A stretch of DNA of 64,000 nt from assembly GCA_945860955.1 (NCBI GenBank), contig CAMATH010000003.1, positions 1-64,000 on the forward strand, read 5' to 3'. The notes below the pieces were generated by a model. The model saw only the letters and a program-made list of their open reading frames with translations, did no database searches and was not told the origin of the DNA. Both the position numbers and the translations under genes were made by a program. This document shows positions 1 through 64,000 of the stretch, in pieces; within the stretch, counting starts at the first letter, position 1; each line of letters begins with the position of its first letter. The stretch comes from Planctomicrobium piriforme. Its GTDB lineage: Bacteria > Planctomycetota > Planctomycetia > Planctomycetales > Planctomycetaceae.

Positions 1-18
1 GGCCGACTTCCGTCGGCC
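1..18. terminator. Hairpin past the end of the cytochrome gene
   Basis: A perfect 7-bp stem (GGCCGAC / GTCGGCC) closes over a TTCC loop, 15 bases beyond the stop codon of the minus-strand cytochrome gene. It fits a transcription terminator, but any T-run on the minus strand would lie outside the window, so intrinsic termination cannot be confirmed. Confidence 0.4.
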
Positions 19-33
19 GCTCGACCCGCCGCG

Positions 34-492
34 TTAATTCTCCGTCACCAGAATGTTCCGCACGAACTTGTGACATTCGACACAGCTCATCGTCATGTCC
101 ATGTAGCTGAGCGCCGCGCCATCGAGCCGTTTTTCTTTCGCCTGTTTCTCCATCCGGTCGACAATCCGCCGGAATTCGTCGGCGTGTTGGGTGTAAAGCG
201 CCTCCTTGACGACGGCAAAGTCCGCCGCCGCGCTGATTCCCCGCAGTTGCCGGGCTCCCTGGGCAATCAGATCGTAATCCTCAATCGCCAACCCCTCCAT
301 CACCTTCTGCGTCGCTTCGAGCTTTTTCCGCATGAAGAGCTGAATCGGGGTCTTTTTCGGCTGTTCCCCCTTTTCTTCTTTCGCGACCTTGGCGGCCTTG
401 TCCTGGGCGTCGCTGGACCTGTTCGACATCCACACCGCCCCCGCCGCCAAGAGAGCCATTAATCCCCACGACACGAATTTGCTGCGAGTCAT
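34..492 (-). CDS. Exported c-type cytochrome, C-terminal haem site (cytochrome c'/c556-like)
   Basis: 152-aa protein with an N-terminal hydrophobic segment (about residues 7-22) that should direct export or anchor it in the membrane. A Lys/Glu-rich linker follows, then a predicted helical region. The only haem-binding CxxCH motif (CVECH, residues 137-141) lies close to the C-terminus. One C-terminal motif in a small helical protein is the arrangement of the cytochrome c'/c556 four-helix bundle, so an electron-transfer or haem-sensing role in the periplasm is likely. The family assignment comes from motif position and length only. The gene diverges from leuC. Confidence 0.75.
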   Translation of the reverse strand: MTRSKFVSWGLMALLAAGAVWMSNRSSDAQDKAAKVAKEEKGEQPKKTPIQLFMRKKLEATQKVMEGLAIEDYDLIAQGARQLRGISAAADFAVVKEALYTQHADEFRRIVDRMEKQAKEKRLDGAALSYMDMTMSCVECHKFVRNILVTEN

Positions 493-750
493 CGTCGTTC
501 GATTCCGAATCCAGAGAAAGTAAGGGCAGACCGCGCGTCACCGGTACGAAAACAGCCCGCACATACGCGCAAGAACGCGTGAAGTCGGGCTGGCGTGGCT
601 CCTGCCAACCGCCGGTCATCAGCGGTTGTTTGTACAGATTACCGCGCGATCGTCGAAAAGGTCAATTGCGGGTCTGGTGCAATTGTCCGCGACTGCGATA
701 TCATACCCGCTGAACTCATACGCCCCCAATTCGAAACTCACCCCCGTTCC

Positions 751-2166
<1,416 letters not shown>

Positions 2167-2167
2167 C

Positions 2168-2569
2168 ATGAGCATTGGAATCATCCCGGTCTTTCAGCCA
2201 AAATTCGACGACATTCGCTGCGCGACCACCGGCGAAGGACTGCTCGCGGAGTTGGAGATCCTCGAGGATCTCGCCGACGAATGCACACTCCCGCGGCTGT
2301 CGTCATTCGCCGACAATCGCGAAGTTCCGGAAGACTTCGACGGCGATCCTGAAGATCTCGCCGAGCGGCTGGGGCCGTTTGACGAGTGGTTCCCGTGCGA
2401 GGAGGGACTGGAGTGTGTCTCTTCTCTGTTGGCTCAGATCGAAGGGAACGCCGAGTACGCCGCGGAATTTGAAATGGCCGACGAAATCGCGACAGAGTTG
2501 CGGGAACTCAAGCGAGTGATGTCGCTCGCGGCGGCCCGCCAGGGGCGATTCCGGTTCGAGATCGCCTGA
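2168..2569 (+). CDS. Small acidic hypothetical protein coupled to leuC
   Basis: 133-aa, strongly acidic protein (many Glu/Asp, rich in Leu and Ala) with no signal peptide and no membrane segment. Its ATG begins two bases after the leuC stop codon, so it is almost certainly co-transcribed and translationally coupled. The middle reads as amphipathic helix and the C-terminus is basic and aromatic (RQGRFRFEIA). I do not recognise a family. Its position where leuD is often found might suggest a role with the isomerase, but the sequence has no LeuD features, so that is only a guess from context. Confidence 0.75.
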   Translation: MSIGIIPVFQPKFDDIRCATTGEGLLAELEILEDLADECTLPRLSSFADNREVPEDFDGDPEDLAERLGPFDEWFPCEEGLECVSSLLAQIEGNAEYAAEFEMADEIATELRELKRVMSLAAARQGRFRFEIA

Positions 2570-2580
2570 ATCCCCGTAGG

Positions 2581-2610
2581 CGGCTCGCCGCGGCTCGCCG
2601 CGGCGAGCCG
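2581..2610. terminator. GC-rich palindrome downstream of the leuC operon
   Basis: A 10-base unit (CGGCTCGCCG) occurs twice in a row (2581-2600) and is followed directly by its reverse complement (2601-2610). This gives a perfect 20-base palindrome at 2591-2610. It sits between two convergent genes and could act as a bidirectional terminator or be a REP-like element. No T-run follows. I see no gene in the rest of the 2570-2753 gap. Confidence 0.4.
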
Positions 2611-2753
2611 GCCCCGCTGGACGCTCGCCGCGAATTTCGGGCAGCGGGGCAATGAACTCATGCCACGGCGCTGCCGCTCCGGCGATCGACGCTGTCTCTA
2701 AAACAACGTCCCACGTAGGGAAATCGCCCCATGAAAACTCCCTGCTTTCAGCC

Positions 2754-3770
2754 TTACTTGACGAGCTTCCAGCCCATGGCGTTCGCTTCGAGCCCAGTAT
2801 GCCCCGCGTGGGCGTCATAAACCGCGTGCAATTCTTCGATCGAATCGAAATACCCGACGATGAACGCCGCCTGGAATGACTCCCCAGCCTTCACGGGGCG
2901 GCCGCCGAACTCTTCGATCATGCAAATATAGCCGCGCTGATGACACCACGCCTCCGAAACCACGTCGGGGGCGAGCGTCATGCCGGCGAGCCAAGGACCA
3001 TCTTTTCCGGTTTCCGGATCGCGCAGGCGGTACGCGCGGATGAACCGTTTGGGGAGCGGATCGCGACCTCGGGTGTAGTTGAATTTCTCGTCCGGAGCAA
3101 AGTCCTTCTCAAATTCCTTCGGTTCAATCTCGCCCGCGTAACTCAAATACACTTTGCTGAAGCGATCACCATTCTTGTGCTTGATGTGGCCGGGCATGTC
3201 GAGCCGCAGGAACATCGCATCGCTGCTGTTGACCGCCTCAATCCGATCGCAGGAGAGGAAATAGCGTTTGCCTTCGGGAAAGACGATCGTCTGCCGCCAA
3301 GTGGAACCGGTCTTCTTCCCCGGGGCGGCGGTCTTGTACTGGTATTTCATCTGAATCGCGATAAAGTCCGGACCCGTGGTCACTTGGGGATCAAGCCGAC
3401 GGGCCTGCGTGCAGATTTGCGGCCCCTCGATCGACCGCTTCGGAGTCTTGCCGTGGTAGGGATTGCCAAACTGGTAGATCAGTTCCTTGTCAAGCTGGTC
3501 GCGATAGGCCTCGTCGCTCCCCGGTTCCATGATCCAGTCGACGATGTCGAGGCCAAAGCCCGCGTCTCGGAAACCAGTTTTGCGGTCGAGAAACGACTGG
3601 GCGGAGACCCCGGTCACGTACCCCTTTTTTCGGATCGACGCCTCCAGAGTCCGGGTCACGATTTTGATTTCTTCGTCGTTGGATTCCACAGTCCCCTGCG
3701 CCACTGCCCTGGTGTTCAGGAACAGAATGTAACACAGAACCAGCGTGACAGCACGGACGACGAGTTTCAC
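2754..3770 (-). CDS. Secreted hypothetical protein (338 aa)
   Basis: I do not recognise a family. The protein begins with a clear signal peptide (hydrophobic core about residues 3-18, ending ...NTRAVAQ). The mature part is mixed alpha/beta, rich in aromatic and charged residues, with isolated Cys residues but no haem or known catalytic motif. The GTG at 3770 is chosen because it starts the signal peptide and has GAGG seven to eight bases upstream. The longer frame from 3827 would put 19 non-hydrophobic residues in front of it. It converges on the leuC operon and diverges from the giant surface-protein gene. Confidence 0.7.
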   Translation of the reverse strand: MKLVVRAVTLVLCYILFLNTRAVAQGTVESNDEEIKIVTRTLEASIRKKGYVTGVSAQSFLDRKTGFRDAGFGLDIVDWIMEPGSDEAYRDQLDKELIYQFGNPYHGKTPKRSIEGPQICTQARRLDPQVTTGPDFIAIQMKYQYKTAAPGKKTGSTWRQTIVFPEGKRYFLSCDRIEAVNSSDAMFLRLDMPGHIKHKNGDRFSKVYLSYAGEIEPKEFEKDFAPDEKFNYTRGRDPLPKRFIRAYRLRDPETGKDGPWLAGMTLAPDVVSEAWCHQRGYICMIEEFGGRPVKAGESFQAAFIVGYFDSIEELHAVYDAHAGHTGLEANAMGWKLVK

Positions 3771-3918
3771 GGGACGATCCTCGAAAATGAAGAATTCGAC
3801 GCAGGGTAAAGGGTGCGCAATCCGCACGGGTCGACCGGATCGACCGGAATTTGACCACGACCCGGGCAGGGTCGATAATGCAGTGTGAGAATTTCCGTTG
3901 AACTCGGCAACCGAAGCC

Positions 3919-3945
3919 GATTGTGCGGATTGTGCGGATTGTGCG
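3919..3945 (+). repeat. Three tandem 9-bp repeats (GATTGTGCG)
   Basis: Three exact copies of GATTGTGCG in a row, followed by a diverged fourth (GTTCCGGCG), lie 29-55 bases upstream of the giant surface-protein start codon. A second short tandem (GTCGACCGG/ATCGACCGG) lies upstream at about 3829-3846. The position is right for an operator or a copy-number-variable spacer in the divergent promoter region; function is not shown. Confidence 0.6.
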
Positions 3946-3973
3946 GTTCCGGCGGATTGAGGGTGACGAAAGC

Positions 3974-6900
3974 ATGTCGACCAGCCAGTGGATGGATTGG
4001 TTCAAGAAAGCCTGGGGGGGGACCGGATCGAGCGGTTCCCAGTCGGCACGGCGGGGAACGCCGGCGAACCTGGCGGTACACCGCTTGGAGGACCGGCGGG
4101 TTCTGAACGGCGTACCGGCGGGGTTCACCGGGGCGGTTACCGAATCCGCAGGCAATATCGTGCTGCGGGCGGGAAAGGCGGACGGACAGGCCGATTCGTA
4201 CCAGGTCGGGGTGGCCCACAGCGCCAGCGGCGACAAACTCGAAATCCAGGTGAATGGCGAAAAGGTCTTTGAGACGAAAGTCGACGCGTTCAAGTCCCTG
4301 AAAGTCGTCGGGAACGAAGACGCCGAGTCACTGGCCGTGGATCTCTCCCAAGGGACCAGTTTACTGACGGGGATCGTGGCATTTGAGGGAGGAGTCGGGC
4401 ACGGAGACAGGTTGACGCTGGCGGGTGGTGTCGCGAATTCGATCGCCACCGAATGGTCCGATCAGGGGGGGCGGATTGCGGTTTCCGGTCCGTCTCAGTC
4501 GTTCACAATTCAGTTTGGGGGGAGTGTGGATCGGGTGGATGACCGGCTCGCGGCGACATCGCGGAGTTTTTCGAGCGACGTCGTCGGACAAACGGTTTCC
4601 TTGAATACAACGGAGTCTCCCGCGACAGGGCGAATTGGCCTGTCTGACGGACGACAATTCAACTTCCAGACCCCGTCGTCGCAGTTGCGGATTGACCTCC
4701 AGGGGGCGGGCGACCAGCTCCACGTGGGAAATTGGCAATCTGGGGGAAATGTCGATCTCAAACTCGATTCCGAATCGCTGGCGGTTCAGGGGCGGGTGGA
4801 ACTTGGCACCGGTGATCTCGCGATCCACGCGCACCGCGCGGACATTGCGGGCGAGATCGTCGGCAGTGGAGATTCCGTTGCGATTTTTGGTGGCGACGAC
4901 TCTCTCATCACCGTGTCGGGTCGGATTGAACTGACGTCAATTGGCGAATCCGGGAGTGGCGGTCGAGTCGACCTGTTCGCGACACGCGTCTCGATTCAAG
5001 ATGGCGCGTTGATCGATGTTTCCGGAGCGGGTTCGGGAGGGACAATCCGCATTGGCGGTGACCTCCATGGAACTCCCGGAGACTTCACGACCGCGGATCG
5101 CGTTTGGATCGCCACGGACGCGAATCTGCGCGCCGATGGCACTGGTGCGGCTGGATACGGTGGTACCGTGGTGATCTGGTCGCGCGAACTGACCGGGTTC
5201 TCTGGAACGATCTCCGCGGTGGGCATCGGCGGTGCCGGGGGATTCGCGGAGGTCTCAAGCGAGGACACCGTTCTGTATCGCGGGTCGGCGGACCTGCGTG
5301 GTTTGCAGGGAACCATGGGAACCCTGTTACTTGACCCGCGGACCGTAACAATCGTCAACCAGAATGGTGGAGCGAACAACAATCAGTTGAACCCGAACGT
5401 TCCCAATCCGGGTGATCCCGCGAATGTGATTCTTTTCGGCGACGTTCCAACGGGAGAGTTCACGATCTCAGAAACGGCACTGGAAGCGGCGCAATCGAAT
5501 GTTCTGATTCAAGCGACGGATCGGATCGAACTCGCCAGTTTGACGACCGATGGTGTCCTCCGAATGCGAAGCAACGTCAGTCTGACTCTGCAAACGCGAA
5601 ACGACGCGTCGCACGGGGATCTGGCAACTGGCGGGATCCGATTTCTAAACACCGCGAACACCATTCGGACGCAAGGGACTGGCAAACTTGTGCTTCAGGC
5701 CGGCGTCTCCGCGACAGCCAGCGGAGTCGTGACCGGCCGCAACGGTTCGGCGAATATCACTGCGGGATTCCTTACGTCTGCGAGCGGCGCGATCCAGCTC
5801 GAAGCGACCGGCACAATCGCCGCAGCGAGGTCGATCCTGTCGACGAGGGGGGCTCTTACAGTCGCGGCGGGGGGGGACATCCAAATCGCAGCCGGTGCCA
5901 CACTGACTGCGACCAACAACTCGATTCAACTCACGTCAACCCACGGAAGCATCGCTGGTGCCGGCAACGTCGTATTGACCGCAGGAAATCAGATCCAAAT
6001 CGATTCGACAACAACCGCGGCAGGAAACGTCTCCCTGAGTGCGAATGAAGGGGTCCGACTCGGAGCGAATCTGACGGCGAATGGAACGCTGACGGTGGAC
6101 GCGGATAAGAACCTGAATGGGATCGGAACGTTCCAGGCTCTACCGGGTGCGATCGTCTCGACGACGGGAGGGGCGATTTCCGTGGCGTCAGCCGACATCG
6201 ACCTGCAGGGGAGACTTTCCAGCGGTGTGGGAACGACAACGCTCACAACGACTGCGCTGCGGACAATCGGCTTAGGTCATGCGGTCCGTGACTGGACGCT
6301 CGACAATGGAGAAATCAGTCGGATCACCGCCGGAGAACTGGCAATTGGCGGATCGACGAATGGCGAAATGACCTTGGATGGGGTCCAGGGGGCGGGTGGA
6401 AGCATTGAACACTGGCGATTGTCGGGACCGACATCGACCAATGACTCTCGAATCCTGTTCCAGGGGATCGCGAACGAGTTCACAAGCCTGGTGGTGGACA
6501 TCAGGAAGGGGATTGTCGTCGCTGCGGATGTGACGACAACGTCTGGCGATCTGGAGTTGAGAACCTTTGGCTCACTGGCGGGAACAAATCCGATACAACT
6601 GGAGGGTGTCAGGACATTGAAGGCGGCAGGAACGCTGAGTTTGGCTTCGTCAGTTCAGAGAATCGCCGCTTCAGGAGATTTGAATCTCTACGGGGGAGAC
6701 GGAGTTTTTGTAGTGAGTGGAATGGATGTCGCGGGAGAGGTGTTCATCGATTCCGACACGGATCGGACCGGACCGGGGACGTTTCAAATCGGCACGGGGG
6801 GACATACGCTCAATAGCAACAATCACTCGGTCACAGTCATCTCGGCCGATGTGGCTTTGGACTCCGGGATCAACAGCGGAACCGGCAAGACGACATTCCT

Positions 6901-9900
6901 GACACACAGTGGGCGAACGATGGCGCTGGGAACCGCCACTGGCGACTGGTCGCTCTCTCCGACCGAATTGAACAGTTTGGTGACGGCGGAGTTGGACATC
7001 GGTGACGCAAACAACGGTAATATTATTGTGGGGACGGTCTCCCGCGCCAATTCCTCACATATCGACTTCGTCCGACTGACGGCGACCGGGGATGATCGGC
7101 GTGTTGAATTCACTGGCGGCTCAAGCACGTTTCAGTCCCTAAGCGTTCTCGCTGATGCCGGTATTGGCGTGTCATCGAATCTGAGTACCGACACTGGTGA
7201 TTTGACGCTCAACGGTGATTCCGACGCCACGCCGGACGGCAACGATCGGATCACGTTCGCCAACGAAGTCGTGGTCAGTGCCGGGGGAGCGATGCGACTT
7301 CGTGCCGCCACCGGTGGACTGCTGGGATCCGGCACGTTGCAACTGTTGGCGAATTCCGGAGTGACGCTTGACGATCGACTGGCAACCGCGAGTGACCTCA
7401 CAATCAACGCGGACCGGAGAAATGATGGCTTCGGGCCGCTGGTGGCGAAAGGTCGCATCGATGTCGCGGGCCAGTCGGCACTCTTGGTCTCGTCGGATAT
7501 CGACCTCCAAGGCGGGTTGACCGTGGCGGGCACCGCCACACTGCGTGCGACGAACAGGCGTTCCATGGGAATCGGAAATGCCGTCGGCGATTGGTCATTC
7601 GACTCGAATGAGTTTCGAAACACCACTGCCGCGCAATTGGTTTTCGGAGGTGGGGCCGGCGGCAGTGTCACTGTTGATGGAGTGACTGCGACAGATAGCG
7701 CCGGGGTTGCGAGCGTGCGTGTTCTCGCGCTCCAGGGAAGCACATTCGTGACGTTTCAAGGTGCGGACAGCTTCTTCCGAGAACTCTCGGTCGAAGCGAA
7801 CGACGGAATTTTCCTGACGGCCAGCGTGACAACCACAGAAGGCCCGATGTCGTTCATGGCGGATACCGATCTCGATCTCGTGGGCCTGTTTTCACTGGCG
7901 GCTGGAAAAACCATCCATTCGACAGGGCACGATCTGAGCATCACCTCCGCGGATATTGACCTGGATGGATTCCTGACCGCTGGAGTCGGCAATGTCTTCC
8001 TGAATCCCTCCAGTCCTCCAGAGGTGATCGGCATTGGCGACACGACCGCCGACTTCTGCTTGAGCCAGGCCGAACTCAGCCATATTGTCGCCACATCGGG
8101 ACTGGTCACAATCGGATCAATGGCGAATACAGGCGGAATGCGTATCGGTACTACCGAACCCATCGCCTTGGGGGACCTTCGCACCGAGTTGATTACAGGC
8201 GGAGACGCGACAGTCAACGGTTCGTTCTCCAGCACCACCGCGCCGTTGTCATTGACCGCTGGCAACAACATTCGATTCGCTCCCGTGGGGAGTTTTGTTT
8301 CGACGAATGGCCCCATCACACTGACCGCCGACGCGCTCCCGGGAAATCTGGGGGGGGGGGTCTTCATGGCCGCCGGCTCAAAGGTTGACGGCGGGACCGG
8401 TAACGTGACCCTCGACGCCGACGGCAATGTCGAACTCGCGAAGATTCTGACCACGCGCACCGCTTCGATTCATAGTCGCTCCGGAGCGATCACGCATGCT
8501 GGTCCGTCGGGCGAGGTGAATATCACGGCCGACACCGCGATCCTTCGTGCCGTGCTTGGCATCGGAGAAACAACATCACCCCTCGAAACCGAAGTTCGCC
8601 TCCTCGCGGCGGAGAATACCACAGCGGGCCGAATTGAAATCCGCGGTGTCGCCTCCACGCCACTCACATTGGGACCAACGGGAGGACTGTCGGGGGTCCG
8701 CAATCTCGCTGGTGACGTTCACGTGGTCAACCGGGGCGATCTGATCATCCGAAACGTCGAATCCCCGACTCTGGTCTCTCTTGAAAGCAATTCGGGAGGC
8801 ATCTTCGATGGTCAGTCGGGAGACGTTGCTGACATCCGCGCGACGAGGTTGGCATTACGTTCATCGGGTGGAATTGGAACCGCCTTCGACGCGCTCGAAA
8901 CCGACGTGCGGCGGGTCGCAGCCGAGAACTCGACCGCCGGCCGAATTGAGATTCGCGGCGTTTCTACCGAGTCACTCACCCTGGGGGCGGTTGACGGCCT
9001 GTCTGGCGTGAGCAACCTGGCGGGGGACACCCATGTTGTCACGGTAGGATCGCTGTTTGTGGAATACGTCGAATCTTCAACTCAGGTTTCGCTGCAAACC
9101 CTTGAAGGCGGGATTTTCGACGGCCAAGCGGGGGATTCACCCGACATTGTCGCCAACGAGCTGGTGTTGCGGTCGACCGGTGGAATCGGATTGGCGACCG
9201 ACGCGCTCGAGACGTCGGTTCGCCGTCTCGCCGCCGAGAACAAAACCACCGGCCACATCGAGATCCGCGGAGTCTCGTCCGATTCACTCACGCTGGGACC
9301 GGCGGGCGGTCTGCCGGGGGTTCGCAATCTCGTCGGCGATACCCACGTCATCACACAGGGTGATCTGATCATTGAAAACGTTGAGGCCCCCACGCAGGTC
9401 TCGTTGCAGAGCCGCGCGGGGGGGATCTTTGACGGACAGCTCGGTTCTGCCGCGGACATTCGCGCGAACGAACTGGTCCTGCGGGCGGCGGGCGGGATCG
9501 GGACCAGTGGCGACGCGCTGGAGACCGCCGTTCGAACCATCGCCGCCGATAACACGAACACTGGTGGGATCGACATCCATGGCGTTTCCACCGATTCCCT
9601 GACACTCGGTGCCGCGGGCGGACTCCCCGGGGTTCAAAGTCACGCGGGAGATCTCCGCGTCGTGACCGAGGGGACACTCACTGTCGAATCGGCGGAGACT
9701 TTCGGACATGAGATCGAATTCACCGCGGTCGACGTGGACATCCCGGGCCACCTCTCCGCCGGCGCGGGGAACGTGTTCCTCAACCCGCGCCATGCGGCGG
9801 AATTGATCGGTATCGGTGACACCTCGGCCGACTTCAACCTGAGTCGGGACGATCTCAACCACATCACCGGGACGAGCGGATTGGTGACGATCGGCTCACT

Positions 9901-12304
9901 GGCGAATCTGGGGGGAATCCACATCGCCACCAGCGAAACCGCCGACATCGGGGAATTGCGGACATCGCTCATCACGGGGGCCGACACTCGCGTCGACGGC
10001 CGCCTGTCCAGCACGACCGCGCCATTGCTTCTGACGGCCGGACGCAATGTCACGTTTGGTGCCGCGGGAGCGCTCGTTTCGACGCAAGGTCCGATCTCCA
10101 TCACCGCCGACGCGCTACCAGGTTCGTTGGGCAGCGTGATCCAGATGGCAACCGGTTCCCGAATCGACGCCGGGGAAGGCGATGTGCAATTGCGGACGGA
10201 TGGTGACATCACGGTCTCCAGCGTGAAGACCACCAATTCCGCGGCGATTCGCACCGATTCCGGCGCGATCCGTCGCGCCGGGCCAGACGGCATGCCCAAC
10301 GTTTCCGCCGGTCGCGTGGCGCTTGTGGCACAACTGGGGATCGGTGACCCGTTCGTGCCTTTGCAGGTCGACGCGGGGCGACTTGCCGCCGAGAATTTCA
10401 CTTCGGGCGAAATTGACGTGAGCGGAGTCTCGACGAATCCGCTCACTCTGGGTTCAGCCGGCGAGTCGTCCGGTGAATTCCCCGGAGTGAGGAATCATGC
10501 GGGAAATGTGCGGGTCGTCTCGGCCGGCGCACTGGTCATTGAGAATGTGGAGTCGTCCAACCAGATTGCCTTGCAGAGCCTGGCGGGCGGAATTGTCGAC
10601 GGCAAGGGAGGGGACGAGGTTGATATCCGGGCGAAATCATTGCAAATGCGTTCGTCGGGAGGAATTGGTTCGACTGGTCCCAACGGTCGCCTGGAAACCG
10701 CGGTCGACCTGGTCGCCGCCGCCAATACGGACGGTGGAGAGATCGACATCTTCAACAACACGGGCACCGGCCTCACGGTGGGAACCGTCGACGGCCTGGT
10801 TGGTCTAACGAACACTGGCGGAGGGATCTCAGTCGACAACGCGAAAAAACTCTCGATTCTCAGCCAGGTCAAAACCATTGGCGGGGGCAACATCAGCCTC
10901 ACATCCGACGGCGACGCCCTGAGTGGAAGCGATCTGTTGACCAAGGCTCCAATTCTCGCGGTGGGAGGAAACGGCAGCGTCTTTCTGCAAGCGGGAAAGA
11001 ACCTCGTGCTGCGAGATTCCGGTGCGGAATTTGACATTGAAGTCGAAAATGCCGGGCAGATCATCGGAGTCGCCCAGCGGATCGTCGATTTCGGATCGGA
11101 TGTGCAACTCAAAGCGGGGCCGGGATTCGTTCCCCCTGGTGGTGTTGTCCCAGGATTGGGGTTCGTTCCCGGATTGGGGGAAGGTCCAGTGTTTGGCGTC
11201 GTTCCCGTTCTATCCCCCTCACTCCTTTACGTCGATGCGCCGCTCGTCCACAACAGTATCGCGACCGTCTCGGGTCAAATCGGTGATCCCCACGGCCACG
11301 GCTATATCGTGGTGATTGACTGGCACGATGGAACCACGACCCAGCAGTACTTTGGCGATCCGACCAGTTTCCAGTTCCAGCATTTCTATAATTCCAACCC
11401 AGATAAAACTGACAGCTCCAAATCGATTCCAATCACAGTCACGTTGCATGACTTTTTCCAGATTTCATTGACCGGGTTGCATCAACCCGACGTCACAACT
11501 CCCCTCTCGCTCCATGAAACGCTCACGGTCGGAAATGGCTTTCAAGCTGTTCTGACGTTCGCCGAAATTCCCGGCGAAGGACTGGCGTTTCCGGTGTTTG
11601 TGCTGGCGGTGAATCTGCCTCAGGTGACCCTGCCGGCGCCGGTGACTTCGATCATTCTCAACGCGTTCATCGTGCCCCCCTCCATGGATACACGGGTTCC
11701 GCCGTTGCTGACGGCCGAGCAGGAGGAGTCACGCGTGGAATCGCGGGAGATCGTGCTGGAAGTTCTCGACGCCAATGGAGAGGTCTCGGAGTCGATTCCT
11801 CTCGGAGAAGATGTCCTGGACAACCTCCCCGCGCTGTTTCGCCGGCTCCCCGACGGTCGTTATCGGGTGTACCTGCGTGAGGTCGGGGAAGCCACCCGGC
11901 GATTGTTGAGCGATGTGCAACTTCGGGGCGGTCGACCGTCGGACGGTGCCGACGCTGGCTTTGACGCATTACCGACCGAAGAGGAGCCCGATTTTCCCAG
12001 CGATGTGGCCCCGGACGAGGGCTCGCAACCAGATAAGGAATCGGCGGCCGTTGTTCCATCCTCCACCTTGAATTCGGAGATCGCCCCGCCTGTGCTGACG
12101 GGCGCGGAGAATGCTCGCGGGCGGGCGGTGAGTCCGCGACGAGTGGTGGCTCTGGCGGCCGCCAGCGTGATCGCCGCCGGGGCGTCGTCACGCCGGCCCT
12201 GGGATGAGGAAGTCCTGGCCGCGCTGGTTTCGCGTGAAAAGGAATCCCCACCGGTCGCTTCGCCGTGGCTCCGAAAGATTCGGCGGGCTCTCGGACAGGG
12301 ATAG
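3974..12304 (+). CDS. Giant repetitive surface protein, filamentous-haemagglutinin-like, LEPR-XLL-type N-terminus
   Basis: 2776 aa. Start chosen at the ATG with GAGGGTG upstream. Near the N-terminus (about residues 33-46) it reads HRLEDRRVLNG, a variant of the LEPR-XLL motif that marks very large exported planctomycete proteins. Most of the chain is Gly/Ser/Thr/Asn-rich beta-strand repeat resembling two-partner-secreted haemagglutinins; the phrase MGTLLLDPRTVTI is typical. Units of about 103 aa recur four times at 8580-9690 and twice more at 10359-10800, and a 900-nt block (7948-8850) is repeated at 9727-10640. Towards the C-terminus there is a PKD-like segment (about 11220-11530), an acidic linker, then a hydrophobic stretch (VVALAAASVIAAGA) and a basic tail that could anchor it. 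Likely a cell-surface adhesin or matrix protein. The gene carries a G11 run at 8350-8360 and a G8 run at 4014-4021. Confidence 0.85.
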   Translation: MSTSQWMDWFKKAWGGTGSSGSQSARRGTPANLAVHRLEDRRVLNGVPAGFTGAVTESAGNIVLRAGKADGQADSYQVGVAHSASGDKLEIQVNGEKVFETKVDAFKSLKVVGNEDAESLAVDLSQGTSLLTGIVAFEGGVGHGDRLTLAGGVANSIATEWSDQGGRIAVSGPSQSFTIQFGGSVDRVDDRLAATSRSFSSDVVGQTVSLNTTESPATGRIGLSDGRQFNFQTPSSQLRIDLQGAGDQLHVGNWQSGGNVDLKLDSESLAVQGRVELGTGDLAIHAHRADIAGEIVGSGDSVAIFGGDDSLITVSGRIELTSIGESGSGGRVDLFATRVSIQDGALIDVSGAGSGGTIRIGGDLHGTPGDFTTADRVWIATDANLRADGTGAAGYGGTVVIWSRELTGFSGTISAVGIGGAGGFAEVSSEDTVLYRGSADLRGLQGTMGTLLLDPRTVTIVNQNGGANNNQLNPNVPNPGDPANVILFGDVPTGEFTISETALEAAQSNVLIQATDRIELASLTTDGVLRMRSNVSLTLQTRNDASHGDLATGGIRFLNTANTIRTQGTGKLVLQAGVSATASGVVTGRNGSANITAGFLTSASGAIQLEATGTIAAARSILSTRGALTVAAGGDIQIAAGATLTATNNSIQLTSTHGSIAGAGNVVLTAGNQIQIDSTTTAAGNVSLSANEGVRLGANLTANGTLTVDADKNLNGIGTFQALPGAIVSTTGGAISVASADIDLQGRLSSGVGTTTLTTTALRTIGLGHAVRDWTLDNGEISRITAGELAIGGSTNGEMTLDGVQGAGGSIEHWRLSGPTSTNDSRILFQGIANEFTSLVVDIRKGIVVAADVTTTSGDLELRTFGSLAGTNPIQLEGVRTLKAAGTLSLASSVQRIAASGDLNLYGGDGVFVVSGMDVAGEVFIDSDTDRTGPGTFQIGTGGHTLNSNNHSVTVISADVALDSGINSGTGKTTFLTHSGRTMALGTATGDWSLSPTELNSLVTAELDIGDANNGNIIVGTVSRANSSHIDFVRLTATGDDRRVEFTGGSSTFQSLSVLADAGIGVSSNLSTDTGDLTLNGDSDATPDGNDRITFANEVVVSAGGAMRLRAATGGLLGSGTLQLLANSGVTLDDRLATASDLTINADRRNDGFGPLVAKGRIDVAGQSALLVSSDIDLQGGLTVAGTATLRATNRRSMGIGNAVGDWSFDSNEFRNTTAAQLVFGGGAGGSVTVDGVTATDSAGVASVRVLALQGSTFVTFQGADSFFRELSVEANDGIFLTASVTTTEGPMSFMADTDLDLVGLFSLAAGKTIHSTGHDLSITSADIDLDGFLTAGVGNVFLNPSSPPEVIGIGDTTADFCLSQAELSHIVATSGLVTIGSMANTGGMRIGTTEPIALGDLRTELITGGDATVNGSFSSTTAPLSLTAGNNIRFAPVGSFVSTNGPITLTADALPGNLGGGVFMAAGSKVDGGTGNVTLDADGNVELAKILTTRTASIHSRSGAITHAGPSGEVNITADTAILRAVLGIGETTSPLETEVRLLAAENTTAGRIEIRGVASTPLTLGPTGGLSGVRNLAGDVHVVNRGDLIIRNVESPTLVSLESNSGGIFDGQSGDVADIRATRLALRSSGGIGTAFDALETDVRRVAAENSTAGRIEIRGVSTESLTLGAVDGLSGVSNLAGDTHVVTVGSLFVEYVESSTQVSLQTLEGGIFDGQAGDSPDIVANELVLRSTGGIGLATDALETSVRRLAAENKTTGHIEIRGVSSDSLTLGPAGGLPGVRNLVGDTHVITQGDLIIENVEAPTQVSLQSRAGGIFDGQLGSAADIRANELVLRAAGGIGTSGDALETAVRTIAADNTNTGGIDIHGVSTDSLTLGAAGGLPGVQSHAGDLRVVTEGTLTVESAETFGHEIEFTAVDVDIPGHLSAGAGNVFLNPRHAAELIGIGDTSADFNLSRDDLNHITGTSGLVTIGSLANLGGIHIATSETADIGELRTSLITGADTRVDGRLSSTTAPLLLTAGRNVTFGAAGALVSTQGPISITADALPGSLGSVIQMATGSRIDAGEGDVQLRTDGDITVSSVKTTNSAAIRTDSGAIRRAGPDGMPNVSAGRVALVAQLGIGDPFVPLQVDAGRLAAENFTSGEIDVSGVSTNPLTLGSAGESSGEFPGVRNHAGNVRVVSAGALVIENVESSNQIALQSLAGGIVDGKGGDEVDIRAKSLQMRSSGGIGSTGPNGRLETAVDLVAAANTDGGEIDIFNNTGTGLTVGTVDGLVGLTNTGGGISVDNAKKLSILSQVKTIGGGNISLTSDGDALSGSDLLTKAPILAVGGNGSVFLQAGKNLVLRDSGAEFDIEVENAGQIIGVAQRIVDFGSDVQLKAGPGFVPPGGVVPGLGFVPGLGEGPVFGVVPVLSPSLLYVDAPLVHNSIATVSGQIGDPHGHGYIVVIDWHDGTTTQQYFGDPTSFQFQHFYNSNPDKTDSSKSIPITVTLHDFFQISLTGLHQPDVTTPLSLHETLTVGNGFQAVLTFAEIPGEGLAFPVFVLAVNLPQVTLPAPVTSIILNAFIVPPSMDTRVPPLLTAEQEESRVESREIVLEVLDANGEVSESIPLGEDVLDNLPALFRRLPDGRYRVYLREVGEATRRLLSDVQLRGGRPSDGADAGFDALPTEEEPDFPSDVAPDEGSQPDKESAAVVPSSTLNSEIAPPVLTGAENARGRAVSPRRVVALAAASVIAAGASSRRPWDEEVLAALVSREKESPPVASPWLRKIRRALGQG
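8350..8360 (+). repeat. Poly-G tract (G11) inside the giant surface-protein gene
   Basis: Eleven consecutive G residues encode Leu-Gly-Gly-Gly-Val around codon 1460. The paralogous block at about 10110-10140 has no such run. Slipped-strand gain or loss of one base would truncate the protein near its middle. Confidence 0.8.
8580..10800 (+). repeat. Internal ~310-bp coding repeats of the giant surface protein
   Basis: Units marked by ET.VR..AAEN ... LTLG ... GGIFDGQ start at about 8582, 8891, 9203 and 9515 (spacing 309-312), then at 10359 and 10688. Between the two groups the larger block first seen at 7948-8580 recurs at 9727-10359. Looser units of about 650 bp marked by S.DIDL..G start near 6191, 6845 and 7493. 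Spacings are multiples of three, so the frame is kept. Confidence 0.85.
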
Positions 12305-12306
12305 TG

Positions 12307-12410
12307 TGGTCCAACACCGCCCAGTGTGGAGAATTCGACCTTTCCTGAGCGATCGATGCGACCGGTGCAATCGCCAAAGTCCCTTCGAGACCTGCGGCGT
12401 TGTTGGACCA
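12307..12410. repeat. Imperfect 15-bp inverted repeat between the two giant genes
   Basis: TGGTCCAACACCGCC at 12307-12321 is matched by the reverse complement of 12396-12410 with one mismatch; 74 bases lie between. It starts a few bases after the surface-protein stop codon. It could be a long-armed terminator or a small MITE-like remnant; no transposase or target duplication is evident. The other noteworthy item in this 220-bp gap is a possible -10 (TAAACT, about 12447). Confidence 0.4.
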
Positions 12411-12524
12411 AAGGAGGTTCGATTGTCTTTCAAACCCGGCGGTCAGGTAAACTAGTGCGATGTGTCCAATTCCCGGGCCGTAGTTGATCTCGGGGTGGTG
12501 CGTTGTGTGTTTCGAGGCGTTGCG

Positions 12525-15500
12525 ATGACCAGTTGTCCCCGATGCGGAGTGAAGATCGACCCGGCGAATTCGGCGCAGCCGACCTGCCGGGCGTGTGGAC
12601 TGCCATTGCAAGGGGGCGAGTCCGACGCGGATTTGGACATGTCCAATGAGCAGACGATCCAGTCCGAAGAGTTCTTCCCGGAACAGCTTCCCAGATCCTC
12701 TCCTCCCACCAGTGACCGGACCATTGAATTCCAGTCCCAGGAAGAAACTCCAGCGGACCAAACGGTTGACGTGGATATCTCGATTTCGCAATTGAGCGGG
12801 GACGTTTTGCCGGGATCCAACCGCGACTCACAAGCGATGGCGGCTGGGAGGGATTCTCAGGCGGTCACCGTTCAACGTCGAACGCCTGCCGTTCCCCCCG
12901 TCGACTCGGGTTCCGATCGCACGATTCAACTCGACGACCTGTCGATGGAACTTCCCGGACCGACCATTGATGCGGGCACGCGTCGCCCGCCAACTCAACC
13001 GGCGGCGACGATTGAGTCGGCGGAGTTCGAATTGGGGGGTGGCACCTTTGAGTTGGCGACCCCGCCCGCCGATCAGTCCGACCGCACACTGGAAATCGAT
13101 TCCCAAGACGATTCGCGACTGTCGCAAACGATTCAGTCGGACGAGTTTTCCGTCGACAATCTTCCCTCCGGCCCGGGGAACGACCGCACCATCGCGATCG
13201 ATTCCCAGGATGACCCGAATCTGTCACAAACGATTCAGTCCGAGGAATTCAGCGCTCCGCGAACCGATCGGACGATCGCGCTAACGGCAGATGTGAATAC
13301 GGAGATGCGCCAGGTCGCTTCTCCGGGGGACGTGGAACTCGACCGAACGATGGCAACGGTTTGGGCAGAATCGGCGCGCGGCGATGTCCAGGAAAACATG
13401 ACGATCAAGGGGGCCGAATTCGACGCCCCCTCAGGCCCGACCGGTCTGAAGATCGGCGAACGGACTTTGGGGGATCCGTCCGAGTCGAAATCCAAAACCA
13501 CACAGCACGACTACGAGTTGATGCGGATCCTCGGCCAGGGAGGAATGGGAGTCGTGTACGACGCCCGTCAACGCTCCGTCGATCGCAATGTGGCGCTCAA
13601 AATGCTGAAGGCGAACGCCGCTGGCAATGAGCGACAGCAACAGAAGTTTCTCGCCGAGGCGGTCGTCACGGGCGACCTCGACCACCCCAACATCGTCCCA
13701 ATCTACGATGTCGGGCGAAGCGAACGGGGACTGCTCTTTTATGCGATGAAGAAAGTGAGTGGCACCCCGTGGATGAAGGCGCTGCCACAGAAATCAACCG
13801 CGGAGAATATCGGCATCCTGATGAAGGTCGCCGATGCGCTGGCGTTCGCGCACTCCCGGGGGGTGATTCACCGCGATCTGAAGCCCGAAAACATCATGTT
13901 GGGAGACTTTGGCGAAGTTCTCGTGATGGATTGGGGACTGGCGCTGCCAGCGGCGGGATTCCGCAAAACCGCGTCGATCACCGCCAACCATGCTATGGGG
14001 GGGACGCCAGCCTACATGGCGCCGGAGATGGCGACCGGTCCCATGGATCGGATCAGCTTCAAGAGCGACATCTACTTGATGGGGGCCATCCTTTTTGAAA
14101 TCCTGACCGGGAAAGCGCCGCACACCGGCAAGAACACGATGGCGTGTCTGCAGAACGCCGCCCGGAACGAGATTCGGCCGACCGACAAGACGGGCGAACT
14201 GATGGATATCGCGTTCAAGGCGATGGCCACCGATCCCTCCAGGCGCTACCAGACCGTCACCGAGTTTCAGGAGGCGATCCGTCAGTACCAATCGCACGCC
14301 GAGAGTATTCTGCTCACCTCTCGCGCTGCGGAAGACCTCACCAAAGCGGCGGGAACGAGCGACTATCGCGACTATTCGCGGGCGATGTTTGGCTATGAAG
14401 AAGCGCTCGCTTTGTGGGACGGAAATGCCCGCGCCAAAACCGGCCTGTCGGACGCCCGCGAGCGCTACGCCCGCTGTGCACTTGGAAAAGGGGATTTTGA
14501 TCTCGGGCTTTCGCTGCTCGACCAGGGAGATACCGCGCACGAGACCTTGCGGCAGGAGTTGACCGCGGCGCAAAACGAACGGAACGCCCGAGTGCGGCGC
14601 TTGCAGACGCTCCGCCGACTGGCCATCGGGATGGCTGCCGCGATGTTCGTGATCGTCACCGGAGCGTTATTCTGGATCAACGCGGCACGGTCGAAAGCGG
14701 TCGCCGCTGAGCAGGACGCCCGCGAACAAAAGGACTTTGCGATTGATGAAAAGAACAAGGCGGACAGAGCGAGAGAAGGTGAAGAGTCGGCGCGCAAAAC
14801 AGCCGAGTCCCAGAAAACTGAAGCTACCTTGCAACGAGAATTTGCGAAATTCGCCGAGGCGGTCGCGGTTGACGCTGAGGCGGACGCCGTCGACGCTAGA
14901 ATCGAAGCTGAGCAGTCGGCCCAGGAGGCCCAAGAGGCCCGCACCAAGGAGGAGAAGGCTCGCATCGCTCAGGAATACGAAGCGTACGTCGCTCAAATCG
15001 GACTTGCTTCTTCGCAGATCGACGAGAACGCGTTCGACAGCGCACGAGCAGTACTGAAACAGTTGCAGCCGGAGCTCAAGAAATCGAAGGCGGACCTGCG
15101 GGACTGGGAATGGGGCCGACTTTCGCTACTGGCAAACCGCAGTTGGAACACGGCAAATCCTGCGACACGTCTCGACACGGTGGTGGTCTCTCCGGATGGC
15201 GCTCGCTTCGTCACGGGGGGCTGGAATGGAACCGCCCAGATCTGGGACGCCAAGACCGGAGTTGCCAAACGACCCCTGCCCCACACGGGTCGGCTTGTGC
15301 ATGGTGCCGCTTGGTCCCCGAATGGGCGGCGCATCATCACCGTGGGAAGTGACAAGAACGGCCGGATCCGGGTCTGGAACGCGGAGAGCGGAGAACTCGA
15401 AAAAACTTTCGACGGGCACACCGAGCCGGTCCTCTGCGTTGCGTTCTTCGCCGACCCCGACTCCCGGCGCTTCGTCACTGGGTCGGCTGATAATTCCGTA

Positions 15501-18101
15501 CGTCTCTGGGATCTTGAGACGGGCGACTCCAGAGTAGTCGGGAAGCACAACGGCTGGGTCTGGTCGCTCGCCGTCTCTCCCGACAGGACACGCATCGCGT
15601 CCGCCGGACAGGATGGCGCGGTGATTCTCTGGCCCCTGGATCAACGCGAGCCGACAGCGAAATTCCTGGGGCACACCGGCCCTGTTTACGCGGTCGCGTA
15701 TTCGCCCGATGGACAGCGCGTCGCCAGTGGTGGACATGACAAAAACATCCTGATCTGGGATCCACGGAATGTGAAACCATTCGATTTCAGAAAGATCGCA
15801 GAAGGGAAATTCGTCTCCCCCCCGGAATTCACCACGCTGGCAGCTCATCAGGCACCCGTCCGTGGTTTGGCGTTTTCTTCAAAGACGGGCGAACTGGCAT
15901 CAGCGGGACAGGACAATGTTCTCTGCCTGTGGAATATCGAAACCGGGGAGTCAAAGGAGACCTATCGCGGGCACGGCGAAGCGGTCCGCGCGTGCGCTTT
16001 CGACCCCACCGGTCGCTTTCTGTTTTCCGCGAGCTACGATGGCACTGCGCGGGTCTGGAATCGTGACGCCTACGAATCCGATCTGCGCTCACTCGCCGAC
16101 GCGAATCTGCAAGGGCATCGCGACGCGGTCCTCGGTGTCCGGTTTTCAGGCGATGGCAAGAAGGTCATTACAGCCAGCCGAGACCATTCGGCGAAGTCCT
16201 GGAACGTTGAAACAGGAAAAGTCCTCAACTCGTTTGAGGAGGGGCACGAATTCCTCGCCTCGAATGCGGTCTTTACACACGATGGCAAGAGACTGTTCAC
16301 GGCGGGAGTCGACAACACCGTTCTCGCCTGGAATACGGTAACGGGACTGCAACTGGCCAAATTGGACCAGACCGGCCGGGCCGCCGTGCTGGCGATTTCC
16401 GGCGATGGCTCCTGGTTGCTCACCGGTTCGGACGACGATTCGAACGACGAGCCCATGGGAACAAATGCTTCGCCCGCCATCTGGAACGGACAAGTCTGGG
16501 ATGTTCGGGAACTGAAACCCGGTCACCCGGTGCCATGCGTCAAGACGTTGCCTGGCCACAAGCGCGAGATCTCCGCAGTCGCGTTTTCTCCCAGTCATAC
16601 CCGTGCCTGTACGGCCGACTCCAGTGGCAAAGTGATCGTCTGGAACACGAGTGACTGGTCCGTGGCGCACACATTCTCCAAGCACGTCGGAAAGGTCACG
16701 GCGGCGATTTTTCTCGACGAAGAGACCTTGCTGACTGCCAGCTTGGACAAGACTGTGGCGCGGTGGAATCTGGTCACTGGGGAAGAAGTGAATGCGCTCG
16801 CGTTACGACACCCCGATGGAATCGTCTCCCTGGCGATCGACAAGGATCGCCACCTGGCGATCACCGCGAGCAACGATGGTGCGTTTCGGATGTGGGATCT
16901 GGACCATGCAACCGAAACCACCATACTCGCTCGTGGCTCGAAGTCCAACAACCTCTCTGTCGATATTCGGTCGGGCTTGGCGCTAACCGCCGACTCCGGC
17001 ACACGGGAGATTCGACTCTGGAATCTGGAAACCGGTCGCGAAGTCTCCACTGGCCAGGAATCGAGTGTCAATCCACCCTTCCTGAAACTCCCGGGCGAAA
17101 GGAGCCAGTTGTGGACCGCCCGATTCACGCCCGATGGCGGTGCCGTCTTGTCGATAGGCGGAGACGAGAGTCGACTCTGGGATTCGCGAACCGCGCGTCC
17201 CAAGTTGGGGTTCAGCCCGACGGGCATTGTCGCGTCGGCGGCATTTTCCCACAGCGGTGAATTGGTGGTCACCGGAAGTGGGGACAACTCCGCGAGGATC
17301 TGGAACGCGAACACCGGAATTGCAATTCGAAAGCTCGCGGGAATACGTGACGACGACTCGGGAACAGCCCCCGGTGACGGTGACATGAGTGGCCATTCGG
17401 GACGGGTCAATTCCGCAGTCTTTTCGCCAGACGACACCCTGGTGTTGACCGCCGGTGAAGATCGTGTCGCGATCCTCTGGAATGCCGAGACGGGAACGGT
17501 CCTCCGGAAATTTCGCGGTCACCGCGGTGGAGTGCGGTCCGCACAATTCTCCCTTGACGGCAAACGGATACTGACCGCCTCAAGCGACAAGACCGCGCGT
17601 GTCTGGGAGGTCGACACGGGCCGTGAGATCTTCGAACCAATGCAAGGACACACATACGCCCTCACGAGCGCTGTCTTCTCCCCCGATGGACGCTACATCG
17701 CGACAGGCAGCGAAGACACCACAGCCCGCATCTGGAATGCCGCGACGGGCGTACCGATCGACAACACGATCCTGAAAGGGCATACGGCGGCAGTCACCTC
17801 TCTCGCGTTTCTCCCCACACCGTCCGCAGATCGACGGAAGGAGAAAGCGTACCGCCTAGTCACCGGAGGCTTCGACAACACTGCGAAAATGTGGGATCCA
17901 CTGGCTGGCAAAGAGATCCTCACATTGCGTGGCCACACTCAGGAAGTCACCAGCCTCGACGTCTCTGCGGACGGCAGAAATATCGTCACCGGCAGCCGGG
18001 ATGGCTCTGCGATCCTCTGGCGGACGGCCGACTGGGTTTCAACAGACGTCAACCAGCTCGGCTACAAATCGGGTCCGGCGGCCGTCTCGGCACGAAACTA
18101 A
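12525..18101 (+). CDS. Transmembrane Ser/Thr protein kinase with zinc ribbon and ~21 WD40 repeats
   Basis: 1858 aa; ATG chosen because GAGG lies eight bases upstream and the protein then opens with a zinc ribbon (CPRCG ... CRACG). Residues about 35-310 are a disordered acidic region with some ten copies of DRTI / TIQS.EF-type motifs. The Hanks kinase domain follows: glycine loop GQGGMG from about 337, VAIK-type Lys in NVALKML, HRDLKPEN with catalytic Asp451, DWG (in place of DFG) at Asp469, and GGTPAYMAPE. A TM helix lies at about 698-720, then a charged coiled coil. Residues from about 878 to the end hold roughly 21 WD40 blades, enough for three seven-bladed propellers. The kinase is probably cytoplasmic and the propellers on the other side of the membrane, acting as sensor or scaffold. 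Substrate unknown. Confidence 0.92.
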   Translation: MTSCPRCGVKIDPANSAQPTCRACGLPLQGGESDADLDMSNEQTIQSEEFFPEQLPRSSPPTSDRTIEFQSQEETPADQTVDVDISISQLSGDVLPGSNRDSQAMAAGRDSQAVTVQRRTPAVPPVDSGSDRTIQLDDLSMELPGPTIDAGTRRPPTQPAATIESAEFELGGGTFELATPPADQSDRTLEIDSQDDSRLSQTIQSDEFSVDNLPSGPGNDRTIAIDSQDDPNLSQTIQSEEFSAPRTDRTIALTADVNTEMRQVASPGDVELDRTMATVWAESARGDVQENMTIKGAEFDAPSGPTGLKIGERTLGDPSESKSKTTQHDYELMRILGQGGMGVVYDARQRSVDRNVALKMLKANAAGNERQQQKFLAEAVVTGDLDHPNIVPIYDVGRSERGLLFYAMKKVSGTPWMKALPQKSTAENIGILMKVADALAFAHSRGVIHRDLKPENIMLGDFGEVLVMDWGLALPAAGFRKTASITANHAMGGTPAYMAPEMATGPMDRISFKSDIYLMGAILFEILTGKAPHTGKNTMACLQNAARNEIRPTDKTGELMDIAFKAMATDPSRRYQTVTEFQEAIRQYQSHAESILLTSRAAEDLTKAAGTSDYRDYSRAMFGYEEALALWDGNARAKTGLSDARERYARCALGKGDFDLGLSLLDQGDTAHETLRQELTAAQNERNARVRRLQTLRRLAIGMAAAMFVIVTGALFWINAARSKAVAAEQDAREQKDFAIDEKNKADRAREGEESARKTAESQKTEATLQREFAKFAEAVAVDAEADAVDARIEAEQSAQEAQEARTKEEKARIAQEYEAYVAQIGLASSQIDENAFDSARAVLKQLQPELKKSKADLRDWEWGRLSLLANRSWNTANPATRLDTVVVSPDGARFVTGGWNGTAQIWDAKTGVAKRPLPHTGRLVHGAAWSPNGRRIITVGSDKNGRIRVWNAESGELEKTFDGHTEPVLCVAFFADPDSRRFVTGSADNSVRLWDLETGDSRVVGKHNGWVWSLAVSPDRTRIASAGQDGAVILWPLDQREPTAKFLGHTGPVYAVAYSPDGQRVASGGHDKNILIWDPRNVKPFDFRKIAEGKFVSPPEFTTLAAHQAPVRGLAFSSKTGELASAGQDNVLCLWNIETGESKETYRGHGEAVRACAFDPTGRFLFSASYDGTARVWNRDAYESDLRSLADANLQGHRDAVLGVRFSGDGKKVITASRDHSAKSWNVETGKVLNSFEEGHEFLASNAVFTHDGKRLFTAGVDNTVLAWNTVTGLQLAKLDQTGRAAVLAISGDGSWLLTGSDDDSNDEPMGTNASPAIWNGQVWDVRELKPGHPVPCVKTLPGHKREISAVAFSPSHTRACTADSSGKVIVWNTSDWSVAHTFSKHVGKVTAAIFLDEETLLTASLDKTVARWNLVTGEEVNALALRHPDGIVSLAIDKDRHLAITASNDGAFRMWDLDHATETTILARGSKSNNLSVDIRSGLALTADSGTREIRLWNLETGREVSTGQESSVNPPFLKLPGERSQLWTARFTPDGGAVLSIGGDESRLWDSRTARPKLGFSPTGIVASAAFSHSGELVVTGSGDNSARIWNANTGIAIRKLAGIRDDDSGTAPGDGDMSGHSGRVNSAVFSPDDTLVLTAGEDRVAILWNAETGTVLRKFRGHRGGVRSAQFSLDGKRILTASSDKTARVWEVDTGREIFEPMQGHTYALTSAVFSPDGRYIATGSEDTTARIWNAATGVPIDNTILKGHTAAVTSLAFLPTPSADRRKEKAYRLVTGGFDNTAKMWDPLAGKEILTLRGHTQEVTSLDVSADGRNIVTGSRDGSAILWRTADWVSTDVNQLGYKSGPAAVSARN

Positions 18102-18131
18102 TCACGGCAGCTCGTTGTGTCCCTTGCCCGT

Positions 18132-19550
18132 TCAGAGCAGTTCGTCCAGTGGCGTCCCGTGCAAGAACGTCAATCGTTCTCGCCGTCCCTGATGCGGAAA
18201 CGTCAGTTCGTCCTGTTCCAATCCGAGTTGCCGCAAGATCGTGGCGTGAATGTCGCGAAAATGGCAGGGGCGCTCGACCGCCTTCAAGCCGATCGCGTCG
18301 GTCGCTCCCACAATCCGGCCCCCCTGCACTCCGCCACCCGCCATCCACATGCTGAAACCCAGATTGTGATGGTCGCGTCCCTTTCCATCCTGGGCTTCCG
18401 GTGAACGCCCAAACTCGCCTCCCCAAAGGACCAGGGTCTCCTCCAGCAGGCCCCGGCGTTTGAGATCGGTCAACAACGCCGCGACGGGTTGATCGGTCTG
18501 TCGCGCCATCCGCTGGTGATTTTCTTCGATGTCCGCGTGCGCATCCCATTGCATATTTCCCGCTCCCCCACCAGACACCACCACGGTGAATCGCACGCCC
18601 CGCTCGACCAGTCGCCGGGCCATCAGGCAGCGCCGGCCATAATCGTCGGTCGGCTCGGTCCCCACTCCGTACAAGGCCAGCGTCTCCGCAGTTTCATTCC
18701 CGAGTTCGAACACCTCCGGGGCTTCCGTCTGCATGCGAAACGCCAAGTCATACGTACCAATGCGGGCGGCGAATTCGGGATCGTCGGCTCCTCCGGCCTC
18801 ATTCAACTCCCGAATCAATCGAATCGTCTCCCGCCGACCGCTTGCGGACACCCCCGCCGGCAGGTCGAGATTCCGCACGGGCCGACTTCCCCCTCGAAAC
18901 ATTGTTGGCTGGTAAACCGCCGGCAGGAAGCCATTCGCGTACATCGGCTGCCCTCCCTCCAACGCCCCTTTGGGATCCGGAAGCACCACATACGCCGGGA
19001 GCGACTGACTTTCCGATCCCAGTCCATACGCGATCCACGCCCCCATGCTGGGCGAACCCGGCATCAACCGCCCGCTGAAGAGTTCATACTGCGCCGCCGA
19101 GTGCACAACCCGTTCGCCGTAACACGATCGAATCACCGCGATGTCGTCGACACAACGTGCCGTATGGGGAAACAGATCGGAAATCTCCGTGCCACACTCG
19201 CCCTGTTTGGCGAACTTCCGGGCGCTCCCCAGAAGCTTGGCCCCCGCCTGGATGAACTGATGCTTGGCGTCGCCAAACTCCGTTGGTCGCACCTGGCCCG
19301 AGAGTTCATTCAAGAGTGGCTTGGGATCGAACGTCTCCAGATGACTCGGCCCTCCCGCCATGAACAGAAAGATCACCGATTTGGCGGCGGCCGGTTCATG
19401 GGCTTTCCGCGCCTCCAGCGGGTTCGTGATCCCGGCCTCCGCACGTTCCCCCGCCGCGAGAGCGGCGACCGCCAGGGAGCCGATTCCACAAAACGCCTGC
19501 GCCAGGAATTCCCGGCGTCCGCGATCAATCATCCGCTGGCGGTCCCACAT
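18132..19550 (-). CDS. DUF1501 family protein, Tat-exported
   Basis: 472 aa. The N-terminus has a twin-arginine signal (RRREFLAQAF-like, then a hydrophobic stretch ending near AGERAEA). Family hallmarks are FLFMAGGPSHLETFDPKP, the central LMARRLVERGVRF and the C-terminal LVLWGGEFGR...GRDHH; these belong to the alkaline-phosphatase/sulfatase-like fold assigned to DUF1501 (PF07394). Its biochemical role is not established. The ATG overlaps the stop codon of the upstream DUF1549/1553 gene (TGATG), so the two are translationally coupled. A TTG one codon earlier is the alternative start. It converges on the WD40 kinase gene with a 30-bp gap. Confidence 0.93.
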   Translation of the reverse strand: MWDRQRMIDRGRREFLAQAFCGIGSLAVAALAAGERAEAGITNPLEARKAHEPAAAKSVIFLFMAGGPSHLETFDPKPLLNELSGQVRPTEFGDAKHQFIQAGAKLLGSARKFAKQGECGTEISDLFPHTARCVDDIAVIRSCYGERVVHSAAQYELFSGRLMPGSPSMGAWIAYGLGSESQSLPAYVVLPDPKGALEGGQPMYANGFLPAVYQPTMFRGGSRPVRNLDLPAGVSASGRRETIRLIRELNEAGGADDPEFAARIGTYDLAFRMQTEAPEVFELGNETAETLALYGVGTEPTDDYGRRCLMARRLVERGVRFTVVVSGGGAGNMQWDAHADIEENHQRMARQTDQPVAALLTDLKRRGLLEETLVLWGGEFGRSPEAQDGKGRDHHNLGFSMWMAGGGVQGGRIVGATDAIGLKAVERPCHFRDIHATILRQLGLEQDELTFPHQGRRERLTFLHGTPLDELL

Positions 19551-21580
19551 CAATTCACGTACAGAAAGGCGTTGAGGTTGAACACGGCCAACGCGAACTC
19601 CTCCAGCGGTTGGGTTTTCAGGAATTCCATCCCCAACCGCAGTTCGCGCTCCGTCGGAGGTCGGCCAGCGGCGAGTTGCCAGGCGCGAGTGACCTGCTCA
19701 CATGCACCGTCCCCCGCCTCACGCAGCAACCGCGTGGCGAACGCTTTCGCCAAGTCATTCGAGAAAGCTCCATTGAGCAATTCCAGCGACTGCAGCGCGT
19801 GCGTGCTCGCTTCGCGCTGTGCGCAACTCGATTGCGCGTCGGGCTGATCGAACATCTCCAGAAACGACAGCCGCAGATTCCGCTTGGCGATCAGATAGAT
19901 CGACCGCCGATCATGTTCCGAGGCGTCGGCGGTCACCTCCCATTGCGCCGGCGCGTACAACAACATCACCTGGTCGACATCCACCGGAACCATCACACTG
20001 GGCCCACCCTGTTTGAGATTCAACCGTCCCGAGACCTGCAACATCGCGTCGCGCACTTCCTCCGCCGCCAGTCGACGTCTGGGAAATCGGGAAAGCCAGC
20101 GGTTCTCGGGATCGCTGGCAACGGGAATTCCACTCGCCTGCCGGTAGGTGGCGCTCAAGACGATCAAGCGGTGCAGCGGCTTGAATCGCCAGCCGCTCTC
20201 CACAAAACGCGTGGCCAGCCAATCGAGCAGCTCGCGATGGGTCGGTTCGGCTCCGTTGACTCCAAAGTCATTGGGCGTTGCGACAATCCCCCGACCAAAA
20301 TGCCGTTGCCAGATCCGATTGACAATGACACGCGGCGTCAGCGGATTCCCCGGGTCAACCAGCCATTTCGCCAACGACGTCCTCGGAGCGACGGTATCCG
20401 GGGACAACTCAAGAGCCGACGTGGTGGAGACCAGCGCCAATGACCGGGGACCGACCTGCTGTTCTCTCTTTTCGGTATTGCCACGCTTCAACAGATGGAT
20501 CGGCGTGCGCCGGTTCTCGTCATTGCGGATCGCACTGATCGTTGGCAACGGCGGGGGCAACGATCGTTGCAACTCGTCAATGCGTGCTTTGCGCTCGTCG
20601 GCCTCGGCACCCTGAAGACCGGGAATCGACTTTTTCAGTTCCGCGATCTCTTTTTGAATCGCCTCGGTCGTCGCCTTCCAGCGTGCCTGTTCGGCGGTAT
20701 TGGCGAGGGGACAGTCGAACTCCTGTGCCGCCGCCATAAACGCCTGCAGATGGTAATAGTCCACCTGTGGGATCGGGTCGAACTTGTGGTCGTGACAGCG
20801 GGCACACCCAAGCGACAGCCCCAGGATCGCCGTCCCGACAATGTCGGTCATTTCCGTCAGCACTTCATGCCGGCTGAATGCCAATTCCGGATTTCCCGCG
20901 TTGCGACGAACCGCCCCCAGGCGTTGGAACCCCGACGCGACCAGCAGTTCCCGCTGTCGCTCGGAAAGTCCTTCCGAGATCACCCTCCCGTCGGACACTT
21001 CCACCGCCGCCAGTTCATCACCCGCGAGCTGTTCCAGTAGGAATTCGTCGTACGGCTTATCGCGATGGAACGCATCGATCACATAGTCCCGAAACCGCCA
21101 CGCCCCGGCGCGGTGCCGGTCGTATTCAAATCCCTCCGATTCCGCAAACCGGACCACATCCAGCCAGTGCCGCCCCCACTGCTCACCGTAGGCGGGAGAC
21201 GCCAGCAGTCGATCCACCAGAATTTCATCCGCCTGAGGGGACGAGTCGGCGAGATAATTCGCGATCTCATCCGGCGTTGGCGGCAAACCGGTCAGATCAA
21301 GCGTCACACGCCGAATCCAGGTTTCACGATCCGCAGGAAGCGAGAGGTTCAAACCGTTCGCACGCAATTTTTCAACGATGAACGCGTCGATCGGCTGCAA
21401 GTCGCGTGACGATTCGGCAGCCATCCCGATGTCGGGCACCGTCGGCCGCGCGACGGGGCGCAACGACCAATGTGTCGCAACCGCATCTTCTCCAGAGGCG
21501 AGACCAATCGCCAACAGAACGGCGACGCAGCCGCCAGCGAGAGTGCGAACGATCCGCACGGCGTATCGGTGAAGCGTCAC
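19550..21580 (-). CDS. DUF1549/DUF1553 (PSCyt2-PSD1) protein without cytochrome head
   Basis: 676 aa with a signal peptide (hydrophobic residues about 10-28). The DUF1549 domain begins near residue 60 (IDAFIVEKL) and includes [18 protein letters not shown] and a [11 protein letters not shown] motif that could bind haem. DUF1553 occupies the C-terminal half ([46 protein letters not shown]). The usual N-terminal PSCyt1 cytochrome domain is missing, unlike the paralogue at 42366. These proteins are always exported in planctomycetes; function unproven, but often linked to polysaccharide use. First gene of a two-gene operon with DUF1501. Confidence 0.92.
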
Positions 21581-21683
21581 AAGGCGGGACTCCGGTCGCG
21601 GAGGTGAAGGGGCGAGGCGCGTCCATTCTCCCTGGGAACGCCCCGCCGGTCAATTCTTTGATCCTCCGGTTGTCTTTTTCGTA

Positions 21684-21689
21684 TATAAT
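21684..21689 (+). promoter_or_regulatory. Candidate -10 box (TATAAT) for the zinc peptidase gene
   Basis: A perfect TATAAT lies 62 bases before the ATG at 21752, in a locally AT-rich stretch of a GC-rich genome. No good -35 at 16-18 bases is seen (nearest TTGATC has a 20-base spacer). The surrounding bases (GTATATAATGTACGAAG) resemble those of the -10 at 26009. Confidence 0.5.
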
Positions 21690-21751
21690 GTACGAAGACG
21701 TTCGCCGAGGCGGCGTCGCCACCAGGACTGATCGAGAAAGACCGCGTCACC

Positions 21752-22459
21752 ATGTTCCACTTCTTTAATCCGTACTACATGCTGTACGTATCGCCCGCCA
21801 TCATCCTGATGCTCTGGGCGCAATGGCGGATCAAGTCGACGTATGCCAGCGGGATGAACGTTCGGGCGGGACTCAGCGGTGCCGCCGCCGCTCGGCATAT
21901 TCTCGATCAGGCGGGGTTGTACGATGTCGCCGTCGAAGAAACACACGGCCATCTGTCGGACCACTACGACCCCTCATCGCGGGTCGTCCGCCTCAGCTCC
22001 GAGGTCTATCACAACGCGTCCGCGACTGCGGTGGGAATCGCCGCCCACGAGGTGGGGCACGCCCTTCAGCATGCCCAGGGGTATCTGCCTTTGGTGCTTC
22101 GAAACGCCGCCGTTCCAGCGGCCCAGTTCGGTCCGATGGCATTCATGGCCCTGATCATGCTCGGCATGTTCCTGTCGAGTCCGAAGCTGATTGTCGTCGG
22201 GCTGTGCTGCTACGGCGGGCTGGTGGTATTCCAGTTGGTGAATCTCCCGGTGGAATTCGACGCCAGCAACCGGGCGAAGAAACTGCTCGTGGAAATGGGA
22301 ATCATCGACGAAGGGGAAGGCTCCAAAGCGGTCCGCAAAGTTCTGGGAGCGGCTGGCCTCACCTACGTCGCGGCGACACTCGAATCACTGTTGACGCTGC
22401 TGTACTACGCCAGCATGCTCTTGGGCGGCGGCCGGTCGTCGAACGACGATCGAGCCTGA
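21752..22459 (+). CDS. Membrane zinc metallopeptidase (YugP/Zn_peptidase_2 family)
   Basis: 235 aa, normal for the family. It starts with a membrane segment (YYMLYVSPAIILMLWAQW), carries the HExxH zinc site (His99-Glu100...His103, in AAHEVGHALQHA), then hydrophobic helices (about residues 125-170) and a C-terminal hydrophobic segment. The conserved NLPVEFDASNRAKKLL motif after the helices is diagnostic of PF04298. The family is a set of integral membrane proteases of poorly known substrate. It stands alone with its own TATAAT promoter and converges on the manA gene 20 bp downstream. Confidence 0.9.
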   Translation: MFHFFNPYYMLYVSPAIILMLWAQWRIKSTYASGMNVRAGLSGAAAARHILDQAGLYDVAVEETHGHLSDHYDPSSRVVRLSSEVYHNASATAVGIAAHEVGHALQHAQGYLPLVLRNAAVPAAQFGPMAFMALIMLGMFLSSPKLIVVGLCCYGGLVVFQLVNLPVEFDASNRAKKLLVEMGIIDEGEGSKAVRKVLGAAGLTYVAATLESLLTLLYYASMLLGGGRSSNDDRA

Positions 22460-22479
22460 CGCTCGCAGGAGTTCTGCCG

Positions 22480-23487
22480 CTACTCCCAGAACGCCTCCAC
22501 CACCTGCGTGTCAGGAGCGAACGTCACCCGGGTCTCTGTTGCCGCCGCTGGCAAGAGCAGGGTTTCACCCCGGGTCGCGGCGGGTGGAATCGAAAATGAA
22601 GTTGATTCCGCCGCTGGTCCCCGCGTCCAGCGAACTTCTCCGTCCAGCACGATCCAAACGGCACAGCGATTCTCCGCCGCTCGCGTGATCTCGCCCGAGC
22701 CCTCATACCGCCGCAAAGTGAAGTAGGGACAACTCGCAAGTCGCTCGATCCGAACACCACGATCCGTTCGCTCAACAATGGGAACCGCCGCGGAAACGGG
22801 GCCTCGGGAATAGTCGATGCACTCCAGCGACTGTTCGATGTGCAACGGGCGCGGTTTGCCATCCGTCCCCGGCCGGTTCCAGTCGAAGAGTCGAAACGTG
22901 ACGTCGCTCGATTGTTGAACCTCGGCGAGCAACACGCCCTCCCCCAACGCGTGGACGGTGCCGGCGGGAATAAAGACGCAATCGCCGACCCGTACCGGGA
23001 GCCGGTGCAGACACTCTTCGACCTCACCCACCTGAATCGCCCGCTCCATTTCCTTCCGGTCAACCCCCGGCTTCAGCCCCGCGAAAACGCAACTCCCGGG
23101 ATCCGCTTCCATGATGATCCAGGCTTCCGTTTTCCCCCGCTCGCCCGCCACATACCGCGGTGCCTGTTCATCGTTCGGATGCACCTGCACGCTGAGCCGA
23201 TCGTTCGCGTCAAGAAATTTCACAAGCAGCGGAAACGTCGACAAACCGGCGTGCCGTCCCAGCAGCCGGTTCGGCTCCTCGAGCACCAGTTCGCCCAGAC
23301 TCCGCCCCTTCCATGGTCCGTCCGCGACGACGCTCTGATCGGCACCATGGTCGACAATTTCCCAACTCTCCGCGTAATCCGATTCGGGACCGATCGGTTT
23401 GCCCAATCGCGTTCCCAATCGCCGACCTCCCCAACGGATCCGTTTGAGTAGAGGGGTGAACCGGAGTGGCTCGATGGAAGTGTTCAT
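22480..23487 (-). CDS. manA: Mannose-6-phosphate isomerase, class I
   Basis: 335 aa, matching the short type-I enzymes. It interconverts fructose-6-P and mannose-6-P for GDP-sugar and glycan synthesis. Visible zinc-site motifs are QVHP and the Glu of KTEAWII, and the later GTVHALG. Family signatures include LLVKFLDANDRLSVQVHP and DVTFRLFDW. The ATG at 23487 is chosen because the homology (SIEPLRFTPLLKRIRWGG) begins right there; the frame open to 23676 adds a basic, non-homologous 63-residue leader. No clear ribosome-binding site is seen. Confidence 0.93.
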   Translation of the reverse strand: MNTSIEPLRFTPLLKRIRWGGRRLGTRLGKPIGPESDYAESWEIVDHGADQSVVADGPWKGRSLGELVLEEPNRLLGRHAGLSTFPLLVKFLDANDRLSVQVHPNDEQAPRYVAGERGKTEAWIIMEADPGSCVFAGLKPGVDRKEMERAIQVGEVEECLHRLPVRVGDCVFIPAGTVHALGEGVLLAEVQQSSDVTFRLFDWNRPGTDGKPRPLHIEQSLECIDYSRGPVSAAVPIVERTDRGVRIERLASCPYFTLRRYEGSGEITRAAENRCAVWIVLDGEVRWTRGPAAESTSFSIPPAATRGETLLLPAAATETRVTFAPDTQVVEAFWE

Positions 23488-23618
23488 GCCGACTATGATC
23501 GCGAGGCACAGGGTTGAGGACGGCGAGATGCGACGAATTGTGAACCGTGAATCTCGGCGGCAGTGGGTTACGACTTTCCGCAGGCAAACAACGACGTCAC
23601 CACGACGAGCCGCGCCCA

Positions 23619-23650
23619 TCAGGAAGCGGTCACCGCTAACCGCTTCCTGA
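23619..23650. repeat. REP-like hairpin in the manA / E1 divergent gap
   Basis: A 12-bp perfect stem (TCAGGAAGCGGT / ACCGCTTCCTGA) with an 8-base loop. The 390-bp gap between the divergent genes (23488-23878) holds this hairpin and other GC-rich inverted fragments just after it (about 23655-23715), but no gene I can support. The form suggests a REP-type element rather than a promoter. Confidence 0.5.
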
Positions 23651-23878
23651 CGGGAGCGGCTTAGCTTCGGTGTCACCCGATTCGCCGGGGCGAGTTTAGC
23701 TCGGCCTCGCCGCGATTGAAAACGACGATCGACGAATCTCGCCGCGCTTCATTGCCGCGCGTGGCGCAGATCACGATACTGCGTGATCCGAATCCCGCCC
23801 GGCGGTCCCAAACCCCGCTATGGCGGCATGTGAATCGGCGATCCCTCCCCTCCACATTCCCTCTGCGAGCCTCCCGCG

Positions 23879-25900
23879 ATGCCAGCTTCCTCCCTCGACC
23901 GCGACCAGGCGCTCGATCTGTACCGTCGGATGCATGTGATCCGTCAGTGCGAGGAACAACTGGCCCGCTCCCACCAACGGGGACTCGTTCACGGCGCGTG
24001 TCACACATACGTGGGAGAGGAGGCGATCGCCGTCGGCGTGTGTGCCCACCTTTCGCGCAAAGATGTTGTCTTTAGTACCCATCGCGGGCACGGGCATGCA
24101 CTTGCCAAAGGCGTCCCTCCCAAGCAATTGATCGCGGAACTTTTCGGCCGTGCGACCGGGTGTTCCCACGGCCGCGGGGGAAGCATGCACCTGTTCTCCC
24201 CTGAAGTGGGGATGATGGGAACCAGCGGGATCGTCGGCCCCTGCATCCTCCAGGCGACAGGTGCCGGCTACACGTTCAAGTTGCTCCAGCAGGACCAGGT
24301 CGGCGTCGCGTTTTTTGGCGACGGTGCCGTGAACAACGGCGCGTTTCACGAGGGACTCAATCTCGCCAGCATCTGGAAGCTGCCGGTCCTCTTTATTTGC
24401 GAAAACAATCAGTTCGCGACCGAAGTTCCCTTCTCGTACGCGGCGGGTAATCCCAACGTGGGCGAGCGTGGCTCGGCCTACGGAATGCCGGGGATCACGC
24501 TGGATGGCAACGACGTCCGCGCGATCCACCAGGCGGCGGGCGAAGCGATCGCCCGGGCCAAGGCGGGGGAAGGCCCCACACTGATCGAGTGTCGCACTTA
24601 CCGCACGCGGGCTCACGCCGAAGGAATGGGCGATTTTGGCTATCGCACCCGTGAAGAGGTTGAAGAGTGGAAGAAACGCTGCCCGATCCAACGCTTCGCC
24701 ACCTGGATTATCGAAACCAAACTGGCGACGGCCGCCGAGTTGAAGGAAATCGCGTCGGAAGTTGAAACGCAGATCACGGAAGCACAGTCCTTCGCCGAGG
24801 GGAGTCCGTGGCCCGAGCCGGCGACCGCCGCCGATCACATTTACGCGCCGCCGCGAGTGGTGGTTGAACCGGTCGCCCCGAATCCGACACTGCCGACGGC
24901 CGCAACCCCCGCCCCCGCGGGCAGCCGCGTGATCACCTATATCAAAGCGACTCACGAAGCTCTGGCCGAGGAAATGGCGGTCAATCCCCGGATTTTTGTG
25001 CTGGGGGAGGGGATTGGAAAGCGGGGTGGGAATTTCAAAACCACCGAAGGGCTTTACGACTTGTACGGCCCGGCTCGATTGTGTGACACGCCAATCTCTG
25101 AGCGTGGTTTTGTGGGCCTCGGTGGGGGGGCGGCGATGACCGGTTCCCGCCCGGTGATCGACTTCATGTTCGCCGACTTCATTCTGGATTCGGTGGGCGA
25201 AATCGTGAATCAGATCGCGAAAATGCAGTACATGAGCAGCGGTCGGCTGAAAATGCCGATCCTGATGCGGGGCTGCATCGGAATTGGTCACTCGGCGGCG
25301 ACCCACCATTCGGGGAATTACTACCCGATGTACGCCAACGTCCCGGGGCTGCGGGTCGTTGTTCCATCGACGCCGTTTGATGCGAAAGGGTTGTTCAAGC
25401 ACGCACTCCGGTGCGATGACCCGGTCATGTTCCTGGAACACCGTGAGATTCTGCAGGCGAAAGGACCGGTCCCGGAAGGGGACTACGAAATCCCGTTTGG
25501 CAAGGCGGCGATTGTCCGGACGGGGCGGGATGTCACCATCGTGGCGCTCGCCCGCATGGTCCATTTGGCGGTCGAAGCGGCCGAGAGTCTGGCGGCCGAA
25601 GGAATTTCGGTCGAAGTGGTCGATCCCCGAACGGTCGCCCCCCTGGATGGCGAGACGATCCTGAATTCGGTAGCGAAAACCGGCCGGCTGTTGATCGTCG
25701 ACGAGGCGTTTGGACCGTTCGGACTGGGCGGGGAAGTGGCCGCTTTGGTCGCCGACCGCGGATTCGACGACCTCGACGCGCCGATTCGCCGGGTGAATGG
25801 CCTGCTCACTCCAACCCCCTACAGTCCCCCGCTCGAAGGGGCGGTCGTTCCCAAACTGAGCGAAATCACATCGGCGATTCGCGATCTGGTCGCCGAGTAG
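23879..25900 (+). CDS. 2-oxoacid dehydrogenase E1 component, fused alpha and beta subunits
   Basis: 673 aa combining E1-alpha (residues 1 to about 320) and E1-beta (about 350 to end), joined by a Pro/Ala/Thr-rich linker. E1 is the thiamine-diphosphate decarboxylase of pyruvate, acetoin or branched-chain 2-oxoacid dehydrogenase complexes. The ThDP motif is intact: GDG at 147-149 and NN at 176-177 (ENNQFA). TGCSHGRGGSMHLF in the alpha half and SERGFVGLGGGAAMTG.RPVIDFMFADF in the beta half are typical. The sequence alone does not settle which oxoacid is used. No E2, E3 or lipoylation gene is nearby. Single gene, likely ended by the palindrome at 25921. Confidence 0.92.
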   Translation: MPASSLDRDQALDLYRRMHVIRQCEEQLARSHQRGLVHGACHTYVGEEAIAVGVCAHLSRKDVVFSTHRGHGHALAKGVPPKQLIAELFGRATGCSHGRGGSMHLFSPEVGMMGTSGIVGPCILQATGAGYTFKLLQQDQVGVAFFGDGAVNNGAFHEGLNLASIWKLPVLFICENNQFATEVPFSYAAGNPNVGERGSAYGMPGITLDGNDVRAIHQAAGEAIARAKAGEGPTLIECRTYRTRAHAEGMGDFGYRTREEVEEWKKRCPIQRFATWIIETKLATAAELKEIASEVETQITEAQSFAEGSPWPEPATAADHIYAPPRVVVEPVAPNPTLPTAATPAPAGSRVITYIKATHEALAEEMAVNPRIFVLGEGIGKRGGNFKTTEGLYDLYGPARLCDTPISERGFVGLGGGAAMTGSRPVIDFMFADFILDSVGEIVNQIAKMQYMSSGRLKMPILMRGCIGIGHSAATHHSGNYYPMYANVPGLRVVVPSTPFDAKGLFKHALRCDDPVMFLEHREILQAKGPVPEGDYEIPFGKAAIVRTGRDVTIVALARMVHLAVEAAESLAAEGISVEVVDPRTVAPLDGETILNSVAKTGRLLIVDEAFGPFGLGGEVAALVADRGFDDLDAPIRRVNGLLTPTPYSPPLEGAVVPKLSEITSAIRDLVAE

Positions 25901-25920
25901 GGACAAGTGGACGGCAAACC

Positions 25921-25948
25921 TGTAGCGTGGATTTTAATCCACGCTACA
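25921..25948. repeat. Perfect palindrome (REP-like or terminator) after the E1 gene
   Basis: A 13-bp stem (TGTAGCGTGGATT / AATCCACGCTACA) with a TT loop, 20 bases after the E1 stop codon. It resembles dispersed palindromes seen in planctomycete intergenic DNA, and its position would also let it end E1 transcription or protect the 3' end. Confidence 0.65.
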
Positions 25949-26008
25949 AAAATCGCTGCAAACCGAATAATCACCTTTTCTTGAACTTTCGCGGGCGGAC
26001 GGCCGTCG

Positions 26009-26014
26009 TATAAT
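26009..26014 (+). promoter_or_regulatory. Candidate -10 box (TATAAT) for the 1627-aa membrane protein
   Basis: Perfect TATAAT 44 bases before the ATG at 26058. TTGAAC at 25981 is 22 bases upstream, too far for a standard -35; TTTCGC at 25987-25992 gives a 16-base spacer. The context TCGTATAATACGAAG resembles that of the -10 at 21684. Confidence 0.5.
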
Positions 26015-26057
26015 ACGAAGTGCGTTGAAACAGTCAGCGGATCAGGGAGAAGCGTCC

Positions 26058-29000
26058 ATGGCCGGTGCAGTCGACCCGAAGAGTTCGCCCACTCGCGCCC
26101 AACCTGCGCGCGGTGCCGGTTCGCAGCAATATGTCGATTATGACGAATTCGTCGACTATCAGCTCGACAAAACCCGCGCGAATCTGCGCTCGACCGAGAT
26201 TTTCACAACCCTGACCGTCATCGCGGCGGTCTTCGCGGGCTACCTGTTGCTGTTCGTCGTGTTCGATCAATGGGTCATCACCGGCGGGTTTGGCCTGTTG
26301 ACCCGGGGGTTGATGCTGGCGCTGTTGCTGGGGGCGACGGGGGCGGTGGGCTTTCGGCACATTCTGATTCCGCTGTTGCGTCGGATTCACCCGTTGTACG
26401 CGGCCCGCACGCTGGAACAGGCTGACGCCAAATTCCAGGGAAATCTGCTCAACTTTGTCGACCTGCGGGGTGGCGGGCGTCCCAGTTCGGCGGCGGTCGT
26501 GAGGGCGATCGAAAAGCGGGCGGCGGTCGAACTCGACAAAATGGATGTCGAAGAGGCGGTCGATCGTCGGCCGTTGTTGCGGGCGGCGTACGCGCTCTTG
26601 GGAATAGTCGTGTTGTCGGCCGCATACATCGTGCTGTCTCCCAAAGATCCGTTCGCGTCGGTCCAGCGGGCGCTGCTTCCCATGACGGCGATTCAGGTCG
26701 CGACCGAAACGACGATCAGTGACGTGACCCCCGGTGACGCCCGCGTCCCGGCGCGGAGTGTGGTTGTGGTTGAAGCCGACATTCGCGGAAAACCGGTCGA
26801 CCAGGTCCGAGTCCTCTATACCACCGCCGACCGCAAATACGTCGATCAGCCGGTCGAGATGCGGCGCATTGATTCCGGATTGCCGCGGTTCCGCGGGGTG
26901 TTGAACGGCGAAAACGGTCGCGGACTGCTCCAGAGCGTCACCTACAAAGTGGTGGCGGGGGACGCCGAGACACCGTCATACCACCTCGGCGTAAGTCAGC
27001 CTCCGTCGGCCGAAGTGGAACGGGTGTCGTACGTCTTCCAGAACTACATGCAGTTGGAAGACAAGGTTCAGGAAGGGGGAGCGATCGATGGGTGGGAAGA
27101 GGCCCGCGTGACGCTGCATGGTAAAACCAACATGCCGGTCACCTCCGCCCGAATTGTGCTGACCGACACCGATGTTCCCGGGGTCAAGGGGGAGGAAATC
27201 GCGGTTCGTATTACCGACGAAACACAACTAGAGGCGGCCTGGACGCTGAAATTCCGCGCGGACGGCACCTACGCCCGGTTCTACCGTGTCGAAGTCAAGA
27301 CCGCCGCAGGAAATATCGACCCCGAACCGACCTATCATTCGATTGTGATCCGTCCCGATCAACGACCGGATGTCGCGCTCTTGCATCCGACCACGGATCT
27401 CAAGAAGCCCAGCAACGCCGTCGTTCCGTTGTTGATTACGGCGACCGATCCCGATTTCCTGCTGAACGCGGTCGTCCTGAAATGCGAGAAGAACGGCGAA
27501 CCGCTGTCGGATGTGAAGCTGTTTGAATCCGAGATTCCGACGCGCTCGGTGAAAGGAACCTTCGAGTACCAGCTCAAAGAGTTGAATCTCAAACCGGGAG
27601 ACAAGCTACAGTACTGGATCGAAGCCCGCGACAACAAAATGCCCGTCGCGAACCGCACGCCAACGCCGCGGATGAGCATTGAAATCGACGCGGAAAAGTC
27701 GGCCGAAGAGGTTCAGAGAGATCTCGCCCGAGAGCAGCAGCAGCTCGACCGTCAGCTCGCACAGGCTGACCAGGAGAACAATCCCAAACAGCCGCCAGAA
27801 GAGCGACCGAATGACGAGCCGGGTGAGCGGGATCCGAGCGCAGAGCCGGAGGGACAGGCTGCGGAGCGGGCCAATGGCAATCGCAACAACCCGGAAGAGA
27901 ACGCGGGCAACAAAGTGGGCGCTCGCGCTGATCAGCAGCCGGGTGATCCTCAGAATGAGGAGCGAACGGGTGACGACCGGGCTGACCGCAATGGTCAGCG
28001 CGAGGATCAGCAGGAAGCGTTCCAGCGGCAGTTGGAGCGGGTTCTGCAAAAGGAACGAGAGAATCAGCCCGCCGGTGATCGGCAGCCTGAGGGGGATGGC
28101 GATCGCCGGAATTCTGAGAAGAGTGAACAAGAATCGAGCGACGATCGACAGTTACCCGGCGATCCCAAGTCACCCCGTGACGAGCAGAACAATGCCGGTT
28201 CGGGCGGACCGCAAAAAGGTCGCGACGGAAAACGGCCGGATTCCAAGCCTCAGCCCAACCGTGGCCAGGACAAGGATTCGAACAGTCGTGAAGACGGTGG
28301 CGAGGATGCCGCTGACAATTCGTCGCGCGAGGAACAGACTCCGGACAAACAGTCACCCGACGGCGGAGAACGGCGACAGGGGAACGACCGCAAGCCAGCG
28401 GATCCGGGGCGGGACAAGGAGAGCGCGTCCAAAGGGAATGGTGAGAAAGGTTCAAAACCCGACAAATTCCAGGAGCCGGGATCTGAAGAACAGGACCAGG
28501 CTGACGCAGATTCGGGCGATTCGCAATCGGCCGAACGAAACCCCAAGGGGAATTCGAAATCGGGACCAGGAGCCCAGCGACAGCCCAAGCAGAAGGGGGG
28601 CGAGGGAGATCGCGAGCGCCGGGCTGGGGAACCGGGAGCCGATGACCCGACGCCTGCGGAAAACGTCGAAGACGGCGAAGGTGCGAGTCAGAATTCCAAG
28701 GGAGACTCCCGGGCCGGCAAAACGAAGGGGGATAAACCGGAGAAGTCGGGAACAAAACGCGAGTCTGGTGACACACCTGCGACTCAGGAAGAGGGGGGGC
28801 GCGACGACGCGCAACCGAACGCAAACGTGAACGGGACCGATCCCAAGCAGAAACAGAAACCCGGAGCGGATCCCGAACGGAATGGTCGGGAAGGTCAGGA
28901 GAACCAAGGAAAACCCGACGCGAAACAACAGATTCCGGAAGGGGAACGCCCCGATCGTCCGGGTGAAAAGACGCCCCGGCGAAATCCCAATCAAAAAAAC

Positions 29001-30941
29001 CAAAAGAAACCGTCGTCCGACGAAAACGCGGACCCGAACCCCGAGCGGCAATCTCCCGGGGAATCGTCGGGCGAGCCATCCCCCGCCGGGCAGCAGCACG
29101 AGAAAAATTCCAAGCCGGGACCGAGAGGCCAGAAGACGAAAGCGGGGGAACGAAACGAACCCCAGGCGGGTGAGGACCAGAATCCGAGCGGTTCTGCCGA
29201 CGAATCGGAGAACAATGAACCCGGTTCCCAGGAATCAACCGACAACGTGAGGGAAACCGGGCGGAACGGCAAAAACCAAAAGCCAAAGCCGGCCGGCAAA
29301 CAGGGGGAACGCGATCCAAAGGGGGGGCAGAAATCGGGTACCGATGCCCAGAACCCGAGCGAGCCGCAGGCGGGGTCGACTGACCCTGCCGCCGAGGACG
29401 CGAACGGTGAAGAACAGGCTGGGAACGATCCGGCGGGAACCGACCCCAAGTCAAAGGGCGCGAAGCCCGGCGACAAATCGCGCCAGAAGCCGAAAAACGG
29501 AAACGAGAAACAGGGCAATCCGGCCAACAAAGCCCAGGAGACGCCTGGAGAGAATTCCGAGGAGGGCGACCCGCAAGAGAAAGGAGCCGGTGAAAACGGC
29601 GAGGAGGACGCGGACGAAGGCGACCGCGACGAAGGAAATCCATCCGGGAAGCCGAACCAGGGGAAGGGTCAACAGACGCCCAAGTCGGGGAATCAGCCCA
29701 AGAAGCCAGGCGAAAAAGCGGGCCAGCCTCAACCGCAAGGGAAAGAGGGGGGAGACAACGTTCCTCACGACGATCCCGCGTCGGAGAAGTCGGCGAATTC
29801 AGGAAAGGCGAAAAACGATCCGCAACGGCGTCCCAGCAACCCGTCGGAAGTGGGGAACGAGACTCCCAAGGGACAAGGGCGGAAACAGGGACAGAAATCC
29901 GACCAGCCCCAGGCGGGTGAAAACGGCCAAAGTGGCTCGTCTGACCAGGGAGAGAGCGGAGGGAACCAGGAAGGGGCTGGCGAAGGTTCTGAACAGGGTG
30001 GCGATTCGGATACCGCCGACGGTAAGACCGGTCAGTCGAGCGAGAGCCAGTCAGGAAACGGCTCGAAGTCGGGTGCCTCGGGAAAACAGGGAACTAAGCA
30101 GGGAGGCAAGTCGGAAGCCCCCGGCGGCCAGTCGGCGGGTAAAGGAAGCGAAGCGGGGGAAGCCTCAAACGAAGGGGGCGACCCGGGCGACGCGACGGAA
30201 CCCGGCAAAGCGGGAGGATCCAAGTCGGGAGGAAAGCCCGGACCGGCGGGTCAGGGGCAGGGAGGCAAGCCGAACGGCGACGCCCAATCGAATGGGGCTT
30301 CCGCGGAAAAGAGCCACGGAAAACAGTCTCCCGGGGGGCCACCCACAGGAAAATCGAACAGCCAGTCGGGCGGAGGTGCCAACGGAAGTCCGCAGGATGG
30401 CGGTGACCGAGGGGGCGATGACGGTCCCCGTGGTCAGCAGCCGAACGAAAACCAGAAGTCCGATCCTCCCCCCGTTGTGGAAACCGACCCCAATGATGAA
30501 GAGGCCAAGCTGGAGCATCTCCGGGAGGCGAGTAATCTCGTCTTGAAGAAACTCCAGGGAAAACTCGATCGGGGAGACGTCGACGAAGAGTTCATGCGCG
30601 AAATGGGATTTCAGGATCTCGGGGAATTGCAAAAGTTTCTCGCCCAGCTCGAAGAACGGGTGGACGCGTCGGCCGAGGACAATTCCCCCGAAGCGGTCGC
30701 CCGGCGGAAGCAGTTCGAAGAAATGCTGAAGTCGATGCGGCTGGGGGGCGACACGCAGCAGCGGGAACAAGGCCAGACCGGTTCGCGTCGCGTGAACCAG
30801 GTGGACGCCGGCCGCCGCCCTGTGCCGGCGGAACTGCGGGAACGGTACGAAGCGTACACGAAAAGCCTCACAAAACAAAAAACCGAAAAGGGAGACGCCA
30901 AGGGATTGAAGAAGCCCAAGTCGAAGCCCGGCGCCAAATAG
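26058..30941 (+). CDS. Large membrane protein with ~900-residue charged low-complexity region
   Basis: 1627 aa from an ATG with a good AGGGAGA site; an in-frame TTG at 26025 is weaker. Two TM helices (about residues 48-70 and 78-105) are followed by a third hydrophobic segment near 180-200. An ordered extracytoplasmic region of beta-sandwich-like sequence runs to about residue 545. From about 555 to 1480 the chain is a repetitive mixture of Gly, Glu, Gln, Lys, Asn, Pro, Asp and Ser with almost no hydrophobic residues, surely disordered. A conserved helical tail (EEAKLEHLREASNLVLKKL ... PAELRERYEAYTKSL) closes it. The plan, helices then domain then Q/G-rich tail, resembles DUF4175-type proteins that sit near MoxR/DUF58/VWA genes, but this is a resemblance only. 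Function unknown; perhaps a cell-envelope organiser. Confidence 0.8.
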   Translation: MAGAVDPKSSPTRAQPARGAGSQQYVDYDEFVDYQLDKTRANLRSTEIFTTLTVIAAVFAGYLLLFVVFDQWVITGGFGLLTRGLMLALLLGATGAVGFRHILIPLLRRIHPLYAARTLEQADAKFQGNLLNFVDLRGGGRPSSAAVVRAIEKRAAVELDKMDVEEAVDRRPLLRAAYALLGIVVLSAAYIVLSPKDPFASVQRALLPMTAIQVATETTISDVTPGDARVPARSVVVVEADIRGKPVDQVRVLYTTADRKYVDQPVEMRRIDSGLPRFRGVLNGENGRGLLQSVTYKVVAGDAETPSYHLGVSQPPSAEVERVSYVFQNYMQLEDKVQEGGAIDGWEEARVTLHGKTNMPVTSARIVLTDTDVPGVKGEEIAVRITDETQLEAAWTLKFRADGTYARFYRVEVKTAAGNIDPEPTYHSIVIRPDQRPDVALLHPTTDLKKPSNAVVPLLITATDPDFLLNAVVLKCEKNGEPLSDVKLFESEIPTRSVKGTFEYQLKELNLKPGDKLQYWIEARDNKMPVANRTPTPRMSIEIDAEKSAEEVQRDLAREQQQLDRQLAQADQENNPKQPPEERPNDEPGERDPSAEPEGQAAERANGNRNNPEENAGNKVGARADQQPGDPQNEERTGDDRADRNGQREDQQEAFQRQLERVLQKERENQPAGDRQPEGDGDRRNSEKSEQESSDDRQLPGDPKSPRDEQNNAGSGGPQKGRDGKRPDSKPQPNRGQDKDSNSREDGGEDAADNSSREEQTPDKQSPDGGERRQGNDRKPADPGRDKESASKGNGEKGSKPDKFQEPGSEEQDQADADSGDSQSAERNPKGNSKSGPGAQRQPKQKGGEGDRERRAGEPGADDPTPAENVEDGEGASQNSKGDSRAGKTKGDKPEKSGTKRESGDTPATQEEGGRDDAQPNANVNGTDPKQKQKPGADPERNGREGQENQGKPDAKQQIPEGERPDRPGEKTPRRNPNQKNQKKPSSDENADPNPERQSPGESSGEPSPAGQQHEKNSKPGPRGQKTKAGERNEPQAGEDQNPSGSADESENNEPGSQESTDNVRETGRNGKNQKPKPAGKQGERDPKGGQKSGTDAQNPSEPQAGSTDPAAEDANGEEQAGNDPAGTDPKSKGAKPGDKSRQKPKNGNEKQGNPANKAQETPGENSEEGDPQEKGAGENGEEDADEGDRDEGNPSGKPNQGKGQQTPKSGNQPKKPGEKAGQPQPQGKEGGDNVPHDDPASEKSANSGKAKNDPQRRPSNPSEVGNETPKGQGRKQGQKSDQPQAGENGQSGSSDQGESGGNQEGAGEGSEQGGDSDTADGKTGQSSESQSGNGSKSGASGKQGTKQGGKSEAPGGQSAGKGSEAGEASNEGGDPGDATEPGKAGGSKSGGKPGPAGQGQGGKPNGDAQSNGASAEKSHGKQSPGGPPTGKSNSQSGGGANGSPQDGGDRGGDDGPRGQQPNENQKSDPPPVVETDPNDEEAKLEHLREASNLVLKKLQGKLDRGDVDEEFMREMGFQDLGELQKFLAQLEERVDASAEDNSPEAVARRKQFEEMLKSMRLGGDTQQREQGQTGSRRVNQVDAGRRPVPAELRERYEAYTKSLTKQKTEKGDAKGLKKPKSKPGAK

Positions 30942-31047
30942 TGGGTGTCCCCCTTGCGGCGAAACCCGTTGCGTCTGTCGATGTCCGGCCTGGAGATTCC
31001 ACTCGACTCCCTGAACTCCTCTTGAAGTTCGCTTCCCCCGATCCACA

Positions 31048-31716
31048 GTGCCCACGTCACTCACATCGTACCTGTCCCCGTTGCACGCCCACCGGACCGA
31101 CCGACACATCGTCGTTCCCACGATGAGCGCGGCTCGCGAATGGATGAAACTCGGCACGCACCCGCTGGATTTCATCTACGCCCCCTCGGCCATGGGTCAG
31201 GCTCCCGCGCTGGGATTGGGCCTGGCCCTCGCCCGGCCCGATCGGCAGGTGATCGTTCTCAATGGCGATGGTTGCCAGTTGATGAACCTCGGTTGCCTGG
31301 TGACGATTTCGGCTCAGCGCGTGCCCAACTTCATGTTGATTGTCTGCGACAACGGCGCGTACGAAGTCACCGGGAATCAGGCGACGGCGGCGACCGATTC
31401 GACCCGCCCCGTCGATCGCCCGGTCCGTTTCGCGCAGATCGTCGCCGGGTGCGGCATTCCCGCCACGTTTGAATTCGAGTCCGCCACCGATTGGGCCAGT
31501 GGCCTGCAGCTCACGCTGTCGACACCCGGTCCAACCGTTGTCATCTGGCGAGTCGCCGTCGATCCTGCGGGTACGGTCCCCCGATCCCCGTCCTCCGCGC
31601 CGGAGCGGGCGCGGAAATTCGCGTCGGAACTTGCCGCACATGGTTCACTTGGGAAAAACGAAAAGTCGATCGCAGTCCAAACCAGCGCCCGTGCCGGCGG
31701 ACTCGGTGGCGACTGA
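31048..31716 (+). CDS. ThDP-binding (PP-domain) half-enzyme, sulfopyruvate-decarboxylase beta-like
   Basis: 222 aa covering only the C-terminal, pyrophosphate-binding type of ThDP domain. The motif NGDGCQLMNLG followed about 25 residues later by CDNGAYEVTGNQ is the GDG...N signature in the form used by sulfopyruvate and phosphonopyruvate decarboxylase beta chains (ComE-like). A partner carrying the PYR domain is needed for catalysis and is not found in the window. The GTG at 31048 is preferred over the ATG at 31123 because the homologous strand (RHIVVPTMSA) lies between them. Its 3' end overlaps the next gene by 77 bases if that gene starts at 31640, which ties it to the DUF5682 operon. Residues after about 175 are not conserved-looking. 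Confidence 0.72.
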   Translation: MPTSLTSYLSPLHAHRTDRHIVVPTMSAAREWMKLGTHPLDFIYAPSAMGQAPALGLGLALARPDRQVIVLNGDGCQLMNLGCLVTISAQRVPNFMLIVCDNGAYEVTGNQATAATDSTRPVDRPVRFAQIVAGCGIPATFEFESATDWASGLQLTLSTPGPTVVIWRVAVDPAGTVPRSPSSAPERARKFASELAAHGSLGKNEKSIAVQTSARAGGLGGD

Positions 31717-34162
31717 AGTCGTTTCGAATGTCGCTCCAACGTCCCTGGATATTGAGGCGATCCTGCAGGGGGACGCCGCGCTCGCCGGGGTGCGACCGGT
31801 CGACCTGACGCAGCGCGTGGTTTATTTTCCCGTCCGGCATCACAGTCCGGCGTGCGCCTGGCATGTGGGTCGGCTGATTCGCGCATTGCGTCCGAACGCG
31901 GTCCTCATCGAAGGCCCGCGCGACGCCACGCCGCTCGTGCCGCTGCTGGTTCACGCCGAGACGCAAATGCCGGTCGCGATCTATGCGACCTATGTTCGTC
32001 GGGTGAAAGCTGAACTCCCCGAGCGTCACGCCGCGTATTATCCCCTGTGTGGCTACTCTCCCGAACTCGAAGCGGTCCGTGCCGGGCTGGAGGTGGGAGC
32101 CCAGGTGAAATTCATCGATCTCACGTTTCCAGAGAAAGTCGAAGCGGGAGCCGCCAGTGAATCGGTGGACGCTGTCGCCGCCGAACGCGCCGCCGCCCCG
32201 ACCGCGATCACCCGGACCGGCAGCCTGCAGGATGAATCGTGGTTCTCGCACAGTCGGCTGTTGCGCGCGGCGTGTGTGCGGACCGGCGCACGCGACCATG
32301 ACGATCTCTGGGATCATCTGTACGAAGTCGATTACCAGTACGTTTGCACGGATCAATTCATCCGCAATGTGCTGCTGTACTGTGCGCTCGCCCGTCGGGA
32401 TTCCACCCGGGAACAGCTCGCAGCCGACGGCTGTCTGGCTCGCGAACAGGCGATGGCCGCCGCGATTTCCGAAGAGCGTGAACGGGTCGTGGTGGTAACG
32501 GGTGGCTTTCACACCGTGGCGCTTCCCGAAACAACTCCTGCGTGGCCGGCCAACCGCAAGATCTCGCCCGACGATCGGCAAGTGGTGCTGATGCGCTACA
32601 GTTTCGAACAGCTCGATCGATTGAATGGCTACGCCAGCGGCATGCCCTCGCCCGAGTTCTACCAACGGGACTGGGAGGAACGGGACGCGAGCGAAATGCT
32701 CGTGGAAATCGGCCGCGAATGCCGTCGCAAAAACCTGGGGCAGTCCACCGCCGACGCCATCGCCGCCGTCGGCCACTCCCGACGTCTCGCCCACCTGCGG
32801 GGCCACGTGCGCCCGTCACGAGAGGATGTTCTCGACGCCATTCGCAGCGTGTACATCAAAGGGGCCGACGATGCCGAAGGGGTACCGGTCCTCGCCATCG
32901 CCCGCAAATGGCTTGCAGGTGATCGCGTCGGCAACGTCCCTCTGGAAGCGGGCCAGCCCCCGATTGTCCACGATTTCCGAAATACCGCCACCCAATTGAG
33001 GCTCAAACTCGACAAGGCCGATGAGACCGAATCGATTCTCGACTTGTATCGAAAATCGAATCATCGCGAAGTCAGCCGGATGTTTCATCGGCTGGCATTC
33101 ATCGGCGTCCCGTTCGCCAAATTCGTGCGTGGCCCCGATTTTGTCGCGGGCGAGAACCTCGAGCGAATCCAGGAAGTGTGGCGGTATGCGTGGTCGCCGC
33201 AAACGGAATCGACTCTCATCGAACGTTCGCTCTATGGGTCGACAATGGAAGAGGCGGCGACCGGCATGCTGCTCGAACGCTTTCAGGTCGCCGAAGCCGC
33301 GGGACAGGGACGCAGCGCCGCCGTCGCGACTCAACTGGTGATTCACGCCTGCCGGATGGGACTGCATCGTCACACCGGCGATCTGTTGCGGCGCGTCGCG
33401 GGCCTTTTAACCGATGACGCGGCGTTCGACTCGCTCGTCACGGCGATGGAAAATCTCCTGGCATTGGAAGTCTCCCGGGAACCGCTCGAAGCGCATCATC
33501 TAACGGGGTTGTCCGAATTGGCGATGGCAGCCTATCGCCGCGCCTGCTTTCTGATTCCCGGATTGGTGAACACGCCCGTTGAAGAGGAATCCAAAACTCT
33601 CGAAGGGCTCAATGCGCTCGTGCAGGGAGGGCGATCGCTGGGGGACGGTCCGGAACTGCGGACCTTGCGATCCGAAGCGCTGGCGGCCCTGGCCGGGACC
33701 ACAGGAGGCAGTGCCGTGGTGCGCGGCGGTGCGGTCGGCGCATTGTTTGGTGATGGCTGTTGGGACGGAGACCAGGTTGTCGCTGCGCTTCGCGGGCATC
33801 TGTTGAGCAGTCGCGACGGCGGTATCGAGGGACCACACTTTCTGCGTGGTCTGCTGCTGACCGCGCGGGGCATTTTATGGAGCGTCGAGGGCATTCTCGA
33901 CGGAGTGTCTCTGGTTCTGGGGACATGGGACGAAGATCAATTCATCCGACTGCTTCCTCTACTGAGGCTCGCGCTTTCGGATCTGACGCCCCGCGAAACC
34001 GACCGCATCGCCCGGATGATCGCGGCCCGCGTGGGAGCGAAGAGTCTGAACATCGAAGCAATTTCCGACGTCGACAGCCTGCAAATGCTGCGCGGTGTCG
34101 CGTTAAACAAGCGAGTTCGCGACTCACTGATCGCCGACGGACTGGAGGCTTTCAGTGAGTGA
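31640..34162 (+). CDS. DUF5682 family protein
   Basis: 840 aa. Near the N-terminus it has YFPVRHHSPACAWH and NAVLIEGP.DATPLVPLL, then CGYSPELEAVR and, at about residue 285, VVVVTGGFHTVALPE. These are the hallmarks of DUF5682. The pair of an early Glu in IEGP and a late GGFHT resembles the EreA/ChaN/TraB hydrolase-like fold, which is inference. The rest is helical. The start is uncertain: ATG 31640 overlaps the ThDP gene by 77 bases, and in-frame GTGs at 31691 and 31706 would reduce this to 26 or 11. Its stop overlaps the VWA gene start by 8 bases. DUF5682, VWA, SWIM and a MoxR ATPase are known neighbours in many bacteria; here the ATPase is missing. Confidence 0.85.
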   Translation: MVHLGKTKSRSQSKPAPVPADSVATEVVSNVAPTSLDIEAILQGDAALAGVRPVDLTQRVVYFPVRHHSPACAWHVGRLIRALRPNAVLIEGPRDATPLVPLLVHAETQMPVAIYATYVRRVKAELPERHAAYYPLCGYSPELEAVRAGLEVGAQVKFIDLTFPEKVEAGAASESVDAVAAERAAAPTAITRTGSLQDESWFSHSRLLRAACVRTGARDHDDLWDHLYEVDYQYVCTDQFIRNVLLYCALARRDSTREQLAADGCLAREQAMAAAISEERERVVVVTGGFHTVALPETTPAWPANRKISPDDRQVVLMRYSFEQLDRLNGYASGMPSPEFYQRDWEERDASEMLVEIGRECRRKNLGQSTADAIAAVGHSRRLAHLRGHVRPSREDVLDAIRSVYIKGADDAEGVPVLAIARKWLAGDRVGNVPLEAGQPPIVHDFRNTATQLRLKLDKADETESILDLYRKSNHREVSRMFHRLAFIGVPFAKFVRGPDFVAGENLERIQEVWRYAWSPQTESTLIERSLYGSTMEEAATGMLLERFQVAEAAGQGRSAAVATQLVIHACRMGLHRHTGDLLRRVAGLLTDDAAFDSLVTAMENLLALEVSREPLEAHHLTGLSELAMAAYRRACFLIPGLVNTPVEEESKTLEGLNALVQGGRSLGDGPELRTLRSEALAALAGTTGGSAVVRGGAVGALFGDGCWDGDQVVAALRGHLLSSRDGGIEGPHFLRGLLLTARGILWSVEGILDGVSLVLGTWDEDQFIRLLPLLRLALSDLTPRETDRIARMIAARVGAKSLNIEAISDVDSLQMLRGVALNKRVRDSLIADGLEAFSE

Positions 34163-35423
34163 TCCGACAACCGATTCCGCCTCCAGTCCCCCCCCTGCCC
34201 TTCCCGACGACAGCGTTACCGTGATCCCGGCATCTGTCGTTCCACAAACGGAGGGACATTCCGAACTAGAAATTGCCCGTTGGCGACTCGTGTTGGGACG
34301 GTTCGCCGAACCTGGCTTGGGATCGGCCGGACCAGACAATTCTACACAACGCCGCATGGACCGCTGTCTCGACTACTTATACGGCCGGGAATACCACGGA
34401 CGGGGGGTCCGCGGAAAGTCATCCGGAGGCAAAGGGGGAACCGCCGATCCCGATGCCGACAACCGGTACGGTGGCGACGGCGAGAGCATTTTGGCCATCC
34501 CCGAATGGCTGCAACAGGTCCGCGAACTGTTTCCCAACGACACCGCCGAGATCATTCAGCGGCACGCTCTCGACCGCTACGGAATGACCGAGCTGGTGAC
34601 CGACCCCGAAGTTCTGAAAAAGCTGGAGCCGAGTTACGAACTGCTCAAGGCGGTGCTGGCGTACAAGGGCATGATGAAGGGGGAAGTACTGGAAGTCGCC
34701 CGGCGGATCGTCCGGCAGGTGGTTGAGGAACTGCGGAGAAAGCTGGCCAAAGACGTTCGGCGGGCACTGTGGGGGCGGCTCAACAAGCAGCGCCGGAGCC
34801 GACTGAAGGTGTTGCGCAATCTCGACTGGCAACGGACCATTCGCGCGAATCTCAAGAATTACGATCTCCAGCGGAAACAGGTGGTGCTGGGGGCGCTGCA
34901 TTTTTCTTCGCGTGTCGAACGGCACATGCCGTGGCACATCGTCATGCTGGTCGATTGCAGTGGTTCGATGATGGACTCGGTGATTTACAGCGCGGTGATG
35001 GCGGGGATCTTCAAGGGGTTGCCCGCGGTCCGCGTGAGCCTGGCGGCGTTTGACACCCAGGTGGTCGACTTCAGCGAAGAAATCGACGACCCGACCGAGA
35101 TTCTCATGTCGGTGCAACTTGGCGGCGGAACGAACATCGCGGGCGCACTCGGTTACGCGGAATCGCTGGTTGTTTCACCCACACGGACGATCGTGGTGCT
35201 GGTGACCGATTTTTTCGAAGGAGGATCTCCAGCGCCAATGGTCGCGTCGATCAAACGGCTGTGCGAGCAGGGAGTGCGCGTGATCGGCCTGGCGGCGCTC
35301 AACGAAGAGGCGCTGCCGTGCTATGACAACGAAGTCGCGCAGCGCTGCGTGGATGTGGGCGCGGACGTGGCGGCACTGACACCAATCAGGTTGGCGGAAT
35401 GGCTGGGACGCATCCTTTCCTGA
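34155..35423 (+). CDS. VWA domain protein (CoxE-like) with intact MIDAS
   Basis: 422 aa starting with GTG inside the end of the DUF5682 gene. The N-terminal part is helical and highly charged (about residues 100-240, Lys/Arg-rich). The C-terminal von Willebrand A domain starts near 260: MLVDCSGSMMDS gives the DxSxS metal site (Asp267, Ser269, Ser271). The MIDAS Thr is in GGGTNIAGAL and the Asp in VLVTDFFEGG, so the metal site looks complete. VWA proteins of this kind usually work with a MoxR AAA ATPase as a metal-dependent adaptor. Its 3' end overlaps the SWIM gene by 25 bases. Confidence 0.9.
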   Translation: MSDPTTDSASSPPPALPDDSVTVIPASVVPQTEGHSELEIARWRLVLGRFAEPGLGSAGPDNSTQRRMDRCLDYLYGREYHGRGVRGKSSGGKGGTADPDADNRYGGDGESILAIPEWLQQVRELFPNDTAEIIQRHALDRYGMTELVTDPEVLKKLEPSYELLKAVLAYKGMMKGEVLEVARRIVRQVVEELRRKLAKDVRRALWGRLNKQRRSRLKVLRNLDWQRTIRANLKNYDLQRKQVVLGALHFSSRVERHMPWHIVMLVDCSGSMMDSVIYSAVMAGIFKGLPAVRVSLAAFDTQVVDFSEEIDDPTEILMSVQLGGGTNIAGALGYAESLVVSPTRTIVVLVTDFFEGGSPAPMVASIKRLCEQGVRVIGLAALNEEALPCYDNEVAQRCVDVGADVAALTPIRLAEWLGRILS

Positions 35424-37618
35424 CAAAACTGCGGGCGATCCTCGCCACGCAGGATGACGACGCATTGGCCGCTCTCGCCAACAAGGGGCTGTTGCGCCGC
35501 GCGCAAAAGGACCTCGAAACGCAACGTCCCACGCTGGCCGAGGTGACCGACACGCACATTCGACTGACAACCACAGAAGCTACGGTTGTCATTCCGGAAC
35601 TTCTGGTCAAAAGCACCTGCACCTGCCCCGCCTCCGGCGTTTGCCGGCATGTACTTTCGGCGCTCGTCGCTCTCCGAGACGCATTATTTGTGGGCGGCCC
35701 CCAGTCTGCCGACCTCCAACCCGCGGAGCCTGCGGAACCGACCGTTGACTCGTCGGCGACCGATGTCACTCCCGTCGTTCAGCGCGAGAATCGTCCTGCA
35801 TCCGCAACGGTCGACCGCGCAGCCGCCGTCGCGTCACCCGCGGAGGTTCTTGGTTCCGTCAGCGACGAGGAATTGCAGAAATGGGCGGGCAAAGCGACCT
35901 ATCGCAAGGGGGTGACACTGCTGGCGAATTCGCCCAATCGCCTGGTCGAAGCCGGCGGCACTCTGGTCGTGAGATTTCCCGATCGGAACCTGGTGTGCCG
36001 GTGGATTCCCAGTTCCGGACTGGTCGGCATGGTCTGTTCCTGCCAGGCCGAGAATGCCTGCGAACACGTGGTGGCGGCGGTTCTCGCGTATCAGATCACG
36101 TTGGGACGGGAGACGGTCACGCCGGTCGATCGCGTGCTGACGGAATCTTCCGGCGCGCCGCGCACCCGGGCTGAAGTGCTGGAATCGGTCGGAAACGTCT
36201 TGCGGGAAATCCTTGTTGTGGGATGCTCGCGAATGGCTCCCGCGAGTTCTCAGCGGTTGACGACACTCGCCGTCTCGGCCCACGGCGTCGACCTCCCCCG
36301 GCTCGAACGCCAGATCCGCGGTCTGGCGAAAGAGGTCGACCTCATGCTCCGCCGCGACGCGCAGGCGAGTGTCGTTAATCTGCTGGCCCACGCCGCCCGA
36401 CTCGAAGCGCTGCGGTCGGCTCTCGTTCATAGCAATCGGCCCGATCACGTGGGAGAACATCGATCACAATATCATTCCGTCGGTGAGATTCCCTTGATTG
36501 GACTCGGGGCGCAGCGGTGGGTCTCCAAAGGGGGCTATAAGGGAGTCACCGTCTATTTCTGGGACGAGTCTCGAAAGAACTGGGCGACCTGGACGGATGC
36601 CCGTCCGGTGCGCGACGGCATGTTCGATCCTCTCAAGCGGTTTCGAGAAGATGGTCCCTGGACCGGTTGCGGCACCCCGGACCAGGCCAGTCAGAATCAG
36701 CTCCGCTTGTTGAACGCGTTCCGCAACGCGAACGGCCGGCTGTCCGGACGGCCGGCCACCAAGGCACTGGTGGTCGCCCCCACTGATCTCACTGCCCTGC
36801 CCAACGTGTTGACGCGTTGGAACGAGATCCGCGCCCAGGCCGTCGCGCTATTCGACGGCGGACTCACCAACCGTCCCGAGAATCAGGAACTCGTGCTGCT
36901 ACGCCCCTCCGATTGGGGGCCACCCTTCTTCGACACTCTGCGCCAGGAATTGCTGCGGCCGATCGTCGATGAAGTCGGACAACAGGTGAATCTGTGGTTG
37001 CCGTTTTCCGAGGAGAACCGTGCCGCGATCGACTGGCTGGAACGGCTTCAATCGAAGGAGCGTCCGCTCGTGTTGGGGGCGATTCGACTGGTCGTGGGAC
37101 AGGTGGCGATCCAGCCGATTTCACTTTTGGAACCCAAGCGGATTGTCTCCCTGAATCTGGTACGAGACCTCTCGGGAAAAGCGAACGGAAAATCGACGTC
37201 AGGGATTAAGGCATCCCGACGCGCCGGCACCGTCGGGAACGACCCTGGCTCGGGTGGCGAAGAAGCCGAGGTGGAGCTGGATGGCGATCCCGTGGAATTG
37301 ACGGGGCCGGCGACACCATTGGGGCGGTTGCTGATCACCGCCTTGGCGGAACTGGAGACGCTGGCCGAAAACGGTGTTGTCGCCCGACGTGATCCCAAGG
37401 TGCTTGAGGAGGCGGCGCGGCGGATGGATGCGCTGGGACTGTCGGTCTGCGCGCGACCAATTTCGCGGCTGGCGGCGGAACTTCGGGCCGTCTCGCCACA
37501 GGGCAACGCCGAGAGACCGGCACAAATCGCGGGAACACTGCTGCGGGTGGCGTACGTCCTTCGATTGACCGCCGATGCCGAGCTGGCGTCGAACGCAACC
37601 GCGATGAATGGGACATGA
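35399..37618 (+). CDS. Double SWIM zinc-finger protein
   Basis: 739 aa, ATG within the end of the VWA gene. It has two SWIM fingers of the form CxCx5CxH: Cys74-Cys76-Cys82-His84 (CTCPASGVCRH) and Cys213-Cys215-Cys221-His223 (CSCQAENACEH). An Ala/Pro/Thr-rich linker lies between them. The remaining ~500 residues are mixed alpha/beta without a motif I can name; no helicase or nuclease motif is visible. SWIM fingers mediate DNA or protein binding. It is the last gene of the overlapping DUF5682-VWA-SWIM set. No transmembrane segment or signal peptide, so the module is probably cytoplasmic. Confidence 0.88.
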   Translation: MAGTHPFLTKLRAILATQDDDALAALANKGLLRRAQKDLETQRPTLAEVTDTHIRLTTTEATVVIPELLVKSTCTCPASGVCRHVLSALVALRDALFVGGPQSADLQPAEPAEPTVDSSATDVTPVVQRENRPASATVDRAAAVASPAEVLGSVSDEELQKWAGKATYRKGVTLLANSPNRLVEAGGTLVVRFPDRNLVCRWIPSSGLVGMVCSCQAENACEHVVAAVLAYQITLGRETVTPVDRVLTESSGAPRTRAEVLESVGNVLREILVVGCSRMAPASSQRLTTLAVSAHGVDLPRLERQIRGLAKEVDLMLRRDAQASVVNLLAHAARLEALRSALVHSNRPDHVGEHRSQYHSVGEIPLIGLGAQRWVSKGGYKGVTVYFWDESRKNWATWTDARPVRDGMFDPLKRFREDGPWTGCGTPDQASQNQLRLLNAFRNANGRLSGRPATKALVVAPTDLTALPNVLTRWNEIRAQAVALFDGGLTNRPENQELVLLRPSDWGPPFFDTLRQELLRPIVDEVGQQVNLWLPFSEENRAAIDWLERLQSKERPLVLGAIRLVVGQVAIQPISLLEPKRIVSLNLVRDLSGKANGKSTSGIKASRRAGTVGNDPGSGGEEAEVELDGDPVELTGPATPLGRLLITALAELETLAENGVVARRDPKVLEEAARRMDALGLSVCARPISRLAAELRAVSPQGNAERPAQIAGTLLRVAYVLRLTADAELASNATAMNGT

Positions 37619-37780
37619 ACTGAACGTCCTCGGCAAATGCTGGAGTCCCAGGGGCGATCTGCAATCCGGTATTCATCCATAGATGGCGATTCCATCTGTC
37701 TCCAATTGACTTTTGGGGCACGCCCGATCATTCTCTATTTAGATGTCTGTCTAATTCTTTGGATTAAACTGGTGCGTCCC

Positions 37781-37843
37781 ATGAGAAGAATCGGTTTGCG
37801 TGCGTTGTCCGCTGTGGTTTGTCTGTCACTTGCGTCGGCATAA
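37781..37843 (+). pseudogene. Orphaned signal-peptide reading frame ended by TAA, in frame with the hydrolase
   Basis: ATG at 37781 encodes a textbook 20-residue signal peptide (MRRIGLRALSAVVCLSLASA). It is stopped by TAA at 37841-37843, then the same frame continues through six codons into the hydrolase ATG at 37859. The ASA end is exactly where signal peptidase would cut. This looks like the true N-terminus of the hydrolase, separated by one nonsense codon (mutation, sequencing error or readthrough). Confidence 0.75.
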
Positions 37844-37858
37844 GAGCGGGCGACGCCA

Positions 37859-39679
37859 ATGCCACAACCGTCGGAACCGACTTCGTCGCCCGAGAGTGTG
37901 ACGCCGCCGTCGATCGCACTCCCGACCCTGGTCGGGAGCGCGATCGAGCAGGGGACGCAAGAGAAACCCGGTGAGCGGCCGTCCGAGGACGAACTGACGC
38001 CGGTCGAGAGAAAGGCCCGAGCGTTGATTGCGCAATTCGCCGCCGGTGAATTCGAGCAGGCGACCACCGATTTCGACCCCGTTCTCCTCAAGGCGCTCCC
38101 TCCCAACAAGCTCAAGGAAGTCTGGCGGAAATCGACGGAGAAACTTGGCGATTTCGCCAGAATCGCCCGCACGAAACAGTCCAAGGTAAAGCAAGCGGGA
38201 AAGGAATTCGACGTTATTGTTGCCGCGTGCGAATTCGAATCCCGGGTGATCGACACACGCGTCGTCTTCACCGCTGAGGGGAAGGTGGGGGGGCTGTTTT
38301 TTTCGGCACCACGAGCAGCGTTTGTGGGGCAGGAAGACCACTACAGCGGCAAACTGACGACGGGCAATGTGCAAATGCGGTTGGTGTTCCATCTCGGCAA
38401 GGCCAAGTCCGGGGGGTACGCCGCGACGATGGACAGCCCCGATCAACAGCAAAACGGAATTCCCTTTGATTCCGCGGAAATTGACGGCGACAAGGTGGTA
38501 ATGAAGGCGAAGGGGCTGGCCGCCGAGTTTGAGGGAAAACTGACCGAGGAGGAGAAAAAACTCGAAGGGGAATGGCGGCAGCGGGGAGGCAAATTCCCGC
38601 TGTCGCTGGAAAAGTTCGACGGTGAGCCCCAGGCCAACCGACCACAAACTCCCAAGCCGCCGTTCCCCTACCAGAGCGTCGAAGTCACCTATGAAAACGC
38701 CGCCGACGACGTGAAGCTCGCGGGAACTCTGACGGTTCCGAAGGGGGACGGCCCGCATCCCGCCGCGATCCTGATCACCGGTTCGGGGGCGCAGGACCGC
38801 GACGAGACGTTGTTTCAGCAAAAACCGTTCTGGGTGATCGCCGAATATTTGTCCCGGCGGGGCGTCGCGGTTCTGCGCGTTGACGATCGCGGCGTCGGTG
38901 GTTCGTCGGGCAATGTGAACGAGTCAACCTCGGCGGATTTCGCTGGCGATGTTCTCTCTGGGATCGCGTTCCTGAAATCCCGGAAGGAGATCGATCCCCA
39001 ACGGATCGGACTGATCGGCCATAGCGAAGGGGGACTGGTCGCGCCGCTTGTCGCCGCGAAATCGAGCGACGTGGCGTTCATCGTGTTGCTGGCGGGGCCC
39101 GCGTTCCCCGGAACCGAGATCCTGTTTCAGCAAGGGCGGGCGTTGTTGAAAGCGGGGGGAGCGAGTGAGGCGGATCTTGTGGCGCAGCGCGAATTGCAGG
39201 CCAAGATCTTCGCGATCATCGAACAAACTCCCGACGTGGACGAGGCGCGAAAGCTCGTGGCGACGGTGGCGAAAGACGCGACCGTCAGCAAACTGCCAGC
39301 CGGGCCCGATCGGGAGTCGCAGGCGGAGGCCGCCGGCGAAGCTCAGGCTCGGCAAGTCGTTTCGCCCTGGTTTCGATTTTTCTTCAAGCACGATCCGCGC
39401 GAGACGCTACGGCAGGTGAAGTGTCCGGTCTTGGCGCTCAATGGGGAGAAGGATCTGCAGGTCTTGCCCCAAGAGAATCTCGAAGGCATCCGCAAGATTC
39501 TGACGGAGTCGGGGAATAAACGATTTGAAGTCGTCGAGTTTCCGGGGCTCAACCATCTCTTTCAAACAGCGAAATCCGGTTTGCCGCTGGAGTACGGGCA
39601 GATCGAGGAGACCATCGCGCCCGTTGTGCTGGACAAGCTGGAGAAATGGATTCAGGAATCATGCCGGCCGGGGAACTGA
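37859..39679 (+). CDS. Alpha/beta hydrolase with DUF3887-like N-terminal domain
   Basis: 606 aa from the ATG after the stop codon; the natural protein was probably 632 aa from 37781. After a Pro/Ser-rich linker comes a DUF3887-like domain (about residues 45-155; ALIAQFAAGEFEQATTDF). A middle beta-rich part follows, then an alpha/beta hydrolase domain from about 275. The catalytic triad is visible: Ser389 in GHSEGG, Asp532 in GEKDLQV and His566 in GLNHLF. It is of the secreted serine-aminopeptidase/esterase type, so likely acts outside the cytoplasm; substrate unknown. Without the signal peptide it would stay inside the cell. It lies 240 bp after the SWIM gene, probably with its own promoter (TTGACT near 37706), and converges on the Septu-like genes. 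Confidence 0.88.
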   Translation: MPQPSEPTSSPESVTPPSIALPTLVGSAIEQGTQEKPGERPSEDELTPVERKARALIAQFAAGEFEQATTDFDPVLLKALPPNKLKEVWRKSTEKLGDFARIARTKQSKVKQAGKEFDVIVAACEFESRVIDTRVVFTAEGKVGGLFFSAPRAAFVGQEDHYSGKLTTGNVQMRLVFHLGKAKSGGYAATMDSPDQQQNGIPFDSAEIDGDKVVMKAKGLAAEFEGKLTEEEKKLEGEWRQRGGKFPLSLEKFDGEPQANRPQTPKPPFPYQSVEVTYENAADDVKLAGTLTVPKGDGPHPAAILITGSGAQDRDETLFQQKPFWVIAEYLSRRGVAVLRVDDRGVGGSSGNVNESTSADFAGDVLSGIAFLKSRKEIDPQRIGLIGHSEGGLVAPLVAAKSSDVAFIVLLAGPAFPGTEILFQQGRALLKAGGASEADLVAQRELQAKIFAIIEQTPDVDEARKLVATVAKDATVSKLPAGPDRESQAEAAGEAQARQVVSPWFRFFFKHDPRETLRQVKCPVLALNGEKDLQVLPQENLEGIRKILTESGNKRFEVVEFPGLNHLFQTAKSGLPLEYGQIEETIAPVVLDKLEKWIQESCRPGN

Positions 39680-39753
39680 GAAACCGGGTCCAGCGCGCAA
39701 AGGTGAGTTCCCACGACAGCGGTTGTTTGGGTGGCCCCCACCTGCTGGGCCTG

Positions 39754-39773
39754 CCTCCCGGTCAGGCGGGAGG
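39754..39773. terminator. Hairpin between convergent hydrolase and HNH nuclease genes
   Basis: A 7-bp stem (CCTCCCG / CGGGAGG) with a 6-base loop overlaps the stop codon of the minus-strand HNH gene. A second small inverted repeat (GGTGG CCC CCACC, about 39730-39742) lies beside it. Likely a two-way terminator, without a T-run. Confidence 0.4.
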
Positions 39774-40676
39774 TTGCCAGGTGTTTTCCTCGCAATAGCG
39801 TCGCGAGGCCTCGTAGAGTTGAAAGGCGCGCTGTGGAGCCTCTGTCAGGAGATTGACAAATGCGCGTGCCATTGAGGCATGAGGTGCGGAGTCGGCCTGC
39901 CATGCTTTAAGATCCCTGGCGGCAGCGGTTTGTTCAGTCGCATTGGCGGACGAAAGGTCTTTGAACGCCCGCCAGATGTTGGTCATTTTGTCAAATCGCT
40001 CGCGGATCAGCGACTCGCGGGTCGCCAGCCTGAAAAATTGGATGACGACCTGCGCGCGACGTCGATTTCGTCCGTCGCCCGCGACAGGACAGGGCATGAC
40101 GCATTGAAAAGTCAGAATCTTCGCCGGGTCGACGTCCTGACTGTCAACGGGGTTCACAAGCAGCGGTTGTTCCTTGCTATTCAAGTTCGCCACGTCGGTC
40201 GCATTGGATTTGCCCTGCGTGCCTTCGATCGGAAATCCGTTTCGTTTGAACTTCGAGTTGCACGTCTTGCAGGAAATCAGGTAGTTTCGCAGGTCGTACG
40301 CGAGGGCGAAATAGCCGGCCGGGTTGCCACAATTCACAGGAAATCCGAGGTCGGCATGGGGCTGCCAATCGTCCACCGCCTTCTTGGGGCGAAAATGCTC
40401 GACATCCTGCTCATAGGCACCGACGTTTTCATGCAATTCGAGATCTCCATCTTCCAGCCGCTTTTCGCAGAACCCGCATTTCCCCTGTTGCAGACGGACA
40501 AAGACATCCTTGATTTCCGACCAATCCGGCCCGGTCCCGAGGTATTTTCCAGCCGCCCGACTCTTGGCGATCGCGGTACTCGCGCGTTTGCGCCAACTGG
40601 GCGTTCTGTTCGTTCCGGGTTGCTGTGCATCGACAGCCGCTTCGGTTTTTGCAAGCGGTTGGTGGTAGCTGATCAT
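39762..40676 (-). CDS. ptuB: HNH endonuclease, PtuB-like (Septu effector)
   Basis: 304 aa. The HNH zinc nuclease core is complete: Cys67 and Cys70 (KCGFCEKRL), Glu93-His94 in DVEHFRPK, and Cys136, Cys139, Asn140, Lys142 in SCKTCNSKFK. A downstream LLVNPVD segment is also typical of this nuclease group. In Septu systems PtuB cuts DNA or RNA on phage infection and is held by the ATPase PtuA. The ATG overlaps the stop codon of the ATPase gene (ATGA), with GGAAAG upstream, so translation is coupled. The frame is open further upstream (to 40808) but only by overlapping the ATPase coding tail. No reverse transcriptase is present, so it is not a retron-linked copy. The symbol is by similarity. Confidence 0.8.
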   Translation of the reverse strand: MISYHQPLAKTEAAVDAQQPGTNRTPSWRKRASTAIAKSRAAGKYLGTGPDWSEIKDVFVRLQQGKCGFCEKRLEDGDLELHENVGAYEQDVEHFRPKKAVDDWQPHADLGFPVNCGNPAGYFALAYDLRNYLISCKTCNSKFKRNGFPIEGTQGKSNATDVANLNSKEQPLLVNPVDSQDVDPAKILTFQCVMPCPVAGDGRNRRRAQVVIQFFRLATRESLIRERFDKMTNIWRAFKDLSSANATEQTAAARDLKAWQADSAPHASMARAFVNLLTEAPQRAFQLYEASRRYCEENTWQPPA

Positions 40677-42073
40677 TTCTTGACTTTCCGTTTTGGCGCG
40701 CGCTTCGCTGCCAGTCGTTTCTTTGCGGGCACCGCGCGCTTTGGCGTTCGACTTTTGGACTTCGGATCGAGGATCTGCCGCAATTTCGACGACGACGATT
40801 CGAGCCATTCGGGGGCCTCGGGATGCTGTTCGTCGTCTTGCTCTGACGCCGCCCCTTCGGCCAACATCCGCGTATAGCGCAGCGCCGCGTCCAGGTCACC
40901 GGCACTGGCTTTGGTGGCCTGGGCCTCGAGTTTTTCCAGGAATAACGGGGCGCGAGTCGATTCCAGGCCAAACGCTTCCGTCAGGAGTATCTGATCGGAA
41001 TTGAGCCCGTGGATCTCGGCCGACAACGGGGCTACGCGCACAGCCGATTCCTGATCGACACCGCGCTCCCGATCTCTCACCAGCCGAAAGATGTTCTCGC
41101 GCTGCAACGTACCGGCGACGATCGGGCTGTGCGACGTCAGAATGAACTGGACGTTGGGAAGCGCCTTGGCGAGGGTGGGGACCACCTTGAGCTGCCAGGA
41201 GGGATGCAGGTGCAAATCGATTTCATCGATCAGGACGATGCCGTAATTCTCGACGAGCTTTTCACCTTTGGGCGCGCCGTCACAGATGTGTGACAGCATA
41301 TCTCCGATCCAACCGACGTACGCACGATATCCATCCGACATTGCGGACAACGGCAGCTCGATTCCATCCTGGCGGAAAAGATAGTTCCCGTCGCGCATTA
41401 TCTCGGTGAATTGGGTCCCTTTCGGGAGCAATCGATTCAGTAAATTCACGACCTGCTTATACCGCCCTGGATTGCGACGCTTGTAGCCCTGCAGCCAGGA
41501 TTCCAGAGGCTTCAACGCATACTGGTCTTCAAACAATCCAGCGATGCGCTGATAATGTGGCTGACGGGACTTGTTCTGCCCGGTCTGGTCGAATTTCTGG
41601 GTCGGCTGGATGCGCCTTGAAGTGCCATATCCCACCACGAAATACGCAGTACGGTCGCTGACAAAATCATTCCAAGTCAAGGCGCTCTCCGAATTGGGCA
41701 ACAGCCTTTCGAGATCATTGGTCCGTTCGACGCGAGCCGAGAGCTTGACACTTTGGTCCGAAGCTCTCCGATCCTGCGAATGCAACAGCACATCCGCCGA
41801 GATGGTGGCAACACTGGTTTTCTGCGACTTTTTCAGACCGGACCGTCGCACGAGCCAGTAGGGGACAAATCCAGAACCGGCGAGTACCGGCGAAAGGAGT
41901 GCCAGCGCGACCGCCTTCAGGAGCGTGGTTTTGCCGGCCGCATTTTCGCCCAGGAGCAGGTTGACATTCGGATAGTCCAATTTCGTTGTCGCCGGCGCGC
42001 CGCGGCAGCAGAACTCGATCTCAGTGCTTTCAAAACAGCGAAAATCTGCGATCGAGAGTCGGGTCACATGCAT
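40673..42073 (-). CDS. ptuA: AAA/ABC-type ATPase, PtuA-like (Septu sensor)
   Basis: 466 aa, RecF/SMC-type ATPase. Walker A GENAAGKTT is at residues 42-50, an ABC-like signature at LSAMSDGYRA (about 250), Walker B VLIDEIDLHLHP with Asp283-Glu284, and the switch His in TSHSP near 320. No long coiled coil and no TOPRIM domain, which separates it from OLD nucleases. The tail is Lys/Arg-rich (last ~35 residues), perhaps a nucleic-acid contact. First gene of a two-gene operon with the HNH nuclease; this pair and gene order match Septu. The 292-bp gap upstream (42074-42365), shared with the divergent PSCyt gene, shows no other gene. Confidence 0.82.
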   Translation of the reverse strand: MHVTRLSIADFRCFESTEIEFCCRGAPATTKLDYPNVNLLLGENAAGKTTLLKAVALALLSPVLAGSGFVPYWLVRRSGLKKSQKTSVATISADVLLHSQDRRASDQSVKLSARVERTNDLERLLPNSESALTWNDFVSDRTAYFVVGYGTSRRIQPTQKFDQTGQNKSRQPHYQRIAGLFEDQYALKPLESWLQGYKRRNPGRYKQVVNLLNRLLPKGTQFTEIMRDGNYLFRQDGIELPLSAMSDGYRAYVGWIGDMLSHICDGAPKGEKLVENYGIVLIDEIDLHLHPSWQLKVVPTLAKALPNVQFILTSHSPIVAGTLQRENIFRLVRDRERGVDQESAVRVAPLSAEIHGLNSDQILLTEAFGLESTRAPLFLEKLEAQATKASAGDLDAALRYTRMLAEGAASEQDDEQHPEAPEWLESSSSKLRQILDPKSKSRTPKRAVPAKKRLAAKRAPKRKVKK

Positions 42074-42365
42074 TCAATGTTCTCCAGCGGCGCGACGCAC
42101 TCATCAGGTCCACGGGGCATTTGATTCTGACGCGAGTCCGAAATTGTGTCCAGCACTCGTCACCATTTCCACATTCCTGTTCCATCCGCGTGCGACCTTG
42201 GAAGTTTCAGAAAATTGACGGCTACGGTTTTATGCCAGTGTCATCAAACCGCCGGACCGATTGCCCCCAGCCGGAAGTGTCGCATAGACTGGTCTGTATG
42301 CCATCCCACCGCGGCGCGTCCTCAGTCGCGCGCCGCGCCTCATTCGTTGCTGATCGCCCCACCCG

Positions 42366-45300
42366 ATGAACATTCGCCGCCTCACACTTCTGCTGGGAAT
42401 TCTCCTCTGCACGACTCGCGGCTTCGCCCAGACGGTCGATCCGAAAGAGGTCGAGTTTTTTGAGCAAAAGATCCGTCCGGTGTTGGCGCAGCATTGCTAT
42501 TCCTGCCATTCCGCTGAGGCGGCGACGAATGGCAAACTGCGCGGGGAATTGCAGCTCGACAGTCGCGCGGGGGTTGCGAAAGGGGGCGAAACCGGCCCCG
42601 CGCTCGTCGCGGGGAAATCGGCCGAGAGCCTGCTGTTGAAGGCGCTGCGTTATGACGGCATGGAGATGCCCCCGTCAGGAAAACTCCCGGAAACGGTGAT
42701 CGCCGACTTCGCCCGGTGGATCGATCAAGGGGCGGTTGACCCCCGTGATGGCAGCCCCACGGCGGCGAAAAAACGTGTGATCGATCTCGAATCGGGGCGG
42801 CAGTTTTGGTCGTTTCAGCCTCTGAAACCTGTCGCGCCACCCGATCTGGGGGGTTCAGCCTGGATCAAAACCCCCATCGACCGATTCATCCTGGCGAAGC
42901 AGACCGAACACCAGTTGACATTCAGTGCCACAGCGACCCGCGAAAAACTGATCCGCCGACTCTATTTCGATCTCATCGGACTGCCTCCTACTCCCGATCA
43001 GATCGCGGCGTTCGTCGCCGACAACGCCCCCGATGCGACCGACCGGTTGATCGACGGACTGCTCGCCATTGAACATTATGGCGAGCGCTGGGCTAGACAC
43101 TGGCTCGACACCGCCCGCTTCGCGGAAAGTGGCGGGTACGAATTCGACGGATTCCGTCCGGGGGCATACCATTATCGCGACTGGGTGATCAAAGCGCTCA
43201 ATGCCGATCTTCCCTATACCGAATTCGTCCGGATGCAAATCGCCGGCGATGTGTTGAAACCGGGATTCGAAGGAGCCTCGGCGAGTGGCTTTCTGGTCGC
43301 GGGACCATTCCCTGGGCAAATCACGCAGAAGACCGAAGAACGGATCCGGTACGATCAACTCGACGACATGCTGATGACAATCGGCGGATCGATGCTCGGT
43401 TTGACGCTGGGGTGCGTCCGCTGTCACGAACACAAGTACGATCCATTTCCCCATACCGACTACTACGGTCTCGCCGCCACTTTAGCACGGACTTCGCACG
43501 GGACCGTGCAACTCGACCCCGACCCGGCTGCCACTCAACGGGCGTTGGAACAACATGCAGCCGAGCTGGCGAAACGGATCGCGGACCGGAAGAAATTCGC
43601 GAATGAGGAACTGCCCGCCCGATTCGCACGGTGGCAGCAGGAGGAACTGCCCAAACGAACTGCCGAGCCGCGCTGGCAGGTGCTGACACCCCAGTCGGTG
43701 GCGTCGGAAGACACCACGTTGAATACGACTCCCGAAGGACTGGTCGTTTTCACCGGGCCCCGGCGAAAAAATGGTGACACCTATGTTGTCACCGCCCACA
43801 CACACCAAAAAAAGCTGACCGCGATCCGACTCGAAGCGCTGACCGACAAGACGCTTCCGAATAAAGGCCCGGGACTGAGCGGGGACGGGAGCTTCACGCT
43901 CGGCAACTTCAAGGTCACCGCGAAGTCGCTTGACCCGGCAAGCGCCGAACAGGCCGTCGTGCTCAAGCTCAAGCCGGTGTTGGCCGCTTTCGAAGAGGCG
44001 ACTCAGCCGTTGAAGAACGTGGTCGATGACAACCCCGGAACCTTCTGGCGGGCGATCGCCGACAACAGCAAAGACAACGCGGCGATTTTTGAGATTGAAG
44101 GGGGACTTCCCGGATTCGCGGCGGGAACTGTACTGACATTCGAACTGAAATTCGTCAGCGACGGACTGGGCCGGATTCGACTGGCGACCAGCGTCGAGCC
44201 GGGGACACCCACCTGGGCGGGCGAGGTCGCGTCGCAACACCTGGGCGAAATCCGAGCGATTCTCGCCACCAACAACAATGCGATTCCGGAAGGGTTGCGC
44301 GAGTCGATGGTGGCGTGGTTCGCGCCGTTCGACGCCACCACCGCGGGGGTCGCGAAGGGGGTCGACGAATTCGCCCGCGCGAAACCACGTCCGCCTCTGA
44401 CCGATGTTTACACCACCGTCGCCGGCGGACGCGATGTGTTTTTTCTGCGACGGGGCGAGGTGGACGCGAAACAGGGACAGGCCCAGCCGGGGATGCTGCA
44501 GGTTCTCGCGACAACGGACAGCGGGGCCGAGCGCTGGTTTCCCAAGCCGGCTGAAGGCCAGCCAGCGGTCGATCCGCGCGTCGGGTTTGGCAACTGGATG
44601 ACCGATGTCGATCACGGCGCGGGAAGTCTGTTGGCACGCGTGATTGTGAACCGATTGTGGCAGCACCACTTCGGTCAGGGACTGGTCGGAACGCCCAACG
44701 ATTTCGGCGCGCAGGGGGAACGGCCCACTCATCCCGAGTTACTCGATTGGCTGGCGGGTGAATTGATTCGCGGCGGATGGAAACTCAAACCGATTCATCG
44801 ACTGATCACGCAGAGTGCTGTCTACCAGCAGGGGAATGACGCGCCGGCGATGAACCTGCAAGTCGACCCTCAAAACAAATTCCTGTGGCACTACCGCCCG
44901 CGTCGGCTCGAAGCCGAGATCATCCGCGACTCGCTGCTCGCGGCGGGCGGGTCGCTCGATCCGACGATGTATGGTCCCAGTTTTCTCGAAAACGTCCCCC
45001 GGCGGAGCGTCTACCTGCGGGTCAAGCGGAGCGAGCTGATTCCGTTCCTGACCATGTTCGACGCCCCCGAGCCGACTCAGAGCATTGGAGAACGGATCAG
45101 TACCACGGTTCCGACTCAGGCGCTCGCACTCATGAATTCGCCGTTCGTCCGACAGCAGGCCGAACGACTGGCGCAGCGCGTGCGACCGACTCCCGAGATC
45201 CCGCATCCCGGTGCGATCGATCAGGCGTACCGAATCGCGTTTGGGAGGCTGCCATCCGACGCCGAGCGAAATCGCATGCAGACATACATCGAACAGCAAT

Positions 45301-45389
45301 CGGGAACGGATCACGGGGCGATGAAAGCGGCCCTGGTTGAATTCTGCCAAGTGCTGTTGTGCCTCAACGAGTTTGTGTACGTCGACTGA
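42366..45389 (+). CDS. PSCyt1-PSCyt2(DUF1549)-PSD1(DUF1553) protein
   Basis: 1007 aa, full length for the family. Signal peptide (residues 1-22), then the PSCyt1 cytochrome c domain with haem motif CYSCH (Cys44, Cys47, His48) and the distal EMPP.GKLP Met segment (about residue 99). DUF1549 follows ([36 protein letters not shown]). A central insert of about 330 residues that reads as a beta-sandwich lies before DUF1553 ([26 protein letters not shown]). Such proteins are exported and may take electrons or bind polysaccharide; exact function unknown. Operon with the DUF1501 gene 76 bp downstream. Compare the shorter paralogue ending at 21580. Confidence 0.95.
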   Translation: [1007 protein letters not shown]

Positions 45390-45465
45390 TCCGACAGTCA
45401 CTCGCGCATTCCCTTCCAACAACCTGCCCATCGCCCTTCCCCGATCGCCCACCGCGGACCGCATC

Positions 45466-46902
45466 ATGTCGAGCTACTTTCTCCCCGGCGAACTCGCTCT
45501 CCCGAACCGTCGACGATTCCTGCAGCAGACGGGGCTGGGCTTTGGGTCGCTCGCGCTGGCGTCGCTGTTGCACGAGCAGACTTCCGCGAATCCTCTGGCA
45601 GCCCGCCCTCCGGAATTTCCCGGAAAAGTGAAGTCGATCATCTGGCTGTTCATGACGGGCGGACCGTCGCAGGTCGACACGTGGGACTATAAACCGGAAC
45701 TGCAGGCGCGGGACGGGCAACCGCTCGCCGGTGCCGACCCCAAGACCGGCTTTTTCGATACCAGCGGCAAGCTGCTCAAATCTCCATTCGCCTGGAAGCA
45801 GCATGGGGAGTCCGGCACGTGGGTTTCTGATCTCTTCCCCCACTTGTCGAAGCATGTCGACAAGATGACATTTTTGCACAGCATGCACCTGCGGCAAAAC
45901 AATCACGCCCCGGCGTCGATTGAACTGATGTGTGGCACCAATCGTCCCGGACTTCCCAGCCTGGGCTCGTGGTTGACCTACGGACTGGGGACCGAAAATC
46001 AGAATCTGCCGTCGTTTGTGGTGCTACACGACACACGCCCCCGCGGCGACGATCAGATCTGGTCGGCTGGTTTTCTGCCGAAGACGTATCAGGCGCTGGC
46101 ACTCGCGGCGGGTCGGCGCGAGGCGATCGACAACCTGAGTCGCGACGCGCGACAGTCAGACACTCAACAGCGGGCGCAATTGTCGCTGTTGCGACAGCTC
46201 AACGAAGAGCACGCGTCGACCCGCCCTACGCAGACTGACCTGACGTCTCGGATTGCGTCGTATGAGCTGGCATACCGCATGCAGATGGCGGCCCCCGAGG
46301 CGCTCGATATCACCAAGGAATCGGAGGCGACGCACAAGCTGTACGGGATGGAGAATCCCGAATGCGCGACCTTTTCGCGACAGTGTCTGATCGCCCGCAG
46401 ATTGGTCGAGCGCGGCGTGCGCTACGTGCAGATTTTCGCGGGGAAAGGTGTCGGTGGGGATGGCAGCGTCGCGGATGTGCCGTGGGATTGCCATAGCGAT
46501 GTCGAAACCAACCACCGCTCGTGCGGAATGCACACCGATCAGCCGGCGGCCGCTCTGCTCGCCGATCTGGAGGCCCGCGGCCTATTGGATTCGACGCTGG
46601 TCATCTGGGGAGGAGAATTCGGCCGGACGTCGGATTCACAGGGGGCCAAAGGTCGCGACCACAAACCGAATGGGTTTACCATCTGGCTCGCGGGAGCGGG
46701 TGTGAAGGGGGGATTTCACTACGGCGCGACCGATGAGTTCGGGTACAAGGCGGTGGTCGACAAAGTGCATGTCAACGACCTGCACGCGACCCTGCTGCAT
46801 CTGGCGGGATTCAATCACGAACGCCTGACGTACCGCTTTAACGGGCGGGATTTCCGGCTGACGGATGTGGGGGGGAGCGTGATCACGCCGATTCTGGCGT
46901 GA
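45466..46902 (+). CDS. DUF1501 family protein, Tat-exported
   Basis: 478 aa with a twin-arginine signal (NRRRFLQQTGLGFGSLALASLL). The family motifs IIWLFMTGGPSQVDTWDYKP, CLIARRLVERGVRYVQIF and LVIWGGEFGR...GRDHKPNG are all present. The ATG at 45466 is chosen because it precedes the Tat signal; the frame is open to 45337, inside the PSCyt gene, but that leader is Cys/Ser/Thr-rich and not conserved-looking. Partner of the PSCyt gene just upstream, and paralogue of the gene at 18132. Confidence 0.94.
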   Translation: MSSYFLPGELALPNRRRFLQQTGLGFGSLALASLLHEQTSANPLAARPPEFPGKVKSIIWLFMTGGPSQVDTWDYKPELQARDGQPLAGADPKTGFFDTSGKLLKSPFAWKQHGESGTWVSDLFPHLSKHVDKMTFLHSMHLRQNNHAPASIELMCGTNRPGLPSLGSWLTYGLGTENQNLPSFVVLHDTRPRGDDQIWSAGFLPKTYQALALAAGRREAIDNLSRDARQSDTQQRAQLSLLRQLNEEHASTRPTQTDLTSRIASYELAYRMQMAAPEALDITKESEATHKLYGMENPECATFSRQCLIARRLVERGVRYVQIFAGKGVGGDGSVADVPWDCHSDVETNHRSCGMHTDQPAAALLADLEARGLLDSTLVIWGGEFGRTSDSQGAKGRDHKPNGFTIWLAGAGVKGGFHYGATDEFGYKAVVDKVHVNDLHATLLHLAGFNHERLTYRFNGRDFRLTDVGGSVITPILA

Positions 46903-46965
46903 CATGCGGTTGTTCGGCAGAGCGACTTGTGTGCCTGCCAGAAGTCGAAATCGGATAAAGCAAAG

Positions 46966-47190
46966 GCGGGGACAAGGCCCCGCGGTCCATGGACTGCGGG
47001 ATCTCGATCCCGCCTTTCGTTCTACCTCACAATGTCTTGCAGCAGGCGGAGTCGGCTCCCTGCCGAGGCGGCCGGTCCAACGCGGCATAACACGGCGTCG
47101 GGCGTCGATCGGAAGTTTCGGTCGAGAGTTGTTTCTGTCTGCCGGTTGTCAATGTCGGATGAAGGAAAGGCGGGATCGAGATCCCGCACT
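46966..47190. repeat. REP/BIME-like cluster of palindromes
   Basis: The 325-bp gap 46903-47227 between convergent genes contains no gene but three related hairpins. GCGGGG...CCCCGC is at about 46966-46983. GCGGGATC-TC-GATCCCGC is at 46996-47013. Its exact inverse GCGGGATC-GA-GATCCCGC is at 47170-47187. Flanking bases extend the inverted match to about 28 bases with one mismatch, and upstream bases (CGGAT.AAG.AAAGGCGGG) also match in direct orientation between units one and three. This is the layout of bacterial interspersed REP doublets. Confidence 0.6.
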
Positions 47191-47227
47191 CCAAGGGCCT
47201 TCCTCACTCGACATCCGACCAAACTCC

Positions 47228-48085
47228 CTACGGCTTCGGCGGGAGGATCGCGAAGATCCGAGTCGGTCCTCCGGTCCCCGCTTCCACCTTGACCGGCGCG
47301 ACAAACACGTGGAATCCACTGGCCGGGAGTTCTTCAAGCCGGGCGACATTTTCCAACCCGTATCGGCCAGCGGCGTTGAGCGCGTGGTGAACGGCGAAAT
47401 CTCGCGACAGGCCCCGATCGATGCTCAACGTGTCGATGCCGATGCCACGGATCTTGCGTTTCTCGATCAGGAACCGCACTGCCTCGACCGAATAGCCGGG
47501 AAAGTGCATCTTGCCCATCGCGTCCTGATTCTTGTATCGCGGGTAGTTGGTCCAATGGCGACCCCAGCCGGTTTTCAGAAACACAATCGCTCCCGTTGGA
47601 ACCGGCTCGTGAGTCCGTTCCCATTGTTCGATGTGTTGGATGGACAGGAGAAAATCGGGATCCGCTTCCGACTCGGCCGCGACGTCGATCACAACGCCCG
47701 GGCCAAAAAAGGCCTCCGGCGTGATCTCGTCGACCGACGGCTGGTTCTTTTCGAAATGGTTCGGGGCGTCGAGGTGTGTTCCCAAATGTTCGGGAGTGAA
47801 AATCGACTTCGAAAGCACGCCATCTTTTTCCAGCGTCGCAATTGTCTTCAACCGGAACGGTTCGTAGTTCTCGCCGGGCCAATACGGGTTGCGATCGTTC
47901 AACGTCCAGGTCAAATCGACAATTGGCAATTCACCAGCGGCAAGCTGCTGGAGCGTTGGATCAGGATCCGAACTTCCCCTTTGCCGTGAGGCGTCGGCGG
48001 CCGGAGGAGCAAAAAACTGGGGCGTCACAACCCCCGCCAGAATTCCCGCGAAGAGCCAGCCGAATTTTGTCAACGTGTTTCGCAT
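47228..48085 (-). CDS. Exported cyclase-family hydrolase (kynurenine-formamidase-like)
   Basis: 285 aa with an N-terminal signal or anchor (residues 8-27, GWLFAGILAGVVTPQFF). The metal-binding motif HLGTHLDAPNHF (HxGTHxDxPxHF) marks the PF04199 cyclase fold; IVDLTWTL at the start and GIGIDTLSIDRG later also fit. Family members hydrolyse small amides or lactones with a bound metal. Export is less common in this family, so the substrate is probably not kynurenine; function not assignable. It lies 32 bp upstream of thiG on the same strand as written, i.e. after thiS-thiG's region but transcribed separately or ahead of no partner. Confidence 0.85.
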   Translation of the reverse strand: MRNTLTKFGWLFAGILAGVVTPQFFAPPAADASRQRGSSDPDPTLQQLAAGELPIVDLTWTLNDRNPYWPGENYEPFRLKTIATLEKDGVLSKSIFTPEHLGTHLDAPNHFEKNQPSVDEITPEAFFGPGVVIDVAAESEADPDFLLSIQHIEQWERTHEPVPTGAIVFLKTGWGRHWTNYPRYKNQDAMGKMHFPGYSVEAVRFLIEKRKIRGIGIDTLSIDRGLSRDFAVHHALNAAGRYGLENVARLEELPASGFHVFVAPVKVEAGTGGPTRIFAILPPKP

Positions 48086-48117
48086 GGCGCAGAACCTCTT
48101 CGGGCAGTCGAATGCGA

Positions 48118-48960
48118 TTAACGGAGCAAAGGTGAAATCGTACCGACTTCAGGACTGGATGCGGTGGCGTACAACTTGCGCGGGATCCGACCCGATTGCG
48201 AAGCCAGCCGGCCCGCGTAGACGCCGTACCGCATCGCGACCGCCATCTTCTTCGCGTCCGCGGCGCTGGCGATTGCGGTGTTTAAAAGCACGCCGTCGCA
48301 GCCGAGTTCCATCGCGAACGCGACGTCGCTCGCCGTTCCCACCCCCGCGTCCACGATCACCGGGTAACTCGCATCCCCTTCTTTCAGGTATTCGAGACAA
48401 ATGCGAATGTTGTTCGGGTTCAAGATTCCCTGTCCGCTTCCGATGGGACTGCCAGCGGGCATGACCGATACGGCCCCGGCATCTTTCAGCCGCCGCGCCG
48501 TGATTGGATCGTCCGTCGTGTACACCAGAACCTGAAATCCATCCTTCACGAGTTCCTTGGTCGCTTCCAACGTCGCGACCGGATCTGGCAACAGTGTCTT
48601 TTTGTCACCCAAAACCTCCAGTTTCACCCAGTCCGCTCCGGGGTTCTCCAGTCCATCGAGAATCTCCCGTCCCAACCGGGCGACGCGGACGGCGTCTTCC
48701 GCTGTAAAGCAGCCCGCCGTGTTCGGCAAGATCGTGTATCGCTTCAGATCGATGAAATCGAGGATACTGCGTCCCTCTTTGTCGATCAGCCGTTCCCGCC
48801 GAACGGCCACCGTGATCACTTCCGATCCCGAGAGTTCCAGGCAGTCGCGCATGACGTCATACGTCGCGTATTTTCCCGTGCCAACAATCAACCGCGACGA
48901 AAAAGCGTGGGTTCCGACCACCAGGGGTGCATCCGCCGCCAAAAACTCTGTCGCCAACAT
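48118..48960 (-). CDS. thiG: Thiazole synthase
   Basis: 280 aa. It forms the thiazole ring of thiamine from deoxyxylulose phosphate, dehydroglycine and ThiS thiocarboxylate. Visible features are LIVGTGKY near the start, the Schiff-base lysine at about 113 in [17 protein letters not shown]-type phosphate loop ([11 protein letters not shown]) and [12 protein letters not shown] with LLNTAIA. The ATG overlaps the thiS stop (TGATG). The protein ends with a short extension ([13 protein letters not shown]). Cyclase gene follows on the same strand. Confidence 0.96.
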
Positions 48961-49175
48961 CAACCGCCTCCTACGAGCGTCACAATTTCCACGCGGTCTT
49001 CCGCCTGAAGCACACAGTCGGCATGCTGTCGACGCGGGATCAGCACCAGATTCCGCTCGACGGCGAGGTATCGCGGTTCGAGTTTCAGGTCGGCGAGCAA
49101 CCGGGCGACGGTCAGGTCCGGGACCACGTCGCGCGGTTCGCCATTGATGTAGATCTGCACAGGAAGAACCTTCAT
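48960..49175 (-). CDS. thiS: Sulfur carrier protein ThiS
   Basis: 71 aa beta-grasp protein ending in VGGG; the terminal Gly is adenylated and thiocarboxylated to carry sulfur to ThiG. Start region VQIYINGEP and the ladder [12 protein letters not shown]...VAVERN-type strand fit. Stop codon overlaps the thiG start, so the two are made together. ThiF, ThiH or ThiO are not in the window. Confidence 0.93.
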
Positions 49176-49350
49176 TGAGTCAGAAAATCTTAGGTCGGGC
49201 GAATCCGGGGCGTCAAGCAGGCGGGGGAACCAATCCCGTTTCCCGGATTTGACTCAACTGCTTTCGCCGATAAGATGATTCCGTGTTGTGAACTTCCCTC
49301 GAAATTCTGCATGACCCCCGTGGAACATCCGGGGTACAGGCGATTGGTGC

Positions 49351-50802
49351 ATGGCCGCTCCCAAGGTTGACGATCTCTGCCGCCAACTGGTGCGTCTGCA
49401 ATTGGTGCCTCAAAAGCAGATCGATCTCTGCCTCAGCGAGCTGGGACCACAAACGAAAGACCCCGAAGCGGTCATATCGTGGCTCGAAACCAAAGGCACG
49501 CTCACCTCGCTGCAATCGGGCAAAGTGCGGCGGGGAGAACTCGCCGATCTCGTCCTCGGGCCGTTTCGCCTGTTGTACCGCAACGCGACCGGCAGCTTCG
49601 CCCGCGTCTACCGGGCGTGCGATGTGCGGACGGGGAAGATGGTCGGGCTGAAGGTTCTGCGACAACGCTATTGCGAAGACCGCGAGGCAGTCGAGGAGTT
49701 CCGTCGTGAGGCCGAACTAGGTAAATCGCTGCGGCACGACAATATCGTGCCAATCTACGAAGTCGCCGAAGACAAGGGGCAGCATTACATTTCGATGGAA
49801 TTTGTCGAAGGGGGCAATCTTCGCGATTTCATCACCATTCGGAAAAAACTGGAGCCGCTCGAGGCGACAAAGTGCGTTCTGGACATGGCGGAAGGGCTGA
49901 ACTACGCCCTCACGAAAGGCGCGACGCATCGCGACTTGAAAATGACCAATGTACTGATGAGCAGCAATGGGGTGGCCAAGCTGGTCGATTTCGGATTAGC
50001 GAGCATCAGTGAAGAGGGGGGTGAGACGGAGAGCGCTGCCCGAGCGCTGGAATACGCGACCCTCGAAAAAAACACCGGTGCGCAGCGCGACGATCCGCGG
50101 AGCGACCTCTATTTTCTTGGGACGATTTTTTACGAACTTCTGACGGGTATCCCCCCCCTGCCCCGCACCCGGGATCGGAACGAGCGGAGTCAGTTCAGCC
50201 GCTACCTGCATGTCCAGCCGATTCGTCAATTGGAACCGAGTCTGCCGCGGTCGGTCGCGAACGTCGTCGATCGCCTGATGCACTTGAATCCCAACCTGCG
50301 TTACCAGACCCCGGGAGAAGCGTGCCGCGATCTCAAACTGGCCCTTTCGGAACTGGCGAGTGGTGAGGGACTGGTCAAAGGCCTGGGGGATTCCTCTCCG
50401 TCGCAGCCGATCTCAAATGAACCGCTGCTGACGGTGATGTGCCTGGATGATCGGCCCAAACACCAAGACCTGCTGCGGGAATATTTCTCGAAACACGGGT
50501 TTCGGGTGCTGGTTTTGTCTGACCTGCAGCGCGGCCTGAGCCGGCTCAATAATCAGCCCCCCGACTGTATGATTATCATGGGGGACGCGTTTGGCGACGA
50601 CGCGGTCCGCGGTTACGTCGAAGCGGCTGCGGTCGCTGAGGCCCGCCAGGTGGGGGTTGTGCTGGTTTTAGCCGCCGAACATGCCGACCAGAAAGCGAGG
50701 CTGCCCGAAACCGAGCATGCCCGGGTGGTCGCGCTGCCGGCGACGTTACGCGAACTGCGGCAGGTGGTGAAGAGCATTGTCTCGGGTTCCGATTGGGACT
50801 GA
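49351..50802 (+). CDS. Ser/Thr protein kinase with C-terminal receiver-like domain
   Basis: 483 aa. A helical N-terminus (residues 1-65) precedes a Hanks kinase: glycine loop NATGSFARVYRA, VGLKVL Lys, HRDLKMTN and DFG are present, but the APE segment is replaced by a weak LEYATLE. The C-terminal 120 residues look like a response-regulator receiver: LTVMCLDDRPK gives the acidic pair Asp366-Asp367, and Asp412 (IIMGD) is near the phospho-acceptor position. The usual Lys-Pro is ALPAT, so the conserved Lys is missing. No membrane segment, so it is cytoplasmic. It diverges from thiS and precedes the molybdenum hydroxylase genes by 92 bp. Confidence 0.88.
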   Translation: MAAPKVDDLCRQLVRLQLVPQKQIDLCLSELGPQTKDPEAVISWLETKGTLTSLQSGKVRRGELADLVLGPFRLLYRNATGSFARVYRACDVRTGKMVGLKVLRQRYCEDREAVEEFRREAELGKSLRHDNIVPIYEVAEDKGQHYISMEFVEGGNLRDFITIRKKLEPLEATKCVLDMAEGLNYALTKGATHRDLKMTNVLMSSNGVAKLVDFGLASISEEGGETESAARALEYATLEKNTGAQRDDPRSDLYFLGTIFYELLTGIPPLPRTRDRNERSQFSRYLHVQPIRQLEPSLPRSVANVVDRLMHLNPNLRYQTPGEACRDLKLALSELASGEGLVKGLGDSSPSQPISNEPLLTVMCLDDRPKHQDLLREYFSKHGFRVLVLSDLQRGLSRLNNQPPDCMIIMGDAFGDDAVRGYVEAAAVAEARQVGVVLVLAAEHADQKARLPETEHARVVALPATLRELRQVVKSIVSGSDWD

Positions 50803-50894
50803 CGCGGAAAGTTCGGGCGGCTGATCACTTGCTCTACCGTTCCCAGTCGTTACCCTATGCGACTGCACTTGCCCCCCGGGGAGGAATACCGACG

Positions 50895-51770
50895 ATGCGT
50901 GACTTCGAGTACGAAGCTCCAGCCTCAGTTGCCGAGGCCGTGAGAGTTCTGAGCCAGCACAATGGCACCGCGCGGCCGTTGGCCGGCGGAACCGATTTGA
51001 TTGATCAGATTCGTGTCGGCCGACATCAGCCGGCGCTGGTTGTCGACATCAAGCGAATTCCCGAACTCAACGTTCTGGAAATGTCGACCGGCGGTTTGCG
51101 GTTGGGGGCCGCCGTCCCCTGTTACCGTGTTTACAACGATGCCGGCCTGAACAGTGCCTACACGGCGCTCGTGGACAGCACCCGGATCATCGGCGGGATC
51201 CAGATTCAGAGTCGTGGAAGCGTTGGAGGAAACCTCTGCAACGCCGGCCCGGCCGCCGACTCGATTCCATCGTTGATCGCTCTGGGAGCGAAAGCGGTCA
51301 TCGCTGGCCCGAACGGCCGCCGCGAGTTGGCCGTCGAAGAATTTTGCGTTGGTCCGGGGAAAAACGCGTTGCAGGCGGGGGAAATGCTGGTGGAACTGAA
51401 GTTCCCCTCTCGCCCCGACCACAGCGGGTCGCACTATCGGCGATTCATCCCGCGCAACGAAATGGACATCGCGGTCGTGGGTGTGGGAGCGTCCGTCGTT
51501 CTGGACGCCGCGGGAGAGAAGATCGTTTCGGCCCGGATCGGGCTGGGAGCGGTCGGCCCGACACCGCTGTTCGCGAAAGAGGCGAGTGAACTGCTCGCCG
51601 GCAAGACCGCGGGCACCGAGGCATACGAACTCGCGGCCGCCGCTGCCCAAAAAATCGCGACGCCGATCGACGACATGCGCGGCACCAAAGAATTCCGGTT
51701 GCACCTCGTCGGAGTTCTGGTTCGTCGCGTGCTAGAAACGGCAGCCGAACGGGCTCGTAACGGCGTTTGA
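50895..51770 (+). CDS. Molybdenum hydroxylase FAD-binding subunit (CoxM/XdhB type)
   Basis: 291 aa, normal for this subunit. Start ATG has GGGGAGG about 11 bases upstream; the frame reaches back into the kinase gene but homology begins at MRDFEYEAP. FAD sites AGGTDLIDQIRVG and GSVGGNLCNAGPAADSIPSL are visible. It takes electrons from the 2Fe-2S subunit. First of three genes in order FAD, 2Fe-2S, Mo. Confidence 0.94.
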   Translation: MRDFEYEAPASVAEAVRVLSQHNGTARPLAGGTDLIDQIRVGRHQPALVVDIKRIPELNVLEMSTGGLRLGAAVPCYRVYNDAGLNSAYTALVDSTRIIGGIQIQSRGSVGGNLCNAGPAADSIPSLIALGAKAVIAGPNGRRELAVEEFCVGPGKNALQAGEMLVELKFPSRPDHSGSHYRRFIPRNEMDIAVVGVGASVVLDAAGEKIVSARIGLGAVGPTPLFAKEASELLAGKTAGTEAYELAAAAAQKIATPIDDMRGTKEFRLHLVGVLVRRVLETAAERARNGV

Positions 51771-51873
51771 ACGCGTCCCGCGCCAACACTCCACACATTT
51801 CCGTCACCCGCTGACCATCAGCGTTTGACTGGTGATTTTCAAAATTCACCGTTTCCCACCGGAAGTTTCCGCC

Positions 51874-52371
51874 ATGGCCAAGAAACGCGTCGTCGCCGCC
51901 ACCATCAATGGCAAGCAGGTCGAATACCTGTGTGAGCCCCGCCAGACTCTGCTGGAGGTGCTGCGCGACAATCTCGATATGACCGGCACCAAGGAAGGTT
52001 GCGCAAACGGCAACTGCGGTGCCTGCACCGTGTTGTTGGACGGTCGACCGGTCGTCAGTTGTCTGGTTCTGGCGATGGAAGCCGAGGGGGCGTCGATCGA
52101 GACGATTGAGGGGGTCGCGAAGTGCGGCAGTCTCGATCCGATTCAGTCAGCGTTTCTGGAAGGGGCCGCCCTGCAGTGCGGGATCTGCACCCCGGGGTTC
52201 ATCATGTCGACGAAAGCGCTGCTCGACGAGAACCCGAATCCTACGGAACAGGAAGCGCGGTTCTATCTGGCCGGCAACCTGTGCCGCTGCACGGGATACG
52301 ACAAAATCGTGCGGGCCGTCCTCGATTCGGCGCAACGCCGGCTCGCCGCGCAAGCGGAAGTCAAGAGCTAA
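51874..52371 (+). CDS. Molybdenum hydroxylase 2Fe-2S subunit (CoxS/XdhC type)
   Basis: 165 aa. The first cluster is bound by Cys43, Cys48, Cys51 and Cys63 (EGCANGNCGACT...SC), the second by Cys102, Cys105, Cys137 and Cys139 (QCGICTPG, LCRCTGY). Start chosen at the ATG with GGAAG before it, since MAKKRVVAATINGK begins the plant-ferredoxin fold; 14 extra residues are open upstream. Passes electrons from the Mo site to FAD. Confidence 0.95.
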   Translation: MAKKRVVAATINGKQVEYLCEPRQTLLEVLRDNLDMTGTKEGCANGNCGACTVLLDGRPVVSCLVLAMEAEGASIETIEGVAKCGSLDPIQSAFLEGAALQCGICTPGFIMSTKALLDENPNPTEQEARFYLAGNLCRCTGYDKIVRAVLDSAQRRLAAQAEVKS

Positions 52372-52485
52372 AGACTTCTCCCCAGACCACTCGGACGAAC
52401 TCTTCAAAATTCGATCAGCGATCCATCTACGAAGTTCGTCCTGATCCGATCATCCTTCGCATTACCCATCGATTCGAGAGCCGCC

Positions 52486-54771
52486 ATGTCGACCGTCGAA
52501 CGCCCCGCATCCACCGGCAATGGACGAACGCCCTATAAAGTCATCGGCACCCGCCCCGTGCGTCATGACGGGGTCGACAAGGTGACCGGACGGGCAAAGT
52601 ACGGGGCCGACATTCATCCCACCGGGTTGCTGTACGGCATCGTCCTCCGCAGTCCGCACGCTCACGCGCGAATTCGCTCGATCGACACGACGAAAGCGTT
52701 GGCGGTGGAGGGCGTTCGGGCAGTGATCACCAACAAGGATCTGTGTGATCCGGGTGACCGGATGCTGGAGCTGGGTGAAGGGGCCGTCAATCTGCGGCAC
52801 CTGAATAATAACGTTTTGGCGGACGACAAAGTCTATTATCGCGGACACGCGGTCGCCGCTGTCGCCGCCGACTCAATCCACATCGCCGAACAGGCGGCGG
52901 CGCTGATTGCTGTCGATTACGAAGTCCTGCCAGCCGTCACCGACATTCAGGAAGCGATGAAGCCCGGCGCACCGTTGCTGCACGCCGACCTGATGACCGA
53001 CGAACTGGGTAAACAGGGAACCACGCCAAGCAACATCGCCAAACATTTTCGGTTCGACAAGGGCGATCTGGCGGCCGGGTTCAAGCAGGCGAAAATCGTC
53101 GTCGAACGCGAGTTCAAGACGGCGACCGTGCATCAGGGGTACATCGAGCCGCAAAACGCGACCGCGATCTGGAACGCCGACGGGCACATCACCGTCTGGT
53201 GCAGTACGCAAGGCTCGTTTACGGTTCGCCAGCAGGTGGCCGAACTGGTGGGTGTCCCCGTTTCGCACGTCAAGGTCGTGCCGATGGAGATCGGCGGCGG
53301 ATTCGGCGGTAAGATTCGCGTCTACCTGGAACCGATCGCCGCCATTTTGTCGAAAAAGTCGGGCGCGCCTGTGAAAGCAGTGATGTCGCGGGCCGACGTT
53401 TTTGAAGCGACCGGCCCGACTCCCGGTTCGTACATGAAGGTCAAGATTGGCGTCGATGCGGCGGGGAAAATCACGGCCGCTGAGGCATCGATCGCGTTTG
53501 AGGCGGGGGGTTACCCAGGGTCGCCCGTCGGGGCGGCGGCGATGTGCGTCTTCGCCTGTTACGAGGTTCCCAACGGACGGGTCGACGGGTACGACGTCGT
53601 GGTCAACCGACCGTACATGTCGGCGTATCGCGCTCCCGGGGCCACCCAAGCGGCGTTCGCCGCGGAAACGGTGATCGACGAGATCTGTGAACAACTCAAG
53701 ATCGACCCGATCGAATTCCGACTGAAAAACGCCGCCAAGGAGGGAACCCGCCGGGTCGACGGACCGGTCTTCCCCAAAATTGGCATGATCGAGTCCACAG
53801 AGGCGGCTCGCGATTCCGAACATTACAAGGCGTCCCTGGGTGGCAAGCACCGGGGTCGGGGTGTGGCGAGCGGGTTCTGGTTCAACATCGGACTCAAGAG
53901 CGTCGTATCTGCGACGTTGAACCAGGACGGAACCGTGTCGTTGGTCGAAGGCTCGACTGACATTGGCGGTTCGCGTGCTTCGATCGCGATGCAACTGGCC
54001 GAGACGTTGGGGATTGCCGCCGAAGATGTGGTTCCCACGGTCGCCGACACCGATAGCATTGGCTACACCGACATTACCGGGGGCAGCCGGGTGACGTTCG
54101 CCACCGGATGGGCGGCGTACGAAGCGGCGCTCGACATTCAGCGTCAGCTCGTCGCCCGGGCTGCGGATGTGTGGGAAGTCGAAGCCAGCCAGGTCAAATA
54201 CGAAAACGGCGGGGTCACCGGCCCCGGTGGCAAGCGTATGGATTTCAAGCAACTCGCCGCGGAAGTGCAAAAGGCGGGGGAACCGGTGATCGGCAAGGGC
54301 GCTGTCGACCCCGAGGGGTGTGGCGGAGCGTTCGCCACGCACGTGGTCGATGTCGAGGTCGATCCGGAAACGGGCAAGGTCGACATCATCCGTTACACGG
54401 CGACCCAGGACGTCGGGACGGCGATTCACCCCAGTTATGTCGAAGGACAGATCCAGGGGGGTTCGGTTCAGGGGATCGGCTGGGCCTTGAACGAAGAGTA
54501 CTTCTACGACGACAAGGGAACGATGCGGAATTCGACATTCCTCGATTACCGCATGCCCACCTGCTACGACCTGCCGATGATCGACCCGATCATCGTTGAA
54601 GTTCCGAATCCCGGACACCCGTACGGAGTGCGTGGTGTGGGCGAAGTGCCGATCGTCCCTCCGCCGGCCGCGATCGCCAACGCGATTTACCACGCCGTGG
54701 GGGTTCGGATGACGGAGCTGCCGATGTCGCCTCCCCGGGTTCTGCGCGAGATTCTGAAAAAAAAGAAGTAG
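52486..54771 (+). CDS. Molybdenum hydroxylase catalytic subunit (xanthine dehydrogenase family)
   Basis: 761 aa. It binds the molybdopterin cofactor and hydroxylates its substrate. Motifs: VTGRAKYGADIHP at the start, GGGFGGKIRVYLE, SAYRAPGATQAAFAAE and the catalytic Glu720 in GVGEVPIV. The CO-dehydrogenase active-site loop AYRCSFR is not present, so this is not CODH; 4-hydroxybenzoyl-CoA reductase, purine, nicotinate or aldehyde substrates all remain possible. Third gene of the operon, ended by the hairpin at 54826. No maturation gene (XdhC/CoxI) is nearby. Confidence 0.94.
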   Translation: MSTVERPASTGNGRTPYKVIGTRPVRHDGVDKVTGRAKYGADIHPTGLLYGIVLRSPHAHARIRSIDTTKALAVEGVRAVITNKDLCDPGDRMLELGEGAVNLRHLNNNVLADDKVYYRGHAVAAVAADSIHIAEQAAALIAVDYEVLPAVTDIQEAMKPGAPLLHADLMTDELGKQGTTPSNIAKHFRFDKGDLAAGFKQAKIVVEREFKTATVHQGYIEPQNATAIWNADGHITVWCSTQGSFTVRQQVAELVGVPVSHVKVVPMEIGGGFGGKIRVYLEPIAAILSKKSGAPVKAVMSRADVFEATGPTPGSYMKVKIGVDAAGKITAAEASIAFEAGGYPGSPVGAAAMCVFACYEVPNGRVDGYDVVVNRPYMSAYRAPGATQAAFAAETVIDEICEQLKIDPIEFRLKNAAKEGTRRVDGPVFPKIGMIESTEAARDSEHYKASLGGKHRGRGVASGFWFNIGLKSVVSATLNQDGTVSLVEGSTDIGGSRASIAMQLAETLGIAAEDVVPTVADTDSIGYTDITGGSRVTFATGWAAYEAALDIQRQLVARAADVWEVEASQVKYENGGVTGPGGKRMDFKQLAAEVQKAGEPVIGKGAVDPEGCGGAFATHVVDVEVDPETGKVDIIRYTATQDVGTAIHPSYVEGQIQGGSVQGIGWALNEEYFYDDKGTMRNSTFLDYRMPTCYDLPMIDPIIVEVPNPGHPYGVRGVGEVPIVPPPAAIANAIYHAVGVRMTELPMSPPRVLREILKKKK

Positions 54772-54825
54772 TCCAGCATGCTGACTCCGGTCAATCGTGC
54801 CGGGTCACCGTCTGACATTGATTCG

Positions 54826-54866
54826 AAACAGCGCGTTCCTTGTTCAACAATGGTCGCGCTGTTTTG
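54826..54866 (+). terminator. Terminator hairpin after the molybdenum hydroxylase operon
   Basis: A 10-bp perfect stem (AAACAGCGCG / CGCGCTGTTT) with a 19-base loop lies 55 bases after the stop codon, and its 3' arm ends in TTTTG. The stem is clear; the T-run is short. Confidence 0.55.
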
Positions 54867-54993
54867 TTGCGCCCCAAGTCCCCATTGACTCCGCGCTGCA
54901 TATTCCGAGAATCGGCAGCGACAGGTTGCCTCCGTTTGTTTTGGAACTTACCAAGTCGTCCGCTTCAAGATTCACTTTGCCAAAGGCTCGATC

Positions 54994-55737
54994 ATGCCAG
55001 TCCTCTCCCGCCGATCTGCCGCGCTTTTGCTTCTGGGATCTGTCATCGCGTTGCCGGGCACCGCGTTTGTCACAGGACATTCGGCCTGTGGGGCCGATGA
55101 ATCGGAAAACGTCAACCGCCTCACCTCCGAAGAGGCGGAGGCCGGGTGGAAGTTGCTGTTCAATGGAAAAGACCTGTCGGGCTGGAAGAACAGCAACGAT
55201 CAGCCGAGTAAACGCCCGGTGGAAAACGGCACGTTGAATCCCCACAAGTGCGGCGGATACATGCTGGTCCACGAGACGATGGTCGAGAACTTTCAGCTCG
55301 CCCTCGACTTCAAGATCAGTCCGAAATGCAACAGCGGAGTGTTCTTCCGCACCTTCTCTTTGGACCCGGCCCCTGGACGTGATGTGGGATTCAATGGACT
55401 GGAGATCGCGATTGACGACACAAAAACCGCGGGCTTCCACGACACCGGCGCGATCTATGATCTGGTCGCGCCCTCGAAAAACGCGATGAAGCCGGTGGGT
55501 GAGTGGAACCACCTGGTGTTGACCTGCGACGGCCCCAACGTGGAAATCGAAATCAATGGGGTCGTCACCACCAAAATGGACTGCGACGAATGGACCGAAA
55601 TCAATCGCCGACCTGACGGCTCGGCACACAAGTTCGACATCGCCTACAGCAAACACCCCCGCAAAGGGTATATCGGTCTGCAAGACCACGGAGCCGATTG
55701 CTGGTACCGCAATATCAAATTGCGGCTGCTGAAGTGA
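54994..55737 (+). CDS. DUF1080 (3-keto-disaccharide hydrolase) domain protein, secreted
   Basis: 247 aa with a signal peptide (about residues 8-32, ending near GHSACGA). A single DUF1080 domain fills the rest: GWKLLFNGKDLSGWK, then VENGTL, KISPKCNSGVFFRT, GEWNHLVLTCDGPNVEIEINGV and a C-terminal GYIGLQDHGADCWYRNIKLR. This laminin-G-like fold includes 3-keto-glycoside hydrolases and is common in planctomycetes, where it serves carbohydrate breakdown. Monocistronic; follows the Mo-hydroxylase terminator and converges on the small membrane protein gene. Confidence 0.93.
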   Translation: MPVLSRRSAALLLLGSVIALPGTAFVTGHSACGADESENVNRLTSEEAEAGWKLLFNGKDLSGWKNSNDQPSKRPVENGTLNPHKCGGYMLVHETMVENFQLALDFKISPKCNSGVFFRTFSLDPAPGRDVGFNGLEIAIDDTKTAGFHDTGAIYDLVAPSKNAMKPVGEWNHLVLTCDGPNVEIEINGVVTTKMDCDEWTEINRRPDGSAHKFDIAYSKHPRKGYIGLQDHGADCWYRNIKLRLLK

Positions 55738-55762
55738 GATCCGGCACCAGAGGGACGACGAT

Positions 55763-56374
55763 TCATTTTTTAACGGGCGGAGTATCCCTCAATCGACTCG
55801 CTTCCGGAGGGGGATTGGTTGCTGTCAGCGGTCCCATCCGTGAAAACTCCACGGTGTCCACCTTGCTGACGTCGCCATCAGCAAACAGAACGAATCCCCC
55901 CTTCTGTGCAGCGCTTGATTCGTAGCCGATGTAAACCCGCCGGCCGCCAAAGTGTGTGCCCGGTGACGTGTTCCAGACGATTACGACATCGCCCGTTCGA
56001 ATCGCGGCGGCGGCCGTCGCGATGGAACTTTTCGGATCAGTATAGTAACCCTTTCTCGCGGTCCGGGAATACGGCTTGGGAAGCTGGCTGGCGGCTTCCG
56101 GTGACGACACGATTCGCTGAAACACCTCGACTTCCTCGAGATCGCAGGGCGATCGTCCGAAGTGTTGCTGGAACTCGAAGTACAATCCGGCGAACGCGGC
56201 TAGTTGTGTGCGCAGTTCCAGGCGCGAACGCAAAGGGCGGACGACCGTCACGTACCCCCCGATCATCCCCCAGGCCAGTACGATCAGAATCACCATCCGC
56301 CAGATGCGAAATCGAGGACGCTTCGCGACCGGCTTCGCCGTGGAGATTTCATGAAGCAACGCGGCGTTCGACAT
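55763..56374 (-). CDS. Hypothetical single-pass membrane protein
   Basis: 203 aa from an ATG preceded by GGAG; the frame is open to 56470 but the extension is unlikely. One TM helix (about residues 25-46, MVILIVLAWGMIGGYVTVV) follows a short basic cytoplasmic part. The outer part contains a helix with a FGR.PCDLEEV motif and a beta-rich end (GGRRVYIGYESSA). The layout resembles pseudopilin-like planctomycete proteins, but there is no prepilin cleavage site. Family not recognised. Confidence 0.7.
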   Translation of the reverse strand: MSNAALLHEISTAKPVAKRPRFRIWRMVILIVLAWGMIGGYVTVVRPLRSRLELRTQLAAFAGLYFEFQQHFGRSPCDLEEVEVFQRIVSSPEAASQLPKPYSRTARKGYYTDPKSSIATAAAAIRTGDVVIVWNTSPGTHFGGRRVYIGYESSAAQKGGFVLFADGDVSKVDTVEFSRMGPLTATNPPPEASRLRDTPPVKK

Positions 56375-56432
56375 GCGGGACTCCGAACAGAAAATGCGAG
56401 GGGATTCTGAAGCGACGATTCCGAAAGGGAAT

Positions 56433-57794
56433 TCACACGCAGAGGCAGGCGAGCCACCCGAGGATGGCACACGCCCCCAAAACCCAGAGGAGATTCACAT
56501 GATACCGGATCAGCGCGACTCCTGACGCGACCGCGATCAAAATCGCCGCCAGATCCAGCCGGGGCAAACCACCGACCGAGATCTGAAACACGTTGTGGGT
56601 GGGTTGTTCCAAAGGAATCACCAGCGTCTTGAGAGCGAACCAGACGGCCAGATTCACAACGACTCCGACGACTGCAGCGGTGACCGCCGACAGAGCGGTA
56701 CTCAACAGCTTGTTGCCGCGCAACCGCTCGATCCAGGGGGCACCCACAAAGATCCACATGAAACTGGGTGCGAATGTCACCCAGGTGGTGATCGCCGACC
56801 CCAAAACGCCCCCCGTCAGTGGCGACAGCGATCCCGGATCACGATACGCCCCCAGGAACCCCACAAACTGCAGGACGATTATCAACGGCCCCGGCGTCGT
56901 TTCCGCCATCCCGAGACCATCCTGCATTTCACCGACCGTCAGCCAGTGATGTCGCTCCACCGCCTCCTGCGCGACAAACGGAAGAACGGCATAGGCCCCA
57001 CCAAACGTCACCATCGCCGCCTCACTGAAGAAGACCCCCTCCGCGACATACACGCTGTTGGGGCCAAACGCCTGCACACAAATCGCCACCGGTGCCCACC
57101 ACACCACCAGCCAGGTCAGAATCGTCATCAGCGTGCGGGACAGTGTCGGGACCGCGCCGGCCGCCGGCGAGCGGTCGGAAATCAGATACTGTGATTCGAC
57201 ATCCGAATCCTTGGCCCCGGTGCGGGGCTTGACGATGTAGAACAGATCTTCACGAACACGGCCCCCCACGAAACCCAGCAGCGCGGCAATGCCGATGATG
57301 AACGGAAAGGGGACACGGAAGAAATAGATCGCGACAAATGAAGCGATGGCGATCGCGATCATCACAGGGTTCTTCAACACCCGCTTACCGATCCGGATGA
57401 CCGCCTCTACGACGACCGCCACGACCGCCGCCTTCAATCCGTAAAAGATCCCCTGCACGGCACCGATGTGCTGATATTCAACGTATACCACCGACAGTGC
57501 CAGGAGTGAAATCGCCCCCGGCAGGATGAAGAGCAGCCCCGCGACCAGTCCCCCCCGCAAGCCGTGCATCAACCAGCCAGTGTACGTGACCAGTTGATGC
57601 GCCTCGGGACCGGGCAACAGCATGCAATAGTTGAGTGCATGGAGAAACCGGTTGTCGCTGATCCATTTGCGTTCCTCAACCAGCAGCCGATGCATCACCG
57701 CGATCTGACCGGTCGGTCCGCCGAAGCTTAACAGCGCGATTTTGATCCAGACGCGCAGCGCATCGCGAAATGTGACGGGACCGGGTTCCGACAT
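56433..57794 (-). CDS. chrA: Chromate transporter, two-domain ChrA type
   Basis: 453 aa with about ten to twelve hydrophobic helices in two homologous halves. The CHR-domain motif SFGGPTGQIAVMH is in the first half and a second FGGAYAVLPFVAQE segment in the other; LLPGPEAHQL and TTPGPLIIVLQFVG are the paired conserved loops. ChrA exports chromate across the inner membrane. The ATG at 57794 is three codons inside a GTG at 57803; either could be used. It follows the ATP-grasp gene by about 80 bp, same strand. Confidence 0.92.
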   Translation of the reverse strand: MSEPGPVTFRDALRVWIKIALLSFGGPTGQIAVMHRLLVEERKWISDNRFLHALNYCMLLPGPEAHQLVTYTGWLMHGLRGGLVAGLLFILPGAISLLALSVVYVEYQHIGAVQGIFYGLKAAVVAVVVEAVIRIGKRVLKNPVMIAIAIASFVAIYFFRVPFPFIIGIAALLGFVGGRVREDLFYIVKPRTGAKDSDVESQYLISDRSPAAGAVPTLSRTLMTILTWLVVWWAPVAICVQAFGPNSVYVAEGVFFSEAAMVTFGGAYAVLPFVAQEAVERHHWLTVGEMQDGLGMAETTPGPLIIVLQFVGFLGAYRDPGSLSPLTGGVLGSAITTWVTFAPSFMWIFVGAPWIERLRGNKLLSTALSAVTAAVVGVVVNLAVWFALKTLVIPLEQPTHNVFQISVGGLPRLDLAAILIAVASGVALIRYHVNLLWVLGACAILGWLACLCV

Positions 57795-57875
57795 GTGTGA
57801 CACTCCGTTGCGGTGGGATCTGTTGCGGCGGGATTGTAGCGGTTTCCCGCACGGTGAACGACGGCGATTCCCGTC

Positions 57876-59000
57876 TCAAACGATTTCACCGTTCGCGCCA
57901 AACGTGATGGATTCATTCTGCCAACGCAGAGGGGAGGCCACGGGTTCATACCCCAGAATTCGCTGCGCCAGTCGCCATCCCCCCGAGGTCGCCAGATCGG
58001 GTGTCCCGATAATCGTTGCGGGTTCGGCGTCGACCAGCCGTCTGTATCCCAGATAGCTGGTCGTCAACCGGGGATTGATTTCGACCACAGCGACACTCGC
58101 CGACGCTGCATCCGCGAGCAGGTCGACCCCGACATACCCCTTCAATCCACCGACCGCCCGACACGCCGCGACCGCCGTCTCTTGAACGGACGCCGCCAAT
58201 TCTCCCGTCAACGGCAGAGATCCGCCGAGATACTGAAATCGTCCGTCAGAACTCAAACACTGCCGCGCCACGGGAAGCGGCTCATACCCATCGCGCTCTC
58301 CATCGCACACCACAGCGACCGACACGGGAGTTCCCGCCAAAAATGGTTGCCAGATCGCCGACTCGAGCATTGGTTCTTGGGCCCATCGCTGCGAGAGATC
58401 ACGCAATTGTCCCTCATTGGCGATCAAAAACGTACTCTGAGATCCAGCTCCAAACCGCGGCTTGACGACGATAGGGAACCTGGTGATTCCCACTGAAACC
58501 GCGTCAACGAATCGCGTCTCGTTTGGATCCTGGCGTGCCCATTCGAATGGTCGCGTTGGGATGGTGGGAATACCGCGCTCGACGAACCGCTTGGCCAGCG
58601 CGAGTTTGTCTCCGCACAAGGCCACCGCGTCGGACCCCGGTCCCGCCAGCGGCTTTCCCAGTCCCTCCACGATTCGACAACGCGTTTCGAGGATGTCGTC
58701 AAATTCCGGCGCGATCACCCAGGTCGCGTCGGCTGCGCGCGCAAGCTTATCGAAAAGCAAACGTTCATCGGCCGTCGAATGGGCGATATGAAACTGGACA
58801 CGTTCAATCGCCCGCGGCGAACCGACAAATGGCGAGCCCAGCCGGGCGTCCCAGGTCGAACCGACGGTCACCCCGGGAACCATCGCGAGATCGACCAGCA
58901 GGGCGGTCAGCATGGCCCGTCCCTCGATGGCCAGCGAGCCGGCAATCACCGGCTCGGGCCAGCCGCCACCACAGACATACTCGGAGACGAAAATCCGCAT
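57876..59000 (-). CDS. ATP-grasp ligase
   Basis: 374 aa. It opens with MRIFVSEYVCGGGW, and the ATP-grasp core has FPIVVKPRFGAGSQ (nucleotide Lys) and the metal loop GYVGVDLL...VAVVEINPRLTTSY with its Glu and Asn. The opening and overall plan resemble the ATP-grasp ligases of methanofuran/tetrahydromethanopterin-type C1 cofactor pathways (MfnD-like), which many planctomycetes carry. That link is inference: no other C1 gene lies here. The ATG is six bases from the HemQ stop, so the two are in one operon. Confidence 0.85.
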   Translation of the reverse strand: MRIFVSEYVCGGGWPEPVIAGSLAIEGRAMLTALLVDLAMVPGVTVGSTWDARLGSPFVGSPRAIERVQFHIAHSTADERLLFDKLARAADATWVIAPEFDDILETRCRIVEGLGKPLAGPGSDAVALCGDKLALAKRFVERGIPTIPTRPFEWARQDPNETRFVDAVSVGITRFPIVVKPRFGAGSQSTFLIANEGQLRDLSQRWAQEPMLESAIWQPFLAGTPVSVAVVCDGERDGYEPLPVARQCLSSDGRFQYLGGSLPLTGELAASVQETAVAACRAVGGLKGYVGVDLLADAASASVAVVEINPRLTTSYLGYRRLVDAEPATIIGTPDLATSGGWRLAQRILGYEPVASPLRWQNESITFGANGEIV

Positions 59001-59006
59001 CTGGAA

Positions 59007-59864
59007 CTACGACGTGATCTGCACCTGCTTGAGCGCCGCTTCGGGGGACATGATGTAACTCAAGTAGAACGGCCCGAAGGCTCCGTAGTTCGCCGATGCT
59101 TCGTCAAACCGCATCGTGTAAACGATTTCCTTGATGAAGGCCGGCTCCTTACCCCACAGGGTGACGCCCCATTCCCAGTCGTCCAATCCGGTCGACGCCG
59201 TAATCACCTGCATCACCCGGCCGCCGAATTTCATTCCGCTCTTTCCATGCTCGGTCATCATCTCCATCCGGTGACTGAATGGAATGGTGTACCAGTTCGC
59301 GTGAGGATCGCGAATCTTGTTCATGGGATAAAAGCAGACAATCGGCCATTCGGGAAAATCCGGAAACAACCGCTGTTTGCGCATCGCCACTTCGCGATCT
59401 TCGTACATCTTCAGCTTGACGCCAAACGCCGGGCTGGCGGGGTCGGTCCCTTCCGCCTTGAGCCGTTCGCCATACTGTTCGACCGTCGGAACGTATTCCG
59501 AGACTTCGGTGATCGAAACATACGAGTAGACCAGTTCGAGCGCGACTCCCAACGCCGAGGTGCGGATCGAGTGCCGCAGGCTGTCGAGAACTAGGGGATT
59601 TTCGTCCATCGCCAGAATTGCCAACTCCGCCTTATGGCCGACGACCACAGAGGTCAGCAGCCGAATGGGGGCACCGGTCCGTTTCGGATCCAGGATCTGG
59701 CACAACTGCTGCGCCCCGGCGGCGCGATCGGCCGGGCTCAGCCAATTGAGCGCCGACTGATTGATGCGATAGTACAGGTGCAGGCAGTGCCATCCCCCCT
59801 TCATTAGAACGGTGGGTTCCGAAGCGGCAGCGGGGGGATGTGAGGGTCGGGCGGGAGCATTCAC
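59007..59864 (-). CDS. hemQ: Hydrogen-peroxide-dependent haem synthase (chlorite dismutase family)
   Basis: 285 aa from a GTG at 59864; the frame stays open to 60059 but the extra 65 residues are Arg-rich and unlike the family. HemQ decarboxylates coproporphyrin iron to haem. Family signatures are YSYVSITEVSEYVP, the NWYTIPFSHRMEMMTEHGKSG segment with the likely haem-ligand His in EHG, and TGLDDWEWGVTLWG. The active-site Arg of true chlorite dismutases is not evident, which supports HemQ. First gene of the minus-strand set with the ATP-grasp gene, diverging from the large gene at 60189. Confidence 0.9.
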   Translation of the reverse strand: MNAPARPSHPPAAASEPTVLMKGGWHCLHLYYRINQSALNWLSPADRAAGAQQLCQILDPKRTGAPIRLLTSVVVGHKAELAILAMDENPLVLDSLRHSIRTSALGVALELVYSYVSITEVSEYVPTVEQYGERLKAEGTDPASPAFGVKLKMYEDREVAMRKQRLFPDFPEWPIVCFYPMNKIRDPHANWYTIPFSHRMEMMTEHGKSGMKFGGRVMQVITASTGLDDWEWGVTLWGKEPAFIKEIVYTMRFDEASANYGAFGPFYLSYIMSPEAALKQVQITS

Positions 59865-60104
59865 GAGGGGACGAGTCCTGAAAGTAGAGCGATGATCGGA
59901 AGGAGATTTTCGGGTGACGATTCCACGCGAGATTTCAGCCTCCAAACCGCAGTATAACGGACAGGATCGACAGGGGAAGGATCGGTATGCTCCACGCGTC
60001 CAAGAACGAACTGCGGGACGCAGGGGCCAGACGCCGCCCCGCTCGCCTGAGGGCGTCAATGGTCGCCCAGCCTGCGCCGCTTATCAGCGCCCCCCTCTGT
60101 CTGG

Positions 60105-60110
60105 TAATAT
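60105..60110 (+). promoter_or_regulatory. Possible -10 box (TAATAT) in the hemQ divergent gap
   Basis: TAATAT lies 79 bases before the ATG at 60189. No clear -35. The 324-bp gap 59865-60188 holds no other feature I can support. Confidence 0.3.
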
Positions 60111-60188
60111 ACAGCGGTTCCTCCCTGCCTGCGGCCTTGCTGGACCGTGCGCCCGGAGCCGATTCTTCCTGTCTGAAAGCGTGTTGAG

Positions 60189-63100
60189 ATGCCTGTTCGT
60201 TTCTGGTTGCTGGTCGGCCTGCTGGCCGCGTTGTCGTTTGAACAACCAGCGGCCGCCCAACCTCCCGCGCCGGCGAACCCAGCCAAACCCTCGCCCCCCC
60301 GCCGGATCTACGTTCCCTTCGACGAACTCGACACAATCGTCGGGGGCGACGCGGTTGGCGTGTTGATTCCCAAAGCGGACTACGACGCGCTGGTCGAACG
60401 AGCCCAGGGGAAGCAACCCGACGGCACCCCCGCTATCGTCGGCACCTCGGCGGCCTATCAGGTCCAGATCGTCAACGAACAGCTTGTCGTCGACGCCCAG
60501 CTTGAATTCACACAATCACAACCGGGTCCGTCGGTCTGGGATCTCCCCTTCAAGAACCTCGCTGTCGAGTCGGCGCAGCTCGACGACGCCCCGGCGGCCG
60601 TCGCCCGGGCTCCCGGCGCGGGGCGCGAACTGATGTTGTTTTCGAGCGGCACCGGCCGACATACGCTCAAACTCACGCTCTCCACTCCGCTGGCTGTCGT
60701 GGGGAGTGATCAGCTCGCGTCGCTGGGAATTCCCGCGCTCCCCACCGGGACCGCCGATTTGGAGATTCCCGCCGGCAAGTTCCTGCAATGGGGTGACGCC
60801 ACTCTCGAACGCCCCGCGCCAATCGACCAGCCGGCCAAATACACGCTCGCCGTCGGTGGTCGCAAAGAGCTGTCGCTACGGATCACCGATCGACGCGCCG
60901 ACCAGTCGGCGCAATCTCTGGTCTTCGCTGCCTCGGCGATTGGGCTGCATGTCGCCCCGGAAGAACAGACCTGGCGCGCGGTGACGGCACTCAATGTGTT
61001 CGGCCAGCCGATCGACGCCCTCACCGTGCAGGTTCCGTCCACGCTGCAAATCGTCTCGGTGGAATCGATTGGACTCGACCGCTGGGAAATCGTCGAGGAA
61101 CAAGGAGTCAGCACGCTCCGGCTCACCTGGCGGCAGCCGTTCAACGAGAGTCGTACGATTGTCTTTCAGGGAATCAGCGGAAGTGTGTTGGGGCAACAAT
61201 GGAGCGTTCCCCGGCTGCAGATCCTCAAGGCAGCGGCACATCAGGTGGGGGTGCTGGTGCAGTCACAAGCCGGCTTGAGGCTGAAGATGGTCGAGGCGGC
61301 GGCGGTGCGACGGGTTGGAGCGGGGGAGGCGGCGGCCGCCGGTCTGCCCAGCACCCCCGACATGACCATTCAGGTCGCCGAAACCCAACAGTTGCATTAC
61401 GCCGCCTGGCGCGACGATTTCACACTGGTGTTTGTCACTCAGCCCAGGTCGCGAGAGCTGTGGTCGACCATCACGACCAGTGTGGCGGTGGGGGTGCCCG
61501 AATTGCGACTGGAATCTTCGATACGTGTGCAACCCAAGCACGGGGCGCTGTTCGATTTCGACTTGGCGCTGCCCGCCGACTGGATCGCGCAGGAATTGCT
61601 CGTGAACGACAAACCGACCGAGTGGCGTTTGTTACCCTCCGAGCCGGGAAGCAACCTGATGCGGGTCATGTTCGATCCCGCGATCCCTTCGGGAGGATCG
61701 GTCAATTTGAGGTTGACGGCCGCTCACACGCCGGGTGAAAACTGGCCTCCCGAAACGACGCCGTTGCTGATCGCCCTGCCCGAAGTTCAGCTTCCCGCGT
61801 CGACCGCGACCGTGGGGCGCTACACGGTGGTCTCGGGCAGTGACCTGGAGGTGACTGCACAGGAATTGACGAACCTCGACCCGGTTCCGCTGAATACCGC
61901 CGAGTCGGCCGGGTCGGCTGGGACGACGCTTGCCTGGGAACATCAGGACGCCCGTTACTCGGGACAACTGAAAATCGCGCGGCGGCCTGTGCGGTTGTTC
62001 GCCCGCACGCTGGCGTTTCATCGACTGGGGCGCGAGACGGTATCGACGCGGTGGGAATTGCAGCTTGTGGCGCAAGGGGGAGGGGCTCGCCGGGTGCAGA
62101 TCGCGCTTCCAGAGAAGTCGGGGGGGGACTTGCAGTTTCAACTGCTGTTGGCGGACGGACGGAACGCGTCGAACGGACTGGCGATCACCGAACAGTCGGC
62201 CGCCACGCCGGCCAACGGAGAACGGGTCTGGACGATCAGTTTTTCGCAACGGGTACTAGGAACCGTTCATCTGGGGGTCGATCTGGAGCAAGCCCGACCC
62301 AGTGAGTCAGACGAGATCGCGCTACCGGGATTTCGCGTGTTGAATTCGGAGCGTCAGTTTGGACAGGTCGCGGTCGAGGCGGCCCCCGATCAGCGGCTGG
62401 AAGTCATCGCTCGGGACGAAAATGGACAGCCATTGCGGGAGATCGACGCGGCGGACCTGCCCCATCCTGACGGATACACCCCCGCGGAACGAGTCGTCGC
62501 GGCGTTTGAGATGCTTCGGCCAGGAGAGCGGTTGCGGGTGCGTGAGGAACGATATTCTCCCGGAAGTGTCCCAACTGCGATCTGCGAAAAACTACGGATG
62601 ACCAGCGTGCTGGGATCGACGGGCGAGTTGCAGCACCGCGCCGAGTTTGTGTTGCGCGCGGTGGGGGTGCAGAGTCTGCTGGTGCAGCCGCCGGGGGAGG
62701 CGGAATTGTGGGCGACGTTGGTGGATGGCCAGCCGCTGGAAGTCCGGCGGGATCAAGCCCGCCCCAGTGAGGCGGCGACGTACTTCGTGCCATTGCCCGC
62801 GGTCGACCCACCCGATCGACCGCGCGCGATTCGACTCTACTATCGAACCCACCGTGCGCAAGCGGGAGGTGTGCGATCGCTGTATGAACTTCCCCCGAGA
62901 ATCAGTGTGTTGACCGGCGCGGGGGAGAAGCTCGCGGTCGACATTCTCGAACGGGACTGGGAACTGCATCACCCCGCGAATTCGAACATCATTCGTAGCA
63001 AGGGGAACTTCGAACCGGACCACCCACTGACCCGCAACAGCATTCTCGGCAGCGTTCAGCGTGATGTGTTCCGTTGGAACTCAAGCCACCTTATCACGCG

Positions 63101-64000
63101 GCTGGTGATTCTCGCGGTGATTTTTGTGGGTGTCACAAGTTTCTCGGCGCTGTTGCGAATCCGCGTGGAGAATCCGTGGAAGGTCTTCGCAGTGATCGGG
63201 GGAGTGATGTTGGCCGGGTTCTTCCTGATGATCATTATCGTCTCCAATTTATCGCGGACGATGTTCACACATATCGGCTCTGAAATGGCACCCAAAAACG
63301 CGGCACCTCCTACCGGAATGACGGCGCAATCGACCTTGGAATTCCGCGACGAGTCTGGTGTTGCGGAGACGACCAGGTCTAAGGACATGGCCCCCGGGAG
63401 AACTCCGGTCGGGCCGACGGTTGCTGGTGCGAAGGGAGGCGGCATGATGCCGGGAGCGACCGCTAGCCCGGTTCCACTGCCCGTCCAACCCCCCGGGATG
63501 GCACCCCGAGAGGCGGACATGGAGTTCGATCTCCCCAAACTCGACGCGAGCGAGATGCCCGCTGATCCGAATCAGGCACCGCTTCCCGATCCCGCCGACG
63601 CGGCGATGCCGGAACCGGCCGCCAAGCCGGGGAACGACCCGTTCAACCCCGCGGTCCCGCAGGTCGCCGACCCCTTTGGGCCGGCTCAAAGGCCCGCCTT
63701 GTCCTCGAAAGCGTCCAAAGGCCGACTCTCGTTGTCGATCGATCTGCAGATTCCTCCAGAGTCTGCCAGCACCCGACTGCGATACGCGGGTGTGTCGGCG
63801 GGGCCGCAGGAACCCTCTTTGGAACTGGAAGTGGTCGACGAACGCGAGGCGCAATCGGGGTTGCTCGCCTGGCTGGTGGGAATGGTGGTGCTGTTTTGGA
63901 TGCTCCGCCGCGCCTCGTGGCCGCTCCGAACGGTGATCGGCATCATCGCCCTCGCGCTCCCCTGGGCGCTGCTCCCCGTGATGCGGCTCGATTTCCTTCC
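60189..64000 (+). CDS. Large exported membrane protein, 3' end outside the window
   Basis: At least 1270 codons, open to the window edge; I followed the frame and found no stop. It starts with a signal peptide (residues 1-22, ending EQPAAAQ). About 900 residues of beta-rich, soluble-looking sequence follow (for example RRIYVPFDELD near residue 38). Two close TM helices then lie at about 968-990 and 1000-1022. A Pro/Met/Ala-rich acidic linker runs from about 1030 to 1180 and a further membrane segment starts near 1225 (LLAWLVGMVVLFWML), with more at the edge. No family is recognised. Likely a cell-envelope protein with a large periplasmic part; a divergent neighbour of hemQ. Confidence 0.8.
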   Translation, partial: MPVRFWLLVGLLAALSFEQPAAAQPPAPANPAKPSPPRRIYVPFDELDTIVGGDAVGVLIPKADYDALVERAQGKQPDGTPAIVGTSAAYQVQIVNEQLVVDAQLEFTQSQPGPSVWDLPFKNLAVESAQLDDAPAAVARAPGAGRELMLFSSGTGRHTLKLTLSTPLAVVGSDQLASLGIPALPTGTADLEIPAGKFLQWGDATLERPAPIDQPAKYTLAVGGRKELSLRITDRRADQSAQSLVFAASAIGLHVAPEEQTWRAVTALNVFGQPIDALTVQVPSTLQIVSVESIGLDRWEIVEEQGVSTLRLTWRQPFNESRTIVFQGISGSVLGQQWSVPRLQILKAAAHQVGVLVQSQAGLRLKMVEAAAVRRVGAGEAAAAGLPSTPDMTIQVAETQQLHYAAWRDDFTLVFVTQPRSRELWSTITTSVAVGVPELRLESSIRVQPKHGALFDFDLALPADWIAQELLVNDKPTEWRLLPSEPGSNLMRVMFDPAIPSGGSVNLRLTAAHTPGENWPPETTPLLIALPEVQLPASTATVGRYTVVSGSDLEVTAQELTNLDPVPLNTAESAGSAGTTLAWEHQDARYSGQLKIARRPVRLFARTLAFHRLGRETVSTRWELQLVAQGGGARRVQIALPEKSGGDLQFQLLLADGRNASNGLAITEQSAATPANGERVWTISFSQRVLGTVHLGVDLEQARPSESDEIALPGFRVLNSERQFGQVAVEAAPDQRLEVIARDENGQPLREIDAADLPHPDGYTPAERVVAAFEMLRPGERLRVREERYSPGSVPTAICEKLRMTSVLGSTGELQHRAEFVLRAVGVQSLLVQPPGEAELWATLVDGQPLEVRRDQARPSEAATYFVPLPAVDPPDRPRAIRLYYRTHRAQAGGVRSLYELPPRISVLTGAGEKLAVDILERDWELHHPANSNIIRSKGNFEPDHPLTRNSILGSVQRDVFRWNSSHLITRLVILAVIFVGVTSFSALLRIRVENPWKVFAVIGGVMLAGFFLMIIIVSNLSRTMFTHIGSEMAPKNAAPPTGMTAQSTLEFRDESGVAETTRSKDMAPGRTPVGPTVAGAKGGGMMPGATASPVPLPVQPPGMAPREADMEFDLPKLDASEMPADPNQAPLPDPADAAMPEPAAKPGNDPFNPAVPQVADPFGPAQRPALSSKASKGRLSLSIDLQIPPESASTRLRYAGVSAGPQEPSLELEVVDEREAQSGLLAWLVGMVVLFWMLRRASWPLRTVIGIIALALPWALLPVMRLDFL

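Follow-up and report, generated by a model that had tools for sequence, protein, structure and literature searches.

A YehL-type DUF5682-VWA-SWIM module with an unlinked MoxR ATPase in Planctomicrobium piriforme, and the predicted TIKI-like fold of its DUF5682 protein

The genome of Planctomicrobium piriforme contains three overlapping genes for a DUF5682 protein, a VWA protein and a SWIM zinc-finger protein, which belong together with a MoxR ATPase to the YehL-type module, a widespread bacterial gene set known from Escherichia coli as yehL-yehM-yehP-yehQ. The ATPase of this module has been displaced to another contig, and the gene for a ThDP-binding protein that overlaps the trio at its upstream end is unrelated to it. 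We hold this combination of module identity, displaced ATPase and unrelated neighbour, taken jointly, with high confidence. The DNA analysed (the window) comprises the first 64 kb of a 112-kb contig (C3) of a draft genome of 8.4 Mb in 282 contigs (G000), and no Rfam families were detected in these 64 kb.

The trio and the YehL-type module

The trio consists of the following genes:

31640..34162, + strand: DUF5682 protein (YehM orthologue), 840 aa, with an ATG start conserved in the sister species
34155..35423, + strand: VWA protein with a CoxE-like domain (YehP orthologue, 45% identity), MIDAS motif DxSxS present
35399..37618, + strand: SWIM zinc-finger protein (YehQ orthologue), with fingers near 35600-35671 and 36035-36094

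The respective Pfam profile matches are to DUF5682 (PF18934, E 1e-110), VWA_CoxE (PF05762, E 5.5e-49) and SWIM (PF04434, E 1.4e-6). An earlier note on this DNA had described three genes overlapping by 8 and 25 bases, a VWA protein with an intact metal site and a double SWIM-finger protein, and all of this agrees with the open reading frames and profile matches: the overlaps extend over 34155-34162 and 35399-35423, the metal site is there, and the second finger is visible as CxCx5CxH and aligns with YehQ.

The proteins encoded in this genome are 50, 30, 45 and 25% identical to the products of E. coli yehL, yehM, yehP and yehQ, respectively, the value of about 25% for YehQ referring to the finger region. 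Compared with the yehI-yehL-yehM-yehP-yehQ cluster of E. coli K-12, where the MoxR ATPase YehL is encoded directly upstream of YehM-YehP-YehQ, the orthologous DUF5682, CoxE-like VWA and SWIM proteins are found in the same module order, and a YehL-type MoxR as well as a DUF4132 protein are also encoded in the genome. The differences are that the trio is linked to neither the MoxR nor the DUF4132 gene and that the DUF5682 protein carries an N-terminal extension of about 50 residues, predicted with low confidence. A fifth protein that recurs with the module is the YehI-like DUF4132 protein of about 1190 aa, present in 71 of 81 loci (for example at L226:15674-19240); its module-type copy in P. piriforme lies on contig C39 and is 1020 aa long, with 32% identity. 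The full set comprises a YehL-subfamily MoxR AAA+ ATPase, DUF5682, a CoxE-like VWA protein and a SWIM protein, in most cases joined by a DUF4132 protein, and the copy described here is a dispersed one, with the trio in one cluster, the ATPase on C106 and the DUF4132 protein on C39. In loci of Paenibacillus and Brevibacillus, the VWA and SWIM genes are about 3.5 kb apart.

In the literature searched, DUF5682 is not mentioned, yehM, yehP and yehQ appear together in one genome announcement only, the papers on DUF4132 give no function for the YehL-type module, and no biochemical data on proteins of the module were found.

The displaced MoxR ATPase

A whole-genome profile search yielded 48 AAA_5 matches, none of which lies on the contig of the trio; there is therefore no MoxR ATPase in the window, as the earlier note had stated. 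The best match (121.9 bits) is the following protein:

C106:17613-18761: YehL-subfamily MoxR ATPase, 383 residues, 50% identity to E. coli YehL

Scored against a MoxR protein of the module, it reaches 554 bits, compared with less than 40 bits for the other MoxR paralogues of this genome that were tested. In 59 related genomes, the co-occurrence of DUF5682 and a YehL-type MoxR (both/DUF5682 only/partner only/neither) is 22/1/1/35 (p=5.7e-14), and that of DUF5682 and the VWA protein is 23/0/1/35 (p=1.7e-15). The sole genome with DUF5682 and without MoxR (G025) has a DUF5682 gene that is truncated by a contig end.

A collection scan with an alignment of seven DUF5682 sequences gave 248 matches, and among the best 80 of these the MoxR gene is found directly upstream of DUF5682 on the same strand in 78 loci, a fraction which is valid for that set of best matches. 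Judged by their record titles, the 80 loci span about seven phyla, namely Planctomycetota, Verrucomicrobiota, Cyanobacteria, Proteobacteria, Spirochaetes, Firmicutes and Actinobacteria, and the two exceptions are those of the sister species G002 (L181) and of G014 (L194). The upstream position is therefore usual, not universal: it is missing in G000, G002, G014, G044 and G048, with MoxR, DUF5682 and VWA genes located on three separate contigs in each of the last three, while G035 keeps one MoxR gene with DUF5682 and has VWA-SWIM elsewhere. The expectation of the earlier note that these families recur together with a MoxR ATPase is thus borne out, and the whole-genome search for the co-occurring clade that it had proposed leads to the gene on C106. 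Its suggestion that the module works without an ATPase or borrows one is not supported, and loss of MoxR or recruitment of another MoxR was rejected in view of the dedicated enzyme on C106, which is paired one-to-one with the module. As judged from this near one-to-one pairing and the usual upstream position elsewhere, the ATPase has been displaced rather than lost.

The surroundings of the MoxR gene match between P. piriforme and its sister species, which indicates that the displacement predates the split of the two. The closest relatives of the displaced MoxR are also those of the trio (L182, L183 and L184), and the similarity ranks correlate with rho values of 0.65-0.74 (0.74 for MoxR versus DUF5682), as would be expected for joint vertical descent. 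That the ATPase is displaced and yet almost perfectly paired points to a module that functions as a unit whether or not its genes share an operon.

Two minor observations may be added. One relative (G013:C49, L120) has a MoxR gene broken by a TGA codon together with a VWA gene, and no DUF5682 was found there; this set is possibly a decaying module or a draft error. Furthermore, a 39-nt inverted repeat with 90% complementarity and arms 138 nt apart is present at 46984-47199 of the window, and a similar sequence occurs near the displaced MoxR gene of the sister species.

The ThDP neighbour and the synteny junction

Upstream of the trio, the following features were identified, the last of them on a different contig:

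31048..31716, + strand: ThDP-binding protein (TPP_enzyme_C), beta subunit of a two-gene sulfopyruvate/phosphonopyruvate-decarboxylase-like enzyme, outside the module
31621..31634, no strand: synteny junction, with the left side matching contig C558 of the sister genome (to 31634) and the right side matching its contig C401 (from 31621)
C49:52502-53011: TPP_enzyme_N alpha subunit of the ThDP enzyme

An overlap of the ThDP frame with DUF5682 had been reported in the earlier note and does exist, but a DUF5682 start in the 940-aa frame from 31340 was rejected; the ATG at 31640 is the one kept in the sister species, and the overlap therefore amounts to 77 bases. The junction lies 6-19 bp before this ATG, and the last 27 or so codons of the ThDP frame are a non-homologous read-through into the 5' DNA of DUF5682 in another frame; the overlap was created at the junction of a rearrangement. 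In the sister species, the ThDP gene (90% identical) is found on C558, where it follows the large low-complexity gene that also precedes it in the window, and DUF5682 is located on C401 next to a gene resembling one for TolC-type efflux. The adjacency of the ThDP gene and DUF5682 is restricted to P. piriforme and stems from a recent rearrangement or a misjoin, without functional pairing of the two.

An assembly misjoin instead of a real rearrangement at 31621-31634 appears unlikely. It would fit a draft assembly of this many contigs and the matches of the two sides to different contigs of the sister genome; against it, both sides are native to the genus, being 91-93% identical to one and the same sister genome, the junction is well inside the 112-kb contig, and many further places show a shuffled gene order between the two species. 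In either case, the adjacency is without functional meaning. The idea that the ThDP protein entered the module and took over from its ATPase, or bypassed it, put forward in the earlier note on the grounds of adjacency and frame overlap, both found in this one genome, is hardly tenable in view of the ATPase present in the genome, the separation of the two genes in the sister species, the lack of any association with DUF5682 in 59 genomes (7/16/12/24, p=1.0), and the lack of recurrence of a ThDP gene beside DUF5682 in these genomes or in the neighbourhoods of the best 80 of the 248 loci. Matches to the ThDP protein in Paenibacillus score 40 bits and are separated by about 5 kb from the complete module downstream. 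With a MoxR ATPase that pairs one-to-one with the module from elsewhere in the genome and a ThDP gene that does not recur, the layout is ordinary: the module is known, though uncharacterised, and its genes have become dispersed in this lineage as well as in some relatives. Two attractive ideas, the missing ATPase and the ThDP partner, are thereby removed.

The ThDP gene itself matches TPP_enzyme_C (E 1.6e-20), and the nearest counterparts of its product are the C-terminal half of phosphonopyruvate decarboxylase and the beta subunit of sulfopyruvate decarboxylase. Like the ComDE-type sulfopyruvate/phosphonopyruvate decarboxylases, it is a TPP_enzyme_C beta half whose TPP_enzyme_N alpha subunit is a separate protein, but it remains below the cut-offs of both equivalogs (90.6 versus 221.5 bits for TIGR03846; 104.4 versus 312.5 bits for TIGR03297), and the two subunit genes are unlinked in this genus, while beta directly follows alpha in several relatives. 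Beta and alpha co-occur almost without exception in 40 genomes (15/1/0/24, p=4e-10). The alpha gene is located just after a gene that reads like an aldehyde dehydrogenase (L280 on C49, 5933-8012), which suggests a pathway from a decarboxylase to an aldehyde dehydrogenase.

Other features were noted around the ThDP gene. The gene preceding it (26025-30941) codes for a 1638-residue protein with a long low-complexity region rich in Gln, Lys, Gly and Asn and without a Pfam match, and this arrangement is seen in three species of the genus. A dispersed intergenic palindromic element of the REP-like type at 23607-23661 (folding energy of this copy -43.9 kcal/mol, z -7.1) recurs at about 40 places in the genome and also in the C401 segments of the sister species, and some of the synteny breaks between the two genomes adjoin such repeats.

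Predicted fold of DUF5682 and possible action of the module

On fold and motif evidence, the N-terminal domain of DUF5682 looks like a member of the TIKI/TraB/EreA/ChaN superfamily, in line with the possible EreA/ChaN-type hydrolase suggested in the earlier note. The relevant parts of the protein, all on the + strand, are as follows:

31802..32536: TIKI/TraB/EreA/ChaN-like domain, residues 55-299, from the predicted structure
31835..31843: R66-H67-H68 after strand 1, with H67 invariant, at the first catalytic-type His position of the residue set of PMC6254334
31910..31912: E91 of the IEGP motif, a Glu that follows strand 2 and is invariant in alignments
32441..32443: R268 (RExxM), invariant basic residue, from alignments
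32510..32512: H291 (GGFH), invariant second His, from alignments
32687..34129: mostly helical HEAT/ARM-like tail, residues ~350-830, from the predicted structure

The model of the full protein (pLDDT 84.8) consists of an alpha/beta N-domain and the helical tail, and the N-domain folded alone reaches a pLDDT of 87.7 and a pTM of 0.88. The comparison of this isolated domain with VIA-align was decisive for the fold call, as Foldseek alone gave weak matches with DUF5682 (best E 0.016). All of the top 13 VIA-align matches belong to the superfamily (Z 5.8-10.3), followed by unrelated ones with Z values from 4.9 and then below 4. The best match is a subunit of Tetrahymena complex IV (Z 10.3, 198 aligned residues, 4.4 A), a complex reported to contain a TraB-family protein (PMC10060162), which we infer to be the matched chain. 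The proposed comparison with proteins of the EreA and ChaN kind gave Z 8.6 for ChaN (166 aligned residues, 4.9 A) and 6.3 for EreC, and further matches are HopBA1 (7.4), RRSP (6.0), Bcr135 (5.9) and PMT (5.8). At the level of sequence profiles, ChaN (PF04187) is the only frequent second Pfam match, found weakly, with an E of 0.013 at best, in 12 of 53 members; a search of 40 relatives with TraB (PF01963) gave one match, inside the DUF5682 protein of G048 (E 2.3e-4, below the Pfam cut-off). A PDB sequence search with DUF5682 profiles returned no TIKI match and only a weak one to a sulfite oxidoreductase, and the tail matched designed armadillo repeats.

PMT, HopBA1, Bcr135, ChaN and RRSP have been assigned to one TIKI superfamily, the active enzymes of which contain two His, two Glu and a conserved Arg, represented in RRSP by E3900 (the first Glu), H3902, E3930, R4001 and H4030 (PMC6254334). 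In 53 DUF5682 homologues from many phyla, the invariant positions are R66-H67-H68-S-P, E91 (IEGP), SPE, D160, R268-E-xx-M, G-G-F-H291 and G-Y-xx-G, of which R66, H67, P70, E91, R268, G288 and H291 persist across 20 sequences of greater diversity. By their order and strand position, H67, E91, R268 and H291 correspond to RRSP H3902, E3930, R4001 and H4030. DUF5682 thus shares with ChaN (2G5G), EreC (6XCS/6XCQ), Bcr135 (3B55), RRSP (6A7H) and HopBA1 (5T09) the predicted parallel-sheet fold and the same order of a His after strand 1, a Glu after strand 2, an Arg and a GGxH His. It differs in its fusion to a HEAT/ARM-like tail, in being encoded with a MoxR/VWA motor, and in having an Arg (R66 of RHH) in place of the first Glu (RRSP E3900), so that the assignment is made to the superfamily and not to its active 2His/2Glu endopeptidase type. 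This fold-level assignment for a family on which no paper was found in the literature searched provides a first testable lead on function with named residues to mutate. For a gene cluster that many bacteria, E. coli K-12 among them, carry and that is unstudied, it supplies a concrete hypothesis.

A shared mode of ATP-driven remodelling by MoxR/VWA couples has been argued from work on NorQD, in which the VWA domain is proposed to plug the ring and to bind the client through its MIDAS (PMC9976466). By analogy, a MoxR hexamer docked through the VWA protein may spend ATP to remodel DUF5682 or a substrate that the HEAT-like tail of DUF5682 holds; alternatively, MoxR/VWA might deliver substrates to DUF5682. 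The TIKI-type N-domain would act as a hydrolase of peptide or ester bonds or as a metal/haem site, the SWIM protein may help to recognise targets, and the SWIM and recurrent DUF4132 proteins would be further partners. We infer a physical complex, catalytic activity and direction of action in proposing, tentatively, that the YehL-type module might be an ATP-driven hydrolase machine, in which the MoxR/VWA motor controls or feeds DUF5682 as a protease or esterase of the TIKI superfamily with a HEAT-like arm. We know of no described example of a TIKI enzyme run by an AAA+ motor. The replacement of the first Glu of the 2His/2Glu set, the low sequence-profile and Foldseek support for the fold and the broken operon linkage to the ATPase in this genome speak against this overall reading.

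It is about equally conceivable, and likewise short of probable, that the module serves as a NorQD-like cofactor-insertion chaperone for an external client, with DUF5682 as a non-catalytic scaffold or a ChaN-like metal/haem carrier. MoxR/VWA couples insert metals or remodel clients (PMC9976466), the haem-binding ChaN is the second-best fold family, and the Arg at the first catalytic Glu position would suit such a role. However, the invariance of H67, E91, R268 and H291 in 53 proteins from many phyla is as expected of an active site, and no recurrent client gene is found in the neighbourhoods except that for DUF4132. Other MoxR-VWA systems have been described as conflict systems (PMC7159879), and the patchy distribution in about 40% of the relatives would fit an anti-phage or other conflict function, but this is improbable for the YehL-type module, which has no match to a PADLOC model and no recurrent mobile or defence gene among its conserved neighbours.

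The YehL-type module shares with the NorQ/NorD, CbbQ/CbbO and RavA/ViaA couples a MoxR AAA+ protein and a VWA partner in which the MIDAS motif is intact. The YehL-type ATPases represent a different MoxR subfamily from these, and their module contains DUF5682, SWIM and DUF4132 proteins as extra partners.
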